Under the pieces are notes generated by a model, which searched no databases, was not told where the DNA came from, and saw nothing but the letters and a program-made list of their open reading frames with translations. Below, piece by piece: positions 1-64,000 of a stretch of 64,000 nt of DNA. Made by a program: the position numbers and the translations under genes. Within the stretch, counting starts at the first letter, position 1, and every line of letters begins with the position of its first letter. The stretch is from Pelotomaculum thermopropionicum SI (GTDB lineage Bacteria > Bacillota > Desulfotomaculia > Desulfotomaculales > Pelotomaculaceae): assembly GCA_000010565.1 (NCBI GenBank), contig AP009389.1, positions 682,001 through 746,000 of the forward strand, written 5' to 3'.

Positions 1-2
1 CC

Positions 3-821
3 GCTCAAAGAATAGCCAGGGCGGTGGCCGGCAGCGGCATCGCTTTGAGCGAACCGGTGGAAGGCAAAGTCAATCTGGTTTCCACCCGGCGGGGATTGTT
101 GAAGATCAACGCCGGCGCCCTTCATGCAATCAATAACATCGAGCAGGTAATGCTGGCCTCTCTGCATACCAATCAGGTGGTGCAGGCAAATACGGTGGTT
201 GCCGGCACCAGGGTTATTCCCCTGGTAATCGATGAAAAAATAATTAAAGAGGTGGAAGAATTATCTGCCCGCTTTGCTCCCGTGGTGGAGGTCAAACCGC
301 TGGCCAGCCTGCGGGTGGGGATGGTGGTAACGGGCAGCGAGGTTTACAAGGGGCGCATCGAGGACAGGTTCGGCCCGGTGGTAAAGGAAAAAATCGAAAA
401 CCTGGGCAGTTACGTTTTTCGCAAGATTAATGTCACGGACGACGTTAAAATGATTGTTGAGGCCATTCACTCCCTGATAGCGGAGAGGGCAGATCTGGTT
501 GTAATTACAGGCGGTATGTCGGTGGACCCTGATGACCTCACCCCGGCAGGGGTAGTGGCCGCAGGCGGCAGGATCGTATCATACGGCGCTCCCACCCTGC
601 CCGGGGCCATGTTTATGGTGGCATATATGGGGGATATACCGGTGCTGGGCCTGCCCGGCTGCGTGATGTTTGCCAAAAGCACGGTGTTCGATCTGGTTTT
701 GCCCCGCATTATGGCCGGAGAGGTCATCGAGCGCAAGGAAATTGTAGCTTTAGGGCATGGCGGGCTGTGCATGGGGTGCCCGACGTGCCGGTTTCCGGCC
801 TGCTCTTTTGGGAAGGCGTGA
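3..821 (+). CDS. Molybdopterin-binding domain protein, 5' end outside window
   Basis: The reading frame is open from the first bases of the window, so the start lies upstream; an internal GTG at 24 is probably not the true start. The product has a MoaB/MoeA-type molybdopterin-binding fold: a GMVVTGSEVYKGRIEDRFGP stretch, then VVITGGMSVDPDD, then an LPG segment followed by GLPGC. The C-terminus ends with a Cys-rich tail (CMGCPTCRFPACSFGK) seen in stand-alone molybdopterin-binding proteins of anaerobes. It probably takes part in molybdenum cofactor handling or sensing rather than being MoeA itself. The next gene starts 49 bases downstream. Confidence 0.8.
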   Translation, partial: AQRIARAVAGSGIALSEPVEGKVNLVSTRRGLLKINAGALHAINNIEQVMLASLHTNQVVQANTVVAGTRVIPLVIDEKIIKEVEELSARFAPVVEVKPLASLRVGMVVTGSEVYKGRIEDRFGPVVKEKIENLGSYVFRKINVTDDVKMIVEAIHSLIAERADLVVITGGMSVDPDDLTPAGVVAAGGRIVSYGAPTLPGAMFMVAYMGDIPVLGLPGCVMFAKSTVFDLVLPRIMAGEVIERKEIVALGHGGLCMGCPTCRFPACSFGKA

Positions 822-870
822 CTGCCGTGAACGGCGCCCGCGTCCAGTTGCATGCCGGCAGGACATATTT

Positions 871-1482
871 ATGAAACCGAGACGGATTTACCTGGTGCGG
901 CACGGCGAGGTGGCGGGGGGTGGCAGCCGGCGGTTTATCGGCCAGATCGACCTGCCTTTAAGCGAGGCCGGCAGGAAACAGGCCGCCTGCCTGCGGGATG
1001 CCCTGGCCCGGGCGGAACTGAACGGCATTTTCTGCAGCGACCTGGACCGCTCCGTTACAACCGCCCTGATTATTGGTGAAAAACACAACCTTAAACCTGT
1101 GCCGAAAAAAGAGTTGCGGGAAATCAGCCTGGGAGCCTGGGAGGGGCTAACCTTTGAAGAGGTTCGCCGGAAATATCCGGGTGAGTTTGAAAAGCGGGGT
1201 GCCTGTATAGTTCATTACCGGCCGCCCTGGGGAGAAAGCTTTGCCCGGTGCGCGGCCAGGGTTATACCGGCCCTGAAAGAAATAGTGAGCAGTGTTGAAG
1301 GCAACATTCTCATTGTGGGGCACGCAGGAGTCAACAGGATAATCCTGTGCCTGGCCCTTGGCGCACCGTTGGAAAACCTGTTCAGGATCAAACAGGATTA
1401 CGGGTGCCTGAACGTGCTCTTGCTGGATAATTCGGGAATAAAAATAATTATGTTAAACCGTACATTTACTCCGGAAATTTAA
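871..1482 (+). CDS. Histidine phosphatase family protein (CobC/GpmB-like)
   Basis: A protein of 203 residues opening with the phosphohistidine signature IYLVRHGEV about 5 residues from the start, where RHG supplies the catalytic His. A second conserved His sits in ILIVGHAGVNR near residue 150. Length and motif spacing fit the alpha-ribazole phosphatase/phosphoglycerate mutase-like branch. The ATG at 871 was chosen because the RHG motif lies at the usual distance and a GCAGGA Shine-Dalgarno-like stretch precedes it; the frame is open further upstream but that part has no family similarity. Substrate unknown: alpha-ribazole phosphate and sugar phosphates are both possible. Confidence 0.8.
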   Translation: MKPRRIYLVRHGEVAGGGSRRFIGQIDLPLSEAGRKQAACLRDALARAELNGIFCSDLDRSVTTALIIGEKHNLKPVPKKELREISLGAWEGLTFEEVRRKYPGEFEKRGACIVHYRPPWGESFARCAARVIPALKEIVSSVEGNILIVGHAGVNRIILCLALGAPLENLFRIKQDYGCLNVLLLDNSGIKIIMLNRTFTPEI

Positions 1483-1699
1483 CCGCCGGCAGTGACAATT
1501 TTTTAAGCCCGGTTTCAGCCTGCATTTTTAAGGCGCATTCGCAGGACATAAGGCATGTCTATAGAATATACTAGTTAGCTTTCACTTTCTGTTTTTTTGT
1601 TTGAATCAGGCTTTACTGTCAAAACGTTCATCTATACAGAAAAAATCATCGTGGAAGCCGGTTTTCCGGCCTTGCCGTCATCCAGGGGGGGGTAGAGTC

Positions 1700-2509
1700 T
1701 TGCTGTTTATAAAATATATCTTGCCGTATGTTTCGGTTTGTGTTTTTTTGTTGGGAATGGCCTGCAAGCTGCACCGGTGGCTGAAAGCGCCCTCGCTTTT
1801 TCCGGTAACCGTTTTTCCGGCACCCGGCAGTTCTTCCGGCAGGCTGGCCGTTTTTCTCAAAGAAGTGCTGCTGTTTAACAGCCTGTACCTTCACAGCCGC
1901 CTGCTGTGGCTGTTAAGCTGGACGATGCATCTGTCGCTGGGGGTGATTTTTGCGGGCCACCTTGCCGGCATTTATTTTTCGGGCGAACAATTCGTTTTTT
2001 TAGGAATATCGAGGGAAAAGAGCCTGCTTTTATCCAACAGCCTGGGCATGGCCGCCGGGGTGGTGCTGGTTGTATCCCTGCTCGGGCTGGCCCTGCGCAG
2101 GATTTTCGATGCGGAAGCGAAGGCGGCCACCCTCCCGTCCGGTTGTTTTGAACTGGCGCTGCTGACCGGCATTGCCTTGACCGGAATCGGCCTGCGCCTG
2201 ACGATTGATGAAGCGGGCCTGGCCGAAATACGGGCGTACCTGGCCGGCCTTATTCTTTTCCGCCCGGCAGATTTTCCCGTTTTTCCATGGTTTTTCTGGC
2301 ACTTCGTCCTGGCCAACGTATTATTGATGTATATACCCTTTGCCAATTTAAAGCACTGGCTGGGGGTCTGGATTGTCCGCCTCATGCTTATTGAACCACC
2401 CCCGGTTTACCCGACTGCAGCAGGCAAGCCGCTCAGGTCTCCCTTTGCCGCTCCACTTAAAGGCGATTTCCAACGGAACCGGCTTGCCGCCGGCAATAAG
2501 GTGAGGTGA
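1700..2509 (+). CDS. Cytochrome b-type membrane subunit, NarI/DsrM-like
   Basis: About 269 residues with several strongly hydrophobic segments (near residues 3-20, 70-90, 115-135, 150-170 and 190-235) and membrane-embedded His residues, as in the gamma subunit of respiratory nitrate reductase and the related DsrM/HmeC/HdrE subunits. The TTG at 1700 is preferred since a G-rich ribosome site (1684-1692) precedes it and the membrane anchor starts right there; the open frame reaches back to 1601 but the extra residues are basic and non-conserved. It ends four bases before the Fe-S subunit gene, so the two form an operon and most likely a menaquinone-linked membrane redox complex. Confidence 0.75.
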   Translation: MLFIKYILPYVSVCVFLLGMACKLHRWLKAPSLFPVTVFPAPGSSSGRLAVFLKEVLLFNSLYLHSRLLWLLSWTMHLSLGVIFAGHLAGIYFSGEQFVFLGISREKSLLLSNSLGMAAGVVLVVSLLGLALRRIFDAEAKAATLPSGCFELALLTGIALTGIGLRLTIDEAGLAEIRAYLAGLILFRPADFPVFPWFFWHFVLANVLLMYIPFANLKHWLGVWIVRLMLIEPPPVYPTAAGKPLRSPFAAPLKGDFQRNRLAAGNKVR

Positions 2510-2513
2510 AATC

Positions 2514-3845
2514 TTGCGCATCCCGCTTCATATGGCAAAAGAAAAAGAGCTAAAAGATGCCGGCATGGTGATGGTGCCGCCGGAATCCCTGCCCCGGCAG
2601 TTGCTCGCCGAAGTGGGCAATATGGTGAGGTCTTCCCGGACGGTGCGGGTTATGCTGGAAACCTGCACCAGGTGCGGGGCGTGCGCAGCGGCCTGCCACA
2701 GCTATCTCGGCACCGGTGATTCCTGCAATATTCCGGCTTTGCGCGCCGATTTGCTGCGCAACTTTTACCACAGGCACTTTACTCTTACGGGCAGGCTGGC
2801 CTCCTGGCTGACGGGCAGGCGCACGGACGTAAATGAAGAAATTGAACGGTGGATAGACTATTCGTATCAATGCAATCTGTGCAGGCGATGTGCCTATTAC
2901 TGCCCTTTTGGCGTCGATACGGCGGAAATCGTCATGGCGATGAGGTATATCCTGGCCAGGGTTGGTTTTGTACCGCGCTTTTACGCCGTAATTGTCGCCA
3001 ATTTGCTTAAGGCCGGCAACAACTCGGGCATGTTAAAGCCGGCGGTCCTTGATTGCTGCCAGTTTTTAGAGGAAGAGCTGAAAGAAGAAACGGGGCTGGA
3101 TATTAAAATTCCGGTGGACAAACCGCAGGCGGACATCCTTTATGTTCCATCTTCAACGGAATTTACCCATAATGTCGATACCCTGCTCGGGGTAGCCAAG
3201 GTGTTTCACGCGCTGGGCCTGAACTGGACGATCTCCTCTGCCATGACCGAAGCGGCAAACTACGGCATGTTTATCGATCTGGACGTGTTGAAGCTCCATA
3301 ACAGGCGCATAGTAGATGCGGCCAGGGAAGCCGGCGCGGCGCTGGTGGTGATGGGTGAGTGCGGCCATGCCTGGCGGGTGGCCAGAATGTTCAGCGAAGG
3401 GGCCAACGGTAATATTCCGTTTAAAATCATGCATGTTCTGGAGCTTGCAGCACAGAACCTGGACAAGCTGACCCTGGAGAAAGCTAAGATGAGGGTGACG
3501 CTTCACGACCCGTGCAACTACGCCCGGGCCGGCGGCATTGCCGATGCACCGCGGCAGATCCTGCAGGCCTGCGTAACTGATTTTGTGGAAATGACGCCGA
3601 ACCGCGAGATGAATTACTGCTGCGGCGGCGGTTCCGGCATGTTGATGGACGAAATGATGGAGGTGCGGATGAAGCTGGCAAAGATGAAGGCAGAGCAGTT
3701 GCGGGCGCTGGGCAGGCTGGACGCCCTGGCCGCTCCCTGCGCAACCTGCAAGGCGCAGCTTCCCCACGTGGTCAGGCATTATAAGCTGGATATTGCCAGG
3801 GTTACGGGGGTAATGGAAATACTGGGCCAGTGCTTAAAACTGTAA
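2514..3845 (+). CDS. Fe-S oxidoreductase with CCG domains, HdrD/DsrK-like
   Basis: About 443 residues. Two [4Fe-4S] ferredoxin motifs lie in the first third (CTRCGACAAACHS and CNLCRRCAYYCPFG). Two cysteine-rich CCG domains follow, the second holding HDPCNYAR, NYCCGGGSG and CATCKAQLPH. This is the layout of the catalytic subunit of heterodisulfide reductase HdrD and of DsrK/HmcF. With the preceding membrane subunit it should form a cytoplasm-facing complex that exchanges electrons between quinone and a thiol/disulfide or Fe-S carrier. The TTG start at 2514 follows AGGTGA closely; ATG 2532 is an alternative. The physiological substrate cannot be read from sequence. Confidence 0.8.
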   Translation: MRIPLHMAKEKELKDAGMVMVPPESLPRQLLAEVGNMVRSSRTVRVMLETCTRCGACAAACHSYLGTGDSCNIPALRADLLRNFYHRHFTLTGRLASWLTGRRTDVNEEIERWIDYSYQCNLCRRCAYYCPFGVDTAEIVMAMRYILARVGFVPRFYAVIVANLLKAGNNSGMLKPAVLDCCQFLEEELKEETGLDIKIPVDKPQADILYVPSSTEFTHNVDTLLGVAKVFHALGLNWTISSAMTEAANYGMFIDLDVLKLHNRRIVDAAREAGAALVVMGECGHAWRVARMFSEGANGNIPFKIMHVLELAAQNLDKLTLEKAKMRVTLHDPCNYARAGGIADAPRQILQACVTDFVEMTPNREMNYCCGGGSGMLMDEMMEVRMKLAKMKAEQLRALGRLDALAAPCATCKAQLPHVVRHYKLDIARVTGVMEILGQCLKL

Positions 3846-3880
3846 TTTATATAAAATTTTGCCAGTATTTTCTTTTATTT

Positions 3881-3911
3881 GGCCGTTTGAAAAAAGGTCA
3901 GGCAAACGGCC
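3881..3911. other. Hairpin between convergent genes
   Basis: A perfect 9-bp inverted repeat (GGCCGTTTG / CAAACGGCC) with a 13-base loop lies between the convergent HdrD-like gene and the ATPase gene. It lacks a T-tract on either strand, so it is at best a rho-independent terminator of poor form or a protein/RNA structure; it may serve both genes. Confidence 0.45.
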
Positions 3912-3943
3912 GTTAGGCACGGGCGTTTGCCTGCACTGAAATA

Positions 3944-4770
3944 CTATGTTTCATCCGCCAACTGGAGTATGCGCTGCAGCGTTTTCTCCCGCCGGGCGTT
4001 GATGGCTTCAAAGTCCATGTAAGGGATGTAATACTTCTCCATTTCGTCGTGCATTTTCTTGGCCCGGCTGATGAACGACACGGCCTGTTCCATGCACTGC
4101 CGGTAAAGGCCGCGCGCCGCACCCTTTTCGGCCAGGAAAGTTTCGTTGTCAAACCGCCTGACGCAGGTCATGGTGTCGATTACGGTGTCGCCTTCCTTGG
4201 GACGGTAGAAGTGCGGCTCCACGTTGTTTATAATGGCCAGGCCGAGTTCGTGGATGATCAGGTGATCAACTGCATATGGATTGAGGGCGCAGTGAAATGC
4301 CGTGACGTTATAGCCGCGGGCCAGGGAGGCCTCCATCAGGCGGCGGACCAGGGTGGTTTTGCCGGTGCCGTCGTCGCCGCTGATAATGTAGCGTTTGTCC
4401 AGGTGGCCGACCACGGTTTCCAGGTGGCTGACCGGGCCGTCCGGGGTGATGGCGGTGGCAAAAAGGCGGCGGACTTTCGGGTTTTCGGCAGCCCGGGGCT
4501 TACCGTTAAAAATCTCGTGGATAAGCTCCAGGACCAGCCTGTCGAACGCTCCGGCGTTGAAAGCGCCGCTTTCGGTATAATATGACTCAACCTCGTCTAG
4601 AAAGAGTTTGGCGCCGGCCAGGTAGGCGTAGGCGCGCTTGAAAAGCCGTCCTATTTCTTTATTGATGGCGAGGATTTCTTTTTTATTGCCGCGCAGGCCC
4701 CGTTCGTTCCAGTGGTCGCCCAGGTGGATGATCTCGTCAACCGCCCCCGGGTTTTTAGGGTCCACTACAT
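3944..4770 (-). pseudogene. C-terminal part of two-P-loop ATPase gene, split by the island
   Basis: This is about 275 residues of a protein whose first 94 residues are encoded at 48047-48326, more than 43 kb away. Joining the pieces at the crossover gives an uninterrupted product of about 369 residues with DGTAPH followed by VVDPKNPG, which reads like one continuous conserved block. The fragment contains the second P-loop (SGDDGTGKTT, near residue 130 of the fragment). Proteins of this architecture (PRK06851-like, an uncharacterised ATPase with two nucleotide-binding halves) occur in clostridial genomes; the role is unknown. The fragment has no own promoter or ribosome site visible; its first in-frame start (GTG 4765) probably reflects the break. 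Confidence 0.85.
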
Positions 4771-4796
4771 GCAGTGTCGTGTCTACCGAAGAAACT
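4750..4796. other. attL: left integration junction of the island
   Basis: Target-gene sequence ends and island sequence begins at the TG (CA on the minus strand) at 4770-4771. The island half carries GTGTCTACCGAAGAAAC at 4779-4795. The matching arm at the right junction (48022-48038) is the inverted sequence with one change (GTTTCTTTGGTAGACAC). Each arm is separated from its central dinucleotide by exactly 7 bases, so joining the ends recreates a dyad-symmetric attP of about 50 bp, as large serine integrases use. Boundaries are inferred from the split gene and the symmetry, not from an empty-site sequence. Confidence 0.8.
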
Positions 4797-6356
4797 GCTT
4801 TCTACGGCGAAGGCTTCTATGTTTTCCGGCACAGCGTCGGGGATCCTGGCTCTAATATCGGCGCGCCTTCCGAAGACGGCGATCTCTGCAATCAAAAGGT
4901 TAATCAGGCACTTTTTTTCTTCGGAAGAAAGACTGTCCAGCGCATTTCCCATCCCGGCCGCCAGCTCTTCCAGACGCTTCAGCTCCCGGGCCGCCAGGTC
5001 GCAGCGGGAAAGTTCACCTAAGATCTGTTCCCGGCGGCGTGAAAGGTAATCCCGCCTCCCCTTTATCTCTCCGAGCCGCTCTTCCATTTCGGCTTCCGGT
5101 ATAAACCCTTTTTGGAACATGGTCGCTACCCTGGAACGCTCTTCGTAGGCCCGGACCAGTTCTTTTTCAACGGCATCAAGCTCGGTTTCCAAAGCTTGAG
5201 CGGTTTCATCGGGAAAGGCGGCCTGTAGTTCTGTGCGAAGCTTCTCCGGGTTTGTCAGCCAGGCTGAGACCTTCTGCCAGATGACCTCTTCTATTTCCGC
5301 CGCGTTAAGGTATGAAGACTGGCAGTGCTGTCGGCCCGGCAGGCCGGGCGACTTGGCAGTGCAGACGTAATAAGCCCTCTTCTTTCCCTTTGACGTAACA
5401 AGATTCCCGTGCATGGTCGCACCGCATTTTCCACACCGCATAAGGCCTGAAAGAAGATAAGGGTAAGTGCTGAAGCTGCGCCAGCGCCTTCGGGAGTTCT
5501 CAAAACGCTTTTGGGCTGCCTCCCAGGTTTGTTTATCGACAATGGCGGGAACAGAAATAGGGACCCACTCCTCGCGCGGTCTTTCTTTTCTGCTTACCCT
5601 TTCTTCAGGCGGCTTATATTTATTGAACTTGACGTCCTTGGTGTCATAGCGGCTGATATACAGAGTACCGGCGTAGGCGCTGTTGGCCAGAATCCGCTTT
5701 ACGGTCTGCTTGCTCCAGCGCTTTCCCCTGGGGCTCGGGATCCCCATAGCGTTTAGGCGATTGGCTATTTTGTACGGGCTGGCGTCTTCCCCGGAAGCGA
5801 ACCATTGATACATAAGCCTGATGATTTTAGCCTCTTCTTCGATAATACGGAGGGTATCTGTTTCTTTATCAAATTCATAGCCGTAAAGTCCAGGACTGTG
5901 AGTAAGTTTCCCCGCTTTTGCCTTGGCTCTTTTGCCAATTAAGGAGCGGAGCCTGGTCCTGGCGCGTTCGTATTCGTCAACGGCGCTAAGTACGGTTAAA
6001 TGGAAACGGTCTTCGGGGGTGTCGGTAAACCTGGAGTTGACAAAAATCAACTCCGTTCCCGCTTTTTTGATCTCGTCGATCAGGAGAAGCTGGTGTGCCA
6101 CGCTGCGTGACAAACGGCTGGTATCTAAACAAATAAACCAGCGGATGCCGCCGGCCTTCAGTTTTTCCAGCGCCGCCACCAGGGCGGGGCGCTCTAAGAT
6201 TGAGCCTGAGACCCCTTCGTCTACAAATTCTATTATTTCAGTTGCGCCTGATTCCTGGGCCCTGGCCCTGCATTCCTCCCGCTGCGCCGCAATGGAATAG
6301 CCGCGCTCGGCCTGTTCCTCAGTGGACACTCGTAAATATATCAGTGCAGCGCTCAC
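4755..6356 (-). CDS. Large serine recombinase (integrase of the island)
   Basis: 533 residues. The N-terminal resolvase domain opens with ALIYLRVSTEEQ, Ser11 being the presumed nucleophile; a recombinase domain, a zinc beta-ribbon (CGKCGATMHG ... YYVCTA ... HCQSS) and a coiled-coil segment near residues 390-460 follow. It presumably integrates and excises the 43-kb island. The GTG start overlaps the stop of a small upstream gene (GTGA). The gene crosses attL: its last five codons and its stop lie in the target gene, so its C-terminus is completed by chromosomal DNA. In the circular form the frame would instead read through the other attP arm for about 32 codons. Confidence 0.92.
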   Translation of the reverse strand: MSAALIYLRVSTEEQAERGYSIAAQREECRARAQESGATEIIEFVDEGVSGSILERPALVAALEKLKAGGIRWFICLDTSRLSRSVAHQLLLIDEIKKAGTELIFVNSRFTDTPEDRFHLTVLSAVDEYERARTRLRSLIGKRAKAKAGKLTHSPGLYGYEFDKETDTLRIIEEEAKIIRLMYQWFASGEDASPYKIANRLNAMGIPSPRGKRWSKQTVKRILANSAYAGTLYISRYDTKDVKFNKYKPPEERVSRKERPREEWVPISVPAIVDKQTWEAAQKRFENSRRRWRSFSTYPYLLSGLMRCGKCGATMHGNLVTSKGKKRAYYVCTAKSPGLPGRQHCQSSYLNAAEIEEVIWQKVSAWLTNPEKLRTELQAAFPDETAQALETELDAVEKELVRAYEERSRVATMFQKGFIPEAEMEERLGEIKGRRDYLSRRREQILGELSRCDLAARELKRLEELAAGMGNALDSLSSEEKKCLINLLIAEIAVFGRRADIRARIPDAVPENIEAFAVESSFFGRHDTACSGP

Positions 6357-6526
6357 CTTCCCCGTCCCTCCTTCAGCTTGACTTTACTTTGACGTGCTTG
6401 CAAGAATTTCCTGCTCTGTTCAGGAAGGCGGGACAGAAGGTAACGAATCGCTTCCCGGTAGGCTTGTTCACGTTCATCCTGGGAGCCGGTGCGGGTTATG
6501 ATCACCTCAAATTCCCGCTTTGCCAT
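6353..6526 (-). CDS. Small basic protein preceding the recombinase
   Basis: 57 residues, starting MAKREFEV at 6526 behind a strong AGGTGGGGGG site, ending in a GTGA overlap with the recombinase. It is rich in Arg, Lys and Glu with a predicted helical middle (YREAIRYLLSRL). No family recognised. Its tight translational coupling to the integrase suggests an accessory role such as a recombination directionality factor or integrase regulator; this is inference from position only. Confidence 0.6.
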   Translation of the reverse strand: MAKREFEVIITRTGSQDEREQAYREAIRYLLSRLPEQSRKFLQARQSKVKLKEGRGR

Positions 6527-6652
6527 GGCCCCCCACCTCTGCACTTTTTTCATTAATTCAGTTTATGCTGGGGGTCTCCATGGACGACCCGGGAGAAATA
6601 ATTACCATTTCCAGGCCTTGGGCCGTTGAGACGGCAAGGCGGAGACAACAAA

Positions 6653-6681
6653 AACCCCTTCACCTTGCTGGTGAAGGGGTT
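6653..6681 (-). terminator. Intrinsic terminator of the DUF3368 toxin-antitoxin operon
   Basis: A 12-bp perfect stem (AACCCCTTCACC / GGTGAAGGGGTT) with a 5-base loop. On the minus strand it is followed by TTTTTGTTG, directly downstream of the toxin stop at 6704. Confidence 0.85.
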
Positions 6682-6703
6682 GGTATAAGTTTTCGCCGTC
6701 AGT

Positions 6704-7186
6704 TTATTTCCCAATTTCTTCCTTAATTTTTATTCTTACCCTTTCGCTAAAGCGGAACCCATTCTGTTCCAGGCTATCGAGGATTGGGTCAATAGCAGGC
6801 AATAACCCCTTTTTTACACCAAGCGCCACAACGCCTAAGGTACCCATAATCCTTAAGCCCGAGTTTCTGGCGATACGCCGGGCTTTTTTCTCATCAACTA
6901 AAAGATAATCCGCCTCAACTTCCCTGGCTAAAACGATGGCTTCAGCTTCTCCCTGATCAAGGTCGGTTCTAAGTAAGGAAACCGCCAGAACGTTTTGTAC
7001 CTGGAGGGTCTCAATCCAGGTAGCTTCTCTGACTTCTTTCACACCGGGAAGTTCAGTTCCCTGTGGTATCACTTCATTGTATACACCTTGAGGAATAATA
7101 ATTCGTCGAAATACGGCATGCAGGAGGTTTACTTGCCTAATCCGGGCTAAAGCAATAAGTGGTGTCGAGTTAGAGACCACTTTCAT
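6704..7186 (-). CDS. PIN-like DUF3368 family toxin
   Basis: 160 residues with the DUF3368 pattern: an N-terminal VVSNSTPLIALARI segment (first acidic position replaced by Asn, usual for this family), an acidic middle TDLDQGEAEAIVLA and a C-terminal YLLVDEKKARRIA with IMGTLGVV. This is a PIN-fold nuclease relative, normally the toxin of a two-gene module. It overlaps the antitoxin gene by 17 bases. Expected activity is RNA cleavage, inferred from the family. Confidence 0.8.
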   Translation of the reverse strand: MKVVSNSTPLIALARIRQVNLLHAVFRRIIIPQGVYNEVIPQGTELPGVKEVREATWIETLQVQNVLAVSLLRTDLDQGEAEAIVLAREVEADYLLVDEKKARRIARNSGLRIMGTLGVVALGVKKGLLPAIDPILDSLEQNGFRFSERVRIKIKEEIGK

Positions 7187-7460
7187 TTTGTAAAAACTCC
7201 TTAACAGTCGCCAAGTCTTCCTCTAGCTCGTCGAGATCATAATTGAGAGGAATGTTATGTGCGCCCAGGAAATCGAGGAATTCCCGTTTAGAAACGTTGG
7301 CCAGTTCCGCCGCCTTGCCCAGGGATAAACTCCCATCTGCGTAAAAGGTTGCCGCCAGCCTCTTCAAGGCCTCCATTTTTACCCATTGATCCGATGCCCG
7401 GCCTTTGATGAACAGCTCTTTTGGCAACTCAAGATCGATCCTTATAGTATGGTCCGGCAT
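7170..7460 (-). CDS. UPF0175 family antitoxin
   Basis: About 96 residues. An N-terminal beta strand (TIRIDLELPKEL) is followed by an HTH-like segment (LSLGKAAELANVSKREFLDFLGAHNIPL is the region; its core is GKAAELANVSKREF) and an acidic tail, the classic UPF0175 layout. The ATG at 7460 is preferred to the longer open frame that starts at 7583 because family similarity begins there and the upstream part is AT-rich leader. It is translationally coupled with the DUF3368 toxin and probably autoregulates the operon. Confidence 0.8.
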   Translation of the reverse strand: MPDHTIRIDLELPKELFIKGRASDQWVKMEALKRLAATFYADGSLSLGKAAELANVSKREFLDFLGAHNIPLNYDLDELEEDLATVKEFLQNESGL

Positions 7461-7784
7461 TCTATCGCCTCCCGGTAATACCAACTTTAGTAAAATCATA
7501 CCATAAGAGATACATGTCCTCAACTTTATATTTATTATAATCCATCTGTATATTTTATTATAATCCATCTGTGATATTGTCAAATTGGAATAATCTGTAA
7601 TAGATTGTAAGGCTTGCTTATGGCGGGCAGCAAGTTAATAGAGGGAAAGGAAAGGCAAAATCAAAATACAGTATAATTATAATGGTGATTGCGGCAGCCA
7701 TAAACATCAGCCGGGCAGAAAGACTGCTTAAGCCAAAAACAGCTGTCCGGGTAATAGTGACAAATGAAGGGGATGAAATGACTT

Positions 7785-8474
7785 ATGTTTAAAAAACCGG
7801 CCGTTCCTCTCCAGCGCCGGGAGATGGAAGCTGCCCTGCAGTTGTACCAGAAATGCAAGGGGTGGCAGGCCACGGATGAGGCGCTGGATTCCCTTGCCCG
7901 GTCTTTTCCGGACTTCGATTTTAAATCGACCCTGCTCAAAGCGGCAGCCGTCAACGCCCTCTACGGAACCCAGGTTTACGCCGTAGCAGAGGTGGCCGAA
8001 CACTTATGCAGCGTCTTGGGAAATACCACGGTACCGGCTGCTCCCGCCCTCGTAGAGGAGCTGGCAAAGGTGAAATTTGTCAGGGGGTCAAAGCACATAA
8101 CATGGGCGTTCCGGAGTTTTGCGTCCAAATTCGCCCACTTTTTTATTGATCCGGATCAATTCCCGATTTACGACTCGTATGCGGTTAAGATGCTCACATA
8201 CCATTTGAATGGGAAGGGCAGGGAAGGGCTCTCTTATGAGCAGTTTGCAGCGGGCTTTTCAGCGTTGAAGGATGCTCTGGATTTTCCCGTGACCACCCGG
8301 GAACTCGACCGGTACCTGTGGTTGGCAGGCCAATTGAGGGCATGGAAGGGCTTATTGCCCTGGAGAAGACCTTATACTGGAATTAATTCCGAATTGCAGC
8401 GTCTTTTCGAATCCCCCGCGGGGGAAGTCCAGGAGCTTACGAGAGCTGTTCTTGGAAAGGGTGAAAATCCGTGA
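7785..8474 (+). CDS. Uncharacterised protein, first gene of a pair with DUF4365
   Basis: 229 residues, soluble, no recognised domain. The middle (ALYGTQVYAVAEVAEHL and later KHITWAFRSFASKFAHFF) together with PIYDSYAVKML resembles helical DNA-glycosylase-like or helix-hairpin-helix folds, but I cannot assign a family. The stop overlaps the next start (GTGA), so the two proteins are co-translated. A 96 percent identical 215-bp piece of this gene (8158-8372) recurs at 47391-47600 near the right island end. Placement in a defence island next to a nuclease-like partner suggests a defence pair. Confidence 0.6.
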   Translation: MFKKPAVPLQRREMEAALQLYQKCKGWQATDEALDSLARSFPDFDFKSTLLKAAAVNALYGTQVYAVAEVAEHLCSVLGNTTVPAAPALVEELAKVKFVRGSKHITWAFRSFASKFAHFFIDPDQFPIYDSYAVKMLTYHLNGKGREGLSYEQFAAGFSALKDALDFPVTTRELDRYLWLAGQLRAWKGLLPWRRPYTGINSELQRLFESPAGEVQELTRAVLGKGENP

Positions 8475-8947
8475 GAAATACTGGACATGAAGGCCGCACT
8501 TTTCGCAGCACCGCCTCATTCGGCAAACGGCAGGAATACGTTGTCATAGCCGAATTACTTCGGCGGGGCTTTGACGTCTACCAGACGCTAGTGGATGACC
8601 AGGGTATCGATTGCATCATACGGCAGGAAAGGGAAGGCGGGCTACGGTATTTGGACCTCCAGATCAAAGCCCGGTCGAAAGATTGCAATCCCCGAAATGC
8701 CGGACGTTTTGCCGCTATGGATATTGTCAACCCCCGGCCCAACTACTTTTTTGTTTTCTACTCCGAGCAAGCCAACACTTATTGGGTGGTTCCATCGGAA
8801 GAGCTTGTCCGGCTTGCCCGCCGGAATAAGACCGGGCGAAACAAGGGACGGTACACTATCAACTTTTGCAACGTCAGGGCAGACGGCACGGTGGCGCCCC
8901 GCCCTAAGTTTGACCGTTACAAAAATAACTTCAGCCTTCTGGAATAG
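8471..8947 (+). CDS. DUF4365-like PD-(D/E)XK nuclease-fold protein
   Basis: 158 residues. The N-terminal half holds FGKRQEYVVIAELLRRGF, then DDQGIDCII and LDLQIKARSKD, the E...GIDxxI...QxK arrangement of DUF4365 and related PD-(D/E)XK folds with Asp and the Q-x-K in place of ExK. It then continues with NYFFVFYSEQANTYWVVP, also typical of that family. Coupled to the preceding unknown gene by a four-base overlap. Likely a nucleic-acid-acting partner in a two-gene defence module. Followed by a terminator at 9036-9060. Confidence 0.7.
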   Translation: MRNTGHEGRTFRSTASFGKRQEYVVIAELLRRGFDVYQTLVDDQGIDCIIRQEREGGLRYLDLQIKARSKDCNPRNAGRFAAMDIVNPRPNYFFVFYSEQANTYWVVPSEELVRLARRNKTGRNKGRYTINFCNVRADGTVAPRPKFDRYKNNFSLLE

Positions 8948-9302
8948 CATTCTGAAAAATTCTTAGGTATCATTTACCCGTATTAAAGGGACAAAAACGA
9001 AAGAACAAAACAGACTTTAGAAATTATTTTCTATGGGATCCTCTTGGGGATCTTTTTTATTTTCTTTATTAATTCTAAGCAATATTGAGCATTTCTAACC
9101 CACAGCAACTTATTCTATCAAACCGTATAACTGGCATTTATTTTGACGGGGATCCGGCTGATTTGCGAAACGGATTGCATCGGAAATAGCGCATACAAAG
9201 TACCATCGTTATTTGACACGCGCCGACGTTTCCGGCGTTCGGCTGATCTTGTAAGCAAGCAATTGGCAGCTATGTTGATGTCCGGACTGGTAAATTATCA
9301 AA
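8948..9302. other. Gene-free stretch with one terminator
   Basis: 355 bases, AT-rich at the left, between a plus-strand gene pair and a minus-strand operon. Apart from the terminator at 9036-9060 I see no gene, repeat or tRNA in it. Confidence 0.6.
9036..9060 (+). terminator. Intrinsic terminator after the DUF4365 gene
   Basis: GATCC tcttgg GGATC stem-loop followed by TTTTTTATTTT. Confidence 0.7.
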
Positions 9303-10613
9303 TTAATTCAGCCAATAAATGTCGCCGTCGTTCATGCATCTAACTTTAACCCCTAATGCCTGGTATTCATCAGGATAAAACGTATGAATGGGGATCACTT
9401 CTTTGGGCCGCAGGGTATCAACCAATTTCTTTAGGGTTTGCGGGGGTGCATGCCCGCTCGTATGAATATAGTAATATTCCAGATCCTGTTCCCTGGCAAA
9501 ATTCAGTAGACGTGCCATGGCCGGTTCCTTCTGATATCCAAGCCACATCGAATAAATGAAGCTTCCACCGGTAAAATTTATTCTCCTTAGGTCACCAATC
9601 ATCGAGGGGCGAACAAGCATCAATACCCTCCGTTGTTGCTCCTCCAATTCCCTGCGGGTAATCTTAAGCCCCCTATAACGATAAAGCACGTCCACATGCC
9701 CCGAACCGCTCAGCCGTCTACTCAGCCAGTACGGGAAAAACACTCTTAGATTCGAATATTGACTGGATGGATAAGGAATGCGGGCAAAATCACGTAAGGC
9801 GTCCAACACGACGGCAGTATAAACATCGACAACAAAGATTTTGTCACAGCGAAGTGCAGCGCGATAAAAAGTAACCAGTCGATCAATATTCTGTCCCGAA
9901 GAACAAACGAGGCATATTTCATTTCTACTGCCAATAACCCGCACAAGATTGTCCTCTAATTCCTTTTCTGTAAGAATCTTTTCCTCAGGGCGTCCAAACG
10001 TCGTTCCCTCCAGCAGCATAACGTCTACTGGTTTACCCGAGAGTGCTTTAACAATGGCCCGCAAAGCACTGGGCTTTCGCCCGTGCTCACGAAAGTCCCC
10101 AGAATAAAATACACTTTTGCCTTCTGCCTCGATAAGGAATGCGTAAGCATCGAATGCAGAATGATCCACCAGAAAGGGGGTTACTCTGAACTCGCCGGTG
10201 TACACTGGGACTCCGTTAGCAAAGGTACTTGGCTTACCACCGACTCTCCCCAATGGCCAAAACATCGTGGTAAGTTCCATTAAACGTCGGGTAGCTTCCC
10301 CACTATATACCGGTACATCGGGAGAAATAAAGTTGACAAGCCCATAGTGGTCAATATGAGCATGAGAGAGGAATAATGCATCTATCCGGCGGCACTCCGT
10401 ATCCCATGCATACAGGCCTCGAATATCAGGCAAAATGCCGCTATTTACCAGTTCAGCTCCCGTTCGCAAGCGTAGTGTGCTGCTGTCAAAGCGGGAATCA
10501 TCTTTCGCCGCCAGAGGCAGGCCCAAATCTATAATAATGCGGCTGTCTCCACTTTGCAGTTCAACACAGGAACCCCCTATATCATGGGTGCCGCGACAGA
10601 TCCTGACCCTCAT
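9303..10613 (-). CDS. Metallo-beta-lactamase/beta-CASP nuclease, RNase J-like
   Basis: 436 residues. The metal site motif FLSHAHIDHYG lies near residue 103 and VFYSGDFREHGR near 170; DVMLLEGTTFGR follows. C-terminal YIHTSGHA and VIPIHTF supply the beta-CASP His positions. This is the layout of RNase J/CPSF-type ribonucleases, here shorter and accessory. It is last in a three-gene minus-strand operon and its start overlaps the previous stop by four bases, so it should act with the PD-(D/E)XK protein upstream. An RNase or DNase activity is expected from the family; its role in defence is inference. Confidence 0.85.
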   Translation of the reverse strand: MRVRICRGTHDIGGSCVELQSGDSRIIIDLGLPLAAKDDSRFDSSTLRLRTGAELVNSGILPDIRGLYAWDTECRRIDALFLSHAHIDHYGLVNFISPDVPVYSGEATRRLMELTTMFWPLGRVGGKPSTFANGVPVYTGEFRVTPFLVDHSAFDAYAFLIEAEGKSVFYSGDFREHGRKPSALRAIVKALSGKPVDVMLLEGTTFGRPEEKILTEKELEDNLVRVIGSRNEICLVCSSGQNIDRLVTFYRAALRCDKIFVVDVYTAVVLDALRDFARIPYPSSQYSNLRVFFPYWLSRRLSGSGHVDVLYRYRGLKITRRELEEQQRRVLMLVRPSMIGDLRRINFTGGSFIYSMWLGYQKEPAMARLLNFAREQDLEYYYIHTSGHAPPQTLKKLVDTLRPKEVIPIHTFYPDEYQALGVKVRCMNDGDIYWLN

Positions 10614-11914
10614 AGTAGTACCTTTTCTGCTGTGAATGTCGAGCCCGATTCTTCCAGTAAGAAGAATGTGATTTCCAGGGACTCCGCCAATTGCTTCAGC
10701 ATGGGACGTTTCCCGTCCTTCATTTCTTCAATTTCCTCATGCTGCGGCTGCCCCCTAAAGATAAGCACCGCCTTGCGGATGCAATCGGGGCCAAGGTTAC
10801 CAAGCATATCCCTATGGGACTCAATAAATCCTTCTTTATCAAGCAACTGATAATAGGTTGCAATCTCCAGCAGACAACGCAACAGCGTGTCCTTATTGCC
10901 TGCTCTTTTAAATTCTACCAGCCATACTGTATCGGTGTCCTGGTTAAACGACACCAGATCGATCTTTCCCGCCTTATCTTTCTGAGTGCTTTTGAGGGGC
11001 ACCTGATAATCAAAGACCTTACCCAGTTCGCCCAGGTTATTGCCCCGCTCGGAATAATTGAAAAGCCTTTTCGCCAAAATCTCTTCTGCCCGGTTGGTCT
11101 GCTGCCTGATATTGCCGTCATGCGTTTCTACGCGGTATTCTTTTCTGAGAATGGCGGGTAGACTTCTTAGCCTTGCCGCCATGTTCGATTTTAGTAGTTC
11201 TTCGGCAATTACCTCCGTAAACAGCTGTTGCTGATCATCTCTGGTCTTTCCTCTCCAGTTGAGGAATGGCTGCTGGTACAACTGCCCGATGTTCTGCATG
11301 GCGACCGCTGTTTCGTAAATCACCCGCTCTCTAGTATAGGGAGCCGGGGGCCAGGTAATGGATGTGTATTCGTCTCCGAAATAATCGGTAATGGAGGCAA
11401 AGCTCTGAACAGGGAAATCATGGTACGCCAGAAAGACAAAACCTGAACCATAAGGCAACTGGTCAGGTTGTAAACGGTCCTCCCCATAAGGCATAGCGGC
11501 CACGTAAAGGAATGCCCTCAGAACTTCAATATCCGTTTCCTGATCGACACCCTCTACCACGATCATTCCCCGGTTTTCAGGCCAGTAGGAGGGCTTCTTG
11601 CGTTGATGGTAAGGCCTCCCGTCCAGCCATGCGATCTCTATTTGCCCCCTGACGTCTTCAACGCTTGCTCCCGATGTATTAAAGATTTTGAACTCCAATC
11701 CTTTATTCTCCGCAAATTTCTTCAAGACCCGAAGCACATGTTTTTTGCCTTTCGCATCAGTGTTGATTACCAGCATGTGTTTACTTTCAAAATGCAAAGT
11801 CAGAAATTCTTCTAAGGGTTCATCAGGATCAAATGGTGAAATTACCTGAATCTTAGAAGGATCAACCTTGCCCCATCTTTTTAGTATCTCTTTTCTTCTT
11901 TCTTTTTCTTCCAA
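10610..11914 (-). CDS. Two-domain protein with C-terminal PD-(D/E)XK nuclease-like domain
   Basis: 434 residues. The first 200 residues (HMLVINTDAKGKKHVLRVL, GMIVVEGVDQ and FVFLAYHDFPVQ regions) have alternating strands and helices but no Walker motif I can see. The last third contains GKIDLVSFNQDTDTVWLVEF followed by KRAGNK, i.e. D...(VE)xK, the PD-(D/E)XK core. The next gene starts within its stop. The whole operon begins with a DNA-binding regulator. No named family recognised. Confidence 0.65.
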   Translation of the reverse strand: MEEKERRKEILKRWGKVDPSKIQVISPFDPDEPLEEFLTLHFESKHMLVINTDAKGKKHVLRVLKKFAENKGLEFKIFNTSGASVEDVRGQIEIAWLDGRPYHQRKKPSYWPENRGMIVVEGVDQETDIEVLRAFLYVAAMPYGEDRLQPDQLPYGSGFVFLAYHDFPVQSFASITDYFGDEYTSITWPPAPYTRERVIYETAVAMQNIGQLYQQPFLNWRGKTRDDQQQLFTEVIAEELLKSNMAARLRSLPAILRKEYRVETHDGNIRQQTNRAEEILAKRLFNYSERGNNLGELGKVFDYQVPLKSTQKDKAGKIDLVSFNQDTDTVWLVEFKRAGNKDTLLRCLLEIATYYQLLDKEGFIESHRDMLGNLGPDCIRKAVLIFRGQPQHEEIEEMKDGKRPMLKQLAESLEITFFLLEESGSTFTAEKVLL

Positions 11915-11958
11915 ATCGACGCCACCTCTCCCGTTGAAACTTCTTTTTTAGGTAGTTC

Positions 11959-12615
11959 TTAATCCCAGAGGCTTCCCCTATTCAAAAGGAAAAAGGCCTT
12001 CTCTTGCTCATCATAACCGATTGGTTCGCCTATGCATTCCAGAACCCTGATATCACGCTGGACCGTGCGCGCAGAAACCTTAAACTCCTTTGCCAATTCC
12101 TTGGTCTTAACAGGTCCCTTTTGAAGCCTTTTTAATATCATCAGGATACGAGAAATTCGTTCTTCATATTGCCTCGCAATCCGGTCCTGACGATTTGCAG
12201 GTGTTTTCTGTTTAAGGATATTCAACCGTAATTTTTCTAGATCTGCAAACAGATCAGGCTCCACTTTTACACATGATGGCAAAGGCTGCGGCCAGTATGA
12301 ATATGGTGTCTCAATAAATATAACTTTGAACTCGCTTGTATCGTATTCCTGCCATAACTCCGCAAGAATAACTGCTTCTACTTGTGTGATTTTTCGAGGA
12401 TTAACAACTGCTATAAATGCTGGTATAGCCAATAGATCCTCGATAGACCTACATTCGTATACTTTAATATTGAGCTTTGCAGCAATATCGCAAATTCGGG
12501 TAGTCAAAGACGTTTCTAAGCCAAAAATAAGAATAGTGTCATTAAATGAATAATATTCATTGAATGCAAAAGGTCTTTTTGTCATTGGATTTAACAGGCT
12601 AAGCACCTCACTCAC
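11959..12615 (-). CDS. HTH regulator, DeoR/WYL-type winged helix at the C-terminus
   Basis: 218 residues. The C-terminal 60 hold a winged helix: RILMILKRLQKGPVKTKEL, AKEFKVSARTVQRDIRVLE, then a wing. The N-terminal half (TILIFGLETSLTTRICDI to FIAVVNPRK) is Rossmann/receiver-like without phosphoacceptor motifs and could be a ligand sensor. It lies 44 bases upstream of the nuclease-like gene in the same orientation and probably controls the operon. The inverted order (sensor first, HTH last) differs from ordinary WYL regulators. Confidence 0.7.
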   Translation of the reverse strand: MSEVLSLLNPMTKRPFAFNEYYSFNDTILIFGLETSLTTRICDIAAKLNIKVYECRSIEDLLAIPAFIAVVNPRKITQVEAVILAELWQEYDTSEFKVIFIETPYSYWPQPLPSCVKVEPDLFADLEKLRLNILKQKTPANRQDRIARQYEERISRILMILKRLQKGPVKTKELAKEFKVSARTVQRDIRVLECIGEPIGYDEQEKAFFLLNRGSLWD

Positions 12616-12696
12616 CCAGAATCCCCCTTTGTTATTATAGTACTACAACTTGGCGACATGGCTTTGGCGTAGCAAATACTGGTTGGCCCCCCAATT

Positions 12697-13005
12697 TTGG
12701 AGCCATTTTATTCAATGCTGAGCGCTTTTATGGAAAAGGCTATCTGCCTCATGGTGAAAAATTGCTTGTCCTGGAGAGAGTTGCTTGATATCCTTAACTC
12801 CCGTGGCGCTTTGATTTCCGGCAAAACCTTAATGCGCTGGGTCAGGGTAATGAGTAAGATTTTTGCCGAAGTGAATACGAAACTTTTGTCTTTGTTGTTG
12901 AAATACTTTCCCGGCCTTGGCTTACCCCCGGCATCGTTAACGGCTGACCGAACGGCTAATTTGGACCTTACCATCTCTTTGGGCGGTTTTCTTCGCAAGT
13001 TTTAG
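12697..13005 (+). pseudogene. Possible transposase-related fragment
   Basis: An open frame of 102 codons with SWRELLDILNSRGALISGKT and LMRWVRVM, which resembles the terminal HTH region of DUF6431-type transposase-associated proteins. It has no credible ribosome site and no partner domain, so I read it as a remnant. The surrounding 12616-13190 holds nothing else I can name. Confidence 0.3.
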
Positions 13006-13232
13006 GTATGCCAGCCCACCGCCAATTAAGGTGGGAAATAATGTGGGCATTAACACCCACTCAGGCCTAAGCGACGGAAGGCAGTTGAGTTTGAGCATTC
13101 TACATGGTATAATCTTACAAAAGAAGCACCGATAACCCAAATAAGTAGTGGTAATTATGACCTTCTTCAAAGAAAAACTCCTATTTTTAGGGAGTAGTGG
13201 CTTTTTCTAGGGCAAAAAAAGGGGGGCTCCCT

Positions 13233-13538
13233 GTGGAAGAAGTACTTAATTTAGTAGTCGAAAAGATAGTGAAGACTGTAAACCCCGATAAAATTATTCT
13301 TTTTGGATCCAGGAGCAGGGGGCAGGAAGGATCGTATAGTGATTATGATCTTTTGGTGCTAAAGCGAGGAATAAATAATCGCCGCGCTTTGGCCCACCAG
13401 ATCTATAGAATCCTGGTCGATGTTCCAGCTGCCGTGGACATACTTGTAGAAACCCCGGAAAAAATAGAAAGGTACCGTAATTCACGAGGGTTCGTGTATG
13501 CTGAGGCCGCAAGAGGGCGGGTAGTTTATGAGCGATGA
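13233..13538 (+). CDS. MNT-type minimal nucleotidyltransferase antitoxin
   Basis: 101 residues from GTG 13233, which follows AAAGGGGGGC at good spacing; GTG 13197 is an alternative. The nucleotidyltransferase signature is intact: ILFGSRSRGQEGSYSDYDLLVL (GS then DxD), plus a third acidic residue in AAVDILVE. In HEPN-MNT pairs this protein adds AMP to the HEPN toxin and neutralises it. It overlaps the HEPN gene by 11 bases. Confidence 0.85.
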   Translation: MEEVLNLVVEKIVKTVNPDKIILFGSRSRGQEGSYSDYDLLVLKRGINNRRALAHQIYRILVDVPAAVDILVETPEKIERYRNSRGFVYAEAARGRVVYER

Positions 13539-13929
13539 ACTATGGCGCCTGTGGTTCCAAAGAGCAAAAAGTAACCTCGCAAGGGCAGAACTTGGCAGGC
13601 AAAACTCAGATATTCTTTACGAAGATCTTTGTTTTGATGCCCAGCAGGCAGTTGAAAAGTCCCTTAAAGGTATAATGGCATTCCTGGAAATGGATACCCC
13701 GAAAACCCATTCTATTGGGTACCTTTTGAAGTTAATTGAAGAGTCCGGGAAAGTTCAGGTTCCCGAAAGACTTAAGGAAGCCGCGATTCTTACTGATTAC
13801 GCTGTAACAACCCGTTACCCGGGAGACTGGGAACCAATAGATGAAGCTGAATACAAACGGGCAGTCTCGCTGGCCCAAGAAGTTTACCGGTGGGCGTTAT
13901 CCCTCACCAACCAGGATGGAGAAAAATAA
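13528..13929 (+). CDS. HEPN domain toxin
   Basis: 133 residues, all-helical, with FDAQQAVEKSLKGIMAF, the KTHSIGYLLKL block and LTDYAVTTRYPGDW, the usual conserved elements of the HEPN branch that pairs with minimal nucleotidyltransferases. HEPN proteins of this type are RNases, expected here as the toxin. Translationally overlaps the MNT gene. A broken alkaline phosphatase gene starts about 90 bases downstream. Confidence 0.85.
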   Translation: MSDELWRLWFQRAKSNLARAELGRQNSDILYEDLCFDAQQAVEKSLKGIMAFLEMDTPKTHSIGYLLKLIEESGKVQVPERLKEAAILTDYAVTTRYPGDWEPIDEAEYKRAVSLAQEVYRWALSLTNQDGEK

Positions 13930-14017
13930 GCCCCGTAGAAGAACCGTCTTATTACCGGCCCAGTCCACAAACATCTTCTCTCCGGCCCGGTGCAACTGGC
14001 GCAGGGTGCGTGCCAGC

Positions 14018-14284
14018 AAAATATGGGGAATGTTCGCTCCTAAAGACTTGAGCTATGATTTTGACCGTGACCCGGCAAAACAGCCCGGCCAGGCGGAAAT
14101 GACCAGCAAAGCCATGGAGGTGCTTTCAAAAGATAAGGATGGATTTTTCCTGATGGTGGAAGAAAGCAAAATAGACTGGGCCGCCCATGCCAATGACCCG
14201 GTGGGCGTAATCAGCGACATCCTGGCCTTTGACAACGCCGTAAAGGCGGCCCTGGACTTTGCCAAAAAGGATAAGCAGACCGTT
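14018..14284 (+). pseudogene. Alkaline phosphatase fragment
   Basis: About 89 codons matching the interior of PhoA-type alkaline phosphatases: GMFAPKDLSYDFDRDPA, then EMTSKAMEVLSKDKDGFFLM, VEESKIDWAAHANDP and ALDFAKKDKQT. The metal-binding TADH that should follow is lost to a frameshift, and the N-terminal Asp/Ser region is missing. A pure relic, next to a terminator at 14297. Confidence 0.75.
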
Positions 14285-14296
14285 CTCTTGCTTATA

Positions 14297-14335
14297 GCCC
14301 GCCTGCTCCGGCCATGGGGCAGGCGGGCCATTTTA
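14297..14335 (+). terminator. Strong hairpin, likely terminator
   Basis: GCCCGCCTGCTCC and GGGGCAGGCGGGC form a stem of 12-13 bp with a short loop, followed by CATTTTAT. It probably ended the alkaline phosphatase transcript or serves the HEPN-MNT pair. Confidence 0.6.
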
Positions 14336-14524
14336 TCTGCCAGAAACACCTCAAGATCCTGTTTTCACCTAATCCTCAGGCACTTCCCCGGGCAATATTA
14401 TGGCGAGGTGAGGACCGCGAATCCCTTTTCATGGTAAAAGCAGATAGAAGATGCTTTACAAGTTAGAGGTTTTGCTTTACAATACACAAAAAGTAAATCT
14501 TTTATCTTATGGAGGTAAAGTTTA

Positions 14525-14776
14525 GTGTTCGCCAAGATTTCAAAAAAAGGCCAGGTTACCCTGCCTGCCGAGGTCAGGAAACTTTTGAACCTCCATCCCG
14601 GGGCGCGTGTCCGGTTCGTGGTCGAGAAGAATGCCGCCCGGATTCTCCCCGTCGAAGGGGGAATCGAGACACTCAAAGGCGCCGTTAAAGTTTCAGCGCC
14701 GCAGGATTTTAAAGCCGCCCGCCATAAAGCAATGGAGGAACGCAGCCGTGAGAAAAGTGCGCGCACTCGATGCTAA
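14525..14776 (+). CDS. SpoVT/AbrB-like antitoxin
   Basis: 83 residues from GTG 14525 with GGAGG ten bases upstream. The AbrB swapped-hairpin motif is plain: AKISKKGQVTLPAEVRKLLN, LHPGARVRFVVE. The C-terminal half is charged and should wrap the toxin. Overlaps the vapC-like gene in a different frame, the usual antitoxin-toxin order. Confidence 0.85.
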   Translation: MFAKISKKGQVTLPAEVRKLLNLHPGARVRFVVEKNAARILPVEGGIETLKGAVKVSAPQDFKAARHKAMEERSREKSARTRC

Positions 14777-15158
14777 CGTTATCCTCCGCTTTCTGACTAA
14801 TGATGTTCCGGAGCAGGCAAACCGCTGCGCTGAGCTGTTGAAGCGGGTTGAAGCCGGTACCGAAGAGGTCTGGTTGCCCGACCTTGTCCTGGCAGATATC
14901 ATCTGGACCTTGGAAAAATTTTATAAACAGCCTAAGCAACAGATCCGTGATCTGCTAGCCCCCATTCTCAACCTGCGTAGCTTGCGCTTTTCGAGCAAGA
15001 AAACGGCTCAAAAGGCCCTCCAACTTTACGCAAAAAAGAACCTCGATTGGACCGATGCTGTTATCGCCGCGCAGATACTTGCCCGCAAGCAGAGCGAAAT
15101 TTATTCTTATGACAGAGACTTCGACAAACTGGAGGGTGTTACCCGGCTGGAACCCTGA
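14748..15158 (+). CDS. VapC-like PIN domain ribonuclease toxin
   Basis: 136 residues from GTG 14748. PIN acidic positions: LDANVILRFLTND at the start, VLADIIWTLEKFY (Asp at the place usually held by Glu), LDWTDAVIAAQ and YSYDRDFDKLEG. The longer open frame from 14607 is antisense-like overlap with the antitoxin and is ignored. Expected to be an RNase toxin kept in check by the AbrB-like protein. Confidence 0.85.
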   Translation: MRKVRALDANVILRFLTNDVPEQANRCAELLKRVEAGTEEVWLPDLVLADIIWTLEKFYKQPKQQIRDLLAPILNLRSLRFSSKKTAQKALQLYAKKNLDWTDAVIAAQILARKQSEIYSYDRDFDKLEGVTRLEP

Positions 15159-15211
15159 AAGGTCTCTCTGGTGTGCTTTCTTCCCGCACTTGCGGCAGCG
15201 TGACCTCCGGT

Positions 15212-15358
15212 TTACCGCCTTCCGGCAAAACCACCCTTATCCCGCCGCCGTATTCCTGGCCCCGTTTTTACTCTGACTACGGAATAACCCGCTTTGCGTA
15301 GCAATTCACATGTGAGAGGCGAAATATGAAGGTCTGCCAGATACCGTAAAGTTTTCAA
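15212..15358 (-). pseudogene. Truncated DUF5615 (Mut7-C-like PIN) toxin
   Basis: 48 codons starting at a TTG that overlaps the DUF433 stop (TTGA). LRYLPDLHISPLTCELLRKA and GYSVVRV match the start of DUF5615 proteins, then the frame ends after a basic tail. The catalytic rest is missing, so the DUF433 antitoxin appears orphaned. Confidence 0.6.
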
Positions 15359-15600
15359 GACCCCTGGGCCTCCCAAGGTATAGGTCTTGTCTGCTCCGCA
15401 GCAAGCCAGGCACCGTACATCAGGCTCTGCCGTATGTCTTCCTCCTCCAGTTCCGGATAAGCGTTAAGGATGGCGGGAATATCCATGCCGGCAGCCAGAA
15501 GCTTTAAAACAAAAGCCACTGTTAAGCGCGTACCGCGGATGGTGGGCTGGCCCATGCATATTTGGGGGGCTACAGTTATGCGCTCAAGCTTCACAAACAT
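15355..15600 (-). CDS. DUF433 family antitoxin
   Basis: 81 residues from ATG 15600. DUF433 signature: ITVAPQICMGQPTIRGTRLT, VLKLLAAGMDIPAILNAYP, LEEEDIRQSLMYGAWLA. These small HTH proteins act as antitoxins for DUF5615 toxins. Its 5' end and leader are duplicated at 47644-47836. Confidence 0.8.
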   Translation of the reverse strand: MFVKLERITVAPQICMGQPTIRGTRLTVAFVLKLLAAGMDIPAILNAYPELEEEDIRQSLMYGAWLAAEQTRPIPWEAQGS

Positions 15601-15762
15601 CACTCTCCCGGTTACTATTTTACCATGATTTCCACCACTAAAAACCACAGGTTTAAATAACCGCGCTATTTCACTGCCTGCAGGCGGCCCGGGCACAGCT
15701 ACCCATTCCTCCGGGAGTTGAATTCTGGGGCTGGCGCTCCCGCCATGCTGTCTTTTTGCAGG
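15570..15762. repeat. Segment duplicated at 47644-47836
   Basis: 193 bases covering the start of the DUF433 gene and its leader recur nearly unchanged near the right end of the island, same orientation. Confidence 0.9.
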
Positions 15763-16029
15763 ATTTTCCTGTCAATTGACAGGATTTTCATGTTTTCTTG
15801 ACGAATAACTTATATTTATATCATTTTTCCACGTTTCCCGGTAGCTGGTTTTTGGTGTCCAAGAAAATATTTTCTCCACACCATGATGGAGCACATTGAG
15901 GTCGATGGGAAGGTCGTCCTGGAGAAGGCGATAGTTATTCCCGCCAGCAAGAAGGATGGGTTTGGGGAACTGAAACGTGATGCTTATAGTGGTTATCCAG
16001 GGAATACATAGGCAGGTGCTGGGATTGCC
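15601..16029. promoter_or_regulatory. Divergent intergenic region upstream of the BREX operon
   Basis: 429 bases between the divergent DUF433 gene and brxF. It contains the palindrome at 15768, an AT-rich promoter-like block (TTGACG 15798, TATCAT 15819, spacing 15) and a GC-richer 3' part without a long open frame. Nothing else is seen. Confidence 0.5.
15768..15783. promoter_or_regulatory. Perfect palindrome in the BREX leader, candidate operator
   Basis: CCTGTCAATTGACAGG is a perfect 16-bp palindrome. It is flanked by two copies of AGGATTTT-like sequence (GGATTTT before, AGGATTTT after). It lies about 15 bases upstream of TTGACG (15798-15803), a possible -35 box, and 250 bases upstream of brxF, in the divergent region between the DUF433 gene and the BREX operon. 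The collapsed copy at the right end of the island lacks it. Confidence 0.55.
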
Positions 16030-16100
16030 ATGAAAACAGATGAACTCAAAAAACAAATAGCAGCAGCCCGGTCGAGGTATTATCGACTGGTTTTACTGGT
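15946..16100. repeat. Segment duplicated at 47843-48001
   Basis: 155 bases covering the last part of the BREX leader and the first 23 codons of brxF recur at the extreme right end of the island, same orientation and a few changes. Confidence 0.9.
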
Positions 16101-16488
16101 CGGGTCAGCTGCAACCGGAAAAACCAAAATTCTCGTTCAAATAGCCAAAGATGAGGGTTATCCCTATATTAATCTGAATCTCACGCTGAGCCAGAAACTC
16201 CTGGAATACCCCGCTAAGATACGAGCGTTACGCCTGCCGAGAATAGTGGAGACGATAACAGGCGAAACGGGAAAGGATACGGTCCTTCTCGATAACACAG
16301 AAATACTCTTTGACCTTGTTCTTCAACAGGATCCTTTACGTTTACTTCAACAAGTCAGCCGCAATCGAACTATTGTTGCCGCATGGAACGGCAAGTTCGA
16401 GGGTGGGGCGCTGATCTATGCCGAGCCGGATCACCCGGAGTACAGAAAGTATAATGAAATCGATGCCCTTGTTTGTCCTTTGGGATAA
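16030..16488 (+). CDS. brxF: BrxF, small P-loop ATPase of type 3 BREX
   Basis: 152 residues. A Walker A motif (VGSAATGKT) lies near residues 25-33 and a Walker B-like TVLLDNTEILF near 91-100. A short P-loop protein placed directly before a BrxC-type ATPase is the hallmark of type 3 BREX, where it is called BrxF. It opens the operon 30 bases ahead of brxC. The first 23 codons also occur as a relic at 47931-48001. Confidence 0.82.
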   Translation: MKTDELKKQIAAARSRYYRLVLLVGSAATGKTKILVQIAKDEGYPYINLNLTLSQKLLEYPAKIRALRLPRIVETITGETGKDTVLLDNTEILFDLVLQQDPLRLLQQVSRNRTIVAAWNGKFEGGALIYAEPDHPEYRKYNEIDALVCPLG

Positions 16489-16518
16489 AGAGATTTCAGG
16501 AAAAGGTGGGGAAATACG

Positions 16519-19500
16519 GTGAAATACGCTGACCTGATCCATTTTGAACCGGTCGAAACCATAGTGCAGTTGCGGGAAGCTGATGCCAAAAGCAGGGCCG
16601 GTGAGCTGGTAAAAACCTATGTGATCTCGGAACGGATGGCCGAGCAGATTACGGAAGTTGTCTTTCCGCAACTCCAATATGACCATCCCCAGGATAATAA
16701 GGGACTTTTGATCGTCGGCAACTACGGTACCGGCAAATCGCATTTAATGTCGGTACTATCCGCTATAGCCGAATATCCAGACCTGGCCACGGAGATACGG
16801 CATCCTGCCGTGGCTAAAAAATCTGAGGTTATCGCCGGCAAGTTCAAGGTTATCAGGACCGAGATAGGTTCCACTACGATGTCCCTCAGGAACATCATTT
16901 GTGCTGAGCTGGAAGAGCAGCTGGCTAATCTCGGGGTGCAATACCGTTTTCCTGAAGCCGATAAAGTTACCAACAACAAAGACCCTTTTATTGAGGTGAT
17001 GACCGCTTTTCAGGAAGTTTACCCGGACCACGGGCTCTTGCTGGTTGTCGATGAACTCCTGGACTACCTGCGTACGCGGAAGGACCAGGAATTAATCCTC
17101 GACCTAAACTTCCTGCGAGAAATCGGGGAGGTTTGCCGGCTCACCCGGTTTCGCTTCATGGCCGGTGTGCAGGAAGCCATTTTTGACAGCCCGCGCTTTC
17201 AGTTTGTGGCTGAAACCCTGCGCCGGGTCAAAGACCGCTTTGAGCAGATACGCATTGTCCGTGAAGACATAGCCTATGTAGTTGCTCAGCGCCTGCTGCG
17301 CAAGGATGACCGGCAGAAGGCTCTCATAAGGGAACACCTGCAGCGTTTCACCAGACTGTACGGCACCCTGGCCGAGCGCATGGACGAATTCGTCGCCCTT
17401 TTCCCCGTGCATCCGGCATACCTTGAAACTTTTGAAAGGGTCTATGTAGCCGAAAAGCGCGAGGTGCTGAAAACCATCAGTGCGGCCATGAAAAAACTCC
17501 TGGACAAAGAAGTTCCGGAAACTGCTCCCGGCCTCATCGCCTATGACTCTTACTGGCAAAACTTAAAAGACAATCCTTCTTTCCGCAGTGACCCGGACAT
17601 TCGCGAAGTGATTGAGAAGAGCCAGGTGCTGGAAAACCGTGTCCAGCAGGCTTTTACAAGGCCGCAGTATAAACCTGTGGCCTTCCGCATCATTCACGCT
17701 TTAAGCGTTCACCGGCTGACAACAGGAGATATTTACGCTCCCATAGGGGTCACGGCTCAGGAACTCCGCGACGACCTCTGCCTTTACCTGCCCTTGCCGG
17801 AAGAGGATGCCGAGTTTCTTAAAACCACTATCGAATCAATCTTGCGCGAGATCTTAAGGACGGTGAGCGGCCAGTTTATTTCTTTCAACCAGGACAACGG
17901 GCAGTACTACCTTGACCTGAAAAAAGATATTGATTTTGATTCGCTAATTGAGCAGAAAGCCGAGACACTTACCCCGAACCAGTTGGACCGCTATTATTTT
18001 AAGGCCCTGGCCCGGGCCATGGAGTGCCCCGAAGCCACGTATGTTCCCAATTTCCAGATTTGGGAGCACGAAATTGAGTGGCGCGAGAAAAAGGCTACCC
18101 GGTTAGGGTATTTATTCTTCGGCGCTCCCAACGAACGTTCTACCGCCCACCCGCCCAGGGACTTTTACCTCTACTTTCTGCAGCCCTTTGACCCGCCGGC
18201 CTTTGAAGACGAAAAAAAGCCCGATGAGGTGTTTTTCCGGCTGGTGCAGCGCGACGAGGACTTTGACCGTGCCCTGAAGCTCTTCGCCAGCGCCAGCGAG
18301 ATGGCCAGCACGGCTTCGAAAGGAACGCGGCAGGTTTATGAAAATAAGGCTAACGATCAGCTAAAAAAGATAGTCGAATGGCTGCGGAACAACATCGCCA
18401 CTGCTTATGAAGTTACCTACCGGGGAGCAACCAAAAAATTCGTCGAGTGGGTTAAACACAGTGCCAATCCCCATGCCTCGGTTCGGGATCTGGTGAACCT
18501 GGTGGGTTCCTCATGTCTAGCTCCTTACTTCCGGGAACTGGCGCCCGAATACCCGATCTTCGCCATTCTGGTTACCATAAAGAACCGGCCTCAGGCTGCC
18601 CAGGAGGCGATAAAGTGGATCCTCGGCAGCATAAGGACCAGGCCGGGGGCAGCCGTCCTCGATGCCCTGGAGCTTCTGGACGGAGATAAGTTAAGGCCGC
18701 AAAATTCCCGTTATGCCAAACACATCCTGGGACAGCTGGACAAAAAGGGGCCGGGTCAGGTCCTCAACCGGGGTGAAATAATTGCCGATTTTCGCGGTGT
18801 AGAGTTCGAGCCCCGTTTCAGACTGGAGCCGGAGTGGGTGGTCGTCATCCTGGCGAGCTTGATCTACAGCGGCGATGTTACTTTAAGCATGCCGGGGAAG
18901 AAGATAGATGCTTCCAACCTGGAGGAGCTGGGCAAAGTTCCCCTGGAGGAACTTATCAAGTTCAAACACATCGAGCGTCCCAAGGATCTCCCCCTCGGTC
19001 CCCTGCAGGCTCTGTTTGAATTCTTGGGGCTGCCGCCCGGGCTCATCGTCAATCAATCTACTCGTGAAGAAGGGGTAAGGCAGCTTCAGGAAGCAGTGGA
19101 TAAGCTCCTGGAACGCACCGCCCAGGCCCAGCAGGCGATCCAGCAAGAGTTATCCTTATGGGGTATTTCTCTATTCGATCAGAAGAAGAAAACCGGTTTA
19201 AGGGATGAATTGGCCAGTTTCAAAGGGTTTCTGGAGTCACTCCGGGTTTTTAACACCCCCGGTAAGTTGAAAAACTTCCGCTACTCCGAGCGGGATATAA
19301 ATAAGCAGAAGGCGTACCTTGCCACCCTGAAGAGGGTTGAAGAACTGGCCGGCCTGGCCAAGGAGATTATGCCTCTGCTCTCCTACCTCAGTACCGCCGA
19401 AGCCGTGCTTCCTGCGGATGCCGGTTGGACGACAAAAGCCCGGGAGCGGCGTGAAGAGCTTAAAGGAAAACTATCCGGCCTGGACGAAGCATCCGTCCCT

Positions 19501-20199
19501 GACCTTCGCCGGGAGCTCGTGCAGGTGCTCTTAGAGCTCAAGAATTCTTACATTGAGGCTTACCTTGAGGCCCATACCAAAGCCAGGTTAAATGCGTCTT
19601 TGGACCAGAAGAAATCCGGGCTTCTCAAAGATGAGCGGTTGAGCAAACTCAGCAGGCTGGCCGGTATCGAGTTGATGCCCCGGGCCCAGCTTACTGACTT
19701 CCAAAACCGTCTGGCGGAGCTGAAAACGTGCTTCAGCCTCACCAGAGAAAATTTGGGAAAAACGCCCATCTGTCCTCACTGCAACTATCGTCCGGCACAG
19801 GAGCAGATTAAGCTTTCGGCTGAAGCGGCGCTCAGGCAGCTGGAGGAAGACCTGGAAAGGCTGTACCAGGACTGGGAAAAGACACTGGTCGCCAACCTGG
19901 AAGACCCGACGGTGAAGGAAAACATCTATCTTTTGAAGCCGGAGCAGCAGAAAGCGCTGGAGCAGGTGATCAAAGAACAGCAGCTGCCATATACGGTGGA
20001 CGCATCGTTTGTAAAGGCCGTTCAGGAAGCTCTCTCCGGCATGGAAAAGGTTTCGGTTACCGCAGCCGACTTAAAGAAAGCTTTGGCTCAAGGTGGAACG
20101 CCCTGCACAGTCTCTGAGTTAAAGCAGCGCTTCGAGGATTATATCCAGTCTCTCACGCGCGGCAGGGATCCGCAGAAGGTGAGAATCGTTCTGGAATAG
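16519..20199 (+). CDS. brxC: BrxC-like large ATPase of type 3 BREX (DUF6079 family)
   Basis: 1226 residues. Walker A GNYGTGKS at residues 67-74, Walker B LLVVDELLDY near 174-184, and a sensor-like FMAGVQEAIF near 213. The C-terminal third is coiled-coil rich and ends with a CPHC pair near residue 1085. Length and order fit BrxC/PglY proteins of BREX, which are required for phage exclusion in characterised systems. GTG start at 16519 with GGTGGGG upstream. In canonical type 3 operons pglXI would follow directly; here a six-gene CRISPR effector module intervenes, beginning 43 bases after this stop. Confidence 0.87.
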   Translation: MKYADLIHFEPVETIVQLREADAKSRAGELVKTYVISERMAEQITEVVFPQLQYDHPQDNKGLLIVGNYGTGKSHLMSVLSAIAEYPDLATEIRHPAVAKKSEVIAGKFKVIRTEIGSTTMSLRNIICAELEEQLANLGVQYRFPEADKVTNNKDPFIEVMTAFQEVYPDHGLLLVVDELLDYLRTRKDQELILDLNFLREIGEVCRLTRFRFMAGVQEAIFDSPRFQFVAETLRRVKDRFEQIRIVREDIAYVVAQRLLRKDDRQKALIREHLQRFTRLYGTLAERMDEFVALFPVHPAYLETFERVYVAEKREVLKTISAAMKKLLDKEVPETAPGLIAYDSYWQNLKDNPSFRSDPDIREVIEKSQVLENRVQQAFTRPQYKPVAFRIIHALSVHRLTTGDIYAPIGVTAQELRDDLCLYLPLPEEDAEFLKTTIESILREILRTVSGQFISFNQDNGQYYLDLKKDIDFDSLIEQKAETLTPNQLDRYYFKALARAMECPEATYVPNFQIWEHEIEWREKKATRLGYLFFGAPNERSTAHPPRDFYLYFLQPFDPPAFEDEKKPDEVFFRLVQRDEDFDRALKLFASASEMASTASKGTRQVYENKANDQLKKIVEWLRNNIATAYEVTYRGATKKFVEWVKHSANPHASVRDLVNLVGSSCLAPYFRELAPEYPIFAILVTIKNRPQAAQEAIKWILGSIRTRPGAAVLDALELLDGDKLRPQNSRYAKHILGQLDKKGPGQVLNRGEIIADFRGVEFEPRFRLEPEWVVVILASLIYSGDVTLSMPGKKIDASNLEELGKVPLEELIKFKHIERPKDLPLGPLQALFEFLGLPPGLIVNQSTREEGVRQLQEAVDKLLERTAQAQQAIQQELSLWGISLFDQKKKTGLRDELASFKGFLESLRVFNTPGKLKNFRYSERDINKQKAYLATLKRVEELAGLAKEIMPLLSYLSTAEAVLPADAGWTTKARERREELKGKLSGLDEASVPDLRRELVQVLLELKNSYIEAYLEAHTKARLNASLDQKKSGLLKDERLSKLSRLAGIELMPRAQLTDFQNRLAELKTCFSLTRENLGKTPICPHCNYRPAQEQIKLSAEAALRQLEEDLERLYQDWEKTLVANLEDPTVKENIYLLKPEQQKALEQVIKEQQLPYTVDASFVKAVQEALSGMEKVSVTAADLKKALAQGGTPCTVSELKQRFEDYIQSLTRGRDPQKVRIVLE

Positions 20200-20242
20200 A
20201 GGAAAAAACTGACCATTAATTTGTCAAGTGGAGGGCATACGT

Positions 20243-21280
20243 ATGGAAGTGGAAGTTAAAACCCTGACTCCTCTTTGGACCGGCGGTGCAAAAAGCGGTG
20301 CAGTTGACCGGGTACATGAAACAGGTATCATTGGCAGTTTGCGCTGGTGGTTTGAAGCTATGGTACGCGGGATGGGAGGTAACGCATGTAGCCCAGAGCA
20401 AGCGGAGCAAAAATGTATCTATGATCCTGAAAAGCCTAACAAGGGAATTTGCCATGTATGCGAGATTTTTGGTGCCACTGGTTGGCGGCGTCGCTTTCAA
20501 CTTATGGTTAACGATTATACTGAGCCTGACCATTCAATCACAAAAGTAATGCTAGAAAATTGTCGGTACATTGACAGTAAAGGCAGGACAAGAGTACCCA
20601 CTTGGTACTTTCCTGGTCGCCTCGATGACAAACCGCGGATTGGTAGCCTAACCCTTCGGATTCGTCAAACGGCACCAGATTTCCAAACGGCAATCATTGG
20701 CGGTTTACTCCAGTTTATGGCCGACTGGGTAGCCATAGGAGCGAGAGCGCAATTGGGGTTTGGAGTTTTTGAGTTGCCAAACGGTCGGCTCGATACTAGA
20801 CCCCTCTACGAACGACTAATTGCGAACGCCGGAAATTGTACCTATACCAGGCTACCCTCATTGCAGAACATTTTCTTGGCTCGCATTTGGCTGGAAAACG
20901 CTACAGTGCAGGATACCTTTAATCTTAAATACGATATCCGTCAGCTTTTCTCGGGGCAACAAAATAAGTCTTTGCGACATTTCATCATGGGTACGATCAA
21001 AGGCGAGCGGTTAGTCGCCAAGGTCAAAATATCCCGTCCTTATGGTAATGGTCTGATACGTGTGTGGGGCTGGATTCCGAAAGAGGCTGGTGTCTATAAG
21101 AATGGCTGGAACCGAGAAAAGGTTGTAGACGCGATTTACCAGTACCTGAGGAAGAATTATACTCTGGAGGTTTGGCGAGAAATGGATTCTCCGAGGGATA
21201 CTGTTACTCCCAATATTAGTAGTGCCCAGGCATTTTTGCGGAGCATATTGGGGCTGAGGGAGGAAGATTATGAAGCGTGA
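20243..21280 (+). CDS. cmr1: Cmr1-like RAMP protein (type III effector subunit)
   Basis: 345 residues from ATG 20243, which sits 7 bases after GTGGAGGG. Cmr1 features: an N-terminal VEVKTLTPLWTGGA strand, IGSLRWWFEAMVRG, a Cys-containing insertion (CHVCEIFGATGWRR) and the glycine-rich loop IGARAQLGFGVFEL. In Cmr-type complexes Cmr1 caps the target-3'-side of the complex. First gene of the module embedded in the BREX operon; overlaps the next gene by 11 bases. Confidence 0.87.
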   Translation: MEVEVKTLTPLWTGGAKSGAVDRVHETGIIGSLRWWFEAMVRGMGGNACSPEQAEQKCIYDPEKPNKGICHVCEIFGATGWRRRFQLMVNDYTEPDHSITKVMLENCRYIDSKGRTRVPTWYFPGRLDDKPRIGSLTLRIRQTAPDFQTAIIGGLLQFMADWVAIGARAQLGFGVFELPNGRLDTRPLYERLIANAGNCTYTRLPSLQNIFLARIWLENATVQDTFNLKYDIRQLFSGQQNKSLRHFIMGTIKGERLVAKVKISRPYGNGLIRVWGWIPKEAGVYKNGWNREKVVDAIYQYLRKNYTLEVWREMDSPRDTVTPNISSAQAFLRSILGLREEDYEA

Positions 21281-22364
21281 TTATTACGTCTTACAGTGGA
21301 AAAAGTTGAACAGCAATATGAGCGCTCTAGAGCAGGCTATTATTGCGCTCGAAGAGGCCAAAAAACGGGACAGCAATGAATACAAGCGATTGGCTATAAA
21401 GATTATTCAGATAGTTGGGCACCCCCATCTAGCCTACTTGTGGTTTGCGGCTATTAAAGCCAAAGTTGCTAACGCAATACGTGAAGCCTGGCAAGAAGTA
21501 TTGCCCGACACTATAAAGGCCATTCCGGATGTTTTCGGATTCGTTCCGGATGTTGAGGACGAGGAGAAATTCATCTTTTTACCGCTGTATAGCTTCGCCT
21601 TAAAGATTCCTTTCCAATTGGAAAAGCCTTATATGAGCAGGGATGACGTTGATTTTTACCTCCTCGATAGCCCGCTACGCAAAGAAAAAATTTTCAAAGT
21701 GCCCACGGTAGCCTCCACAAGCTGGAAGGGCGCGCTGCGAGCAGCACTTTGGCAGTTAGGTTATGAAGAAGATAACGAGGTTATCATCCGCCTGCTGGGA
21801 AATTCGCGCGAAAGCGACGAAAAACAGGCCGGCCGCTTGTACTTTTACCCTACCTTTTTTGACAAAATCAGCTTCGAAGTTATCAATCCACATCACCATG
21901 AAACAGGTGTGGGACAGGGACCAATCTTGATGGAGTGTGTGCCGCGGGGAGCCGCTGGTATCCTCCAGATCCTTTATGTGCCTTTTGGGCGTCCGGATCA
22001 AAACGAGCGGGAGTGTCGTGCCGAAGTTGCCGGTGACCTGGAGGTACTGGTTAAGGGTGTACACGCCATGCTTACTACTTGCGGTTTTGGGGCCAAAACG
22101 AGCAGTGGTTTTGGCACGGTCAAAGACCAGTTGAACGACAGGGGGGCATTAATTCTTCGGGCAAAAACGACTGATGCAGATGTTCCGCCTGCTGAAGATT
22201 CACCGCCCTCCTCAGAAGTCAATCATCTGGAGTCTAAGCCTGAGGAAATCCCCCAATTAACCGGGAAACCACACGTTTCAAAGTGGACCTTCAGCACCCT
22301 GGGCGAACTATGCCAGGTGGCCCGGCAGGTAGCAGCCAAACTGCGGGAAGGAGGCCTAAGATGA
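21270..22364 (+). CDS. cmr6: Cmr6-like RAMP protein
   Basis: 364 residues. An N-terminal helical region of about 90 residues (HPHLAYLWFAAIKAKVANAI) precedes the RAMP fold with KVPTVASTSWKGALRAALW, then PHHHETGVGQGPILMECVPRG and the Gly-rich loop TTCGFGAKTSSGFGTV. These match Cmr6. The last 60 residues are low-complexity and charged. GGGAGGAAG precedes the ATG; the stop overlaps the csx11 start (ATGA). Cmr6 lies at the distal end of Cmr-type effector complexes. Confidence 0.8.
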   Translation: MKRDYYVLQWKKLNSNMSALEQAIIALEEAKKRDSNEYKRLAIKIIQIVGHPHLAYLWFAAIKAKVANAIREAWQEVLPDTIKAIPDVFGFVPDVEDEEKFIFLPLYSFALKIPFQLEKPYMSRDDVDFYLLDSPLRKEKIFKVPTVASTSWKGALRAALWQLGYEEDNEVIIRLLGNSRESDEKQAGRLYFYPTFFDKISFEVINPHHHETGVGQGPILMECVPRGAAGILQILYVPFGRPDQNERECRAEVAGDLEVLVKGVHAMLTTCGFGAKTSSGFGTVKDQLNDRGALILRAKTTDADVPPAEDSPPSSEVNHLESKPEEIPQLTGKPHVSKWTFSTLGELCQVARQVAAKLREGGLR

Positions 22365-25237
22365 ATAGTTCTTTTTGGCGACCGGATACCAACCAGAAAC
22401 GTGCCATTTTATTTATGGAAGCACTGGGGTTAATCCACGATTTGGGCAAGCTGAGCGATACCTTTTTGCAAAGTCAGGAGCCAAACTCAACATTAGAATA
22501 TATACATAACCTCCTGGTCGATCCACGTCAGATTGATATTTATAAAAACCATAGGCCAATACCAAACAATAAGGCTAGCAGTATGATTGCGGAGTGGTTA
22601 AGGGATGCCGGAGGCAAACCTGCCGCTTTTCAAGAACGCCCTGACCTGACATCTCTTCTCTTGAACCTTCAATTTGACGATTGGACCGGCACAAAATATT
22701 GTCTGGCCGAATTAATGCCTCTGGTTGCAAGACCGGCTCTAGCAAGGAAAACTCCTTCTTCAGAATGGGGCAAGGTTCTTGGTAAGGAAATGACACCGGG
22801 TTTGTTGATTGGCTATTTACACGGTGTTGCCCATTTTGAAAAACAGGGCGATCCAGATGATAAGAATAAGCAACCTTATTCGGCCGTTTTCCGGGCCACC
22901 CCTTTTGGCCTGGAAGACCGGATTGAAACGGGGAAAAATGAGCTAACAACTACGCTTAAATATTTACCCCTGAGCAATATCGAGCCAATCACCTCTAATC
23001 AGCGCCGTGATTGGCTGCGAGCAATGGAAGAAAACATGAAGCGTGGCCTAGCCGATACCCGGCGACCCCACAATGAAGTTTCGCTGTGGGATTGGGGCTA
23101 TATGACCGCTACTCTGGCCAAAGCTGCCGCGGCGTGGATATTTAAAAATGGCTGGCCTCGAGATAATGATCTAGGGAAAATCCCGTACCGAACACTGTGC
23201 ATCACCCTCAACAGACTGGTGCTTTATTCCCGCTGTGACAAAATAGGTGATCTACTGGGCGTGCGCCAGGTACTTGATGAAGCTTACCGAAAGGTCCAAA
23301 GACTCTTAGAGGAAGAATATGCCCTGGCCAACCGCTTTTACCGTGATGAGACGGGAGAATATTATCTTTTCCCTGACCTGGGATACAGCAACGAAGAGAT
23401 GATTGCCCTGCGCGAGGCGATTCAGGCCCAGTTTCCGCCTGATTTACGACCGCAGGTTCACCTGGGTGAACCGGTTACGGCAGGCCAGCTGGATGATAGT
23501 AACCCGTCAGCAGTGAGAAAGCTGGTGGCCGAACCACGAGGCCAGTCAATGCAGGAACATACTATGCGGGCTGGGAATAATCTCTGCCTTTTCGAATGGG
23601 AATGGGGTAACGGGCGACCGGAAAATGCTGAAATCTGTAGTGCCTGCGGAGTTTACCCGATAGGCTACCCTCGTGAGGGTTCGAGTCACGACCTGGAACG
23701 GAGCCTAAGTTACTGGGCTACACAGGCTGAAGCTCAGCGGCTTCAGGTGTGCCGTGTCTGTCTTGACCGACGCCGGCGCCGGGCTGAGGATTGGGCGAAG
23801 AATAATTTCCAAGGCACCATCTGGATCGATGAGGTGGCTGATGACAACGGTCTGGTGGCCTTATTTGTCGGTAAATTCGGGTTGGAAGGATGGCTGGATG
23901 GTTCGCTTGTCTCCACCATAAAAGTAACTCACAACGAAGTTAAATATCCCTCGCCCGCCAGGCTGTACCGCATCGTCGAAACATGCCGCTCTTTCTGGCA
24001 GCAGGTTACCGATGACTTGACGCGCAAAACCGTCGGGCAGCGGCCGTTCCGCCTGGCTCTTTATCCAGCGACTAATGAAGTGTCAAAATTAGGTAATTTT
24101 CATGCTTACGAACTGAAGGCGGACAGCATTGCTCTAAGCGTGATCTGGGATAAATCCCACAGACGCTTCCTTACCATCGAAAATCTAACGTATCTTGCCA
24201 GCCGCTGCCGTATACCTGAAGATGCTCTTATGGACAAACTCCGTGGCAACAATCTGCATGTTGTCGAGCCTTCCGAATTCTTAAGTCCAGCCCGGACCTC
24301 GGCGAAAGTTCGGGTTGAACGCGTGGATAAACTCAATGGATATACGCCGACCATTCCCCTCCTAGCTGAACCCAGCGTGTATATGGCGATGGTGCCGGCT
24401 GTCAAAGCCTTGGAGCTGGCTCGGAATGTAAAACGCAAGTACGAAGAAGAGATGGGCCGGGTACGCGACCGGCTGCCCATCTACCTTGGTCTTGTTTTCT
24501 TCCGACGCCACACGCCGCTTCGGGCTGTACTGGAGGCCGGGCGGGCCATGTTGAACATGGATGGTGGAGACAAGTGGGAAGGGTGGCGGCTGGTGGATAA
24601 AAACCTTAATAATGGTGTATGTGAGCTCGCCTTTGATAATGGAATTACATGGAAAGTACCGACAGTGGCGGGAGACGGCCAAACAAGAGACGAATGGTAT
24701 CCAAGAATGTATGAAGGTGACAGCCGAGATAGCAAAAAGGTGAAACATGTCAATGATTTACGGGTGAGGAACCCCCAAATACCACCAGACAAAGGCTGGA
24801 AAGTCTGGGTCAAACCCAGCCGGTTTGATTTTGAGTTCCTGGACACCAACAGCCGCCGTTTTGAGATCTACTATGACCAGAATGGCCGGCGCCCGCGCCG
24901 CACCCGCCCCTTCTACTTGGAGGATCTGGACCGTTTGGATACTCTCTGGACCCTACTGAAATTGAAATTGCCGGCTAAAGCTCAACGTTACCAGGTTATC
25001 CGTACCATTGAGGATACCCGGCAAAAGTGGTATGGACGGGATAGAGAAGAAGATTCCTGGCACGACCCGGTATTCCAGCAGTTTGTAGCCGATACCCTCG
25101 CTCAAGCGGCGTGGCCTAAGACGTGGAAATGGACCGAGATCGAACAGGACCCGCAGAAAAAACAACTCATTGAGGCTGGCGTTAAAGGCGAATTGGCCGA
25201 CCTGGCCGAATTGTATATGGAAATTTTAAAGGAATAA
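22361..25237 (+). CDS. csx11: Csx11-like divergent Cas10, large subunit of a type III-C-like effector
   Basis: 958 residues from ATG 22361. An HD-like motif (GLIHDLGKLSD, His26-Asp27) is N-terminal. A zinc finger follows near residue 425-465 (CSACGVYPIG ... CRVCLDRRR), then a Cas10-type palm remnant (WIDEVADDNGLVALFVGKF). No GGDD cyclase motif is visible in the expected second palm region, while LPIYLGLVFFRRHTPLRAVLEAGRAML-like sequence (core GLVFFRRHTPLRAVLEAGR) fits Csx11. Loss of the cyclase motif is the mark of subtype III-C. DNase activity by the HD domain remains possible; cyclic oligoadenylate synthesis is not expected. Confidence 0.78.
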   Translation: MNSSFWRPDTNQKRAILFMEALGLIHDLGKLSDTFLQSQEPNSTLEYIHNLLVDPRQIDIYKNHRPIPNNKASSMIAEWLRDAGGKPAAFQERPDLTSLLLNLQFDDWTGTKYCLAELMPLVARPALARKTPSSEWGKVLGKEMTPGLLIGYLHGVAHFEKQGDPDDKNKQPYSAVFRATPFGLEDRIETGKNELTTTLKYLPLSNIEPITSNQRRDWLRAMEENMKRGLADTRRPHNEVSLWDWGYMTATLAKAAAAWIFKNGWPRDNDLGKIPYRTLCITLNRLVLYSRCDKIGDLLGVRQVLDEAYRKVQRLLEEEYALANRFYRDETGEYYLFPDLGYSNEEMIALREAIQAQFPPDLRPQVHLGEPVTAGQLDDSNPSAVRKLVAEPRGQSMQEHTMRAGNNLCLFEWEWGNGRPENAEICSACGVYPIGYPREGSSHDLERSLSYWATQAEAQRLQVCRVCLDRRRRRAEDWAKNNFQGTIWIDEVADDNGLVALFVGKFGLEGWLDGSLVSTIKVTHNEVKYPSPARLYRIVETCRSFWQQVTDDLTRKTVGQRPFRLALYPATNEVSKLGNFHAYELKADSIALSVIWDKSHRRFLTIENLTYLASRCRIPEDALMDKLRGNNLHVVEPSEFLSPARTSAKVRVERVDKLNGYTPTIPLLAEPSVYMAMVPAVKALELARNVKRKYEEEMGRVRDRLPIYLGLVFFRRHTPLRAVLEAGRAMLNMDGGDKWEGWRLVDKNLNNGVCELAFDNGITWKVPTVAGDGQTRDEWYPRMYEGDSRDSKKVKHVNDLRVRNPQIPPDKGWKVWVKPSRFDFEFLDTNSRRFEIYYDQNGRRPRRTRPFYLEDLDRLDTLWTLLKLKLPAKAQRYQVIRTIEDTRQKWYGRDREEDSWHDPVFQQFVADTLAQAAWPKTWKWTEIEQDPQKKQLIEAGVKGELADLAELYMEILKE

Positions 25238-25254
25238 AGACGTGCTATGAAAAG

Positions 25255-26790
25255 TCAATAGGCTAAAAGAGATCTTTGACAATCACATAAGAATCCTGTG
25301 AATCCTGGCAAAAAATTACTTTCTAGGTGGGGACCACTGGTAATTGGGATCGTATGGCCGGTTTTCTTTCCAAAGAGCGTAGATCAAATGCACAAGTCTT
25401 CTGGCAACAGCCCCGGTAGCAACGCTTGAATGCTTTCCCTGGCTGCATTTTAGCTCGTAGTATTCCTTCAATTCCTGGTTGAAGCGCCGGGCTAAAACGG
25501 CAGACAGCCACAAGCTGTTCCTCAGCATAGGGGAGCCGCGTTTGGACATCCGGTTGCGGGTACCCTCAAACAGCCCAGAGACCCTGACAGAAGCATCCAA
25601 CCCGGCATAGGCCACCAGGGCCCGGGCGTTTGGGAAGCGAGAAACATCGCCTATCTCACCGATAATTGCGGCAGCCAGGACGGGACCAATACCGGGGATG
25701 GTTTCAATAACGTGGCGGTAGGGAGTATCCCTGTCAGGACGGAGTTCCTCCATGACCTCGTTAATTGCCTCCTCGATAACCTTTACCTGCTCTTCAATGA
25801 ATTCGATTTGTTCGAGCAGTAAACGCAGCTGGAGAGCAAAAGCGTCCAGGGCCAGGGTAATGCCAAAAGTACCTTTGGCCAGAGACTGGATCTTTTTGGC
25901 CCTTTCCTCACCGAAGCGGCCGCGGGAATGCTCTTTTAAGAAAGCGGCCAACTCGGAAAGGTCCACTGTAGCTAGTTCTTCTGGTTCGGGGTAAGACTTG
26001 AGCAACTCCCTGGAGGTCCGGATAAAGACATCTGAGAAACAGCCGGGGTATTCCGGAAAGATCCGGTCGAGGATACCGAGTACCCTGTTTTTGAGTCCGC
26101 CGACTTGGCGAACGAACTCAAAGCGCAGCCGGGAGAGAGTCTGCAGCTTGAGGACCGTCTCAGATGGGAGCTTGGTTGTAGGGGTGCGACCTAATCGCAG
26201 CAAATCGGCAAGGAGCAGGGCATCCTTCTGGTCGGTCTTGGCCTTGCGCACATAGAGGTTGCGCAGGGCATCCGACTGGATGGGGTTGATGACATGGAGC
26301 TGGAATCCCAGTTCACTTAGGTGGCAGTAAATGGGGAGCCAGTAATGTCGGTAGCCTCCAGGCAGAACTTAACGCTGTCAGGCTCAATATCCAGCCTTTC
26401 CAGCGCCTGCAGGAACTTGTTCATTCCCTTCTGGTTGTTGTCTATGTGCATCTGCAGCACGACATTACCGGCATCATCAAGAAGGCACACCTCGTGGCGG
26501 TACTTTGCCACATCAATGCCACCGTAAAACATTTTGCATCCTCACCTTCATTAGAATTTAGGCAGGGTTCCCGCAACCCTTACGAGCCACTCAACCTTGC
26601 GCGTAACTCGCAACATGCAGAAAGCTGCATTCACAACGTGCTCATTCGAGTCCTCTCGTATGGGTGGGGCTTCACTCTTTATTTCAGGACAGCTAAAGCT
26701 TCCCAAGGAGGTTGTCGAAGCCCCCTGCCTCTACGAGAATATTTATCCAAGCTGCCCCAGGATTCCTATGTGATTGTCAAAGATCGAGTC
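25255..26790 (-). mobile_element. IS110-family element between csx11 and cmr4
   Basis: A transposase of the DEDD/Ser type on the minus strand (25316-26532) lies between inverted copies of a 28-base sequence (GATCTTTGACAATCACAT core) at 25271-25298 and 26756-26783. About 225 bases between the transposase start and the upstream repeat are non-coding (26533-26755), the place where IS110 elements specify their guide (bridge) RNA. Exact ends are not determined since these elements make no target duplications. Inserted in an otherwise tightly packed operon. Confidence 0.8.
25316..26532 (-). pseudogene. IS110 transposase, one-base deletion
   Basis: The N-terminal part (26532 down to about 26350: GGIDVAKYRHEV with the first catalytic Asp, CLEAT) and the rest (about 26350 to 25316: NPIQSDALRN, RKAKTDQKDALLLA, IPGIGPVLAAAIIGEIGD, ARALVAYAGLD, then the Ser domain) are in different frames. 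At about 26350 the codons read GCT ACC GAC ATT where a single extra G would restore EAT-GHYWLPIY. The element therefore cannot move on its own unless this is a sequencing error. Confidence 0.85.
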
Positions 26791-26843
26791 TGTTGGCTTG
26801 GAGCTTGTTAATTTAACTCTATAGTACAAGGAGGTAAAGAGAA

Positions 26844-27845
26844 ATGGCAACATATGAGAGGCGACGTTATTTGTTTATGACCACCGACCCCGTACATGTT
26901 GGTACTGGTGGCTATCGCCTGGGGCGGGTAGACTTGAGCATTGTTCGTGAACCCGGTACCCGAGTGCCCAAGATTCCGGGTACCAGCCTGCACGGCGCGG
27001 CGCGCGCCTACTCCGCCAGAATATACGAAAGCCCCGCCTGTGCGGGACAGGGAACTAACCAGGAAGGGCGAAGCGGACACTGTGGCCGAGACGATTGTCC
27101 GATTTGCTATACCTTCGGCTATCTTAGCCGAAAAACAGATCAGGAAGACAGCACCGTGGGCTATTCAGGCGTGGTCAATGTTTTTGACGCCCGTGTGCTG
27201 CTGTTTCCGGTGTATTCCATGGCCGGGCCAGTCTGGGTGAGTACGGTGGATATAATGCAGGATGCGGGTTTTAAGGTAACCAACGTGCCTTCAAACTGGA
27301 ATGTCGGCACTGCCTTGTTGACCTGGGAGAGAAATGACGCTCTCAATTTGGGATGGCTGATGGTTGAAATAGCTGGAAAAGTATTGGTTACTGCTTCGCA
27401 AGAGTGGAGTAAGGACGAACGCTGGAAGCAAGTGCAAGACAAAATTGTTCTGGTGCAGCCCGCTCTTTTCAGTCAGGTGGTCAACAGTAACCTGGAGGTA
27501 CGCACATCCGTTGCCATAGATCCGGAACGGGGAGCAGCAGAGGACAAAGCCCTCTATACTTATGAGGCCTTGCCACGTGCCACCTTTCTCACCTGTGAGG
27601 TTGTGCTGGATGATTACCGCGACGGGTTTCCTAAAGATGACGGAAAGAATCCGTTACAAGGAAAGAAAAAATGGGAAGGTCCTTTAGACGTGCTGGATGC
27701 CGGCCTACGCATGATTGAATGGCTTGGTGTTGGCGGTATGGGTACCCGCGGCTTCGGCCGCCTGGCAGTAGTTGGACAAACTATTAGCAACGTATGGCCA
27801 GATGAGGAGGGTCAAAAAAATGAGCAACAGCATGGCACAAGCTAA
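26844..27845 (+). CDS. cmr4: Cmr4-like RAMP backbone protein
   Basis: 333 residues, good AGGAGG site. DPVHVGTGGYRLGRVDLSIV holds the thumb with Asp30 at the place of the target-RNA-cleaving Asp of Cmr4; KIPGTSLHGAARAY, LLFPVYSMAGPVWVST and the Gly-rich loop VGGMGTRGFGRL are also typical. Cmr4 forms the repeated backbone of the complex and cuts bound RNA every six nucleotides. An insertion with four Cys/His (CAGQGTNQEGRSGHCGRDDC) suggests bound zinc. Overlaps cmr5 by 26 bases. Confidence 0.87.
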   Translation: MATYERRRYLFMTTDPVHVGTGGYRLGRVDLSIVREPGTRVPKIPGTSLHGAARAYSARIYESPACAGQGTNQEGRSGHCGRDDCPICYTFGYLSRKTDQEDSTVGYSGVVNVFDARVLLFPVYSMAGPVWVSTVDIMQDAGFKVTNVPSNWNVGTALLTWERNDALNLGWLMVEIAGKVLVTASQEWSKDERWKQVQDKIVLVQPALFSQVVNSNLEVRTSVAIDPERGAAEDKALYTYEALPRATFLTCEVVLDDYRDGFPKDDGKNPLQGKKKWEGPLDVLDAGLRMIEWLGVGGMGTRGFGRLAVVGQTISNVWPDEEGQKNEQQHGTS

Positions 27846-28272
27846 CCTGGATCGGCTGGCTGCCCAGCATGCCCAGAATATCATTCGCCGTCTAGTTGAT
27901 GAGGATAAGGACGGCAATAAAAGAGCCGAAAAAGAATTAAAAAAAGTGGCCAGCAGTGCGGACAACACTGTAACTAAAGCATTAGGCGTACTACAGGAAA
28001 ACGGTGTCTATGCCTGTTTTCTCTACCTGAAAGCTAAGGAAAAGGACAACGGCGACGTAGTGATCAAGGAAATGCTCAAGCTGCTTAATAGTTTAGGTTT
28101 TGAGTGGGGCTTACCCACAAATGATAAAGGTGAAGTGGATACAAGAGCAGAGGTTGTCTTGAAGTACGTTACCGAGAAGGTAACAGTTGATCTAGAGCGA
28201 CTGCTGTTGGCCAAAGAAACGCTGGAAAAGATGCTGATTTATGCCCGCTACGGGGCCAAAGCGCGGGGTTAG
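27820..28272 (+). CDS. cmr5: Cmr5-like small subunit
   Basis: 150 residues, all-helical, from ATG 27820 behind GAGGAGGG. LDRLAAQHAQNII at the start and a C-terminal LLLAKETLEKMLIYARYGAKA match Cmr5, which forms the second filament of the Cmr complex. Lies between cmr4 and cmr3 in a tightly packed order. Confidence 0.85.
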   Translation: MSNSMAQANLDRLAAQHAQNIIRRLVDEDKDGNKRAEKELKKVASSADNTVTKALGVLQENGVYACFLYLKAKEKDNGDVVIKEMLKLLNSLGFEWGLPTNDKGEVDTRAEVVLKYVTEKVTVDLERLLLAKETLEKMLIYARYGAKARG

Positions 28273-28285
28273 GAGGTAAAATGTT

Positions 28286-29143
28286 ATGTGGCGTGCTTAC
28301 CGGGTTATCTTCCGCCTGCGCTCACCCCTCCATATAGGTTGGGGCAAAGTTGGTAACCTTCAGCGGACGCGTCCTTATGTAACCGGGCGTGCGCTTTGGG
28401 GTGCCTTGACCATGCGGTTGACGCGGGATAAGGCGGGGGCTGGTCCGGCCACCGATTCTAGAGACTACCAGCGATTTGGCGAGCAAATTAATGAGAACCT
28501 GGCATTTACTTATTTTTATCCGGCTACGCAGGCAAACGACGATTATGAAGTTGTTTGGCCTTGGGAAGAGGGAAACCTGTTCCGCTATCGTTTTCTTAGC
28601 AGCTACCAGGGGACGACGCTGTCTGCATTTCATGAGTCTGCGGCAATAGGAATGCTTCGTGAAGTGGAGTTCATATCCCCTAATACCCTGGATACGGGCG
28701 AACCGGTTTTTTTGATCGGTTACATATTCGAGCGCGATGGCAGTGAATTGACCTGGCAGGAAGCGCTCACGAGGGTTCAGTTCGGTGGAGAGCGCGGTTA
28801 TGGTTGGGGTGACGTAGGTTTAATTAGAATCGACGAGGTCAAAGATGATGTATTGTTTGGCGGAAAAGTGAAGTTCGATGTTAGTGCCGATCGGGTACGT
28901 ATTTATGTGCCTGCTGCAGAACCTTTGCTAGATCACACTTTCGCCCGGAACTTGCCGGCCCAAGGGGAAGTGGAACCGCTTGTCGGCCGCGAATGGCGGT
29001 CGTATAACAACCTTCACCGCTACACCGGCCAGCACGTAGAGTTTGTGGGTGTTTGCTTCACCCCAGGGAGCGTCGTGGAACAGGACCTCAATTTGGTGAT
29101 AGGGGAGTTTGGTATATGGCAAGAGATAAACGATAATTCCTAG
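28286..29143 (+). CDS. cmr3: Cmr3-like RAMP protein
   Basis: 285 residues. YRVIFRLRSPLHIGWGKVGN and TRPYVTGRALWGALTMRL at the N-terminus, a Gly-rich VQFGGERGYGWGDVGL in the middle and a second, shorter RAMP-like half. The position next to cmr5 and the sequence fit Cmr3, which holds the 5' handle of the crRNA and contacts Cas10. The fold match is weaker than for cmr1 and cmr4. pglXI follows 65 bases downstream, so transcription can run on into the BREX genes. Confidence 0.7.
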   Translation: MWRAYRVIFRLRSPLHIGWGKVGNLQRTRPYVTGRALWGALTMRLTRDKAGAGPATDSRDYQRFGEQINENLAFTYFYPATQANDDYEVVWPWEEGNLFRYRFLSSYQGTTLSAFHESAAIGMLREVEFISPNTLDTGEPVFLIGYIFERDGSELTWQEALTRVQFGGERGYGWGDVGLIRIDEVKDDVLFGGKVKFDVSADRVRIYVPAAEPLLDHTFARNLPAQGEVEPLVGREWRSYNNLHRYTGQHVEFVGVCFTPGSVVEQDLNLVIGEFGIWQEINDNS

Positions 29144-29208
29144 CTCGCGCCTGTAAGCCGGAGATGGTTAGATGGGGTTAGATCGTTGCAGTATAGGAGT
29201 GAAAAATT

Positions 29209-31866
29209 GTGGCGAAGGAGAACCAGATTTCCCTGGATATCTTCCTTAAAGAAGGCAATGAGCGAAAAAAGATCCAAGAAAACCGTTTCAAACTCACCAA
29301 AGAACACCTGGACCGGGTGAGGCATATCGAGGGATTCCCCATTGCCAAAGATGAGGACATCATCAGCCTTTCCGACCCGCCCTATTACACCGCCTGCCCG
29401 AACCCGTTCATAAGGGATTTTATCAAAGAGCACGGCAAGCCATACGACCCGGATAACGACGCTTACCGCCGGCAGCCCTTTGCGGCGGATGTATCGGAGG
29501 GCAAGAACGATCCCATTTACAACGCCCATTCGTACCACACCAAGGTGCCGCACAGGGCGATCATGCGCTATATCCTCCACTACACCGAGCCGGGAGACAT
29601 CGTCTTTGACGGTTTCTGCGGTACGGGCATGACCGGCGTGGCGGCGAGCTTATGCGGGGACCGCAGGACCGTAGAATCCTTAGGCTACCGAGTACTGGAT
29701 GACGCGACCATCCTCGATGAAAAAGGCCGGCCTTTTTCTAAGCTTGGAGCACGCAAGGCTATCTTAATTGACCTCTCCCCTGCCGCCACCTTCATCGCCT
29801 ACAACTACAACACGCCGGTGGATGTTAGGGCCTTTGAGCGGGAAGCCCGGCGGATCTTAGACGAAGTGGAAAGAGAATGCGGCTGGATGTACCTGACGCA
29901 GCACGTGGTGGATGGGAAGGTGCAGAAAGACGCAAAGGGCAACCCCATCATGGGGAAAATCAACTACACCGTCTGGTCCGATGTGTTTATCTGCCCCAGC
30001 TGTTCCAGAGAGCTCGTCTTCTGGGAAGTGGCGGTAGATAAAGAAGAAGGTAGAGTCCGGGACGAGTTTCCCTGCCCCCACTGCGGAGCTAACCTCACCA
30101 AACGAACCCTGGAGAGGGCCACGGAAAGGGTGTACGACCGGGAGATCGGGGAGTTTATCATCCGCGCCCGCCAGGTGCCGGTGCTGATAAATTATTCGGT
30201 GGGGAATAAGAGATATGAGAAAAAGCCCGACGGGTACGACCTGGAATTGATCCGGAAGATCGAGGAGATCGAGATACCGTACTGGTATCCTACCGACCGC
30301 ATGCCGGAGGGCTACAATACCGAACAGCCTAAAGTATCACATGGTTTTACTCATTTTCACCATTTTTATACGAAGCGAAGTCTTGCCTGTCTAGCAGTAT
30401 TATGGAACTGTTTCCGGTTTCGAAACAGAAAAATAACCTCTCGTTTATTATACTCTTTTACATCTCTCTACCAACGTGTGACTAAGATGGCAGAGTATCG
30501 GAAGGGTGGGGGAAGTGGTAATATTCCTAACTTTTATATCCCTTCGTTTAATAGGGAGCCAAACGTTTACGAAGTCTGCAAAAGGAAATTAAGAAATATA
30601 ATAACGGCGTTAATAGCAATGTCGCTTTGTCATTCACAGAATACCATTTCCACTCAGTCTGCTGGGCAATTGCATCAGATTAAGAGTAGTAGCACTGATT
30701 ACATTTTTACCGATCCACCATTCGGTGGGAACATAATGTATTCGGAAATGAATTTCCTCTGGGAAGCCTGGCTCAGGGTTTTCACCAACAACAAGCCCGA
30801 GGCCGTGGAAAACAAGGCCCAGGGGAAAGGCCCCAGGGAATATCAGGAGCTCATGGAAAAGTGCTTTGCCGAGTGCTACCGCATCCTGAAGCCCGGCCGG
30901 TGGATGACGGTGGTGTTTCACAATTCCCAGAACCGGATCTGGAACGCCATCCAGGAAGCTATTCTGCGGGCCGGGTTCGTTATTGCCGATGTGCGGACCC
31001 TGGACAAAAAGCAGGGGACCTTCAAGCAGGTTACTTCGACCACCGCGGTGAAGCAGGACCTGGTCATCTCCGCCTACAAGCCCAACGGCGGCCTGGAAAA
31101 GCGCTTTCACCTGGAGGCCGGGACCGAAGAAGGAGTCTGGGATTTTGTCCGCACCCACCTCAAACATCTTCCGGTCTTTGTGGAGAAAAACGGCAGAGCG
31201 GAGGTCATTGCCGAGCGGCAGAATTTCCTTCTCTATGACCGGATGGTGGCCTTCCACGTCCAGCGGGGAGTTGCCGTACCTATGGGGGCGGCGGAGTTTT
31301 ACGCCGGCTTAAAACAGCGCTTCCCGGAGAGAGACGGCATGTACTTCCTCCCCGACCAGGTGGTGGAGTATGATAAAAAGCGCTTAACGGTCCAGGAAAT
31401 TGAGCAATTATCCCTTTTTGTAACCGATGAAAAATCTTCCATCCAGTGGCTGCGCAGTGAACTCTCGAAGAAGCCGCAGACCTACCAGGAGATCCACCCC
31501 AAATTCCTGCGGGAACTGCACAAAGCGCCGCACGAAAAACTGCCGGAGCTCTCCGAGCTTCTGGAGCAGAACTTCCTTAAAGACGATAACGGCCGCTGGT
31601 ACGTCCCCGACCCCGGCAGGCAGTCTGACCTGGAGAAGATGCGCGAGAAGGCCCTCCTCAAAGAGTTCGCAGAATATAAAGAAGGCAGGGGCAGGCTGAA
31701 AGTGTTCCGCACCGAAGCACTGCGGGCAGGATTTAAGGCCTGCTGGGCTGCCAAGGATTACAAGACCATCATAGAGGTGGCCAGGCGCATACCGGATACC
31801 GTCCTCCAGGAAGATACCACCCTCCTGATGTATTACGACAACGCCCTGATGCGGCTGGAGGAATGA
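29209..31866 (+). CDS. pglXI: PglXI, BREX type 3 DNA methyltransferase
   Basis: 885 residues from GTG 29209. SAM-binding motif VFDGFCGTGMTGVA near residue 134, a zinc ribbon (CPSCSRE ... CPHCGANL, about 261-290) and catalytic TDPPFGG near 501, i.e. an N6-adenine (or N4-cytosine) DNA methylase of DUF1156-like type. Order relative to the helicase, PglZ and BrxA fits type 3 BREX. The stretch 30335-30725, which precedes the catalytic motif, is much richer in A+T than either side and probably is the target recognition region exchanged by recombination. Confidence 0.85.
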   Translation: MAKENQISLDIFLKEGNERKKIQENRFKLTKEHLDRVRHIEGFPIAKDEDIISLSDPPYYTACPNPFIRDFIKEHGKPYDPDNDAYRRQPFAADVSEGKNDPIYNAHSYHTKVPHRAIMRYILHYTEPGDIVFDGFCGTGMTGVAASLCGDRRTVESLGYRVLDDATILDEKGRPFSKLGARKAILIDLSPAATFIAYNYNTPVDVRAFEREARRILDEVERECGWMYLTQHVVDGKVQKDAKGNPIMGKINYTVWSDVFICPSCSRELVFWEVAVDKEEGRVRDEFPCPHCGANLTKRTLERATERVYDREIGEFIIRARQVPVLINYSVGNKRYEKKPDGYDLELIRKIEEIEIPYWYPTDRMPEGYNTEQPKVSHGFTHFHHFYTKRSLACLAVLWNCFRFRNRKITSRLLYSFTSLYQRVTKMAEYRKGGGSGNIPNFYIPSFNREPNVYEVCKRKLRNIITALIAMSLCHSQNTISTQSAGQLHQIKSSSTDYIFTDPPFGGNIMYSEMNFLWEAWLRVFTNNKPEAVENKAQGKGPREYQELMEKCFAECYRILKPGRWMTVVFHNSQNRIWNAIQEAILRAGFVIADVRTLDKKQGTFKQVTSTTAVKQDLVISAYKPNGGLEKRFHLEAGTEEGVWDFVRTHLKHLPVFVEKNGRAEVIAERQNFLLYDRMVAFHVQRGVAVPMGAAEFYAGLKQRFPERDGMYFLPDQVVEYDKKRLTVQEIEQLSLFVTDEKSSIQWLRSELSKKPQTYQEIHPKFLRELHKAPHEKLPELSELLEQNFLKDDNGRWYVPDPGRQSDLEKMREKALLKEFAEYKEGRGRLKVFRTEALRAGFKACWAAKDYKTIIEVARRIPDTVLQEDTTLLMYYDNALMRLEE

Positions 31867-31882
31867 TTTATTTGCCGGTGAG

Positions 31883-34705
31883 GTGTCAATTTTGAGTCGG
31901 GATGGTATATGGCGGCCCGGTGACTGGGCCTGGAGCTGGGGGTATCGTGAACCGGTGAAGGTTATCGAAGCCCTGGACCTGTGGGGAAAGAACGTCTGCC
32001 GCGTCTGGGTGCCGGGCCGGGACGCGGTTATCCGCCTTCAGGAAAACGAATTATCCTCGATAACAGAGGCAGGCATACCCAGTAGGGAACGGCTTATTTA
32101 CACCGTCGCCGCGGCCCGAATCGCTGAAAGCCTGGCCAGGCCGGATATCCTCCTGGCACCACTCGAAGGCAGCGTCACTCCTTTGCCCCACCAACTCTAC
32201 GCTCTTTCCCGGGCTGTTTCCGGCAGCAGGGTCCGGTATCTTCTAGCTGATGAGGTCGGCCTCGGCAAAACAATAGAAGCCGGTCTAATCATGCGCGAAC
32301 TAAAGCTCAGGGGGCTCGTCAGGCGCACGATGGTGGTGGCGCCGAAGGGCCTGGTGATGCAGTGGGTGCAGGAAATGGAAAACCGTTTTCGGGAACGCTT
32401 TCACCTGCTGATGCCCGCCGAGATCACAGCTCTATCGTGCTTTGAATGGGATGCCAACGTCTGGCAGCGGTTTGACCAGGTCGTTGTTCCCATGGATGCC
32501 GTAAAGCCTTTGGAATCGCGCCGGGGGTGGAGCAGGGACCAGGTAAGCCGCTATAACCGGGAACGCTTCGAAAACCTTATCGCTGCGGGTTGGGATTTGA
32601 TTATTGTCGATGAAGCTCACCGAATTGCCGGTAGCACGGATACCGTGGCCAGGTACCGCTTAGGCCAAGCGCTGGCTGAAGCTGCACCGTATCTTCTTCT
32701 CCTCACGGCGACGCCCCACCAGGGAAAAACTGATTCCTTCCACCGGCTTATGGCCCTCCTTGATAGGGAGGCTTTCCCCGATGTTGAGTCCATAAAGCGG
32801 GAGAGAGTGGCCCCGTACGTAATCCGCACCGAAAAACGCCGGGCCATTGATGAGAAGGGTCAGCCGTTATTCAAACCGCGCCGCACCCAGCTGGTACCCG
32901 TGGTATGGCAGTCCAGGCATCAAAAGCAGCGGGAACTATATGAAGCGGTGACGGAATATGTGCGGGAAGGATACAACCGGGCGCTGAAAGAAAAGCGAAA
33001 CTATATCGGCTTTTTGATGGTTCTCATGCAGCGCCTGGTAGCCAGCAGCACCAGGGCTATCCGGACCGCCCTGGAACGGAGGCTGGAAGTGATCGAACAG
33101 GAAGCTCCTCTTCAAATTAACAGTGAAATAGAGCTGGAAGAAGACTGGTGGGACCTTGACGGGCAGGAGCAGCTCGAGCAAATTCTGAAGCACCGTTTAG
33201 TCGCCTTTGCTAGTGAACGGGAAGAGGTCAAGCGTCTTTTATCCCTGGCGCGTCAGTGCGAGTCCCTGCCCGACGCGCGGGCCGAAGCCTTGCTGGAGTG
33301 GATGTACCGGCTGCAGGCCGAAGAGAACGACCCCGAGCTCAAGTTTCTCATCTTTACCGAGTTCATTCCGACCCAGGAGATGCTCAAGGAGTTTCTGGAA
33401 AACAGGGGCTTTAGTGTCGTTTGTCTAAACGGATCCATGGGGCTGGAAGAAAGGCGGAGGGTCCAGCAGGAATTTGCCGGCCATGCCAGGGTGCTTGTAT
33501 CCACCGATGCCGGCGGCGAGGGCTTAAATCTGCAGTTTTGCCACGTGGTCATCAACTACGATTTGCCGTGGAACCCCATGCGCTTAGAACAACGTATCGG
33601 ACGGGTGGACCGCATCGGCCAGGAACACGTTGTCCGGGCACTCAACTTTGTCCTGCAGGACACTATTGAATACCGGGTGCAGGAAGTCCTCCAGGAAAAA
33701 CTGGCCGCAATCCTGGCGGATTTCGGCGTTGACAAGATGAGCGATGTTCTCGACTCGGCTGAAGTAGCGACGGATTTCGAGGACCTGTATAAAGAGGCTA
33801 TCCTCAGCCCGGAAGAAGTTGAGTCCCGTATTGAACGGCTGGAGGCTGAACTTCGGCAGCGCATCCAGGAAGTAACTATGGCTAACCGGCTTTTGGGAGA
33901 AGAGGCAGAACTTGATTCCCGGCTGGTGGAGAAGATTTCCGGCCATCCGCTTCCGTACTGGGTAGAGCGCATGACCATCAACTTTTTGGTAAGCGAAGGC
34001 GGAAGAGTAGAGCCCAAATTGGCAGGTTATGATTTGACCTGGCCCGACGGCTTCACTATGAAGGACGTGGCTTTCTCCCGGCAGGAAGCAGATAAGCACT
34101 CAATGTCTTATCTCAGCCTGGAAGAACCGAGGGTTCGCGGCCTGGTCACCCGCATGCCCTTGGCCGTGGCAGGTCAGCCCGTTGCGAAGGTCAGGCTCAA
34201 AGGACTGCCGCAGGAAATAAGCGGCTACTGGTCTTTATGGCGGATATCTCTTATGGCGGAAAACATGCGTGAGGTTCGGGTTCTACCCTTGTTCCAGCAG
34301 GAAAAAGACGGCAAAATACTCATGCCCACCGCCCGCAGGATATGGGATTTGTTATTACAGGAAGAAACCTCGCTCGAAATCCAGGGTTATATTACAGGCG
34401 AAAAATCCGAGGAAATCTTTGAGAGGCTCCAGAAGCAGGCTGTACGATACGGGCATAATCTTTTCCTGGAACTTAAAGCAGAGTATGAAGAGCATCTGCA
34501 GAAAGAGCGGGAAAAAGGCCGGTATGCGTTCCAAATTCGCCAGCAGGCCATTATGAGGATTGGCCTGCCCGCCGTGCGCCAGCACCGCCTGGCCGAATTG
34601 GAACGCCAGAAGAAAGAGTGGGCCCTGCTGCTCAAGCAGAAGGAAAAAATCTTGCCGGAACTAAGCGCGATTACCATTGTCTACATAGAAGGTGGAGTCC
34701 CATGA
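31883..34705 (+). CDS. brxHII: BrxHII, SNF2-type helicase of type 3 BREX
   Basis: 940 residues. Helicase motif I DEVGLGKTIEAG near residue 121, DEAH near 243, TATPHQG, then motif V/VI in STDAGGEGLNLQFC and RLEQRIGRVDRIGQ, the SNF2/DEAD superfamily 2 set, followed by a long C-terminal region with coiled coil. GTG 31883 and TTG 31892 are both possible starts behind GGTGAGG. The stop overlaps the pglZ start. Expected to translocate on DNA during phage exclusion. Confidence 0.87.
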   Translation: MSILSRDGIWRPGDWAWSWGYREPVKVIEALDLWGKNVCRVWVPGRDAVIRLQENELSSITEAGIPSRERLIYTVAAARIAESLARPDILLAPLEGSVTPLPHQLYALSRAVSGSRVRYLLADEVGLGKTIEAGLIMRELKLRGLVRRTMVVAPKGLVMQWVQEMENRFRERFHLLMPAEITALSCFEWDANVWQRFDQVVVPMDAVKPLESRRGWSRDQVSRYNRERFENLIAAGWDLIIVDEAHRIAGSTDTVARYRLGQALAEAAPYLLLLTATPHQGKTDSFHRLMALLDREAFPDVESIKRERVAPYVIRTEKRRAIDEKGQPLFKPRRTQLVPVVWQSRHQKQRELYEAVTEYVREGYNRALKEKRNYIGFLMVLMQRLVASSTRAIRTALERRLEVIEQEAPLQINSEIELEEDWWDLDGQEQLEQILKHRLVAFASEREEVKRLLSLARQCESLPDARAEALLEWMYRLQAEENDPELKFLIFTEFIPTQEMLKEFLENRGFSVVCLNGSMGLEERRRVQQEFAGHARVLVSTDAGGEGLNLQFCHVVINYDLPWNPMRLEQRIGRVDRIGQEHVVRALNFVLQDTIEYRVQEVLQEKLAAILADFGVDKMSDVLDSAEVATDFEDLYKEAILSPEEVESRIERLEAELRQRIQEVTMANRLLGEEAELDSRLVEKISGHPLPYWVERMTINFLVSEGGRVEPKLAGYDLTWPDGFTMKDVAFSRQEADKHSMSYLSLEEPRVRGLVTRMPLAVAGQPVAKVRLKGLPQEISGYWSLWRISLMAENMREVRVLPLFQQEKDGKILMPTARRIWDLLLQEETSLEIQGYITGEKSEEIFERLQKQAVRYGHNLFLELKAEYEEHLQKEREKGRYAFQIRQQAIMRIGLPAVRQHRLAELERQKKEWALLLKQKEKILPELSAITIVYIEGGVP

Positions 34706-36651
34706 ACTGGCGTGACCACATTCTTAAAAACTTACAGCCAGGCGTATCAAGGCTTACTTTAGCGGCTGACCCCGACGGCTTGCTCCTGGAAGAAGATGTT
34801 CTCTCGGCCCTAAGGGAAATGGGGTTTGATGTCCTTGTTTTTAGTGATTCCATCACCTTTCGTTATGCGTATGAAGCAAACTATCGCTCCAGGTGGGATC
34901 GGGGCGAAGCGGTACATTTGGCAGTGGTGGTACAGGGCGGCCCGCAGGAATTGCGCCGCCTCCCCTTCGACGTATGGCGAAAGGGGCATAAGTTTTTCTT
35001 CAGCCTGGCCGATATCTTTCCCAAACTCAGCTATCCGGTAGTTGCGGCCATGGAAAAGTCGGACCTGGATAAGCTTTACAGGGCATACCAGGATTACAAT
35101 GGTCCTGCGCTGGGGGAGAAGGCGACCAAGGATTTCATCTTAAAACGCGTTTTTGGCATAATACCCGACCTTATCAATTCACCGGTCGAGCTGATGAAGA
35201 TGCTGCTTTCGCGGCATTGCAGCTATGTGACTGTGCCCTCGATTCTGGACGAACACCTTATCCATTGTTTAAGAGAAAAGAGCGTTTTTAAGGACTGGCC
35301 GCTGGAAGACATCATCCCCAGCAGGGAAGCCTTTTTTGCTTTTCTGCAAGAAAAATGGCGTCGCTTCCTGGAAAGCACGGCCAGAGGAGAGAATTTCACC
35401 GAGGTCCCCTTTGAGCATTATGACATACGGGTGTACATCGACAACCTGTTCTTGGAAGGCAGTTTAAGGCCTGTTCCGGTTGCGAGTATGGAAGGTATGC
35501 CCGCCTGGGTCCTGGCAGGTGTACTCTTCGATAAACAGGCTGAGGAAAGGCGCAGGATTAAATGGCTGCTAGAGAAGATACGACAAGATTTGCCTGGAGA
35601 AACAGCGTCCCACAGGGATTGGCAGCGCCTGGCTGTTCTGTGGGCAGAATTGCTTGTGCTTAGCGGGGAACTCAATCAGGACGTAAAAACTGAAACTAAA
35701 CCGCAAATTGAGGAATTGCACGATCAATTGGAAGAGCGCTTTGCGAGCTGGATGCTCGTGCGCTACGGTTCTTTGGCCAACCTTTCTTACACGTCCAAAC
35801 CGGTAATGTTGCATCACATACCCCGTTATCTGGCTCATCTGCGTGCTAAAGGGATGGCAAAAAACATTGCTCTGCTCGTAATTGACGGCCTGGCGTTAGA
35901 TCAATGGCTGGTTATCCGCAATTTCCTGAGAGACAGGTGCCCGGCGTGGCGATTCGAGGAAAACCAGGTCTTTGCCTGGGTACCGACCTTGACTTCCATC
36001 TCACGGCAGGCGCTGTTTGCTGCAGAGCCGCCCCTGTATTTCAAGGACACTCTGACGACAACCTCGAAAGAAGGACAGCACTGGCATAAATTCTGGGAAG
36101 ACAGTGGGGTCAGGAGGGGAAATACCTACTACCGTAAAGGTTTGGGTGACGAGCTGGCAAGTGAAATCGGAGAATTTTTAGGATCACAGTTCGAGATCGT
36201 GGGTCTGGTTATAGATAAAGTGGACAGAATCATGCACGGCATGGAGCTGGGATCAGCAGGCATGCACCGGCAAATCAGACTATGGGCCGAACAGGGTTAC
36301 CTGATACAGCTGATTGATCATCTCCTTAAAAACAAATTTGCCGTGTATCTGACTTCGGATCACGGTAATATTGCGGCCAGGGGGATGGGCCGTTTGCCGG
36401 ACGGGGTCCTGGCTGAGTCCCGCGGTGAGCGGGCCAGAATTTATCATTACGAAGTTTTTCGACAGCAGATGATGGAAGAAAGAGAAAACGTCATCCGTTG
36501 GCCTGGTTTTGGTTTACCCCAGGGTTACTCCGTTCTGCTGGCCAGGGGCCGGTCAGCCTTTATTTCTGAGGGTGAAGAAGTTGTAAGCCATGGTGGGATA
36601 TCTTTGGAAGAGGTTGTCGTTCCTTTTGTCAGGATTTGGGAGGAGCATTGA
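34702..36651 (+). CDS. pglZ: PglZ, alkaline-phosphatase-superfamily protein of BREX
   Basis: 649 residues from ATG 34702 in an ATGA overlap with brxHII. The PglZ domain shows LLVIDGLALDQW near residue 393 (metal/nucleophile site) and YLTSDHGNIAARG near 550, then a C-terminal VSHGGISLEEVVVPFV, a pattern typical of PglZ. PglZ is the signature gene shared by all BREX types. Followed at two bases by brxA. Confidence 0.92.
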   Translation: MNWRDHILKNLQPGVSRLTLAADPDGLLLEEDVLSALREMGFDVLVFSDSITFRYAYEANYRSRWDRGEAVHLAVVVQGGPQELRRLPFDVWRKGHKFFFSLADIFPKLSYPVVAAMEKSDLDKLYRAYQDYNGPALGEKATKDFILKRVFGIIPDLINSPVELMKMLLSRHCSYVTVPSILDEHLIHCLREKSVFKDWPLEDIIPSREAFFAFLQEKWRRFLESTARGENFTEVPFEHYDIRVYIDNLFLEGSLRPVPVASMEGMPAWVLAGVLFDKQAEERRRIKWLLEKIRQDLPGETASHRDWQRLAVLWAELLVLSGELNQDVKTETKPQIEELHDQLEERFASWMLVRYGSLANLSYTSKPVMLHHIPRYLAHLRAKGMAKNIALLVIDGLALDQWLVIRNFLRDRCPAWRFEENQVFAWVPTLTSISRQALFAAEPPLYFKDTLTTTSKEGQHWHKFWEDSGVRRGNTYYRKGLGDELASEIGEFLGSQFEIVGLVIDKVDRIMHGMELGSAGMHRQIRLWAEQGYLIQLIDHLLKNKFAVYLTSDHGNIAARGMGRLPDGVLAESRGERARIYHYEVFRQQMMEERENVIRWPGFGLPQGYSVLLARGRSAFISEGEEVVSHGGISLEEVVVPFVRIWEEH

Positions 36652-36653
36652 TC

Positions 36654-37376
36654 ATGGCATTAAATATCGGTTTCGACCGGAGAGTTAAGCTGGAATGGCT
36701 GGATGCCGCTGCCTGGAAAGCTGCAACGGAAACAGACATTACTGAGGTACGGAAATACCTTGATGATTTCTTGCAGTCAGAATGCCGAGGTAGAGAGGCA
36801 CGCAGGAAGACCATAACCGTATTAACCCGGATTTGGGTCAGGGTACCGCAGAAGCACCGGTCATTACAGGAGCGAGCTTTAAGGATTTTAACCGAGGACG
36901 GCCCCGATACAAGACTCTGGTTGCACTGGGGCATGACGCTTGTGGCCTATCCATTTTTTCGCGATATAGCTGATATTATTGGTCGTCTGTCGGCGCTGCA
37001 GAACGAAGTTTCTCTGGAACAGATTTACCGCCGGCTGGCGGAGCGGTGGGGGGAAAGGTCAACTGTTTGCCGGGCGAGCCAGCGAGTGGTACGTTCAATG
37101 GTAGACTGGGGCGTTCTCCAGGATACCGCCGTAGAAGGCGTTTATATTCCCACCGCCAAAAAAGGTCCGGCCAGCGCCAGTGTTCAGTTATGGTTTTTAG
37201 AAGCCCTGTTGTGTTCAGAATTCACCCAAGCGGTGATCCTGCAACAATTGCCAAAGCTACCCTCAGCTTTTCCGTTTCACCTGGATATTTCGGTGGCGGC
37301 TATAAGGCAATCTAAACGGTTTGAAATACAGCGTCAGGGTTTGGATTTAGATATGGTTACAATCGTAAACCGGTAA
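36654..37376 (+). CDS. brxA: BrxA-like protein (DUF1819 type), last BREX gene
   Basis: 240 residues from ATG 36654 with GGAGGAG eight bases upstream. A small helical protein with an HTH-like middle (LEQIYRRLAERWGERSTVCR, RASQRVVRSMVDWGVL). Position at the operon end and size fit the BrxA of type 3 BREX, a small DNA-binding-type protein. Two-base gap to pglZ. Confidence 0.72.
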   Translation: MALNIGFDRRVKLEWLDAAAWKAATETDITEVRKYLDDFLQSECRGREARRKTITVLTRIWVRVPQKHRSLQERALRILTEDGPDTRLWLHWGMTLVAYPFFRDIADIIGRLSALQNEVSLEQIYRRLAERWGERSTVCRASQRVVRSMVDWGVLQDTAVEGVYIPTAKKGPASASVQLWFLEALLCSEFTQAVILQQLPKLPSAFPFHLDISVAAIRQSKRFEIQRQGLDLDMVTIVNR

Positions 37377-37672
37377 TGGTCGGGTCTGTATCTCTTTAGT
37401 GGTAAATTTGATGGTTTTACCACATGCAAATCCAGAGTCTATTGAAGGAAGCACGACTATCTACCCTTTGATATGAAGGCGTTTCTTGCCTGCTCCGTCG
37501 ACCTTAGAAAAATGTCCCCGGAAGCAGTATCCCGGGTAAAGTAGATCGAGGTGGAGCTCAAAAAGATTCAGTCTAGAGCAATGTAAGCGTCAAACTGTAC
37601 CCACCTTGTTCCAACCCTGGGTTTATAAGATAATCTTCCTCAGAACACGAGACAAGTGAGGAGGATTTTCTT
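37377..37672. other. BREX/IS junction, IS66 left end
   Basis: No gene is seen. From 37583 the sequence GTAAGCGTCAAACTGTACCC resembles the outer inverted repeat of IS66-family elements (GTAAGCG start). The part before 37583 is unassigned. Confidence 0.55.
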
Positions 37673-37940
37673 ATGACCAAAGCCGAACAGCAAAAGCTAT
37701 GGGAAACCCGGATCATCGAATATCGAGCCAGCGGGCTGAAAGCTAAAGAATGGTGCGCCGCCCATAACGTAACCCCCCGGCAATTGTGGTACTGGCTCCG
37801 GAAGTTTAAGAATCAGAATGACTCTTTCCCCGCCAGGTCTACCCGGTGGCTGCCGGTTGCAATCAAATATTGCTTAAGCCAGTGGGATAAACTCGAAGCC
37901 TTTTTGCAAGACGGACGATTGCGGCTTGACCCCTTAATTT
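37583..37940 (+). mobile_element. IS66-family remnant, internally deleted and cut by an IS3 element
   Basis: Left-end repeat at 37583, then an open frame 37673-37951 that begins as an IS66 TnpA (LWETRIIEYRASGLKAKEWC, VTPRQLWYWLRKFK) and ends, after a jump, in the 3' part of an IS66 transposase (AIKYCLSQWDKLEAFLQDGR). Most of the transposase is deleted. The remnant is truncated at 37940, where the IS3-family left repeat begins; the last codons of the frame lie in the IS3 end. Confidence 0.75.
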
Positions 37941-38003
37941 TGGACAATTAGTCTTAGTTTCTAAGGTTTTCATAGAATTTCGATTTTTTTGTTCCGGAAT
38001 AAG

Positions 38004-38166
38004 GGCGGCGGCCTTGACATCCACCCCGCATGCGGTCACCAGTTATTGCTGACGGGGCGGCTCCGGGGACATAACGTAAACTTCATTAAGCGCCCCGCCG
38101 GGCTTTAAATTGTACCACATGCGGGGACCCCGGCTGTCAAGGCTCGTCCTTTCGGCGCCGCCCAGA
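38004..38166. repeat. Palindromic GC-rich insertion-like element inside the IS3 end
   Basis: The left part (GGGCGGCG..GCCTTGACA..CCCGCATG) is repeated in inverted form at the right (CATGCGGGG...TGTCAAGGC...CGCCGCCC), so the segment can fold into a long imperfect hairpin. It separates the orfB stop (38202) from the IS end by about 260 bases, far more than is normal for IS3 elements, and has no open frame. It looks like a small non-autonomous mobile palindrome. Confidence 0.5.
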
Positions 38167-38201
38167 AAAGCCTCTGGGGCTCACCTGGTACATGAATAAA
38201 A

Positions 38202-39119
38202 TTATACCCTGACAGGTTTGAGCTCCAAACGATTTTCCCTCAGTAACTGGTAACATTCCATTGGAGAAAAGAATTTAATGCCGGAGTGGATACGAACCTT
38301 GTTATAGAACCGCATAAACTTATCCACTATCTCGTATGCTTCGGCATAACTTTCAAATTCGTAGCGCGATAGGCATTCCTCCTCTAAAATAGCATGAAAT
38401 GACTCTATATGGGCATTTTTATTGGGCATCTTGAACGGTATCCTTTCATGTTCGATACTTAACTCCACACATGTTCCTTCAAAAAGGTTACTGATAAACT
38501 GTGGGCCGTTATCGGACCTGATTGCCGGCTTCTTCTCTGCTTCATATAGCTGGCGTTTTAAAAGGGCGTTTTTCAGGGTTATTGCTGCATCCCTGGCTTC
38601 GCATGCCAGCCCTATGTGATAACCCACAATAGAACGGTCAAATACGTCAATAATGGACAGGATAAAGAAGAAGCTGTTTTCGCCGGCAATGTAACCGTAT
38701 TTTAGATCCGTTTCCCATAACTGGTTGGGACCTGTGATAACCCGGTTACGTGCCAGCCTTCTGGGGTGTCTGGTTTTTATCCTCCTCTGCGGCCGTAGCA
38801 CCTGAAGTTCTTTACATAAGCGAAATACTTTCTTTTTGTTGATGATCAGGTTGAAATTTTTCCGCAGGCAGTAAGTGAGCTTTAAATAGCCGTAAGCAAA
38901 ACCCTCGTCCTGGATCAATTCGCAGATCCATTCCTTAACCTGCTCATTGCTGACAATATTGCCGTCCCTGGTTAAAGTGTAGTGAGAGTTGGGCCGGCCG
39001 CCTACCCGGATACGCTCTTTATTGCTGTGGCACAGGTTATGGTAATAAGTGGAACGATTTATTCCGAGAATTTTTAAAACAAGCGATACCTTATATCCTC
39101 TGGATATCCACTTTTTTGC
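38202..39119 (-). pseudogene. IS3-family transposase orfB
   Basis: The rve integrase domain is complete: WETDLKYGYIAGENSFFFIL with the first Asp, RSDNGPQF with the second and a C-terminal HIESFHAILEEECL with the Glu. The frame extends upstream of 38918 (ISRGYKVSLVLKILGINRST) to about 39119 but lacks a standard start and is offset from orfA, which carries a stop, so no full transposase would be made. Confidence 0.75.
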
Positions 39120-39502
39120 AATTTCTTTTTATCGGCAAGTGTGGGTTCGTTTTTTTTAACAAATCCCTGAGTATTTCAATTTCCAGTTCTTTTTCGCCGA
39201 GGAGCTTTTTAAGCTTTTCGTTTTCAGAAATCATTTTCTTGTGTTCTTCAATGGTAACAGGACATTTATTGTGGGTTTTCCGCTGTTTTTCTCCCTAAGG
39301 AACACCAGTTCCCTCTCTTTTGTATTGTCTAACCCATTTACTAACCAGACTGGTGGAGATATCGTGTCTTCTGGCGACAATGGAGGCATTGCCGGTTTCA
39401 AGGGCTTCTTTGATAATTTGTAATTTTTGTTCTGGTGAGTACTGTTTTCTGGTCAATTTTATCCCCCCGCTTGAATTTATCAGATTTAAGACTACTTGTC
39501 CA

Positions 39503-40745
39503 ATCTGATTAGGGGGCTAAAGAGATACAACTTTTCCACTCCCTGATCGGTACAGTCCACTTTTTGGATGCCTCAACAGTAGCCAGGTAGATAATCTTTT
39601 TTAAGGCGTCATCCGTCGGATACGCGGTTTTTGTCTTGGTTACCTTGCGTAGCTGCCGGTGGTATCCTTCGATGATATTGGTAGTGTAAATGAGTTTGCG
39701 AATCTCGTATGGGTACTTGAAGTAAGCCGTCAGTTCCAGCCAGTTTTTCTCCCAGGAGCGGATAATAACCGGGTGTTTTTTACCCCACTTCTCCTTGAAC
39801 ATTTTAAAGGCGAGTTCCGCTTCCTCCATGGTAAGGGCCTGGTATACTTTCTTGAGGTCGGCCATTAATTCCTTTTGTTCCTTCCAAGGCACGTATTTCA
39901 GGGAATTACGGATTTGATGTATTATGCATAGCTGGATTTCTGTCCGGGGAAACACGGTATTGATAGCCTCGGAAAACCCGGAAAGCCCGTCTTTACAGGC
40001 AATCAGGATGTCCTGCACGCCTCTGTTTTTCAGGTCGTTGCACACTCCAAGCCAGAAGCTGGCACTTTCATTTTCCCCAATCCAGATGCCCAGTATGTCC
40101 TTCTGGCCGGCCATGTTGATGCCCAGTACGCTGTAGGCAGCCTTGTTTATAATACGGTTGTCCTTGCGCACTTTAAAGAAAATGGCATCCAGGTAAATGA
40201 TAGGGTATACGCGTTCTAAGGGTCTTGACTGCCACTCGGTGATCATAGGCATTATTTTGTCCGTCACCTTGCTGACCATTACCGGGGATACGTCGATACC
40301 ATAGATATCCCGCATATGATCCTCAATATCCCGGGTGGTCATACCCTTGGCGTACATGGCGATAATCTGGTCTTCCAGGTCATTTGAGGTTGTCTGGTAC
40401 TTTTTGATAATCCTGGGCTCAAATTCTCCATTGCGATCACGGGGTATTTCTATTTCGGTTTTGCCCAGCTTGGTCTGGATGGTTTTCTTGCTGTAACCAT
40501 TGCGGCTGTTACCTGTATTATTACCCTCCGGGCTATGCTTTTTATACCCCAGGTGTTCATCCATCTCGGCCTCAAATATTTGCTGCAAAGTGTCTTTAAA
40601 GAGGTTCTTAAGCATGTTGTGTACATCTTCTACGGTTTCACATTCTTTGGCTAATTCTTTGATGGTTTTGTCCATAGTGCTTTGCATAAATGGTCAGCTC
40701 CTTTTATTGTTAGTTATAACCATTTACACAAAGCTTTTTACGTTC
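39503..40745 (-). mobile_element. IS256-family element, truncated at its left end
   Basis: Transposase 39509-40687 followed upstream by the right-end sequence (AACCATTTACACAAAG near 40716-40735). The left end is missing: the transposase loses its last 20 or so residues at the junction with the IS3 element (39502/39503). Confidence 0.7.
39509..40687 (-). pseudogene. IS256-family transposase, C-terminus cut
   Basis: 392 codons. The mutator-type transposase shows DEHLGYKKHSPEGNNTGNSR, IYLDAIFFKVRKDN with the first Asp, DILIACKDGLSGF with the second, IHQIRNSLKYVP and IYTTNIIEGYHRQLR with the Glu. All catalytic residues are there, but the conserved final W..LN.F.I.F..R segment is replaced by WKSCISLAP, so activity is doubtful. 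Confidence 0.8.
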
Positions 40746-40825
40746 TCACGAGGCCCGTACGTACGGTTCTGTGAGAGGGATAATGCTGCAGAAAATTACT
40801 GCAGCATTACCCTACTCGATTTACG
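40746..40825 (+). ncRNA. Possible 3' remnant of a group II intron (domains V-VI)
   Basis: GTACGTACGGTTCTGTGAG followed by a perfect stem (AATGCTGCAG / CTGCAGCATT) and CCCTACTCGAT reads like the end of a bacterial group II intron: the 3' strand of domain V, the domain VI stem, and the last bases. No reverse transcriptase is nearby. Only this short end is left, so the call is tentative. Confidence 0.45.
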
Positions 40826-40916
40826 CTTACAAACTTTTTAGGTTCTCTGAAAGGAATCTCTCCCTGACCAGCGGCAGTTTCCGCCATTTCCGGTTGTCAA
40901 AGAGCTTTTTGCTTGC

Positions 40917-41135
40917 TTAAGTAAGCTTATTACTAACACGGGCTGCTAGAGGTAGGTTCAGCTGTCCCAGCGCCGCCCGCAGCCGCCCCGCTAACACCAC
41001 GTCCCGGAACGACTCCCGCTCCGGCCGCTCCCCACCGGGGCTGATCTCCGGCCCAAACGCCGTCTCGTATCCGAATTCCGCTAACCACTGCAGCGTGGCT
41101 TGCTCGATGAGGGATTCGTTGATGGTGGGAGTCAT
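40917..41135 (-). pseudogene. hsdR: HsdR N-terminal fragment (type I restriction)
   Basis: 72 codons. LIEQATLQWLAEFGYETAFG, PEISPGGERPERESFRDVVL and RLRAALGQLN are the start of type I restriction R subunits; the rest of about 1000 residues is missing. It follows the Argonaute-associated nuclease gene by 62 bases on the same strand and represents the end of the original hsdM-hsdS-hsdR operon. Confidence 0.8.
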
Positions 41136-41197
41136 TGTAAATTTAACCCCCAGCAGGTAACAAAACTATTCGATAGTTTAAAGCCCGAAGTTAAACT

Positions 41198-42421
41198 TTA
41201 AGCTCTCATCTTTCCTGGTCTGGGTACCACTATTGCCTCCCTCACACCTTGGAGTTTCTTAAGACCCTGTCGAAGTTCACCATGCTGTTCAATTCGACGT
41301 GAGTTGTCCCATACGAAAACAATTATTTTGTCGTAACCGGAATCGTTCGATAGATATAAGCTGGCATCAGAGGCAACTTCTTCTATAATGCGTGAGAATT
41401 CAGACGATGTCCCGTTATATATAAACTTAACCTCAATTATGAGTCTTAGAGAGGGAATACCAAGATCGCACCTAGGATGTTTATGGCCTAATGAAGGAAG
41501 GTTTTCTTCATCTTCCAGATCAGGGAAAATCGGAGCCAGAATAACCCACAACAAATCTTGAACATGGTACTCATTTAGGATTTCCCATTTAACTGGCACG
41601 GCTTCTGCTTTTCGGACTCTGGGTTTTTCTTCCCAGCACCAACGTCGAAGTGAGTCACGAACTCTTTCCAAAAGATTAATTACGTCTTCCGGTGCTGCTC
41701 GATTGGGAAGGACGGTAGGCACTTGTCGCATTAACCAATTTAAGGCAGCCAATCGAGTGGCAACGACGTCAACTTGCTGTTCGGCATAGTTTGGTTGATT
41801 GACAATAAGCTCTAAGGCCTTACGTTCATAATCTTCTTTTACTGAAATAAAACCTTTTGCAGCAAGAGCTAAAGCTAAGTCAGGTGTTATTTCCCTCTCA
41901 GCAGTAGATTCTTTAGTAATTAATAGCTGTGCGGCATATATTAAAGAACGATCCCATAACTCAAACCGACTACGCCTTAAAGTCTCTGCAAGTAGAGCTA
42001 TAAACCATTTCTCTGACTCTTTTCTTTTCTCCCACTCTCCAGACGCTAATATACCTACAGCCATTCCAAGAAGTGCTATCCCATCTACTTCGAAATCCGG
42101 TTCTCGATTAGGAAGAAACGGCCTTCGTCCTAACATCCAATCCAGTCCTTTTCGAAGAGCATATAGTGTATCCAAGTGCGGCGAAAGGTGTTCCGCAAAG
42201 CCAAGAACTGCAACATCTCGATAGGTACGTCCAGGTTCGGAGATTCGAAGTTTAGAAGCTAATGCCGCCGCTTCAAAGTCTACAAATTCTTTAGTTTTAT
42301 CTCCTAAAATCCACCCGACATAGGCTTCAATTAAATCACGTTGGCCACACACCGAAACCAAACGCCTGACTAATGCCTTTCGAGCATCTTCGATAAGCAA
42401 ACGGCTAGTAGTATCGCTCAT
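41198..42421 (-). CDS. PD-(D/E)XK nuclease partner of the Argonaute
   Basis: 407 residues from ATG 42421, which overlaps the Argonaute stop (ATGA). The N-terminal 300 residues are helical with no family I know. Near residues 318-330 lies RCDLGIPSLRLIIEVKF, a clean D...ExK nuclease core. Catalytically dead long Argonautes (long-B type) are known to work with separate nuclease, Sir2 or membrane effectors encoded next to them; this gene fits the nuclease class. Base composition is AT-rich like the Argonaute gene and unlike the neighbours. Confidence 0.75.
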   Translation of the reverse strand: MSDTTSRLLIEDARKALVRRLVSVCGQRDLIEAYVGWILGDKTKEFVDFEAAALASKLRISEPGRTYRDVAVLGFAEHLSPHLDTLYALRKGLDWMLGRRPFLPNREPDFEVDGIALLGMAVGILASGEWEKRKESEKWFIALLAETLRRSRFELWDRSLIYAAQLLITKESTAEREITPDLALALAAKGFISVKEDYERKALELIVNQPNYAEQQVDVVATRLAALNWLMRQVPTVLPNRAAPEDVINLLERVRDSLRRWCWEEKPRVRKAEAVPVKWEILNEYHVQDLLWVILAPIFPDLEDEENLPSLGHKHPRCDLGIPSLRLIIEVKFIYNGTSSEFSRIIEEVASDASLYLSNDSGYDKIIVFVWDNSRRIEQHGELRQGLKKLQGVREAIVVPRPGKMRA

Positions 42422-44751
42422 AAGAACCACCTCGTCCGCCCAATGCGTCCAAGAATGACATCTGGGTTCCATCCCGAGACAGAACTAAGACTCTTCAAAA
42501 GTTTCGCGATTAATGCAGAATAAAGAATCGTAATGGGGAGAGGTGCTGGAGAAAAACTGCGCCATGAATGACAAGAAAAATCAAATGCCTGCCTTGCCAA
42601 ATAAGTTAAATCTGTAAACGTAGAGTCCCGGTGGAGCCGTAAAAGCACTGGTTGAGGTATTCCGTCCTGCAAGCGTTTAACTTCTCCGGACCCTTTGAAA
42701 GATAATAACGCTTCCCATTTACTTAGAGTTAAGAATGCACCCCGAGGTGGGGCAAATTGTCCCTTGAACTGACGAGTTAAATAATCTTTAACACCTTTAT
42801 TATTCTCGTCAAAAACATGAAAAGGATGGTTATCAACGAAGTGAATAAAAGCGTATTGAGTATCATTATGGCCTAATTCTTGCATAACTGTTTTTATAGC
42901 CGTTACCTCTATATCTTTGAAAGGCTTAAAAAGGTGAAAAATTAGCCGAACAGAATCGTTTGGTAACCAATTTTGATCTTCTTTTACAGTAGCAACAGTT
43001 TTCCGGAGAGATCTTAATAAAGCTTTGGGATACTCTTTAAAAGGTACTGCAGCGGACTTATTGGTTAATAGGTAGTTGCCGTCTCCGGTGAAAACGGTTG
43101 TAATACCGACAACACGTTCTTTAGAACCTAAGCGGCTACGGCTTACCTGACAACTTCCCAACCCAAATACCAACTCGTGCGCAATAGGCGAATCCGCTTT
43201 AAGCAACCAGGGGGTACCACCCATCTTTGCATAGGAAGCTAAGCTTATATTATTAAGGATATATATTAGCTGACGATCATCTTTTACAATATTTTCTATT
43301 TCCACTTCCTGAACCGGAACTTGTTGTTGAAGGAAAAAGCATTTAGTTACTAAATACGGATTTTTATTACCAAATAATTGGCGAAAATCTTTTTCTGTCT
43401 GAACTATCACCAGATTCCAATCTTCATTATAATTTGACGAATGAGAAATTGCCCGTTTACAAGCCTCTATGTAAGCATTAGCTTCCGAGTTTTCAACCAA
43501 GAAAAACTTTATCTGCACGTCGTCCAGAGCAAATCTGCGTATAAAACCTTTACCATAAGGAGCACGCTGAAAACCCTTGCTTTGGACAGAAACATTTGGC
43601 ATGCCTTCTAAAAATTTTTTTATAAATTGTTCAACCTTTCCTTGTTCACTTTTCTGACAGATAACAGCAATTTTCGGTTGTGCCGGAGTAAAGCGCCGCT
43701 GACTGTATGGGCCATGTTGATCCAACCCGCGTTCGTTCCAAGTATCAGTTCGAGTACCTGAAGGGTCAAATACAAGGATAGGCTTAGGAATAATTTCAAA
43801 TCGCGGGAAAAGGTGGAGATTTTCACTTTGGCTCAACGTCTCCCCCAAAGTAAATTCAACGGTAGGAGTCAATTTAAGATGTTTTAACCGCAAATGCTTA
43901 AAGACGGCTTCAATATAACGCAGTCGTTCAGGCCCACTCCGTAAACTCGCCAGGATTCGGTCTAACTGTTGTAAGACGTGAGGAGCTGAGGTTTTTAAAA
44001 GATGAGAAATACAATGTGTAAGGTTCTCGTAACGCGGCTCCAAGTAAGCATCTGTAACAGGAATCGTTTCAAAACCATCTTGATGATCATTTAGTACAAG
44101 TAAGTCGCCTTTAATAGCTTTTATTTTCCCAACTAAGCGTCGTTTTGGTGCTAATTTTGGATCGCGTGTTTGTTCAAGGCGTTCAACATAACGGCCCTCG
44201 ATAGGAATACCCGCTTTAATAAGTTCTCGGCAAGAAGCATTAATCCTATTACACACCCTAACATCACAAGAAAGAATAACTACTGGTAGTTTTTTGGGAA
44301 TATAAAGGACACGGGTATCAAAGGTATATGATACTCTTATTTCTAACCACGATGGTAGGTTGACTTCTTTCGGTACCGACATTGCCAAAAGATTGTCTTC
44401 TTTACGACTGCTGAGTATCCGTAGCGGCTTATTGCTCGTTATGGTACGATCAATGTTACAAAAGTATTGCTTAAGTGAATTTAAAACTAACGACGCTATA
44501 AATTCAGGCTGTTCTGCTATCTTTACTTCTATAATTTCTTCACCTATTGGATCGCATTCTTCAGACAGCGAAATGGAAAACACTTTATCGCCCTTTCGCT
44601 TAAAGAAGTGCGTATCACGGTTACCAGACCAAAGCTCTTCCAGTTGCTCCTTGTTGCGGTAAGGTTGAGCGCCAATGCGGATTGTTGTGTCAGGATCTAC
44701 TTTTACGGGTACCACATTTAATCTGATTTTGGATTGGTTATAACGTTTCAT
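42418..44751 (-). CDS. Long prokaryotic Argonaute, catalytic residues not recognisable
   Basis: 777 residues from ATG 44751 behind GGGGGAAG; GTG 44802, overlapping the hsdS stop, is an alternative start. The C-terminal third is a PIWI domain: YAKMGGTPWLLKA, then RVVGITTVFTGDGNYL where the first catalytic Asp should follow VVGI but is Thr, RLIFHLFKPFKDIEVTAIK, and the end LPITILYSALIAKL ... TRWFL. The MID part holds APYGKGFIRR. None of the DEDX positions I can locate has the expected acid, so it should bind guide and target without cutting, leaving that to the coupled nuclease. Confidence 0.85.
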   Translation of the reverse strand: MKRYNQSKIRLNVVPVKVDPDTTIRIGAQPYRNKEQLEELWSGNRDTHFFKRKGDKVFSISLSEECDPIGEEIIEVKIAEQPEFIASLVLNSLKQYFCNIDRTITSNKPLRILSSRKEDNLLAMSVPKEVNLPSWLEIRVSYTFDTRVLYIPKKLPVVILSCDVRVCNRINASCRELIKAGIPIEGRYVERLEQTRDPKLAPKRRLVGKIKAIKGDLLVLNDHQDGFETIPVTDAYLEPRYENLTHCISHLLKTSAPHVLQQLDRILASLRSGPERLRYIEAVFKHLRLKHLKLTPTVEFTLGETLSQSENLHLFPRFEIIPKPILVFDPSGTRTDTWNERGLDQHGPYSQRRFTPAQPKIAVICQKSEQGKVEQFIKKFLEGMPNVSVQSKGFQRAPYGKGFIRRFALDDVQIKFFLVENSEANAYIEACKRAISHSSNYNEDWNLVIVQTEKDFRQLFGNKNPYLVTKCFFLQQQVPVQEVEIENIVKDDRQLIYILNNISLASYAKMGGTPWLLKADSPIAHELVFGLGSCQVSRSRLGSKERVVGITTVFTGDGNYLLTNKSAAVPFKEYPKALLRSLRKTVATVKEDQNWLPNDSVRLIFHLFKPFKDIEVTAIKTVMQELGHNDTQYAFIHFVDNHPFHVFDENNKGVKDYLTRQFKGQFAPPRGAFLTLSKWEALLSFKGSGEVKRLQDGIPQPVLLRLHRDSTFTDLTYLARQAFDFSCHSWRSFSPAPLPITILYSALIAKLLKSLSSVSGWNPDVILGRIGRTRWFL

Positions 44752-44798
44752 AACTTCCCCCAGAATGCTAAATTGATCCTTACAAACCTCTCGCGGGG

Positions 44799-45181
44799 TC
44801 ACATCAACTTGGAAAACGCGTTTTGAACCACTTGTATTTCTCTAGAAAGAAACTTAGAGAGCAAAGTATCACGAATTTCCTTAAGGTTTAAGGACTCTTC
44901 ACGATTGCTTTTCACCTGTTTGAACAACGGCATTGTAATTGCATCAAACTGTTCAAAATAATGCGGCTGGGGGTAGAACGATTTTATAGCGTCCCAAGAA
45001 CTCCTCCTTAAACCCCTTGCGCCCCGATGTTCCCCTCATACTCTGAATCGCGTGAGCGCGGAAGGCTCCGGATTGCGCAAGGCAATAAAGAAAGATTCTC
45101 GATAATGGGGGAAGAGGACGCAATACGATAAACTCTGTGGAGCCAGCCGTAAGGTGTTCGATAAAAGGATCGGAGGTCAGA
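44799..45181 (-). pseudogene. hsdS: HsdS C-terminal fragment with a frameshift
   Basis: The first part (TSDPFIEHLTAGSTEFIVLR, LYCLAQSGAFRAHAIQSM, RGTSGRKGF) and the second (EQFDAITMPLFKQVKSNREE, LKEIRDTLLSKFLSREI) are the end of a type I specificity subunit. They are in different frames, joined near 44960. The fragment ends where the Argonaute gene begins. Confidence 0.8.
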
Positions 45182-45298
45182 ATGTAATGATATACCGGCT
45201 ATCCACGTTACAGGGGCCTAATGACGGCAAAACCGTAGAGATACAGTATTTGGCTTTGCACCCTTGATATAGAGGTACGACCGACGGTTCGGACCGGC

Positions 45299-45525
45299 GC
45301 CTCCTTGACATCCGTATTGGCCAGGTCGGTAACGGCGCGCGTCAAGAACCGGTGCCTGTTTTCAAAAGCATCCGAGAGGTATTTCAGAAAGAGCAGCCCG
45401 AGGACGATGTGCTTGTATTCCGCTGCCTCGACCGTGCCCCGTAGCCGGTTGGCCGCCGACCAGAGCCGGTTGGCGAATTCGAGGTCACCGTTGCCGTTTT
45501 TTACCGCGCTTTTCCTTTTCGCTAT
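45299..45525 (-). pseudogene. hsdM: HsdM N-terminal fragment, start codon mutated
   Basis: 75 codons: LEFANRLWSAANRLRGTVEA, AEYKHIVLGLLFLKYLSDAF. This is the opening of type I modification subunits. At the expected start (45525-45523) the codon is ATA behind a good GGGAGAAGG ribosome site. The methylase body is lost and the frame runs into hsdS debris. Confidence 0.8.
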
Positions 45526-45628
45526 AACCTTCTCCCGCAGGATGAACCGAAAGTTTTACCAAACAGCCGGTTTTTAGAGGTTCAAACCGTAAGGGCGCGT
45601 ACTGCCGTAACTGCCTTTTTTTGTTTTA

Positions 45629-45964
45629 TTATTGTTCCGCGGCTTTCCGTAGGTGCCTGTCACCGGTTAGCAAAACAGCGCCCCTTGCTTTGGCCAGCGC
45701 CAGGGCAAAAAGGTCCACGCGCGAGGGCGCGGGATACCGGCTTGCTAATTGAATGACTAGGCGGACCTCGTCGCCGGCAAGTTCCTCCTGCTGCAATCCG
45801 AGGGATACCAGGGCTCGTCCATCGGGCACCCGTAATTCGGCAATAACCACATCAGGGGCGATAAACCGGAGCGGCAGTTGGAACGCTTCGTGAATAATCC
45901 CGCCGCCATACAGGTCGATCCAGATGTTCGTGTCAGTCACGTGGATCCGCCGGGAATCCGCCAT
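45629..45964 (-). CDS. PIN domain toxin-like protein
   Basis: 111 residues from ATG 45964: HVTDTNIWIDLYGG with the first Asp, PDVVIAELRVPD with the Glu, and SRVDLFALALAKARGAVLLT then GDRHLRKAA, a complete PIN set. It overlaps the preceding XRE-ImmA gene by 32 bases, which is the usual order antitoxin-toxin in this type of pair. Confidence 0.8.
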   Translation of the reverse strand: MADSRRIHVTDTNIWIDLYGGGIIHEAFQLPLRFIAPDVVIAELRVPDGRALVSLGLQQEELAGDEVRLVIQLASRYPAPSRVDLFALALAKARGAVLLTGDRHLRKAAEQ

Positions 45965-47003
45965 GCCGCTCGGCCACCTCCCGCCAAAATTCAGCCAGGG
46001 ATTTGGCGAGCAGTTCGGCGGCACGGGATTCTGAGATCAGATCCTCCGCAAGCGCACGCATCACCAGCCGTTCCATCCGCTTTGGTTCCTCGGGGGGCAG
46101 AGCATCGCCGGGTTCTTTCTGGTGCCAGCCACGGCGGTGAAATTCGCGGAACAAATTCGTGGCGAGCGCTTCCGAAATGATACTTAGACCCTTCGCCCGG
46201 TAAATCCAGGCCTGCATACTGAGGCCGTATTTATGCTTTAAAAGATGCAGTTCATAGAAGCTAAGCGCCTGCCGCCGCTCCCCCAATTCGCGGCGCGCCG
46301 CCGGTGCGGGGACTAAAAAAGCACCGGCAAACCGGTGCGCCGCTTTCTCTGCACTCGCCCCTTTTTCGGGCCGGAGAATAATGTGCCCTAATTCGTGGGC
46401 CAAATTGAAGCGCTGGCGGTCGCCGGGAAGACTACGCCGCATAACAATGACCGGGGTGTTGTCCTCCATCATGAAGGTGCAGGCGTCAAAGCCATCCACA
46501 CCGTCCACCAACCCAACCTTGATCCCTTTATCCTCAAGAAGTTCGGTCAGGTTTTCGATGGGGGCCAAGCCTAACTGCCAGGCCGCCCTTAGCTCTTCCG
46601 CCACCCGCTCCGCTTCTTCCGGCACGGTAATCCTGGGATTTACGCCCTCCGGTAAAACAAAGCCGCGTGCGGCGTCGCCGGGCGGGAAAAGCGCTTCAAT
46701 CTCGAGATATCGTTCAAGCCACCCCTGGATTTGGGCAAGGACCGTTTGTTCTTGCTTGCGGCGCAGCGCAGAATTTTTACGGTAAGCCGGCACGGAAAGG
46801 TTCACCCTACGCGTCCTGAAAAAATATTCAACATTGACCCCGAGCGCCTCTGCCAGACGGAGCAGGACACCGGAACTTGGTATGTCTAAGCCCCGTTCGT
46901 ACTTTGAAATGGCCTGAGGCGACACACCCACACGGTTGGCTAATTCCCGCAAACTCAGTCCGGCGGCCCGCCGGGCCAGCCTGAGCCGTTCTCCGACCAT
47001 CAC
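45933..47003 (-). CDS. XRE-type HTH plus ImmA/IrrE metallopeptidase, antitoxin-like
   Basis: 356 residues. The N-terminal 65 form a XRE HTH (LRLARRAAGLSLRELANRVG, VSPQAISKYERG). The middle holds a zinc protease motif, FNLAHELGHIIL, near residue 205. ImmA-like proteins of this composition pair with toxins or regulate mobile elements. It overlaps the PIN gene downstream and probably controls it. Confidence 0.85.
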   Translation of the reverse strand: MMVGERLRLARRAAGLSLRELANRVGVSPQAISKYERGLDIPSSGVLLRLAEALGVNVEYFFRTRRVNLSVPAYRKNSALRRKQEQTVLAQIQGWLERYLEIEALFPPGDAARGFVLPEGVNPRITVPEEAERVAEELRAAWQLGLAPIENLTELLEDKGIKVGLVDGVDGFDACTFMMEDNTPVIVMRRSLPGDRQRFNLAHELGHIILRPEKGASAEKAAHRFAGAFLVPAPAARRELGERRQALSFYELHLLKHKYGLSMQAWIYRAKGLSIISEALATNLFREFHRRGWHQKEPGDALPPEEPKRMERLVMRALAEDLISESRAAELLAKSLAEFWREVAERHGGFPADPRD

Positions 47004-47061
47004 CTTTTCACCCCGGTTTACATTCTATCAAAAATATTGCATTTTGTAAACCGAAGAATAA

Positions 47062-47255
47062 TTAGAAATCAGGGGGGACACCATACTCAATCTGCTCAGT
47101 TCCTCGTCCGCCGGGGTCTTTTGGGTCCGCTCTTGCGCGGCCGCAGGGGCCGTCCGCAAGGTGCGCCGCGGCACTGCTCAAGGGATACTGCCAGACCTCT
47201 TCTACCAGCCCGGCACGGACGGGATTAAGCTCCGCCATCAGGTGCAGATAAGCCC
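47062..47255 (-). pseudogene. Tyrosine (REP-associated type) transposase fragment
   Basis: RAYLHLMAELNPVRAGLVEE followed by YPLSSAAAHLADG is the C-terminal signature of Y1/REP-associated transposases. The N-terminal HUH and Tyr parts are gone. Confidence 0.65.
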
Positions 47256-47390
47256 TGTATCATCTTCGCAAAAGAATGTTTGCTGCACCTCCACTCGTTC
47301 CACAACCACGCTGCCGGATTTCGCCGCCAGACCGAGAAGGAGAAACAGAACCAGGCCGGGAATGACCAGTTTCAGCGCGCGCCGCGGAAC

Positions 47391-47600
47391 AATTCCCGAT
47401 TTACGACTCGTATGCGGTTAAGATGCTTACATACCATTTTAATGGGAAGGGCAGGGAAGGGCTCTCGTATGAGCAGTTTGCGGCGGGCTTTTCAGCGTTG
47501 AAGGATGTCCTGGATTTTCCCGTGACCACCCGGGAACTCGACCGGTACTTATGGTTGGCAGGCCAATTGAGGGCATGGAAGGGCTTATTGCCCTGGAGCG
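47391..47600. repeat. Copy of 8158-8372 at the right end of the island
   Basis: About 96 percent identical to the second half of the uncharacterised gene at 7785-8474, same orientation. First of three pieces that together repeat the 8.1-16.1 kb part in collapsed form. Confidence 0.9.
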
Positions 47601-47643
47601 GAGGGTTATAACGCTCGGCTGGGTAGCGTTGGTAACGGGGGGT

Positions 47644-47836
47644 CTACAGTTATGCGCTCAAGCTTCACAAACATCACTCTCCCGGTTACTATTTTACCAT
47701 GATTTCCACCACTAAAAACCACAGGTTTAAATAACCGCGCTATTTCACTGCCTGCAGGCGGCCCGGGCACAGCTACCCATTCCTCCGGGAGTTGAATTCT
47801 GGGGCTGGCGCTCCCGCCATGCTGTCTTTTTGCAGG
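47644..47836. repeat. Copy of 15570-15762 at the right end of the island
   Basis: Nearly identical to the DUF433 gene start and leader. Lies 43 bases after the preceding repeat piece, whereas in the original locus 7.2 kb separates them. Confidence 0.9.
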
Positions 47837-47842
47837 GTTTTC

Positions 47843-48001
47843 AGCAAGAAAGATGGGTTTGGGGAAGCTATTGAAACCTGATGCTTTTAGTGGTTATCCA
47901 GGGGATATAGAGGCAGGTGCTGGGATTGCCATGAAAACAGATGAACTCAAAAAACAAATAGCAGCAGCCCGGTCGAGGTATTATCGACTGGTTTTACTGG
48001 T
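47843..48001. repeat. Copy of 15946-16100 with the start of brxF
   Basis: Contains the end of the BREX leader and the first 23 codons of brxF, then breaks off 21 bases before the right attP arm. Confidence 0.9.
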
Positions 48002-48021
48002 ACCTTGAACGCTTGTCCCCT

Positions 48022-48066
48022 GTTTCTTTGGTAGACACGGCCCTGTGCGGGGCGGTGCCGTCTAAC
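48022..48066. other. attR: right integration junction of the island
   Basis: The inverted attP arm GTTTCTTTGGTAGACAC is at 48022-48038, followed by 7 bases and the central TG at 48046-48047, after which the ATPase gene resumes. See attL for the symmetry argument. Confidence 0.8.
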
Positions 48067-48326
48067 AAGGCGATCCGGATGGCCGGGATAACCACCCCGT
48101 CCAGCGAGCCGTTATCCGAGGAACAGCAGTGGAACTCCACGTCATAGCCCCTGTCCAGCATGGCTTCCCCGATTTTCCGCATGAAGGTCGATTTTCCCAC
48201 GCCCGGCCCGCCTTTTATGACAAAAATGCGGGTGGCATCCGGCTCGATTATATGATCGTAAAATGAATAAAATCCGTAGGCGGTGTTTCCGCCCGGAAAC
48301 ACTTTGGTCAGCCTGCCCTTGCCCAT
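48047..48326 (-). pseudogene. N-terminal part of two-P-loop ATPase gene, split by the island
   Basis: Starts at ATG 48326 behind GGAGGGAAAAG. 94 codons up to DGTAPH include the first P-loop (VIKGGPGVGKSTFMRKI). After the island junction the frame continues for 17 alien codons and stops at 47994. Its remainder is at 3944-4770. Before integration the gene was a single minus-strand unit of about 1.1 kb. Confidence 0.87.
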
Positions 48327-48640
48327 AATCTTTTCCCTCCTTTTTTCCCGTACCCTCATTAGCCTAAGCAAAGAGAGACACCAGAAAACGGTGCCGCCTT
48401 TATCAGCCTTCCCTGGCGCCTTTGCCCGAGCCGTATAAATTTCTTGAGAGTGCCGCATTATGCTGTATTATTATAGATATGAACGGTTCGGGGTAATATG
48501 ACAAAGGAAGAATTCTTTAAATTGTCTACCTTTTAGCAGCGGGACATGCTAAAATACTGCTAATATCTGCAATAATGCGCCGCCCTGGCCGGTTTTAAGG
48601 TAAGTTTGCCGCAGAAATCCGTATTGAAAGGTGCAACCCT

Positions 48641-49222
48641 ATGCTTGGGGCCCGGATAGTCATCGCCGACGCTGACGCCGGATACCGCAAAAGTTTAAAG
48701 GAAAAGCTAATCCACGCCGGCTATTTTGTGGCAGGCGAGGTAAGTGACGGAAGGAGCGCCCTGAAGGTGATTTTTCAGACCGAGCCCGACCTTGTGATTA
48801 TGGACACAAGGCTGCCGGGGTCGGGGGGTATGGAGATCATCAGGATAATCGAAGAGCACCGGGTCGCCCCGGTAATCCTGCTGACGGCCTCCCACGAGCA
48901 GGAACTTTTGGAGGAGGCAAAAGACTCCTGGATTTTTGCCTGCCTTGTCAAGCCCGTCAGCGATGCGCAGTTATTTTTGGCGGTTGAAATTGCCATAGCC
49001 AATTTCAGAAAGTTTATTAAGCTGGAAGAGGAAAACCGCCGCCTTAAAAAGGCCCTGGAGGAGAGAAAACTGGTTGAAAAGGCCAAGGGACTGGTTATGG
49101 AGGCCAGGGGCCTGAGTGAAAAGGAGGCCTACAAGTTCCTTCAGAAGCTGAGCATGGACAACTGCATTTCCCTTGCCAGGGTGGCAAAGCGGGTAATCTC
49201 CTACTATGAAAAGAAGGTTTAG
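48641..49222 (+). CDS. ANTAR-domain response regulator, transcription antiterminator
   Basis: 193 residues. A receiver domain with DAD at 10-12, phosphoacceptor Asp55 in VIMDTRLPG and the Lys in CLVKPV. A coiled coil (LEEENRRLKKALEERKL) links it to an ANTAR domain (KAKGLVMEARGLSEKEAYKF, then SLARVAKRVI). ANTAR proteins bind tandem hexaloop RNA hairpins and prevent terminator folding. Such hairpins occur in the leaders of the glutamine and glutamate synthase genes that follow, its probable targets. Confidence 0.9.
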   Translation: MLGARIVIADADAGYRKSLKEKLIHAGYFVAGEVSDGRSALKVIFQTEPDLVIMDTRLPGSGGMEIIRIIEEHRVAPVILLTASHEQELLEEAKDSWIFACLVKPVSDAQLFLAVEIAIANFRKFIKLEEENRRLKKALEERKLVEKAKGLVMEARGLSEKEAYKFLQKLSMDNCISLARVAKRVISYYEKKV

Positions 49223-49265
49223 GCTTTGCGATAAGTTATGTATACAATATTCTTTTCTGTAATCA

Positions 49266-49293
49266 TTGATTTATTTGATTAGATTGCTATAAT
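49266..49293 (+). promoter_or_regulatory. Promoter of the first glutamine synthetase-like gene
   Basis: TTGATT (49266-49271) and TATAAT (49288-49293) with a 16-base spacer, just upstream of the attenuator at 49311. Confidence 0.6.
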
Positions 49294-49310
49294 TTAATGT
49301 ATAAAAAAAT

Positions 49311-49387
49311 CATAGCTTTGTGGGGCAACGGCGTCCCGTGAAGGCTATTACCTCCGGTAGTGGTCTTTGTGGGGCGTTTATTTTTTG
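49311..49387 (+). promoter_or_regulatory. ANTAR-type attenuator upstream of the first glnA-like gene
   Basis: Second hairpin: GGGGC (49322-49326), hexaloop AACGGC, GTCCC (49333-49337). Its 3' strand is also the 5' strand of a terminator stem: CGTCCC (49332-49337) pairs with GGGGCG (49371-49376), followed by TTTATTTTTT. The first hairpin (49311-49322) is weak. The loop has A at 1 and G at 4 as in ANTAR target loops. Confidence 0.65.
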
Positions 49388-49409
49388 GCAGAAAGGAGGC
49401 TGCGGCAGT

Positions 49410-50738
49410 CTGAAAGCATTAACCAAAGAGGAAGTTTTAGACAGGGCAAAAGAGTACAACGTTAAATTCATCCGCCTTCAATTTACCGATATTTTCGGGA
49501 CTTTCAAGAATATTGCGGTTACGGTGGAGGAGCTGGAACGGGCGCTGGAAGGCAGGGTCATGTTTGACAGCTCTGTCATCGAGGGTTTTGTTCACAACAA
49601 GGAAAGCGACATTTACCTTTACCCCGATCCGTCAACCTTCGAGATCTTCCCCTGGCGGCCCAGGGACGGGGCCGTGGCCCGCTTAATCTGCGATGTATAT
49701 TCACCGGCAGGGGAGCCTTATCCCGGCTGCTCGCGCTCCGCGTTAAAGAGGGTTCTGAAAAAGGCGGCGGATATGGGATTTCACCTCCGGGTCGGCGCCC
49801 AGATAGAATTCTTCCTTTTCCAGACCGACAGCCAGGGCAAGCCCACCACCATCACCCACGACCAGGCTGGTTACTGCGACCTGTCCCCGGTGGACCTCGG
49901 TGAAAACGCCAGGCGGGACATGGTTTTGACCCTGGAAGAGATGGGGTTTGAGATTTCTTCCTCCCATCACGAGAAGTCGGCCGGGCAGCACGAGATTTTC
50001 ATTAAGGAGGACAGCGCGCCGGCCATTGCAGACAAAATTGCCACTTTTAAGTTCGTAGTCCGCACCATTGCCCAGCGGCACGGCCTGCACGCATCTTTCA
50101 TGCCCAAGCCCGTGAGCACCCTGAACGGTTCCGGGATGCACCTGCACCATTCCCTGTGGAGCAACGGCAGGAATATGTTTGACGATCCGGCCGGCTACAT
50201 GGGCTTAAGCCGGACGGCGCTGCACTATATAGGGGGCATTCTGCGGCATGCCCGCTCCATTACTGCCATTGCCAACCCCCTCGTAAATTCCTACAAGCGC
50301 CTTCTGCCCAGCGAATTGTGCCCGGTGCTGGTGGCCTGGTCCGAACAAAACCGCAATACCATGCTCCGCGTCCCTGCCCAGCGGGGGGACGGAACCAGGA
50401 TTATTCTCCGCAGTCCGGACCCGACCTGTAACCCCTACCTGGTTCTGGCCGCCACGCTGGATGCAGGGCTCACCGGAATAGCCGAGGGAATAGAGCCGCC
50501 TCCGCCGCGGCCGGAAAACGATCTCGATCCCAGGGCGTTGAGAAAGCTGGTCAGAAAGGAAGGGCTTCCCCGCAACCTGGGAGAGGCGCTGCGCCATCTG
50601 GCCGAAGACCGGGTGATCCGGCGGGCCGTGGGCGAGTGCATTTCGTCGCGCTTCCTCGAAAGCAAGGAACTGGAGTGGGAGCGCTTTCAAGCCCAGGTGC
50701 ACCAGTGGGAGCTGGACGAGTACCTGATTAATTATTAG
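49410..50738 (+). CDS. Glutamine synthetase-like protein lacking a metal-ligand Glu
   Basis: About 443 residues. Aligned by eye with the two other synthetases of this window it keeps [17 protein letters not shown] and NPYLVLAA, but TRIELRSPD is TRIILRSPD here (Glu to Ile, a metal-binding position in type I synthetases), RIPAKRG is RVPAQRG and FDGSSIEG is FDSSVIEG. It may use another amine or act as a regulator. The start is unsure: a CTG at 49410 follows AGGAGG; GTG 49320 lies in the attenuator and is unlikely. Confidence 0.75.
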   Translation: MKALTKEEVLDRAKEYNVKFIRLQFTDIFGTFKNIAVTVEELERALEGRVMFDSSVIEGFVHNKESDIYLYPDPSTFEIFPWRPRDGAVARLICDVYSPAGEPYPGCSRSALKRVLKKAADMGFHLRVGAQIEFFLFQTDSQGKPTTITHDQAGYCDLSPVDLGENARRDMVLTLEEMGFEISSSHHEKSAGQHEIFIKEDSAPAIADKIATFKFVVRTIAQRHGLHASFMPKPVSTLNGSGMHLHHSLWSNGRNMFDDPAGYMGLSRTALHYIGGILRHARSITAIANPLVNSYKRLLPSELCPVLVAWSEQNRNTMLRVPAQRGDGTRIILRSPDPTCNPYLVLAATLDAGLTGIAEGIEPPPPRPENDLDPRALRKLVRKEGLPRNLGEALRHLAEDRVIRRAVGECISSRFLESKELEWERFQAQVHQWELDEYLINY

Positions 50739-50901
50739 CCGTCCCAGCGGCTCTAATAAATAATTTCAAATTAATTAATTGGAAAGGAGGGCAGGGCAAG
50801 CGGAATAATCCGTCACAGGAAAAGTTTCCAAAAATAGAAAAATTTAAAGAGAGAGAAAGAATTTAAAGAGAGAGAGATTTAATTCAGGAGGATGGTAACA
50901 T

Positions 50902-52479
50902 ATGACATTCAGCAAGGGTATCAACTCTACTGCAGCTACGCTGACAAAACTGCGTACCGGCAACGACAAGTGCGAATTCAGCGGCATGTGCGTTACCTGT
51001 CTGGACGGGTGCGTCGGCCTCTGCGAGGTGGGCAAGTCGTCCATCCGGGCCAAGGAGATGCTTTATCCGCAGCCTTTCGGCAAGATTACCACCGCTTCCC
51101 AGAAGGATTACCCGGTTGACTATTCCCATTTCAACATTATGGGCACGGCAGTCGGCGCCGTAGGTATCGAGGCGGATTCGGACAAGGCCATTTTCCCGGC
51201 CGTCAGCCTGGAAGCTGAAGTCGGCGCGGCCAACAAGATTAAGCTTAACCTGCCCATCGTGGTTGCTGCAATGGGTTCCACCAACGTGGCGGCCGACAAC
51301 TGGGAGCACCTGGCCGCCGGGGCGGCGATCTGCGGTGTGGGCATTGTTATAGGCGAAAACGTGTGTGCAATGGACCCCAACGCCGAAATAAAGAACGGCC
51401 GGGTGGTGCATTCGCCCAACCTGGCCAGGCGGATCAAAGACTTTCAGAGGTGGTACAACGGCAAGGGATTCATTGCCGTCCAGGCCAATGTTGAGGACAC
51501 CATGCTGGGCGTCCAGGAATACGCGCTGGAAAAGCTCGGCGTTGATGCCGTTGAAATAAAGTGGGGCCAGGGGGCCAAGGACATCGGCGGTGAAGTCAAG
51601 CTGAACACCCTGGAGCGGGCGCTTCAGCTCAAGAGCCGCGGCTATATCGTGCTGCCCGATCCGGAAGACCCGAAGGTTCAGGAGGCCTACCGGATGGGAG
51701 CCTTCAAGGAGTTCGAGCGGCATTCCCGGGTCGGCATGGTCAACCAGGAGAGCTTTAACGCCCGGGTCGAGGAACTCCGCAAGGCGGGGGCGAAGTACGT
51801 CATGCTCAAGACCGGCGCCTACCGTCCGGCAGACCTGGCCAGGGCCGTAAAATTTGCCTCCGACGCCAGAATCGACCTGCTTACCGTTGACGGCGCGGGC
51901 GGCGGAACCGGCATGAGCCCGTGGCGGATGATGAATGAATGGGGGGTTCCCACGGTATACATCCAGGCGCTTCTGGTCAGGTATCTGGACAGGCTGGCGG
52001 CCAAGGGAGCCTTTGTTCCCCCGGTGGCCATTGCCGGCGGGTTTACCCTGGAAGATCACCTGTTCAAGGGTCTCGCCATGGGCGCCCCGCACATCAAGGC
52101 CATCGGCATGGCCCGTTCGCCCCTCACCGCCGCCATGGTCGGCAAGACCGTCGGCGAGGCCATTAAGAACGGCAAGGTGCCGCCCGAGCACAAGAAGTAC
52201 GGCGAGTCTATCGAGCAGGTCTTTATTGCGGCGGCCGAACTGAAAGACAAACTGGGCAGCGATTTCGAAAAACTGCCGGTCGGAGCCATCGGCGTGTACA
52301 GCTATTTTGAGCGTCTGGCCCAGGGTCTCAGGCAGTTCATGTGCGGCGCCCGGAAATTCGCCCTGCAGTACATTACCAGGAACGACATTGCTGCCCTTAC
52401 CAGGGAGGCGGCGGAAATTTCCGGCATCCGCTACATCATGGACATAGATTCCGAAGAGGTAGACCAGATTTTAGGCTGA
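50902..52479 (+). CDS. FMN-binding glutamate synthase family protein
   Basis: 525 residues, AGGAGG eight bases before the ATG. Near the N-terminus is a Cys cluster (CEFSGMCVTCLDGCVGLC) for an Fe-S centre. The rest is the FMN barrel of glutamate synthase domain 2: VEIKWGQGAKDIGGEV, DLLTVDGAGGGTGMSP, IAGGFTLEDHLFKGLAMGA. No glutaminase domain, so it relies on free ammonia or a partner, or makes a related reaction. Sits between glutamine synthetase genes, which fits nitrogen assimilation. Confidence 0.82.
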   Translation: MTFSKGINSTAATLTKLRTGNDKCEFSGMCVTCLDGCVGLCEVGKSSIRAKEMLYPQPFGKITTASQKDYPVDYSHFNIMGTAVGAVGIEADSDKAIFPAVSLEAEVGAANKIKLNLPIVVAAMGSTNVAADNWEHLAAGAAICGVGIVIGENVCAMDPNAEIKNGRVVHSPNLARRIKDFQRWYNGKGFIAVQANVEDTMLGVQEYALEKLGVDAVEIKWGQGAKDIGGEVKLNTLERALQLKSRGYIVLPDPEDPKVQEAYRMGAFKEFERHSRVGMVNQESFNARVEELRKAGAKYVMLKTGAYRPADLARAVKFASDARIDLLTVDGAGGGTGMSPWRMMNEWGVPTVYIQALLVRYLDRLAAKGAFVPPVAIAGGFTLEDHLFKGLAMGAPHIKAIGMARSPLTAAMVGKTVGEAIKNGKVPPEHKKYGESIEQVFIAAAELKDKLGSDFEKLPVGAIGVYSYFERLAQGLRQFMCGARKFALQYITRNDIAALTREAAEISGIRYIMDIDSEEVDQILG

Positions 52480-52488
52480 AAATATATA

Positions 52489-52517
52489 TTGCCCTGGCTT
52501 AAAAAATAAGATATAAT
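52489..52517 (+). promoter_or_regulatory. Promoter upstream of the second ANTAR gene
   Basis: TTGCCC (52489-52494) and TATAAT (52512-52517), 17-base spacer, followed by the attenuator at 52541. Confidence 0.6.
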
Positions 52518-52540
52518 GGCGATGTAAAGCTGATACTTTG

Positions 52541-52614
52541 GATACGAGGATGTATCTGCGTGACCCTGGCAATGATGCCCTCTTCAGGTTGTTTAACCTG
52601 TGCGAGGGCTTTTC
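52541..52614 (+). promoter_or_regulatory. ANTAR-type attenuator upstream of the second ANTAR gene
   Basis: Hairpin 1: GATAC, loop GAGGAT, GTATC (52541-52556). Hairpin 2: GGC, loop AATGAT, GCC (52568-52579). The 3' strand of hairpin 2 begins a terminator stem GCCCTC (52577-52582) / GAGGGC (52604-52609) with TTTT. Suggests that this regulator is itself under ANTAR control. Confidence 0.7.
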
Positions 52615-52644
52615 TATTAGTTATTCTGACAGGAGGCAGGCGCA

Positions 52645-53220
52645 ATGGGAGAATATAGAGTTGTAATAATTGACAGCGATGCCACCTGGAGAAGGAACAT
52701 TAAGGCCATGCTGGCCAAAATGGGCTATTGGGTAATAGGTGAAGCCGAAGACGGGGTGAGCGGCTTGAAGCTGGTCCGGACCAGGCAGCCGGATCTCGTC
52801 ATTATCGAGGCCTTCCTTCCGGGAATGGACGGCCATGAGGTAGCCCGCATCATTCATGAAGATAAACTGGCCCCGGTTGTGCTGATCGGCAACTCCACCC
52901 AGCAGAATATTATTGAAAAGGCCAAGGCAGCCAGAGTGTTTGCCTTTTTAATGAAGCAGGAACTGGAGTACAACCTTATTCCGGCGGTTGAGCTGGCTTT
53001 AATGAATTACCAGGAGATAGTAAGGCTGGAGAACCAGGTAAAGGAATTAAAGGACACGCTTGAAACCAGGAAGGTGGTGGAGCGGGCCAAGGGTATCCTG
53101 ATGGAGACCATGGGGATATCTGAAACCGAGGCGTTCAAGCGGATTCAGAGGCAGAGCATGAACAAGCGCATTTCCATGCGCGCGGTGGCCGAAGCCATTA
53201 TCCTGGCCCATAACCTGTGA
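52645..53220 (+). CDS. ANTAR-domain regulator with a pseudo-receiver (Glu at the phosphoacceptor)
   Basis: 191 residues, related to the protein at 48641 over its length. In the receiver the phosphoacceptor position 55 is Glu (VIIEAFLPG) rather than Asp, and the Lys-Pro after it is LMKQE. The ANTAR domain is intact ([20 protein letters not shown], then [10 protein letters not shown]). Glu at this site often mimics phospho-Asp, so the protein may be active without phosphorylation. Confidence 0.88.
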
Positions 53221-53242
53221 ACAAAAAAATATACATGCAGAC

Positions 53243-53335
53243 GGGTACGCTGGTGTGCCCGGGCGGGCAAAGGAGCCCTTAAAGGCGGAGAAATTTTACG
53301 CTTCGCTTTTAGGGGTTTTGTTTTTTACCCGGCGC
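53243..53335 (+). promoter_or_regulatory. ANTAR-type attenuator upstream of the second glnA
   Basis: Hairpin 1: GGGTAC, loop GCTGGT, GTGCCC (53243-53260). Hairpin 2: GGGC, loop AAAGGA, GCCC (53265-53278). Overlapping terminator: CCCTTAAAGGCG (53276 onward) with CGCTTTTAGGGG and TTTTGTTTTTT. Confidence 0.75.
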
Positions 53336-53368
53336 TCTTTACAAAACATTTACCGGAAGGTGGTTGTC

Positions 53369-54699
53369 ATGGAAATTACCGAAAAAAGCCAGCTGATCGA
53401 CAAGGCCAGGAACCTGGGCGTAAAATTTATCCGCCTCCAGTTTACCGACATTTTCGGGGTGCTGAAGAACGTCGCCATTACCATCGAGCAGCTGGAGAAG
53501 GCGCTAAACGGGGAGCTGATGTTTGACGGCTCTTCAATCCACGGGTTTGCCAGAATCGAAGAGTCGGATATGTACCTCCGGCCCGACCCAAAAAGCTTTG
53601 TGGTATTTCCCTGGCGGCCCAGGGACGGCGGGGTGGCGAGGCTCATCTGCGACGTTTACAATCCCGACGGGACGCCGTTTGAGGGAGATCCCCGCTGTGC
53701 CTTAAAAAAGGTGCTGGCCGAGGCGGCGGAAATGGGCTATACCATGCAGGTCGGCCCGGAGCTCGAGTTTTTCCTGTTCCATGTTGACCAGGACGGCAAC
53801 CCCACCCTGCACACGCACGACCGGGCCGGGTACTTTGATCTCACGCCGGTTGATCTCGGTGAAAACGCCCGGCGGGACATGGTGCTCATCCTGGAGCAGA
53901 TGGGCTTTGAAATAGAGGCCTCCCACCACGAGGTGGCGCCCGGCCAGCACGAGATCGACTTCAAGTATTCGGACGCCCTGGACGTTGCCGACAAGATCAT
54001 GACCTTTAAAATGGTTGTGCGCACCACGGCTCAGCGGCACGGCCTGCACGCCACCTTCATGCCCAAGCCGGTTTTTGGAATTAACGGCTCCGGCATGCAC
54101 ATGAACCAGTCGCTGTTCAAGGACGGTAAAAACGCTTTTTACGATCCCTCCGCCCCTGATCAGCTCAGCGAAACGGCCAGGTATTATATCGGCGGGCTGA
54201 TCAAGCACGCCCGGTCCTTTACGGCAATCACCAACCCCACCGTGAACTCGTACAAACGCCTGGTGCCCGGCTACGAGGCCCCGGTTTACATTGCCTGGTC
54301 GGGCCGCAACAGAAGCCCGCTGATCCGCATCCCGGCCAAGCGGGGCAGCTCGACCAGGTCGAGCTGAGGAGCCCCGACCCGGCCTGCAATCCGTACCTGG
54401 CCATAGCCGCCGCTTTGAAGGCCGGGCTGGACGGCATCAAGAACAAAATATTGCCACCCCCGCCGACCGACCAGAATATTTACCAGATGAGCGAGGAGGA
54501 GCGGAGGAAGCTGGGCATCCAGAGCCTGCCGGCCAGCTTGATGGAGGCCCTGGAGGAGCTGTCGAAGAACGAGGTGATAAAGAGCGTTCTGGGCGAGCAT
54601 ATTTACAGGAAGTTTGTGGAGGCTAAAAGGCACGAATGGAACAGCTACCGGGTCCGGGTTCATCCGTGGGAAGTCAATGAGTACCTGACAAAATTTTAA
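53369..54699 (+). pseudogene. glnA: Glutamine synthetase type I with a one-base frameshift
   Basis: Starts at ATG 53369. The frame is typical glutamine synthetase ([58 protein letters not shown]) up to [11 protein letters not shown] at 54356, then a shifted frame ends it at 54367. One missing G (AGGTCGAG for AGGGTCGAG) explains it: read with the correction the product continues with [18 protein letters not shown] to 54699 and would have normal length. Either a recent inactivation or an error in the sequence. Confidence 0.85.
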
Positions 54700-54734
54700 A
54701 TAAATCAGCAATTAGTTTTGCTACCATCCTCCTG

Positions 54735-54774
54735 GTCCTTTGCCGTGGCTCTACCGGGCAAAGGACACTTTTTA
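54735..54774 (+). terminator. Intrinsic terminator of the second glnA
   Basis: GTCCTTTGCC / GGCAAAGGAC stem, 10 bp, followed by ACTTTTT. Confidence 0.85.
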
Positions 54775-54866
54775 CCCTTTGGCAATTAAAAAATGTTTAA
54801 TTAACTATAGCTTTTTAAAAACTCTGATGGTATACTAATGCGTAGTTATAAACAAAAAAATATTCA

Positions 54867-54949
54867 GGGTACAGCGCCGTACCCGTGAAAGGGGCAACGA
54901 GGCCGGATGGACGGGTAATTTTTATTGCCTGTGCAGGTGGCCTCTTTTT
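54867..54949 (+). promoter_or_regulatory. ANTAR-type attenuator upstream of the third glnA
   Basis: Hairpin 1: GGGTAC, loop AGCGCC, GTACCC (54867-54884). Hairpin 2: GGC, loop AACGAG, GCC (54893-54904). Terminator: GAGGCC (54899-54904) / GGCCTC (54939-54944), TTTTT. Both loops have A1 and G4. The clearest example in the window together with the gltB leader. Confidence 0.85.
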
Positions 54950-55001
54950 CATAACTTGGCCCCCATTAAAAGAATTCAATTTAGAAGAAAGGTGTGAACG
55001 T

Positions 55002-56333
55002 ATGGCTAAGCTCACCAACGACGATGTGCGTAATCTGGCCAAGGAACTGGGGGTTAAGTTCATCCGCCTGCAGTTTACGGACATTTTCGGCATCCTGAAG
55101 AATGTTGCCATTACGGTGGAGCAACTGGACAAGGCCCTGGACGGGGAGTTAATGTTTGACGGCTCTTCCATTGAGGGCTTTGTGCGCATTGAAGAATCCG
55201 ACATGTATCTGAGGCCGGATCCTTCAACTTTTGTGGTTTTTCCCTGGAAACCCAGAGACGGCGCGGTGGCCAGGCTGATCTGCGACATTTACAATCCGGA
55301 CGGCACCCCCTTTGAAGGCGATCCGCGCTATGTTTTGCGCAGGGCCGTCCGGGAAGCCGGGGAAATGGGTTATACCATGAACGTAGGTCCGGAAGCCGAG
55401 TTCTTTCTGTTCCATGTTGACAGCGACGGCCGGCCCACCACCGTTACCCACGACCGGGCGGGCTACTTCGATCTGACGCCGGTTGACCTGGGGGAAAACG
55501 CCCGGCGGGATATGGTGCTGACGCTGGAACAAATGGGCTTTGAAATAGAGGCCTCCCACCACGAGGTGGCGCCCGGCCAGCACGAAATCGACTTCAAATA
55601 TTCGGATGCCCTGGATATAGCCGACAAGATCGTCACCTTCAAATTTGTAGTGCGGACCATAGCCCAACGGCACGGCCTGCACGCCACCTTCATGCCTAAA
55701 CCGATTTTCGGCATCGCAGGTTCCGGCATGCACCTCAACCAGTCCCTGACCAAGGGCGGCGAGAACGCCTTTTACGACCCTGCCGCCTCCGACGGTCTGA
55801 GCAAGGACTGCCTGTACTATATCGGCGGACTGATGAAGCACATCAAGGCCATTTCCGCAATTACCAACCCGACCGTGAATTCTTACAAGCGCCTTGTTTC
55901 CGGCTACGAGGCGCCGGTGTACATTGCCTGGTCCGCCCATAACAGGAGCCCGCTGATCAGGATTCCGGCCAAGCGGGGGGCTTCCACGCGGATAGAGCTG
56001 CGGAGTCCCGACCCGTCCTGCAACCCCTACCTGGCCCTGGCGGTTTGCCTCAAGGCAGGCATCAGCGGGATTAAGAACCGGATAATGCCGCCCAGCCCGT
56101 GCAACCGGAATATTTACGAAATGACCCCGGACGAGAGGAAGGAGCATGGAATAGACAGCCTGCCCGAGAGCCTCAACGAAGCAGTGCGGGAGCTGTCCAG
56201 GGACGAATTAATTCAGGAGGCCCTGGGCGAGCACGTTCTCAACCGGTTCATCGAAGCAAAGAAAATTGAATGGGACCGTTACCGCATCCAGGTTCACCCC
56301 TGGGAGATAGAAGAGTATCTTACCAAGTTTTAA
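55002..56333 (+). CDS. glnA: Glutamine synthetase type I
   Basis: 443 residues from ATG 55002 behind GAAAGGTG. All usual blocks are intact: [69 protein letters not shown] and NPYLALAV. Short form without the adenylylation loop typical of beta-type enzymes, as in Firmicutes. The only apparently fully functional copy of the three. Regulated by the attenuator upstream. Confidence 0.93.
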
Positions 56334-56381
56334 AAGGGGCTTTAAAACAGTTAACAGGCTGGCCAACTAACGGAATACCCG

Positions 56382-56478
56382 GGATACAGCGCCGTATCCA
56401 GATCAAGTTGGGCAATGAGGCCCGCGCAGCGGATTGCACGTTTAATTTTCGTGCGCTGCAGCGGGGCCTTTTTATTTT
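56382..56478 (+). promoter_or_regulatory. ANTAR-type attenuator upstream of gltB
   Basis: Hairpin 1: GGATAC, loop AGCGCC, GTATCC (56382-56399), same loop as in the third glnA leader. Hairpin 2: GGC, loop AATGAG, GCC (56411-56422). Terminator: GGCCC (56419-56423) with GGGCC (56464-56468), and TTTTTATTTTT. Confidence 0.85.
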
Positions 56479-56522
56479 TCTCAATTCATGTAACTAGACA
56501 AGGAAAGAAAGGTTGCGGGAGC

Positions 56523-59500
56523 ATGAAGACAGGTGGATTACCCCCCAGGCAGGGCCTTTACGACCCCTGGTATGAACATGACGCCTGCGGTATCGGGTTT
56601 GTGGCCAATATCAAGGGGAAAAAGTCAAACGACATTATTCGCAAGGCGCTTACCGTCTTGCTCAATCTGGACCATCGCGGAGCAAGGGGCTCTGAATTGA
56701 ATACAGGCGACGGCGCAGGAATTCTCATGCAAATTCCGCATGCCTTTTTTGTCAGGGAATGTGCCGGAGAGGGCATAAACCTGCCTTCTCCGGGCAGCTA
56801 CGGGGTGGGAATGCTCTTTTTGCCCGTTGAAGACGAGCTTCGCCAGAAGTGCGAGAGGGAGCTGGAAAAAATTATCCGCGAGGAAGGCCAATACGTGCTC
56901 GGCTGGCGGACGGTTCCCACGGACAACCGCACCCTTGGCGAGACTGCCAGGCTGGCCCAGCCCTTCATCCGCCAGATATTCGTCGCCAAAAGCCGGGAGC
57001 TTGCAGACAGGCTGGCTTTTGAACGCAAGCTTTACGTCATCCGCAAAAGAGCCGAGAAAGAGGTGCGGGCAAAGCACCTGCAGGAGGGGGGAACCTTTTA
57101 CTTTGCCAGTTTTTCGTGCAGGACGATTGTCTACAAGGGAATGCTTACGCCCCAGCAGCTTACCTGGTTTTACCCAGATTTGAACGATCCGTCGATGGAG
57201 AGCGCCCTGGCCCTGATCCATTCCCGGTTCAGCACCAACACCTTTCCCAGCTGGGAGCGGGCCCATCCCTACCGTTACCTGATTCACAACGGCGAGATCA
57301 ACACCCTGCGCGGCAACATCAACTGGATGCATGCCCGTCAGGCCATGTGCGAGTCGGAGTTGTTCGGCGGGGATATGGCCAAAGTGTTCCCGGTAATCGA
57401 CCAGAACGGCAGCGACTCGGCCATGTTTGACAACTGCCTGGAGTTCCTGCACCTGACCGGCCGCTCCCTGCCCCACGCGGCAATGATGATGATACCCGAA
57501 CCGTGGTCAAACCACGAAAGCATGAGCGATGAAAAGAAGGCCTTTTACGAGTACCACAGTTGCCTGATGGAGCCATGGGACGGCCCCGCCTCCATTGCTT
57601 TCACCGACGGCTCCATAATCGGGGCGGTGCTCGACCGGAACGGCCTGCGCCCGTCCCGCTACTACGTTACCAGAGACGATCTGATCGTGCTGGCATCTGA
57701 AGTGGGCGTGCTGGACATTCCCCCGGAGGACGTCGTGCTGAAAGAGCGGCTCAGGCCGGGGCGGATGCTCCTGGTGGACACCGAAGAGGGGCGCATCGTC
57801 AGCGACGAGGAGCTGAAAAAGCGCATTGCCACGGAACACCCCTACCGCCGGTGGCTGGAGCGGCACCTGGTAGATCTTGATGAACTGCCGGAGGCGCCCT
57901 GCGCGCCCGGCCCGGACCGGCAGACCCTGCTTCAGCGCCAGCAGGTTTTCGGCTACACCTTCGAGGATCTCTTTAAAGTGCTGGAGCGCATGGCCAGAGA
58001 CGGGGTCGAGCCGGTCGGGTCGATGGGCAACGATGCCTCGCTGGCCGTGCTGTCGGAGAAGCCCCAGCTTCTTTACAATTACTTCAAGCAGCTTTTTGCC
58101 CAGGTGACCAACCCGCCGATAGATTCCATCCGGGAAGAAATCATTTTTGCCGTTGAGACCACCATCGGGCCGGAAAAAAACCTGCTCAGGCCGGAACCCG
58201 CCAGTTGCCGCCGGATCAGGCTGAAGGCGCCGGTCCTGACCAATGAGGAACTGGCCAAGATCAAGAATATCAACCTGGACGGCTTCAAAGCGGCAACCCT
58301 GCCCATCCTGTTCAACCCGGCGGAGGGCAGCCGGGGCCTTGAGGCGGCCATGGATGACCTGTGCCGCGAGGCCGGAAGGGCCATTGATGGCGGTGCCAAT
58401 TTGCTGATTTTATCCGACCGGGGTATAGGGCCGGAAAAGGCGCCCATACCCGCCCTGCTGGCCGTGTCGGGCCTGCATCACCACCTGATCCGGGAAGGAA
58501 AGCGGACGAAGGTCAGCCTTTTGCTGGAGTCTGGGGAGCCGAGAGAGGTGCACCACTTTTCCGTCCTGCTGGGTTATGGGGCCAACGCCGTCAATCCGTA
58601 CCTGGTCTTTGAAACGCTGGAGGATATGGTCCGCCGGGGGCTGCTTGAGGGCATCACGCTGAAGGAGGCGGTGAAGAATTACCTGAAGGCGGCCGTTAAG
58701 GGCGTGGTCAAGGTGGCCTCCAAGATGGGTATTTCGACCATTCAAAGCTACTGCGGGGCCCAGATTTTCGAAGCCATCGGCATTCACCGGTCGGTTATCG
58801 ACAAATACTTTACCTGGACCGCTTCACGGGTGGGAGGCGTCGGGCTGGCCGAGATAGCCCGGGAGGCTGAGCTCCGCCACCGGCGCGCCTTTTCGCCCGG
58901 CTGCGACGCCGCCCTGGATTCCGGTTCCGTTTACCAGTGGCGGCATGACGGCGATGAGCACATGTTCAACCCGGAAACAATTGCGCTTTTGCAGGAGGCC
59001 TGCCGGAAAAACGACTACCGGCTTTACAAAAAGTACTCGGCTGCGGTCAACAGCCAGAAGAACGCCCTGCGCCGGTTTCTGGAGTTCAGGCCGGGCCGTA
59101 CGCCCATTCCCATTGACGAGGTGGAACCGGTGGAGTCGATCTGCCGCCGTTTTAAAACCGGGGCCATGTCTTTCGGCTCCATCAGCAAGGAGGCCCATGA
59201 GTGCCTGGCCATTGCCATGAACCGCATCGGCGGCAAAAGCAACACCGGTGAAGGCGGGGAGGACCCGGCCCGTTACCGCCCCCTGCCGAACGGGGATTGC
59301 CTGCGCAGCGCCATCAAGCAGGTGGCTTCGGGCAGGTTCGGCGTTACCAGCGAGTATCTGGTCAATGCCGATGAACTCCAGATTAAAATGGCCCAGGGGG
59401 CGAAGCCGGGCGAAGGCGGCCAGTTGCCCGGCCGCAAGGTGTACCCCTGGATAGCCAAGGTAAGGGGCACGACGGCGGGCGTGGGCCTGATCTCGCCGCC

Positions 59501-61106
59501 GCCGCACCACGACATTTACTCGATAGAAGACCTGGCCGAGTTGATTCACGACCTGAAGAACTCCAATCCGAACGCCAGGATTAACGTCAAGCTGGTTTCC
59601 GAAGCCGGCGTGGGAACCATAGCCGCCGGGGTGTCCAAAGGGCGGGCCGACGTGGTGCTGATCAGCGGTTACGAAGGGGGCACCGGGGCCTCGCCCCGCA
59701 CGAGCATCAGCCATGCCGGCCTGCCCTGGGAACTGGGCGTTGCCGAGACCCATCAGACCCTGGTACTGAACAATTTGCGCGACAGGATTGTCATCGAAAC
59801 GGACGGCAAGCTGATGACGGGCCGCGACGTGGCCATTGCGGCACTGCTGGGGGCGGAGGAATACGGCTTTGCCACGGCCCCCCTGGTGGTTATGGGCTGC
59901 ATCATGATGCGGGTATGCAACCTCGATACCTGCCCGGTGGGCATAGCCACCCAGAACCCGGAGCTCCGCAAGAATTTCAAGGGGGATCCCCAGCATGTGG
60001 TCAACTTTATGAGGTTTGTCGCCCAGGAACTGCGGGAAATCATGGCAGAGCTGGGCTTTAGAACGGTAAATGAGATGATCGGGCGGACCGATGTGCTTCA
60101 GCAGAAACGAAATATAGATCACTGGAAGGCAAAGGGGCTGGACCTGTCGGCCCTGCTCTGGCAGCCGGACGTTCCGGAAAGCGTCGGGAGGTACTGCAGG
60201 GTTTCCCAGTATCACGGACTGGAAAAATCCCTGGACCGGCAGGTGCTGTTGAAGATATGCGAGCCGGCCCTGGAACGCGGCGAGCCGGTTGAGGCCAGGT
60301 TGCCCATCCGCAACACCAACCGGGTGGTCGGCACCTTGCTGGGATACGAGGTGACAAAGCGTTACGGCGGGGCCGGCCTTCCCGACGACACCATCCGCCT
60401 CTACTTCGAAGGTTCTGCCGGGCAGAGCTTCGGCGCTTTCGTTCCCAGGGGGATTACGCTCATCCTGGAGGGGGACGCCAACGACTACTTCGGCAAGGGC
60501 CTTTCGGGCGGCAGGCTGATCGTTTTTCCGCCGGCCAAATCAACCTTTGTCCCCGAAGAGAATATCATTATCGGCAACGTTGCCTTTTACGGCGCCACTT
60601 CGGGGGAAGCCTACATACGCGGGGTGGCCGGGGAGCGGTTTTGCGTCAGGAACAGCGGCGTCATGGCCGTGGTGGAAGGAGTCGGCGATCACGGCTGCGA
60701 GTATATGACCGGCGGACGGGTGGTGGTGCTCGGGACAACCGGCAGGAATTTCGCAGCCGGCATGTCGGGCGGGATTGCCTACGTCCTTGATGAGGACGGC
60801 ACCTTTCCCGGGCGCTGCAACTACGAAATGGTCATCATTGAAAAACTTGAAGACCCCGGTGAAATTGCCGCGGTTAAAGAAATGATCCGGCGGCATCTGA
60901 AATATACCCGGAGCCGGAAGGCCCGGGCGGTGCTGGACGACTGGGACAGGATGGTTTCCAGGTTCGTAAAGGTTATCCCGAAGGATTACAAGCGCATGCT
61001 CGAGGCTATCGACCGGGCGCACAAAATGGGCCTGACCGGCGACGAGGCAATAATGGTAGCTTTTGAAGAAAATCTGAAAGACGCGTCCCGGATCAGCGGG
61101 AACTAA
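56523..61106 (+). CDS. gltB: Glutamate synthase large subunit
   Basis: 1527 residues from ATG 56523. A class II glutaminase domain with the nucleophile Cys in HDACGIGF (residue 22, after a short propeptide), a central domain, an FMN barrel ([15 protein letters not shown]) with a [3Fe-4S] Cys set ([13 protein letters not shown]), and the C-terminal beta-helix ([21 protein letters not shown]). It transfers the amide of glutamine to 2-oxoglutarate with GltD, which starts 20 bases downstream. Confidence 0.95.
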
Positions 61107-61125
61107 CCGGCGAGGGGGAAAAGCC

Positions 61126-62610
61126 ATGGGCAAGCCGACAGGATTTATGGAGTACCAGAGAGAGGTCCCGGCCCACCGCGCTCCGCTGGAGCGCATAAAT
61201 GACTGGGATGAGTTCCAGTGCCGCCTTTCAGATGAAAGATTGAGAATGCAGGGGGCGCGGTGCATGGATTGCGGCACGCCCTTCTGCCACAGCGGAATGG
61301 TAATTAACGGGATGATTTCGGGCTGTCCCAACCACAACCTGATCCCGGAATGGAACGACCTGGTTTACCGCGGCCTCTGGAAGGAGGCCCTGAACAGGCT
61401 TTTGAAAACCAACAGCTTTCCCGAATTTACGGGCAGGGTCTGCCCGGCCCTTTGCGAAGGGGCGTGCGCCGCCGGGCTTTACAGCGCTCCGGTGGCTGCG
61501 AAAAGCATAGAAAAGGCCATCATCGAGCGCGCCTATGAGGAGGGCTGGATGGTGCCCAAGCCGCCCGCCAGGCGGACCGGCAAAAAGGTTGCCGTGGTCG
61601 GTTCCGGCCCTGCCGGGCTGGCCTGCGCGGACTGGCTGAATAAGGCCGGCCACCTGGTCACCGTTTTTGAACGTGCGGACAGGCCGGGCGGCCTGCTGAT
61701 GTACGGCATCCCGAACATGAAACTGGACAAGAAGATTGTCCGGCGGCGGATCGACCTGATGGCCGGTGAGGGCGTTACGTTCATTACGAGTACGGAAGTG
61801 GGCAGGGATTACCCGGCCGGCCGCCTTTTGAAAGAGTTCGATGCGGTGGTCCTCTGCGGCGGTTCTACCAGGCCGCGCGACCTGCCAATCGAAGGGCGCG
61901 GCCTGAAGGGCATCCACTTTGCCGTTGAATTCCTCGGCGCAAACACAAAAAGCCTGCTGGATTCTGGCCTTAAGGACGGAAAGTTCATTTCCGCGGCGGG
62001 CAAGGACGTTATCGTGATCGGCGGCGGCGACACCGGCACCGACTGCGTTGCCACCTCCATCCGGCATAAGTGCAGGAGTGTGCATCAGCTCGAGATCATG
62101 CCCAGGCCACCTCTGGGACGCGCCCCGGACAATCCCTGGCCGCAGTTTCCCAGGGTGCTTAAAGTCGATTACGGCCAGGAGGAAGCAAAAGCCCTGTTCG
62201 GGGCCGATCCCAGGCATTACTGCATTACCGCTAAAAAGTTTATTGGCGACGAATGCGGCCGGGTAAAAGGAGTTTTTACGGTGAACGTGGAATGGGTTGC
62301 GGACGGCCAGGGCCGCCTGGTTCCAAGGGAGATTCCGGGCAGCGGAAAGGTGTGGCCGGCCCAGCTGGTGCTGCTGGCCATGGGCTTTGCCGGCCCGGAG
62401 GAAGGCCTTCTCGAACAGCTCGGCGTGGAGCGTGACGAGAGAACCAACGCAAAGGCGGAGTACGGCGTGTTTGCCACCAACGTCAGGGGGGTTTTTGTCG
62501 CCGGCGACATGCGCCGGGGGCAGAGCCTGGTGATATGGGCAATCAACGAAGGGCGCGGGGCGGCGCGGGAATGCGACCGTTACCTTAAGGGATATGCCTG
62601 GCCGGAATAA
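61126..62610 (+). CDS. gltD: Glutamate synthase small subunit
   Basis: 494 residues. The N-terminal Cys-rich Fe-S part ([35 protein letters not shown]), then FAD site [12 protein letters not shown] and NADPH site [11 protein letters not shown]. It feeds electrons from NAD(P)H to GltB. In operon with gltB; a terminator follows. Confidence 0.95.
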
Positions 62611-62628
62611 GCTTTAAATATACCGTTG

Positions 62629-62664
62629 GCGGGGGCGGCAGAACCGCCCCTGTTTTGCGTTTTT
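62629..62664 (+). terminator. Intrinsic terminator of gltBD
   Basis: GGGGCGG / CCGCCCC stem with a short loop and TGTTTTGCGTTTTT. Confidence 0.85.
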
Positions 62665-62795
62665 ATGCGGACTGCCGGGCAGTTGCCCGGTAAATTTCCG
62701 GGATTAATTTTTTATTGCGTGTACGCAAGCCCTGTTTATGATAAAATTTTAAAAACATGCTTTTCTTTTAAAAGAGGATTTTGGGGGGGCTTTTT

Positions 62796-63290
62796 GTGAA
62801 GCATACGCTGGCGGTTCTGGTGGTAAACAAGCCGGGGGTCCTGGCGCGCATATCCGGGCTTTTAAGCCGGAGGGTTTTTAATATTGAGAGTATTGCTGCC
62901 GGATACACGGAGGAGCCGGATGTAACCCGCATTACCCTGGTTATAAAGGGCGACACCCATATTCTCGACCAGGTGATGAAGCAGCTTTCAAAGCTGGTCG
63001 ATGTCATCAAGGTAGTCGAGCTGAAGTCGGAAGACTCGGTCGACCGCGAGCTTGCCCTGGTCAAGGTGAAGGCCGACGCGGCCAGGAGGTCCGACATCGT
63101 AAACCTCGTTTCGATATTCAGGGCCAATATTATTGATGTCAGCAAGGACACGCTGATCATTGAAATTCTGGGGGATGAAAAGAAAATAAACGCGTTTTGC
63201 GCCGTGCTCGAAGACTTCGGCATTGTGGAACTGGTCCGCACCGGCAAAGTGGCCCTTTCGCGGGGGCCGGGGGCGGTGAAATACCAGTAG
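62796..63290 (+). CDS. ilvN: Acetolactate synthase small (regulatory) subunit
   Basis: 164 residues from GTG 62796 behind GGGGGGG. HTLAVLVVNKPGVLARISGL and RRVFNIESIAAGYTE form an ACT domain, and the C-terminal part (ALVKVKADAARRSDIVNLV) completes the IlvN/IlvH fold. It gives valine-sensitive control to the large subunit, which is not encoded next to it in this window. Confidence 0.9.
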   Translation: MKHTLAVLVVNKPGVLARISGLLSRRVFNIESIAAGYTEEPDVTRITLVIKGDTHILDQVMKQLSKLVDVIKVVELKSEDSVDRELALVKVKADAARRSDIVNLVSIFRANIIDVSKDTLIIEILGDEKKINAFCAVLEDFGIVELVRTGKVALSRGPGAVKYQ

Positions 63291-63384
63291 CCTGCAAAAG
63301 AAGTAGATGTTGTTGACATAATGAAGGCGGTAATGTATATAATAAGATATACTGGTATACAGCACCATGAGGGAGGACCGCGCG

Positions 63385-63660
63385 GTGTCCCAGGTTAAAA
63401 GGATAATGATCAGCCTGCCCGATTCGCTGCTGGCGGAAGCGGACGGCATTGCGGCGGCCGAGCAGTTGAACCGGAGCGAGTTCATCAGGGAGGCCATGAA
63501 GCTATATATAGCGGAGCGCAAGAAAAGGCTTTTAAGAGAGCAGATGAAAAAGGGATACGTGGAGATGGCTAAAATCAACCTGGCCCTTGCGGTAGAACAC
63601 CACCGCCTGGAGGCAGAGGCAGTCCGTATCTGTGAAAAACCCGTGCCGGAGGTAAAATGA
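63385..63660 (+). CDS. mazE: Ribbon-helix-helix antitoxin of a MazEF (EndoAI-type) pair
   Basis: 91 residues from GTG 63385 with GGGAGG upstream; ATG 63367 is an alternative. [19 protein letters not shown] and [15 protein letters not shown] form the RHH domain; [13 protein letters not shown] resembles the Bacillus EndoAI tail that binds MazF. Two bases separate it from mazF. Confidence 0.88.
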
Positions 63661-63662
63661 GG

Positions 63663-64000
63663 ATGGCTGTCCGCCGGGGGGATATATATTATGCCGATTT
63701 AAGCCCGGTTGTGGGTTCCGAGCAGGGGGGGACCAGGCCGGTGCTTATTATTCAGAACGACATTGGCAACCAGTACAGTCCCACCACCATTGTGGCAGCA
63801 ATAACCTCCCAGATTGACAAACCTAAATTGCCTACCCACGTTGCCATGCCGGCAAGTCCAGGCGGCCTGGAAAAAAACTCGGTAATCCTGCTTGAGCAGA
63901 TCAGGACCATTGACAAAAGCAGGCTCATGGAAAAGGTGACCGCCCTTGACAGCGAGATGATGGCCAGGGTTAACCAGGCCATCGAAATAAGCCTTGGCCT
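63663..64000 (+). CDS. mazF: MazF/NdoA mRNA interferase, cut by the window end
   Basis: About 112 codons to the end of the window. [43 protein letters not shown] and [13 protein letters not shown] match EndoA/MazF of Bacillus closely. It cuts mRNA at a short motif and is held by MazE. Only the last few residues are outside. Confidence 0.93.

Follow-up and report, generated by a model that had tools for sequence, protein, structure and literature searches.

Single- and dual-hairpin leaders suggest two ANTAR antitermination arms in a nitrogen-assimilation locus of Pelotomaculum thermopropionicum

Comparative sequence analysis indicates that a nitrogen-assimilation regulon of Pelotomaculum thermopropionicum SI is probably under ANTAR antitermination in two parallel arms, one in which the response regulator RR1 acts on a single-hairpin leader and one in which RR2 acts on dual-hairpin leaders. 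The locus lies within the 64,000-nt stretch of DNA analyzed here (assembly GCA_000010565.1, contig AP009389.1, positions 682,001 to 746,000 of the forward strand), hereafter the window; all features below are on its plus strand. As claimed in the initial annotation, five of five leaders, at 49316, 52539, 53242, 54867, and 56382, carry a hexaloop hairpin whose 3′ strand lies within an intrinsic terminator, and the terminator-side loops (AACGGC, AATGAT, AAAGGA, AACGAG, and AATGAG, respectively) have A1 and G4 in all five. Their predicted role as ANTAR-target leaders of glutamine synthetase genes, of gltB, and of one of the ANTAR genes is supported by hold-out models, terminator overlap, co-occurrence with ANTAR genes, and the finding that relatives carry the same leaders in front of these genes. 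That annotation did not see that the leaders fall into two classes, the first of them being single hairpin.

Both regulators at the locus, RR1 (48641 to 49222) and RR2 (52645 to 53220), combine a receiver with an ANTAR domain (PF00072 and PF03861, above the Pfam cutoffs; alignment). Within the complete genome, PF03861 matches only twice, each time inside the window, at the two ANTAR proteins noted initially. RR1 retains the phospho-acceptor Asp (DLVIMD), and RR2 has Glu in its place (DLVIIE). The ANTAR motif of RR2, SMNKR, is the same as that of EutV; that of RR1 is SMDNC, with Cys aligned at the position of EutV Arg175. Of the EutV RNA contacts Met172, Asn173, and Arg175, RR2 has all three and RR1 Met only, and RR1 falls among the 58 non-Arg ANTARs that a single branch of the tree sets apart. 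Pfam detected no sensor kinase among the nine proteins scanned.

Behind RR1 lie the glutamine synthetase gene GS1 (49410 to 50738; PF00120 and PF03951), with an apparent CTG start judged from alignment with relatives, and a gene for a glutamate synthase-related protein (50902 to 52479; PF01645, synteny). The latter is presumably cotranscribed with GS1; the models R2 and R3, run over the window, found no leader element before it. RR2 is followed by GS2 (53369 to 54699), a glutamine synthetase (Pfam) in two open frames (53369 to 54367 and 54415 to 54699) that appears to be split by a frameshift near 54365; in relatives such as L028 and L034 the match is unbroken. The glutamine synthetase gene GS3 (55002 to 56333; Pfam) and gltB, encoding the glutamate synthase large subunit (56523 to 61106; four Pfam domains), complete the locus.

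Two models were used to search for leaders. R2, for the dual type, comprises 34 of 36 candidate elements (L122:622 and L175:2335 were excluded as doubtful), all taken from genomes other than the 25 listed under the window's family; no family was shown for the records L037 and L040. R2 was run on the window with filters off. R3, for the single-hairpin type, comprises 29 leaders, all from outside the window's family. Members of both were chosen with motifs drawn while the window was in view, such that the sequences were held out but the idea was not. In one motif search, 30 of 31 matches were retained, the one dropped lying on the window's minus strand. Alignments A1, A3, and A4 have members selected by motif, and A1 and A3 further required 5 or more pairs in the P1 stem; the invariance of P2 and of the inner pairs of the single-hairpin class, like the percentages of pairing, is therefore partly built in. 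In the covariance-model check proposed in the initial annotation, R2 finds four leaders and R3 the fifth; an Rfam scan of the window at an E value of ≤5 returned four matches, none at the leaders.

Four leaders and one distant element are members of the known ANTAR-target RNA class. Before RR2, the dual element at 52539 to 52580 (R2 35.8 bits, E = 6.5e-8) consists of P1 at 52539 to 52558 (loop GAGGAT) and P2 at 52568 to 52579 (AATGAT), the latter overlapped by a terminator at 52577 to 52615 (−17.5 kcal/mol). Before GS2, the element at 53242 to 53278 (31.3 bits, E = 1.1e-6) has P1 at 53242 to 53261 (GCTGGT), P2 at 53265 to 53278 (AAAGGA), and a P2-overlapping terminator at 53275 to 53326 (−20.8 kcal/mol). 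The same arrangement precedes GS3, at 54867 to 54905 (25.3 bits, E = 4.5e-5), with P1 at 54867 to 54884 (AGCGCC) and P2 at 54893 to 54904 (AACGAG), and gltB, at 56382 to 56424 (33.6 bits, E = 2.6e-7), with P1 at 56382 to 56399 (AGCGCC) and P2 at 56409 to 56424 (AATGAG); by sequence and fold, terminators overlap these two P2 hairpins at 54899 to 54949 and 56418 to 56479. The two leading hairpins with the loop AGCGCC described initially are these last P1s, and those at 52539 to 52558 and 53242 to 53261 had gone unseen. The fifth-best R2 match in the window (E = 0.033) lies inside gltB.

Each of the four dual leaders has two hexaloop hairpins with stems of 3 bp or more. The P1 loops at 52539 and 53242 have G at position 1 and keep G4; of 66 dual elements, 52 have A as the first residue of the P1 loop. 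The P1-P2 linker is 9, 8, and 9 nt at 52539, 54867, and 56382, with a range of 5 to 12 nt in eut leaders; at 53242, full stems leave 3 nt between the hairpins, and counting P1 as 6 bp and P2 as 3 bp leaves 5 nt. Genome-wide, at an E value of <0.01, the hold-out models add a single element. It precedes an ammonium transporter gene that lies beyond the window, a reach of the regulon that the initial annotation had not seen. Weak R2 matches at 2927720, 2995610, and 2137402 of the same genome overlap long open frames and were rejected.

The GS1 leader has a different architecture. Downstream of a putative promoter at 49266 to 49293 (TTGATT, 16 nt, TATAAT; recognized by sequence and script score), whose TTG and TATA are kept in every one of 12 aligned leaders, lies one antiterminator hexaloop hairpin of 11 bp at 49316 to 49343 (loop AACGGC at 49327 to 49332), which shares GTCCCGTGAAG with an intrinsic terminator at 49332 to 49386 (21-bp stem, −27.6 kcal/mol, U tract). 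Neither hairpin scans nor the alignment of 12 leaders revealed a P1 here, and with one hairpin in place of two the leader falls outside the dual class. R3 scores positions 49321 to 49384 at an E value of 1.2e-11, with the next match in the window at 0.37. When GS1 leaders were aligned by gene position and not by motif, the stem GGGC/GUCC and loop residues A1, A2, and G4 were invariant in 12 of 12, with a terminator behind; the window's four P2 stems are GGC/GCC. The box TGTATACAATATT occurs once in the window, behind RR1. Elsewhere in the genome, R3 has weak matches at 2296972, 1116589, and 2233883, and a pattern match at 113138 was set aside since by eye it seems to be coding sequence.

Across the order, single-hexaloop leaders without P1 (S class) and dual P1 plus P2 elements (D class) were compared: a P1-like hairpin accompanies 2 of 47 S leaders (shuffled rate, 0.049), one of the 47 (L187 at 4222) being apparently spurious and omitted only from the stem-strength and loop comparison, versus 66 of 90 D elements (0.026). 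RNAalifold predicted the hexaloop hairpin from 29 S leaders; the sole varying pair is the outermost (GC in 15, AU in 10, GU in 2, mismatched in 2). S hairpins begin at nearly the same distance from the promoter as P1, a median of 25 nt past the −10 box (promoter scored for 43 of 47) and 24 nt past it (27 of 66), respectively. S hairpins are the stronger, with a median of 5 bp and −6.5 kcal/mol (n = 46) compared to 3.5 bp and −3.4 kcal/mol for P2 (n = 66). The S pattern occurs in 37 of the 99 genomes of the order that match ANTAR and in 0 of the 14 that do not; for dual elements at an E value of ≤1e-3 the counts are 90 of 99 and 2 of 14, and G106 and G022 have dual elements with no ANTAR match.

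The S motif often lies directly downstream of an ANTAR clade with Cys, Ser, or Ala at the EutV Arg175 position. In a first set, selected in part on the S pattern, it follows 35 of 36 non-Arg genes and 0 of 52 Arg genes; the family portion of that set, which was unselected, gives 13 of 13 and 0 of 12. For another 40 ANTAR genes the prediction was fixed beforehand, and the motif follows 19 of 22 non-Arg and 1 of 18 Arg genes. These counts are not independent and P values mean little, because residue 175 and leader type are linked through a single split in the ANTAR tree. Exceptions are the Cys-type L201 and L202, which lack a downstream S motif, and the Arg-type L219, which has one. No ANTAR gene lies just upstream at 12 of 35 S-motif places, among which L176 seems a chance match. 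Outside the order, a P1-like hairpin was found in 11 of 41 R3 matches in phylum loci (the strongest 41 of 46), four of them behind Cys-type ANTARs, which counts against the two-arm view. G002 was dropped as an RR1-only test genome; its GS1 match covers residues 181 to 442 only, RR2 and gltB matches are missing from the locus, and misassembly is possible.

In the current model, an ANTAR protein needs two hairpins to beat the terminator. By default each leader would fold as an intrinsic terminator and transcription would stop; an active ANTAR dimer would capture the hexaloop hairpin, the 3′ strand of which doubles as the 5′ strand of the terminator, and with the terminator thus blocked RNA polymerase would read on. 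Consistent with such a switch, the fold data predict antiterminator and terminator to be mutually exclusive. In the first arm, Cys-type RR1 would act on the leader of the GS1/glutamate synthase-like operon behind it, which would open directly with a stronger antiterminator hairpin and make the recruitment hairpin P1 unneeded. In the second, Arg-type RR2 would act on the dual leaders before RR2, GS2, GS3, and gltB and on the one before the distant ammonium transporter gene, action on its own leader giving positive feedback. Nitrogen may be the signal, and RR2, whose acceptor Asp is Glu, may work without phosphorylation. We lean, by a modest measure, toward regarding the S leaders as a second ANTAR attenuator class, with a single hexaloop, no P1, a stronger G-U-wobble antiterminator (GGGC-AAnGnn-GUCC), and its own non-Arg175 clade, forming a separate nitrogen arm beside the dual class. 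A one-hairpin antiterminator could be weak, since EutV leaders without P1 are reported as not inducible in vivo (PMC3369931) and NasR is reported to bind a lone hairpin with roughly tenfold lower affinity than a pair (PMC7496416).

The same weakness bears on the idea that the leader at 49316 has decayed from a dual element and is unresponsive after loss of P1, as the uninducible P1-less EutV leaders (PMC3369931) might suggest. We regard decay as highly improbable: 45 of the 47 S leaders (the spurious one counted), from many families, have no P1-like hairpin, and the loop and stem of the GS1 leaders are invariant with a terminator kept behind them. Alternatively, one regulator or set might read all five leaders, the single hairpin being a lower-affinity target and RR1 and RR2 sharing one specificity. 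S hairpins and P2 do share the loops AATGGC, AAAGGC, and AACGAC, isolated P1 and P2 hairpins are described as bound by EutV (PMC8934654), and G018, rated 85% complete, pairs an S leader with an Arg-type ANTAR, the only type found there. Yet S leaders track the Cys/Ser/Ala clade, and their GGGC/GUCC stems set them apart from the P2 stems of the window, so a shared specificity seems unlikely to us.

The hairpins could also be attenuators for a metabolite, another protein, or an antisense RNA, with the ANTAR genes as coincidental neighbors; the protein-RNA pairing here is predicted, and Rfam is silent either way. The A1/G4 hexaloop with a C-G closing pair, however, matches the determinants given for NasR by SELEX (PMC7496416) and for EutV by mutation (PMC3369931), and the elements co-occur with ANTAR genes over 113 genomes, which makes an unrelated ligand very hard to credit.

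Returning to the two-arm reading, the proposed system resembles the EutV/eut leaders of Enterococcus faecalis as reported (PMC3369931; PMC8934654) in its receiver-ANTAR regulators, A1/G4 hexaloops, P2-terminator overlap, and several leaders per locus. It differs in that EutV is phosphorylated at Asp54, where RR2 has Glu, and in that the eut leaders described there are dual, whereas the 49316 leader is single and two P1 loops here start with G. NasR/nasF and AmiR/amiE likewise have a hexaloop pair overlapping the terminator but use other signal-receiving parts, and a single-hairpin leader is not described in the portions of those accounts drawn on here (PMC3369931; PMC7496416). Single hexaloops have been suggested as possible ANTAR targets in EutX and some Mycobacterium RNAs (PMC8934654), where they are expected to act without the time limit set by the polymerase; here, the hexaloop would itself be the antiterminator of an attenuator. 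The extent of ANTAR function by single hexaloops was left open by Walshe 2022 (PMC8934654), and a natural, conserved set of them with a matching clade, beside dual leaders in one genome, makes the question directly testable, with residue 175 as a candidate specificity residue. Nitrogen regulons with ANTAR elements were predicted in 2012 for the related Desulfotomaculum reducens and D. acetoxidans (PMC3369931), where, as here, dual elements precede glutamate synthase together with further nitrogen genes; the model described there demanded two hairpins and would skip single-hairpin leaders. The S leaders suggest that two-hairpin-only searches miss part of the ANTAR targets.

We used hairpin and terminator scans to examine the nitrogen locus of the window, which spans positions 682001 to 746000 of the single-contig genome (3,025,375 bases). 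Its genes run in the order RR1 (a receiver-ANTAR response regulator), leader, GS1, a glutamate-synthase-like gene, leader, RR2 (a second such regulator), leader, GS2 (frameshifted), leader, GS3, leader, and gltB. Relatives keep much of this gene order, and six of the eight nearest relatives of RR2 are named Pelotomaculum. The scans bore out the five leaders and hexaloops of the initial annotation, and in all five leaders the terminator takes in the 3' strand of the named hairpin. Not in that hairpin list were first (P1) hairpins with loops GAGGAT (52539) and GCTGGT (53242). The leader at 49316 has one 11-bp hairpin, and the hairpin scans found no P1 there. The 5' strand of this hairpin, CTTTGTGGGGC, is repeated identically as the terminator 3' strand, so that two exclusive folds contest one middle strand (hairpin, -10.8; terminator, -27.6 kcal/mol). 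We call such leaders single and those with P1 plus a terminator-overlapping P2 dual.

Covariance models were built from 34 dual elements (R2) and 29 single-hairpin leaders from outside the family (R3), all chosen by motifs that had been designed with knowledge of the window's leaders. None of the R2 members came from the 25 genomes listed as the window's family; two loci, L037 and L040, with one element each, are of unstated family. Both types of leader found support in these models. Run with its filters off, R2 recovered the four dual leaders in the window (E = 6.5e-8, 2.6e-7, 1.1e-6, and 4.5e-5; best runner-up, within gltB, 0.033). R3 matched 49321-49384 (E = 1.2e-11 in the window and 5.5e-10 in the whole genome, where the runner-up had 0.042). 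When 150 of 1,394 first-look candidates across the genome were scored, R2 found one further element, at genome positions 651241-651275 (E = 0.0043), and nothing else below 0.07. This sixth ANTAR-type leader of the genome (651240-651275; L101:1741-1776 in our fetched locus) is dual and shows, by eye, hairpins TGATAC-AGGGCT-GTATCA (P1) and AGC-AATGGC-GCT (P2), terminator overlap, and a TTGACA/TATAAT promoter. The gene 3' of it encodes an ammonium transporter (PF00909; E = 1.8e-134).

The two classes recur across the Desulfotomaculales. In the loci fetched to that point, a P1-like hairpin was in reach of 2 of 47 single-class hairpins (shuffled, 0.049) versus 66 of 90 dual-class hairpins (shuffled, 0.026), both sets being motif scans in which chance matches are possible. 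The single hairpin lies 20 to 38 nt 3' of the -10 box (median, 25; a promoter was scored for 43 of 47), approximately where P1 lies in the dual class (median, 24 nt; 27 of 66), and P2 hairpins are weaker than single hairpins. We scanned 113 genomes of the order, of which 99 have an ANTAR match and 14 have none. The strict single pattern was present in 37 of the 99 and in none of the 14. Dual elements (E ≤ 1e-3) were present in 92 genomes (90 of 99 and 2 of 14, respectively), one unlisted genome without a dual hit being counted by subtraction. Among 35 places with the single motif, some fetched on account of their ANTAR gene, 25 are upstream of GS1 and 23 directly behind an ANTAR gene. The motif also precedes ferredoxin-like proteins that are alike by eye (L165, L167, L170, L171, L173, and L175; 4Fe-4S by Pfam in L171), glutamate-synthase-like genes (L177 and, with a weaker match, L192), and a Metal_resist-domain protein (L166).

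The RNA contacts of EutV include Met172, Asn173, and Arg175 (PMC8934654). RR2 carries SMNKR, as does EutV, and RR1 carries SMDNC. The single motif was found at most 450 nt downstream of 35 of 36 ANTAR genes without Arg at the position of Arg175 (non-Arg) versus 0 of 52 with it, many of these loci having been fetched for their single pattern. Family loci fetched by ANTAR domain alone (L003 to L027) gave 13 of 13 versus 0 of 12. The predicted link between residue 175 and the motif was then put in writing before 40 unfetched ANTAR genes were scored, a set in which no strict match was possible because strict places had been fetched earlier; the motif was found at 19 of 22 non-Arg versus 1 of 18 Arg genes. 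The non-Arg misses were L201, L202, and L218, the last a variant in which A-U replaces the G-U pair. In a tree of 128 ANTAR proteins, one branch separates all 58 non-Arg members (support, 100/99), indicating a single evolutionary split rather than many.

The acceptor position of the receiver is Asp in RR1 and Glu in RR2. Among the 88 proteins of the first motif comparison, Arg-type receivers have Glu in 34, Asp in 14, and another residue or a gap in 4; non-Arg receivers have Asp in 26, Glu in 8, and another residue in 2. Since Glu is common, many of these receivers may work without phosphorylation, as does AmiR, termed a pseudo-receiver (PMC3369936). From the genes, we infer nitrogen status as the signal. 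A transcriptome study of P. thermopropionicum reports amtB transcription as very low, and four glnA genes and glutamate synthase genes as going down in coculture (PMC6046458), findings that are compatible with common control and no proof of it.

The P1 alignments (29 and 34 distinct sequences) have both-sided changes at four of six pairs, with 96.9% and 97.1% of cells paired. Paired cells and covariation score exceeded all 500 shuffles, and the count of pairs with both-sided changes was reached in 3 and 11 of 500. Because only sequences with 5 or more pairs in the P1 stem had been selected, these figures are partly built in, and the frequency of P1 relative to shuffles is the stronger support. 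P2 is invariant and its motif served for selection, so it provides no covariation evidence. RNAalifold on 29 single leaders picks the hexaloop hairpin, whose inner four pairs are fixed by the search motif; the outermost pair, outside the motif, alone varies (GC in 15, AU in 10, GU in 2, mismatched in 2). When GS1 leaders were aligned by the position of the gene, without motif selection, GGGCAA and GTCC were constant in all 12.

Dual elements were predicted previously before nitrogen genes, including Desulfotomaculum regulons, with a search motif that is two hairpins by definition (Ramesh 2012; PMC3369931), and an actinobacterial survey likewise required dual stems (PMC8164766). Walshe 2022 reduced the minimal binding motif to one hexaloop, took contact with both hexaloops to be needed to prevent termination, and called for more work on single hexaloops (PMC8934654). 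Among the papers listed by our searches, which covered few subscription journals, none reports a single-hairpin ANTAR attenuator class in its title or abstract opening. Of 398 genomes sampled from the phylum, 49 had an R3 match at E ≤ 1e-4. A P1-like hairpin was missing from 30 of the 41 matches examined (two of the 41 from the order) and present in 11. The 11 include L252, L281, and L285, where a Cys-type ANTAR precedes two hairpins that both have GGC/GUC stems. The Cys clade may thus be tied first to the GGC/GUC stem, with the single form in most, not all, lineages. The L252 and L285 elements, with a Cys-type ANTAR gene upstream, are possible intermediates between the leader classes. At six other loci (L250, L251, L254, L259, L266, and L267), single-hairpin leaders precede similar proteins (GLDDILHGLRLGDNVVWQVD or alike), and a 48-residue piece had no match in Pfam.

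Several further features of the locus were observed. GS2 (53369-54699) is in two pieces, apparently through a one-base frameshift near 54365, and the match in relatives is unbroken; it is either a pseudogene with its leader retained or the product of a sequencing error. GS1 has an apparent CTG start (49410-49412), near which relatives have TTG or ATG. The box TGTATACAATATT (49239-49251), 5' of the GS1 promoter, has few changes in most of 12 aligned relatives, occurs once in the window, and is possibly a DNA-binding site of another regulator. A short, P-loop-like open frame on the minus strand (47994-48458) has Pfam matches below the cutoff, and by eye it resembles a 376-codon plus-strand open frame before RR1 in L099.
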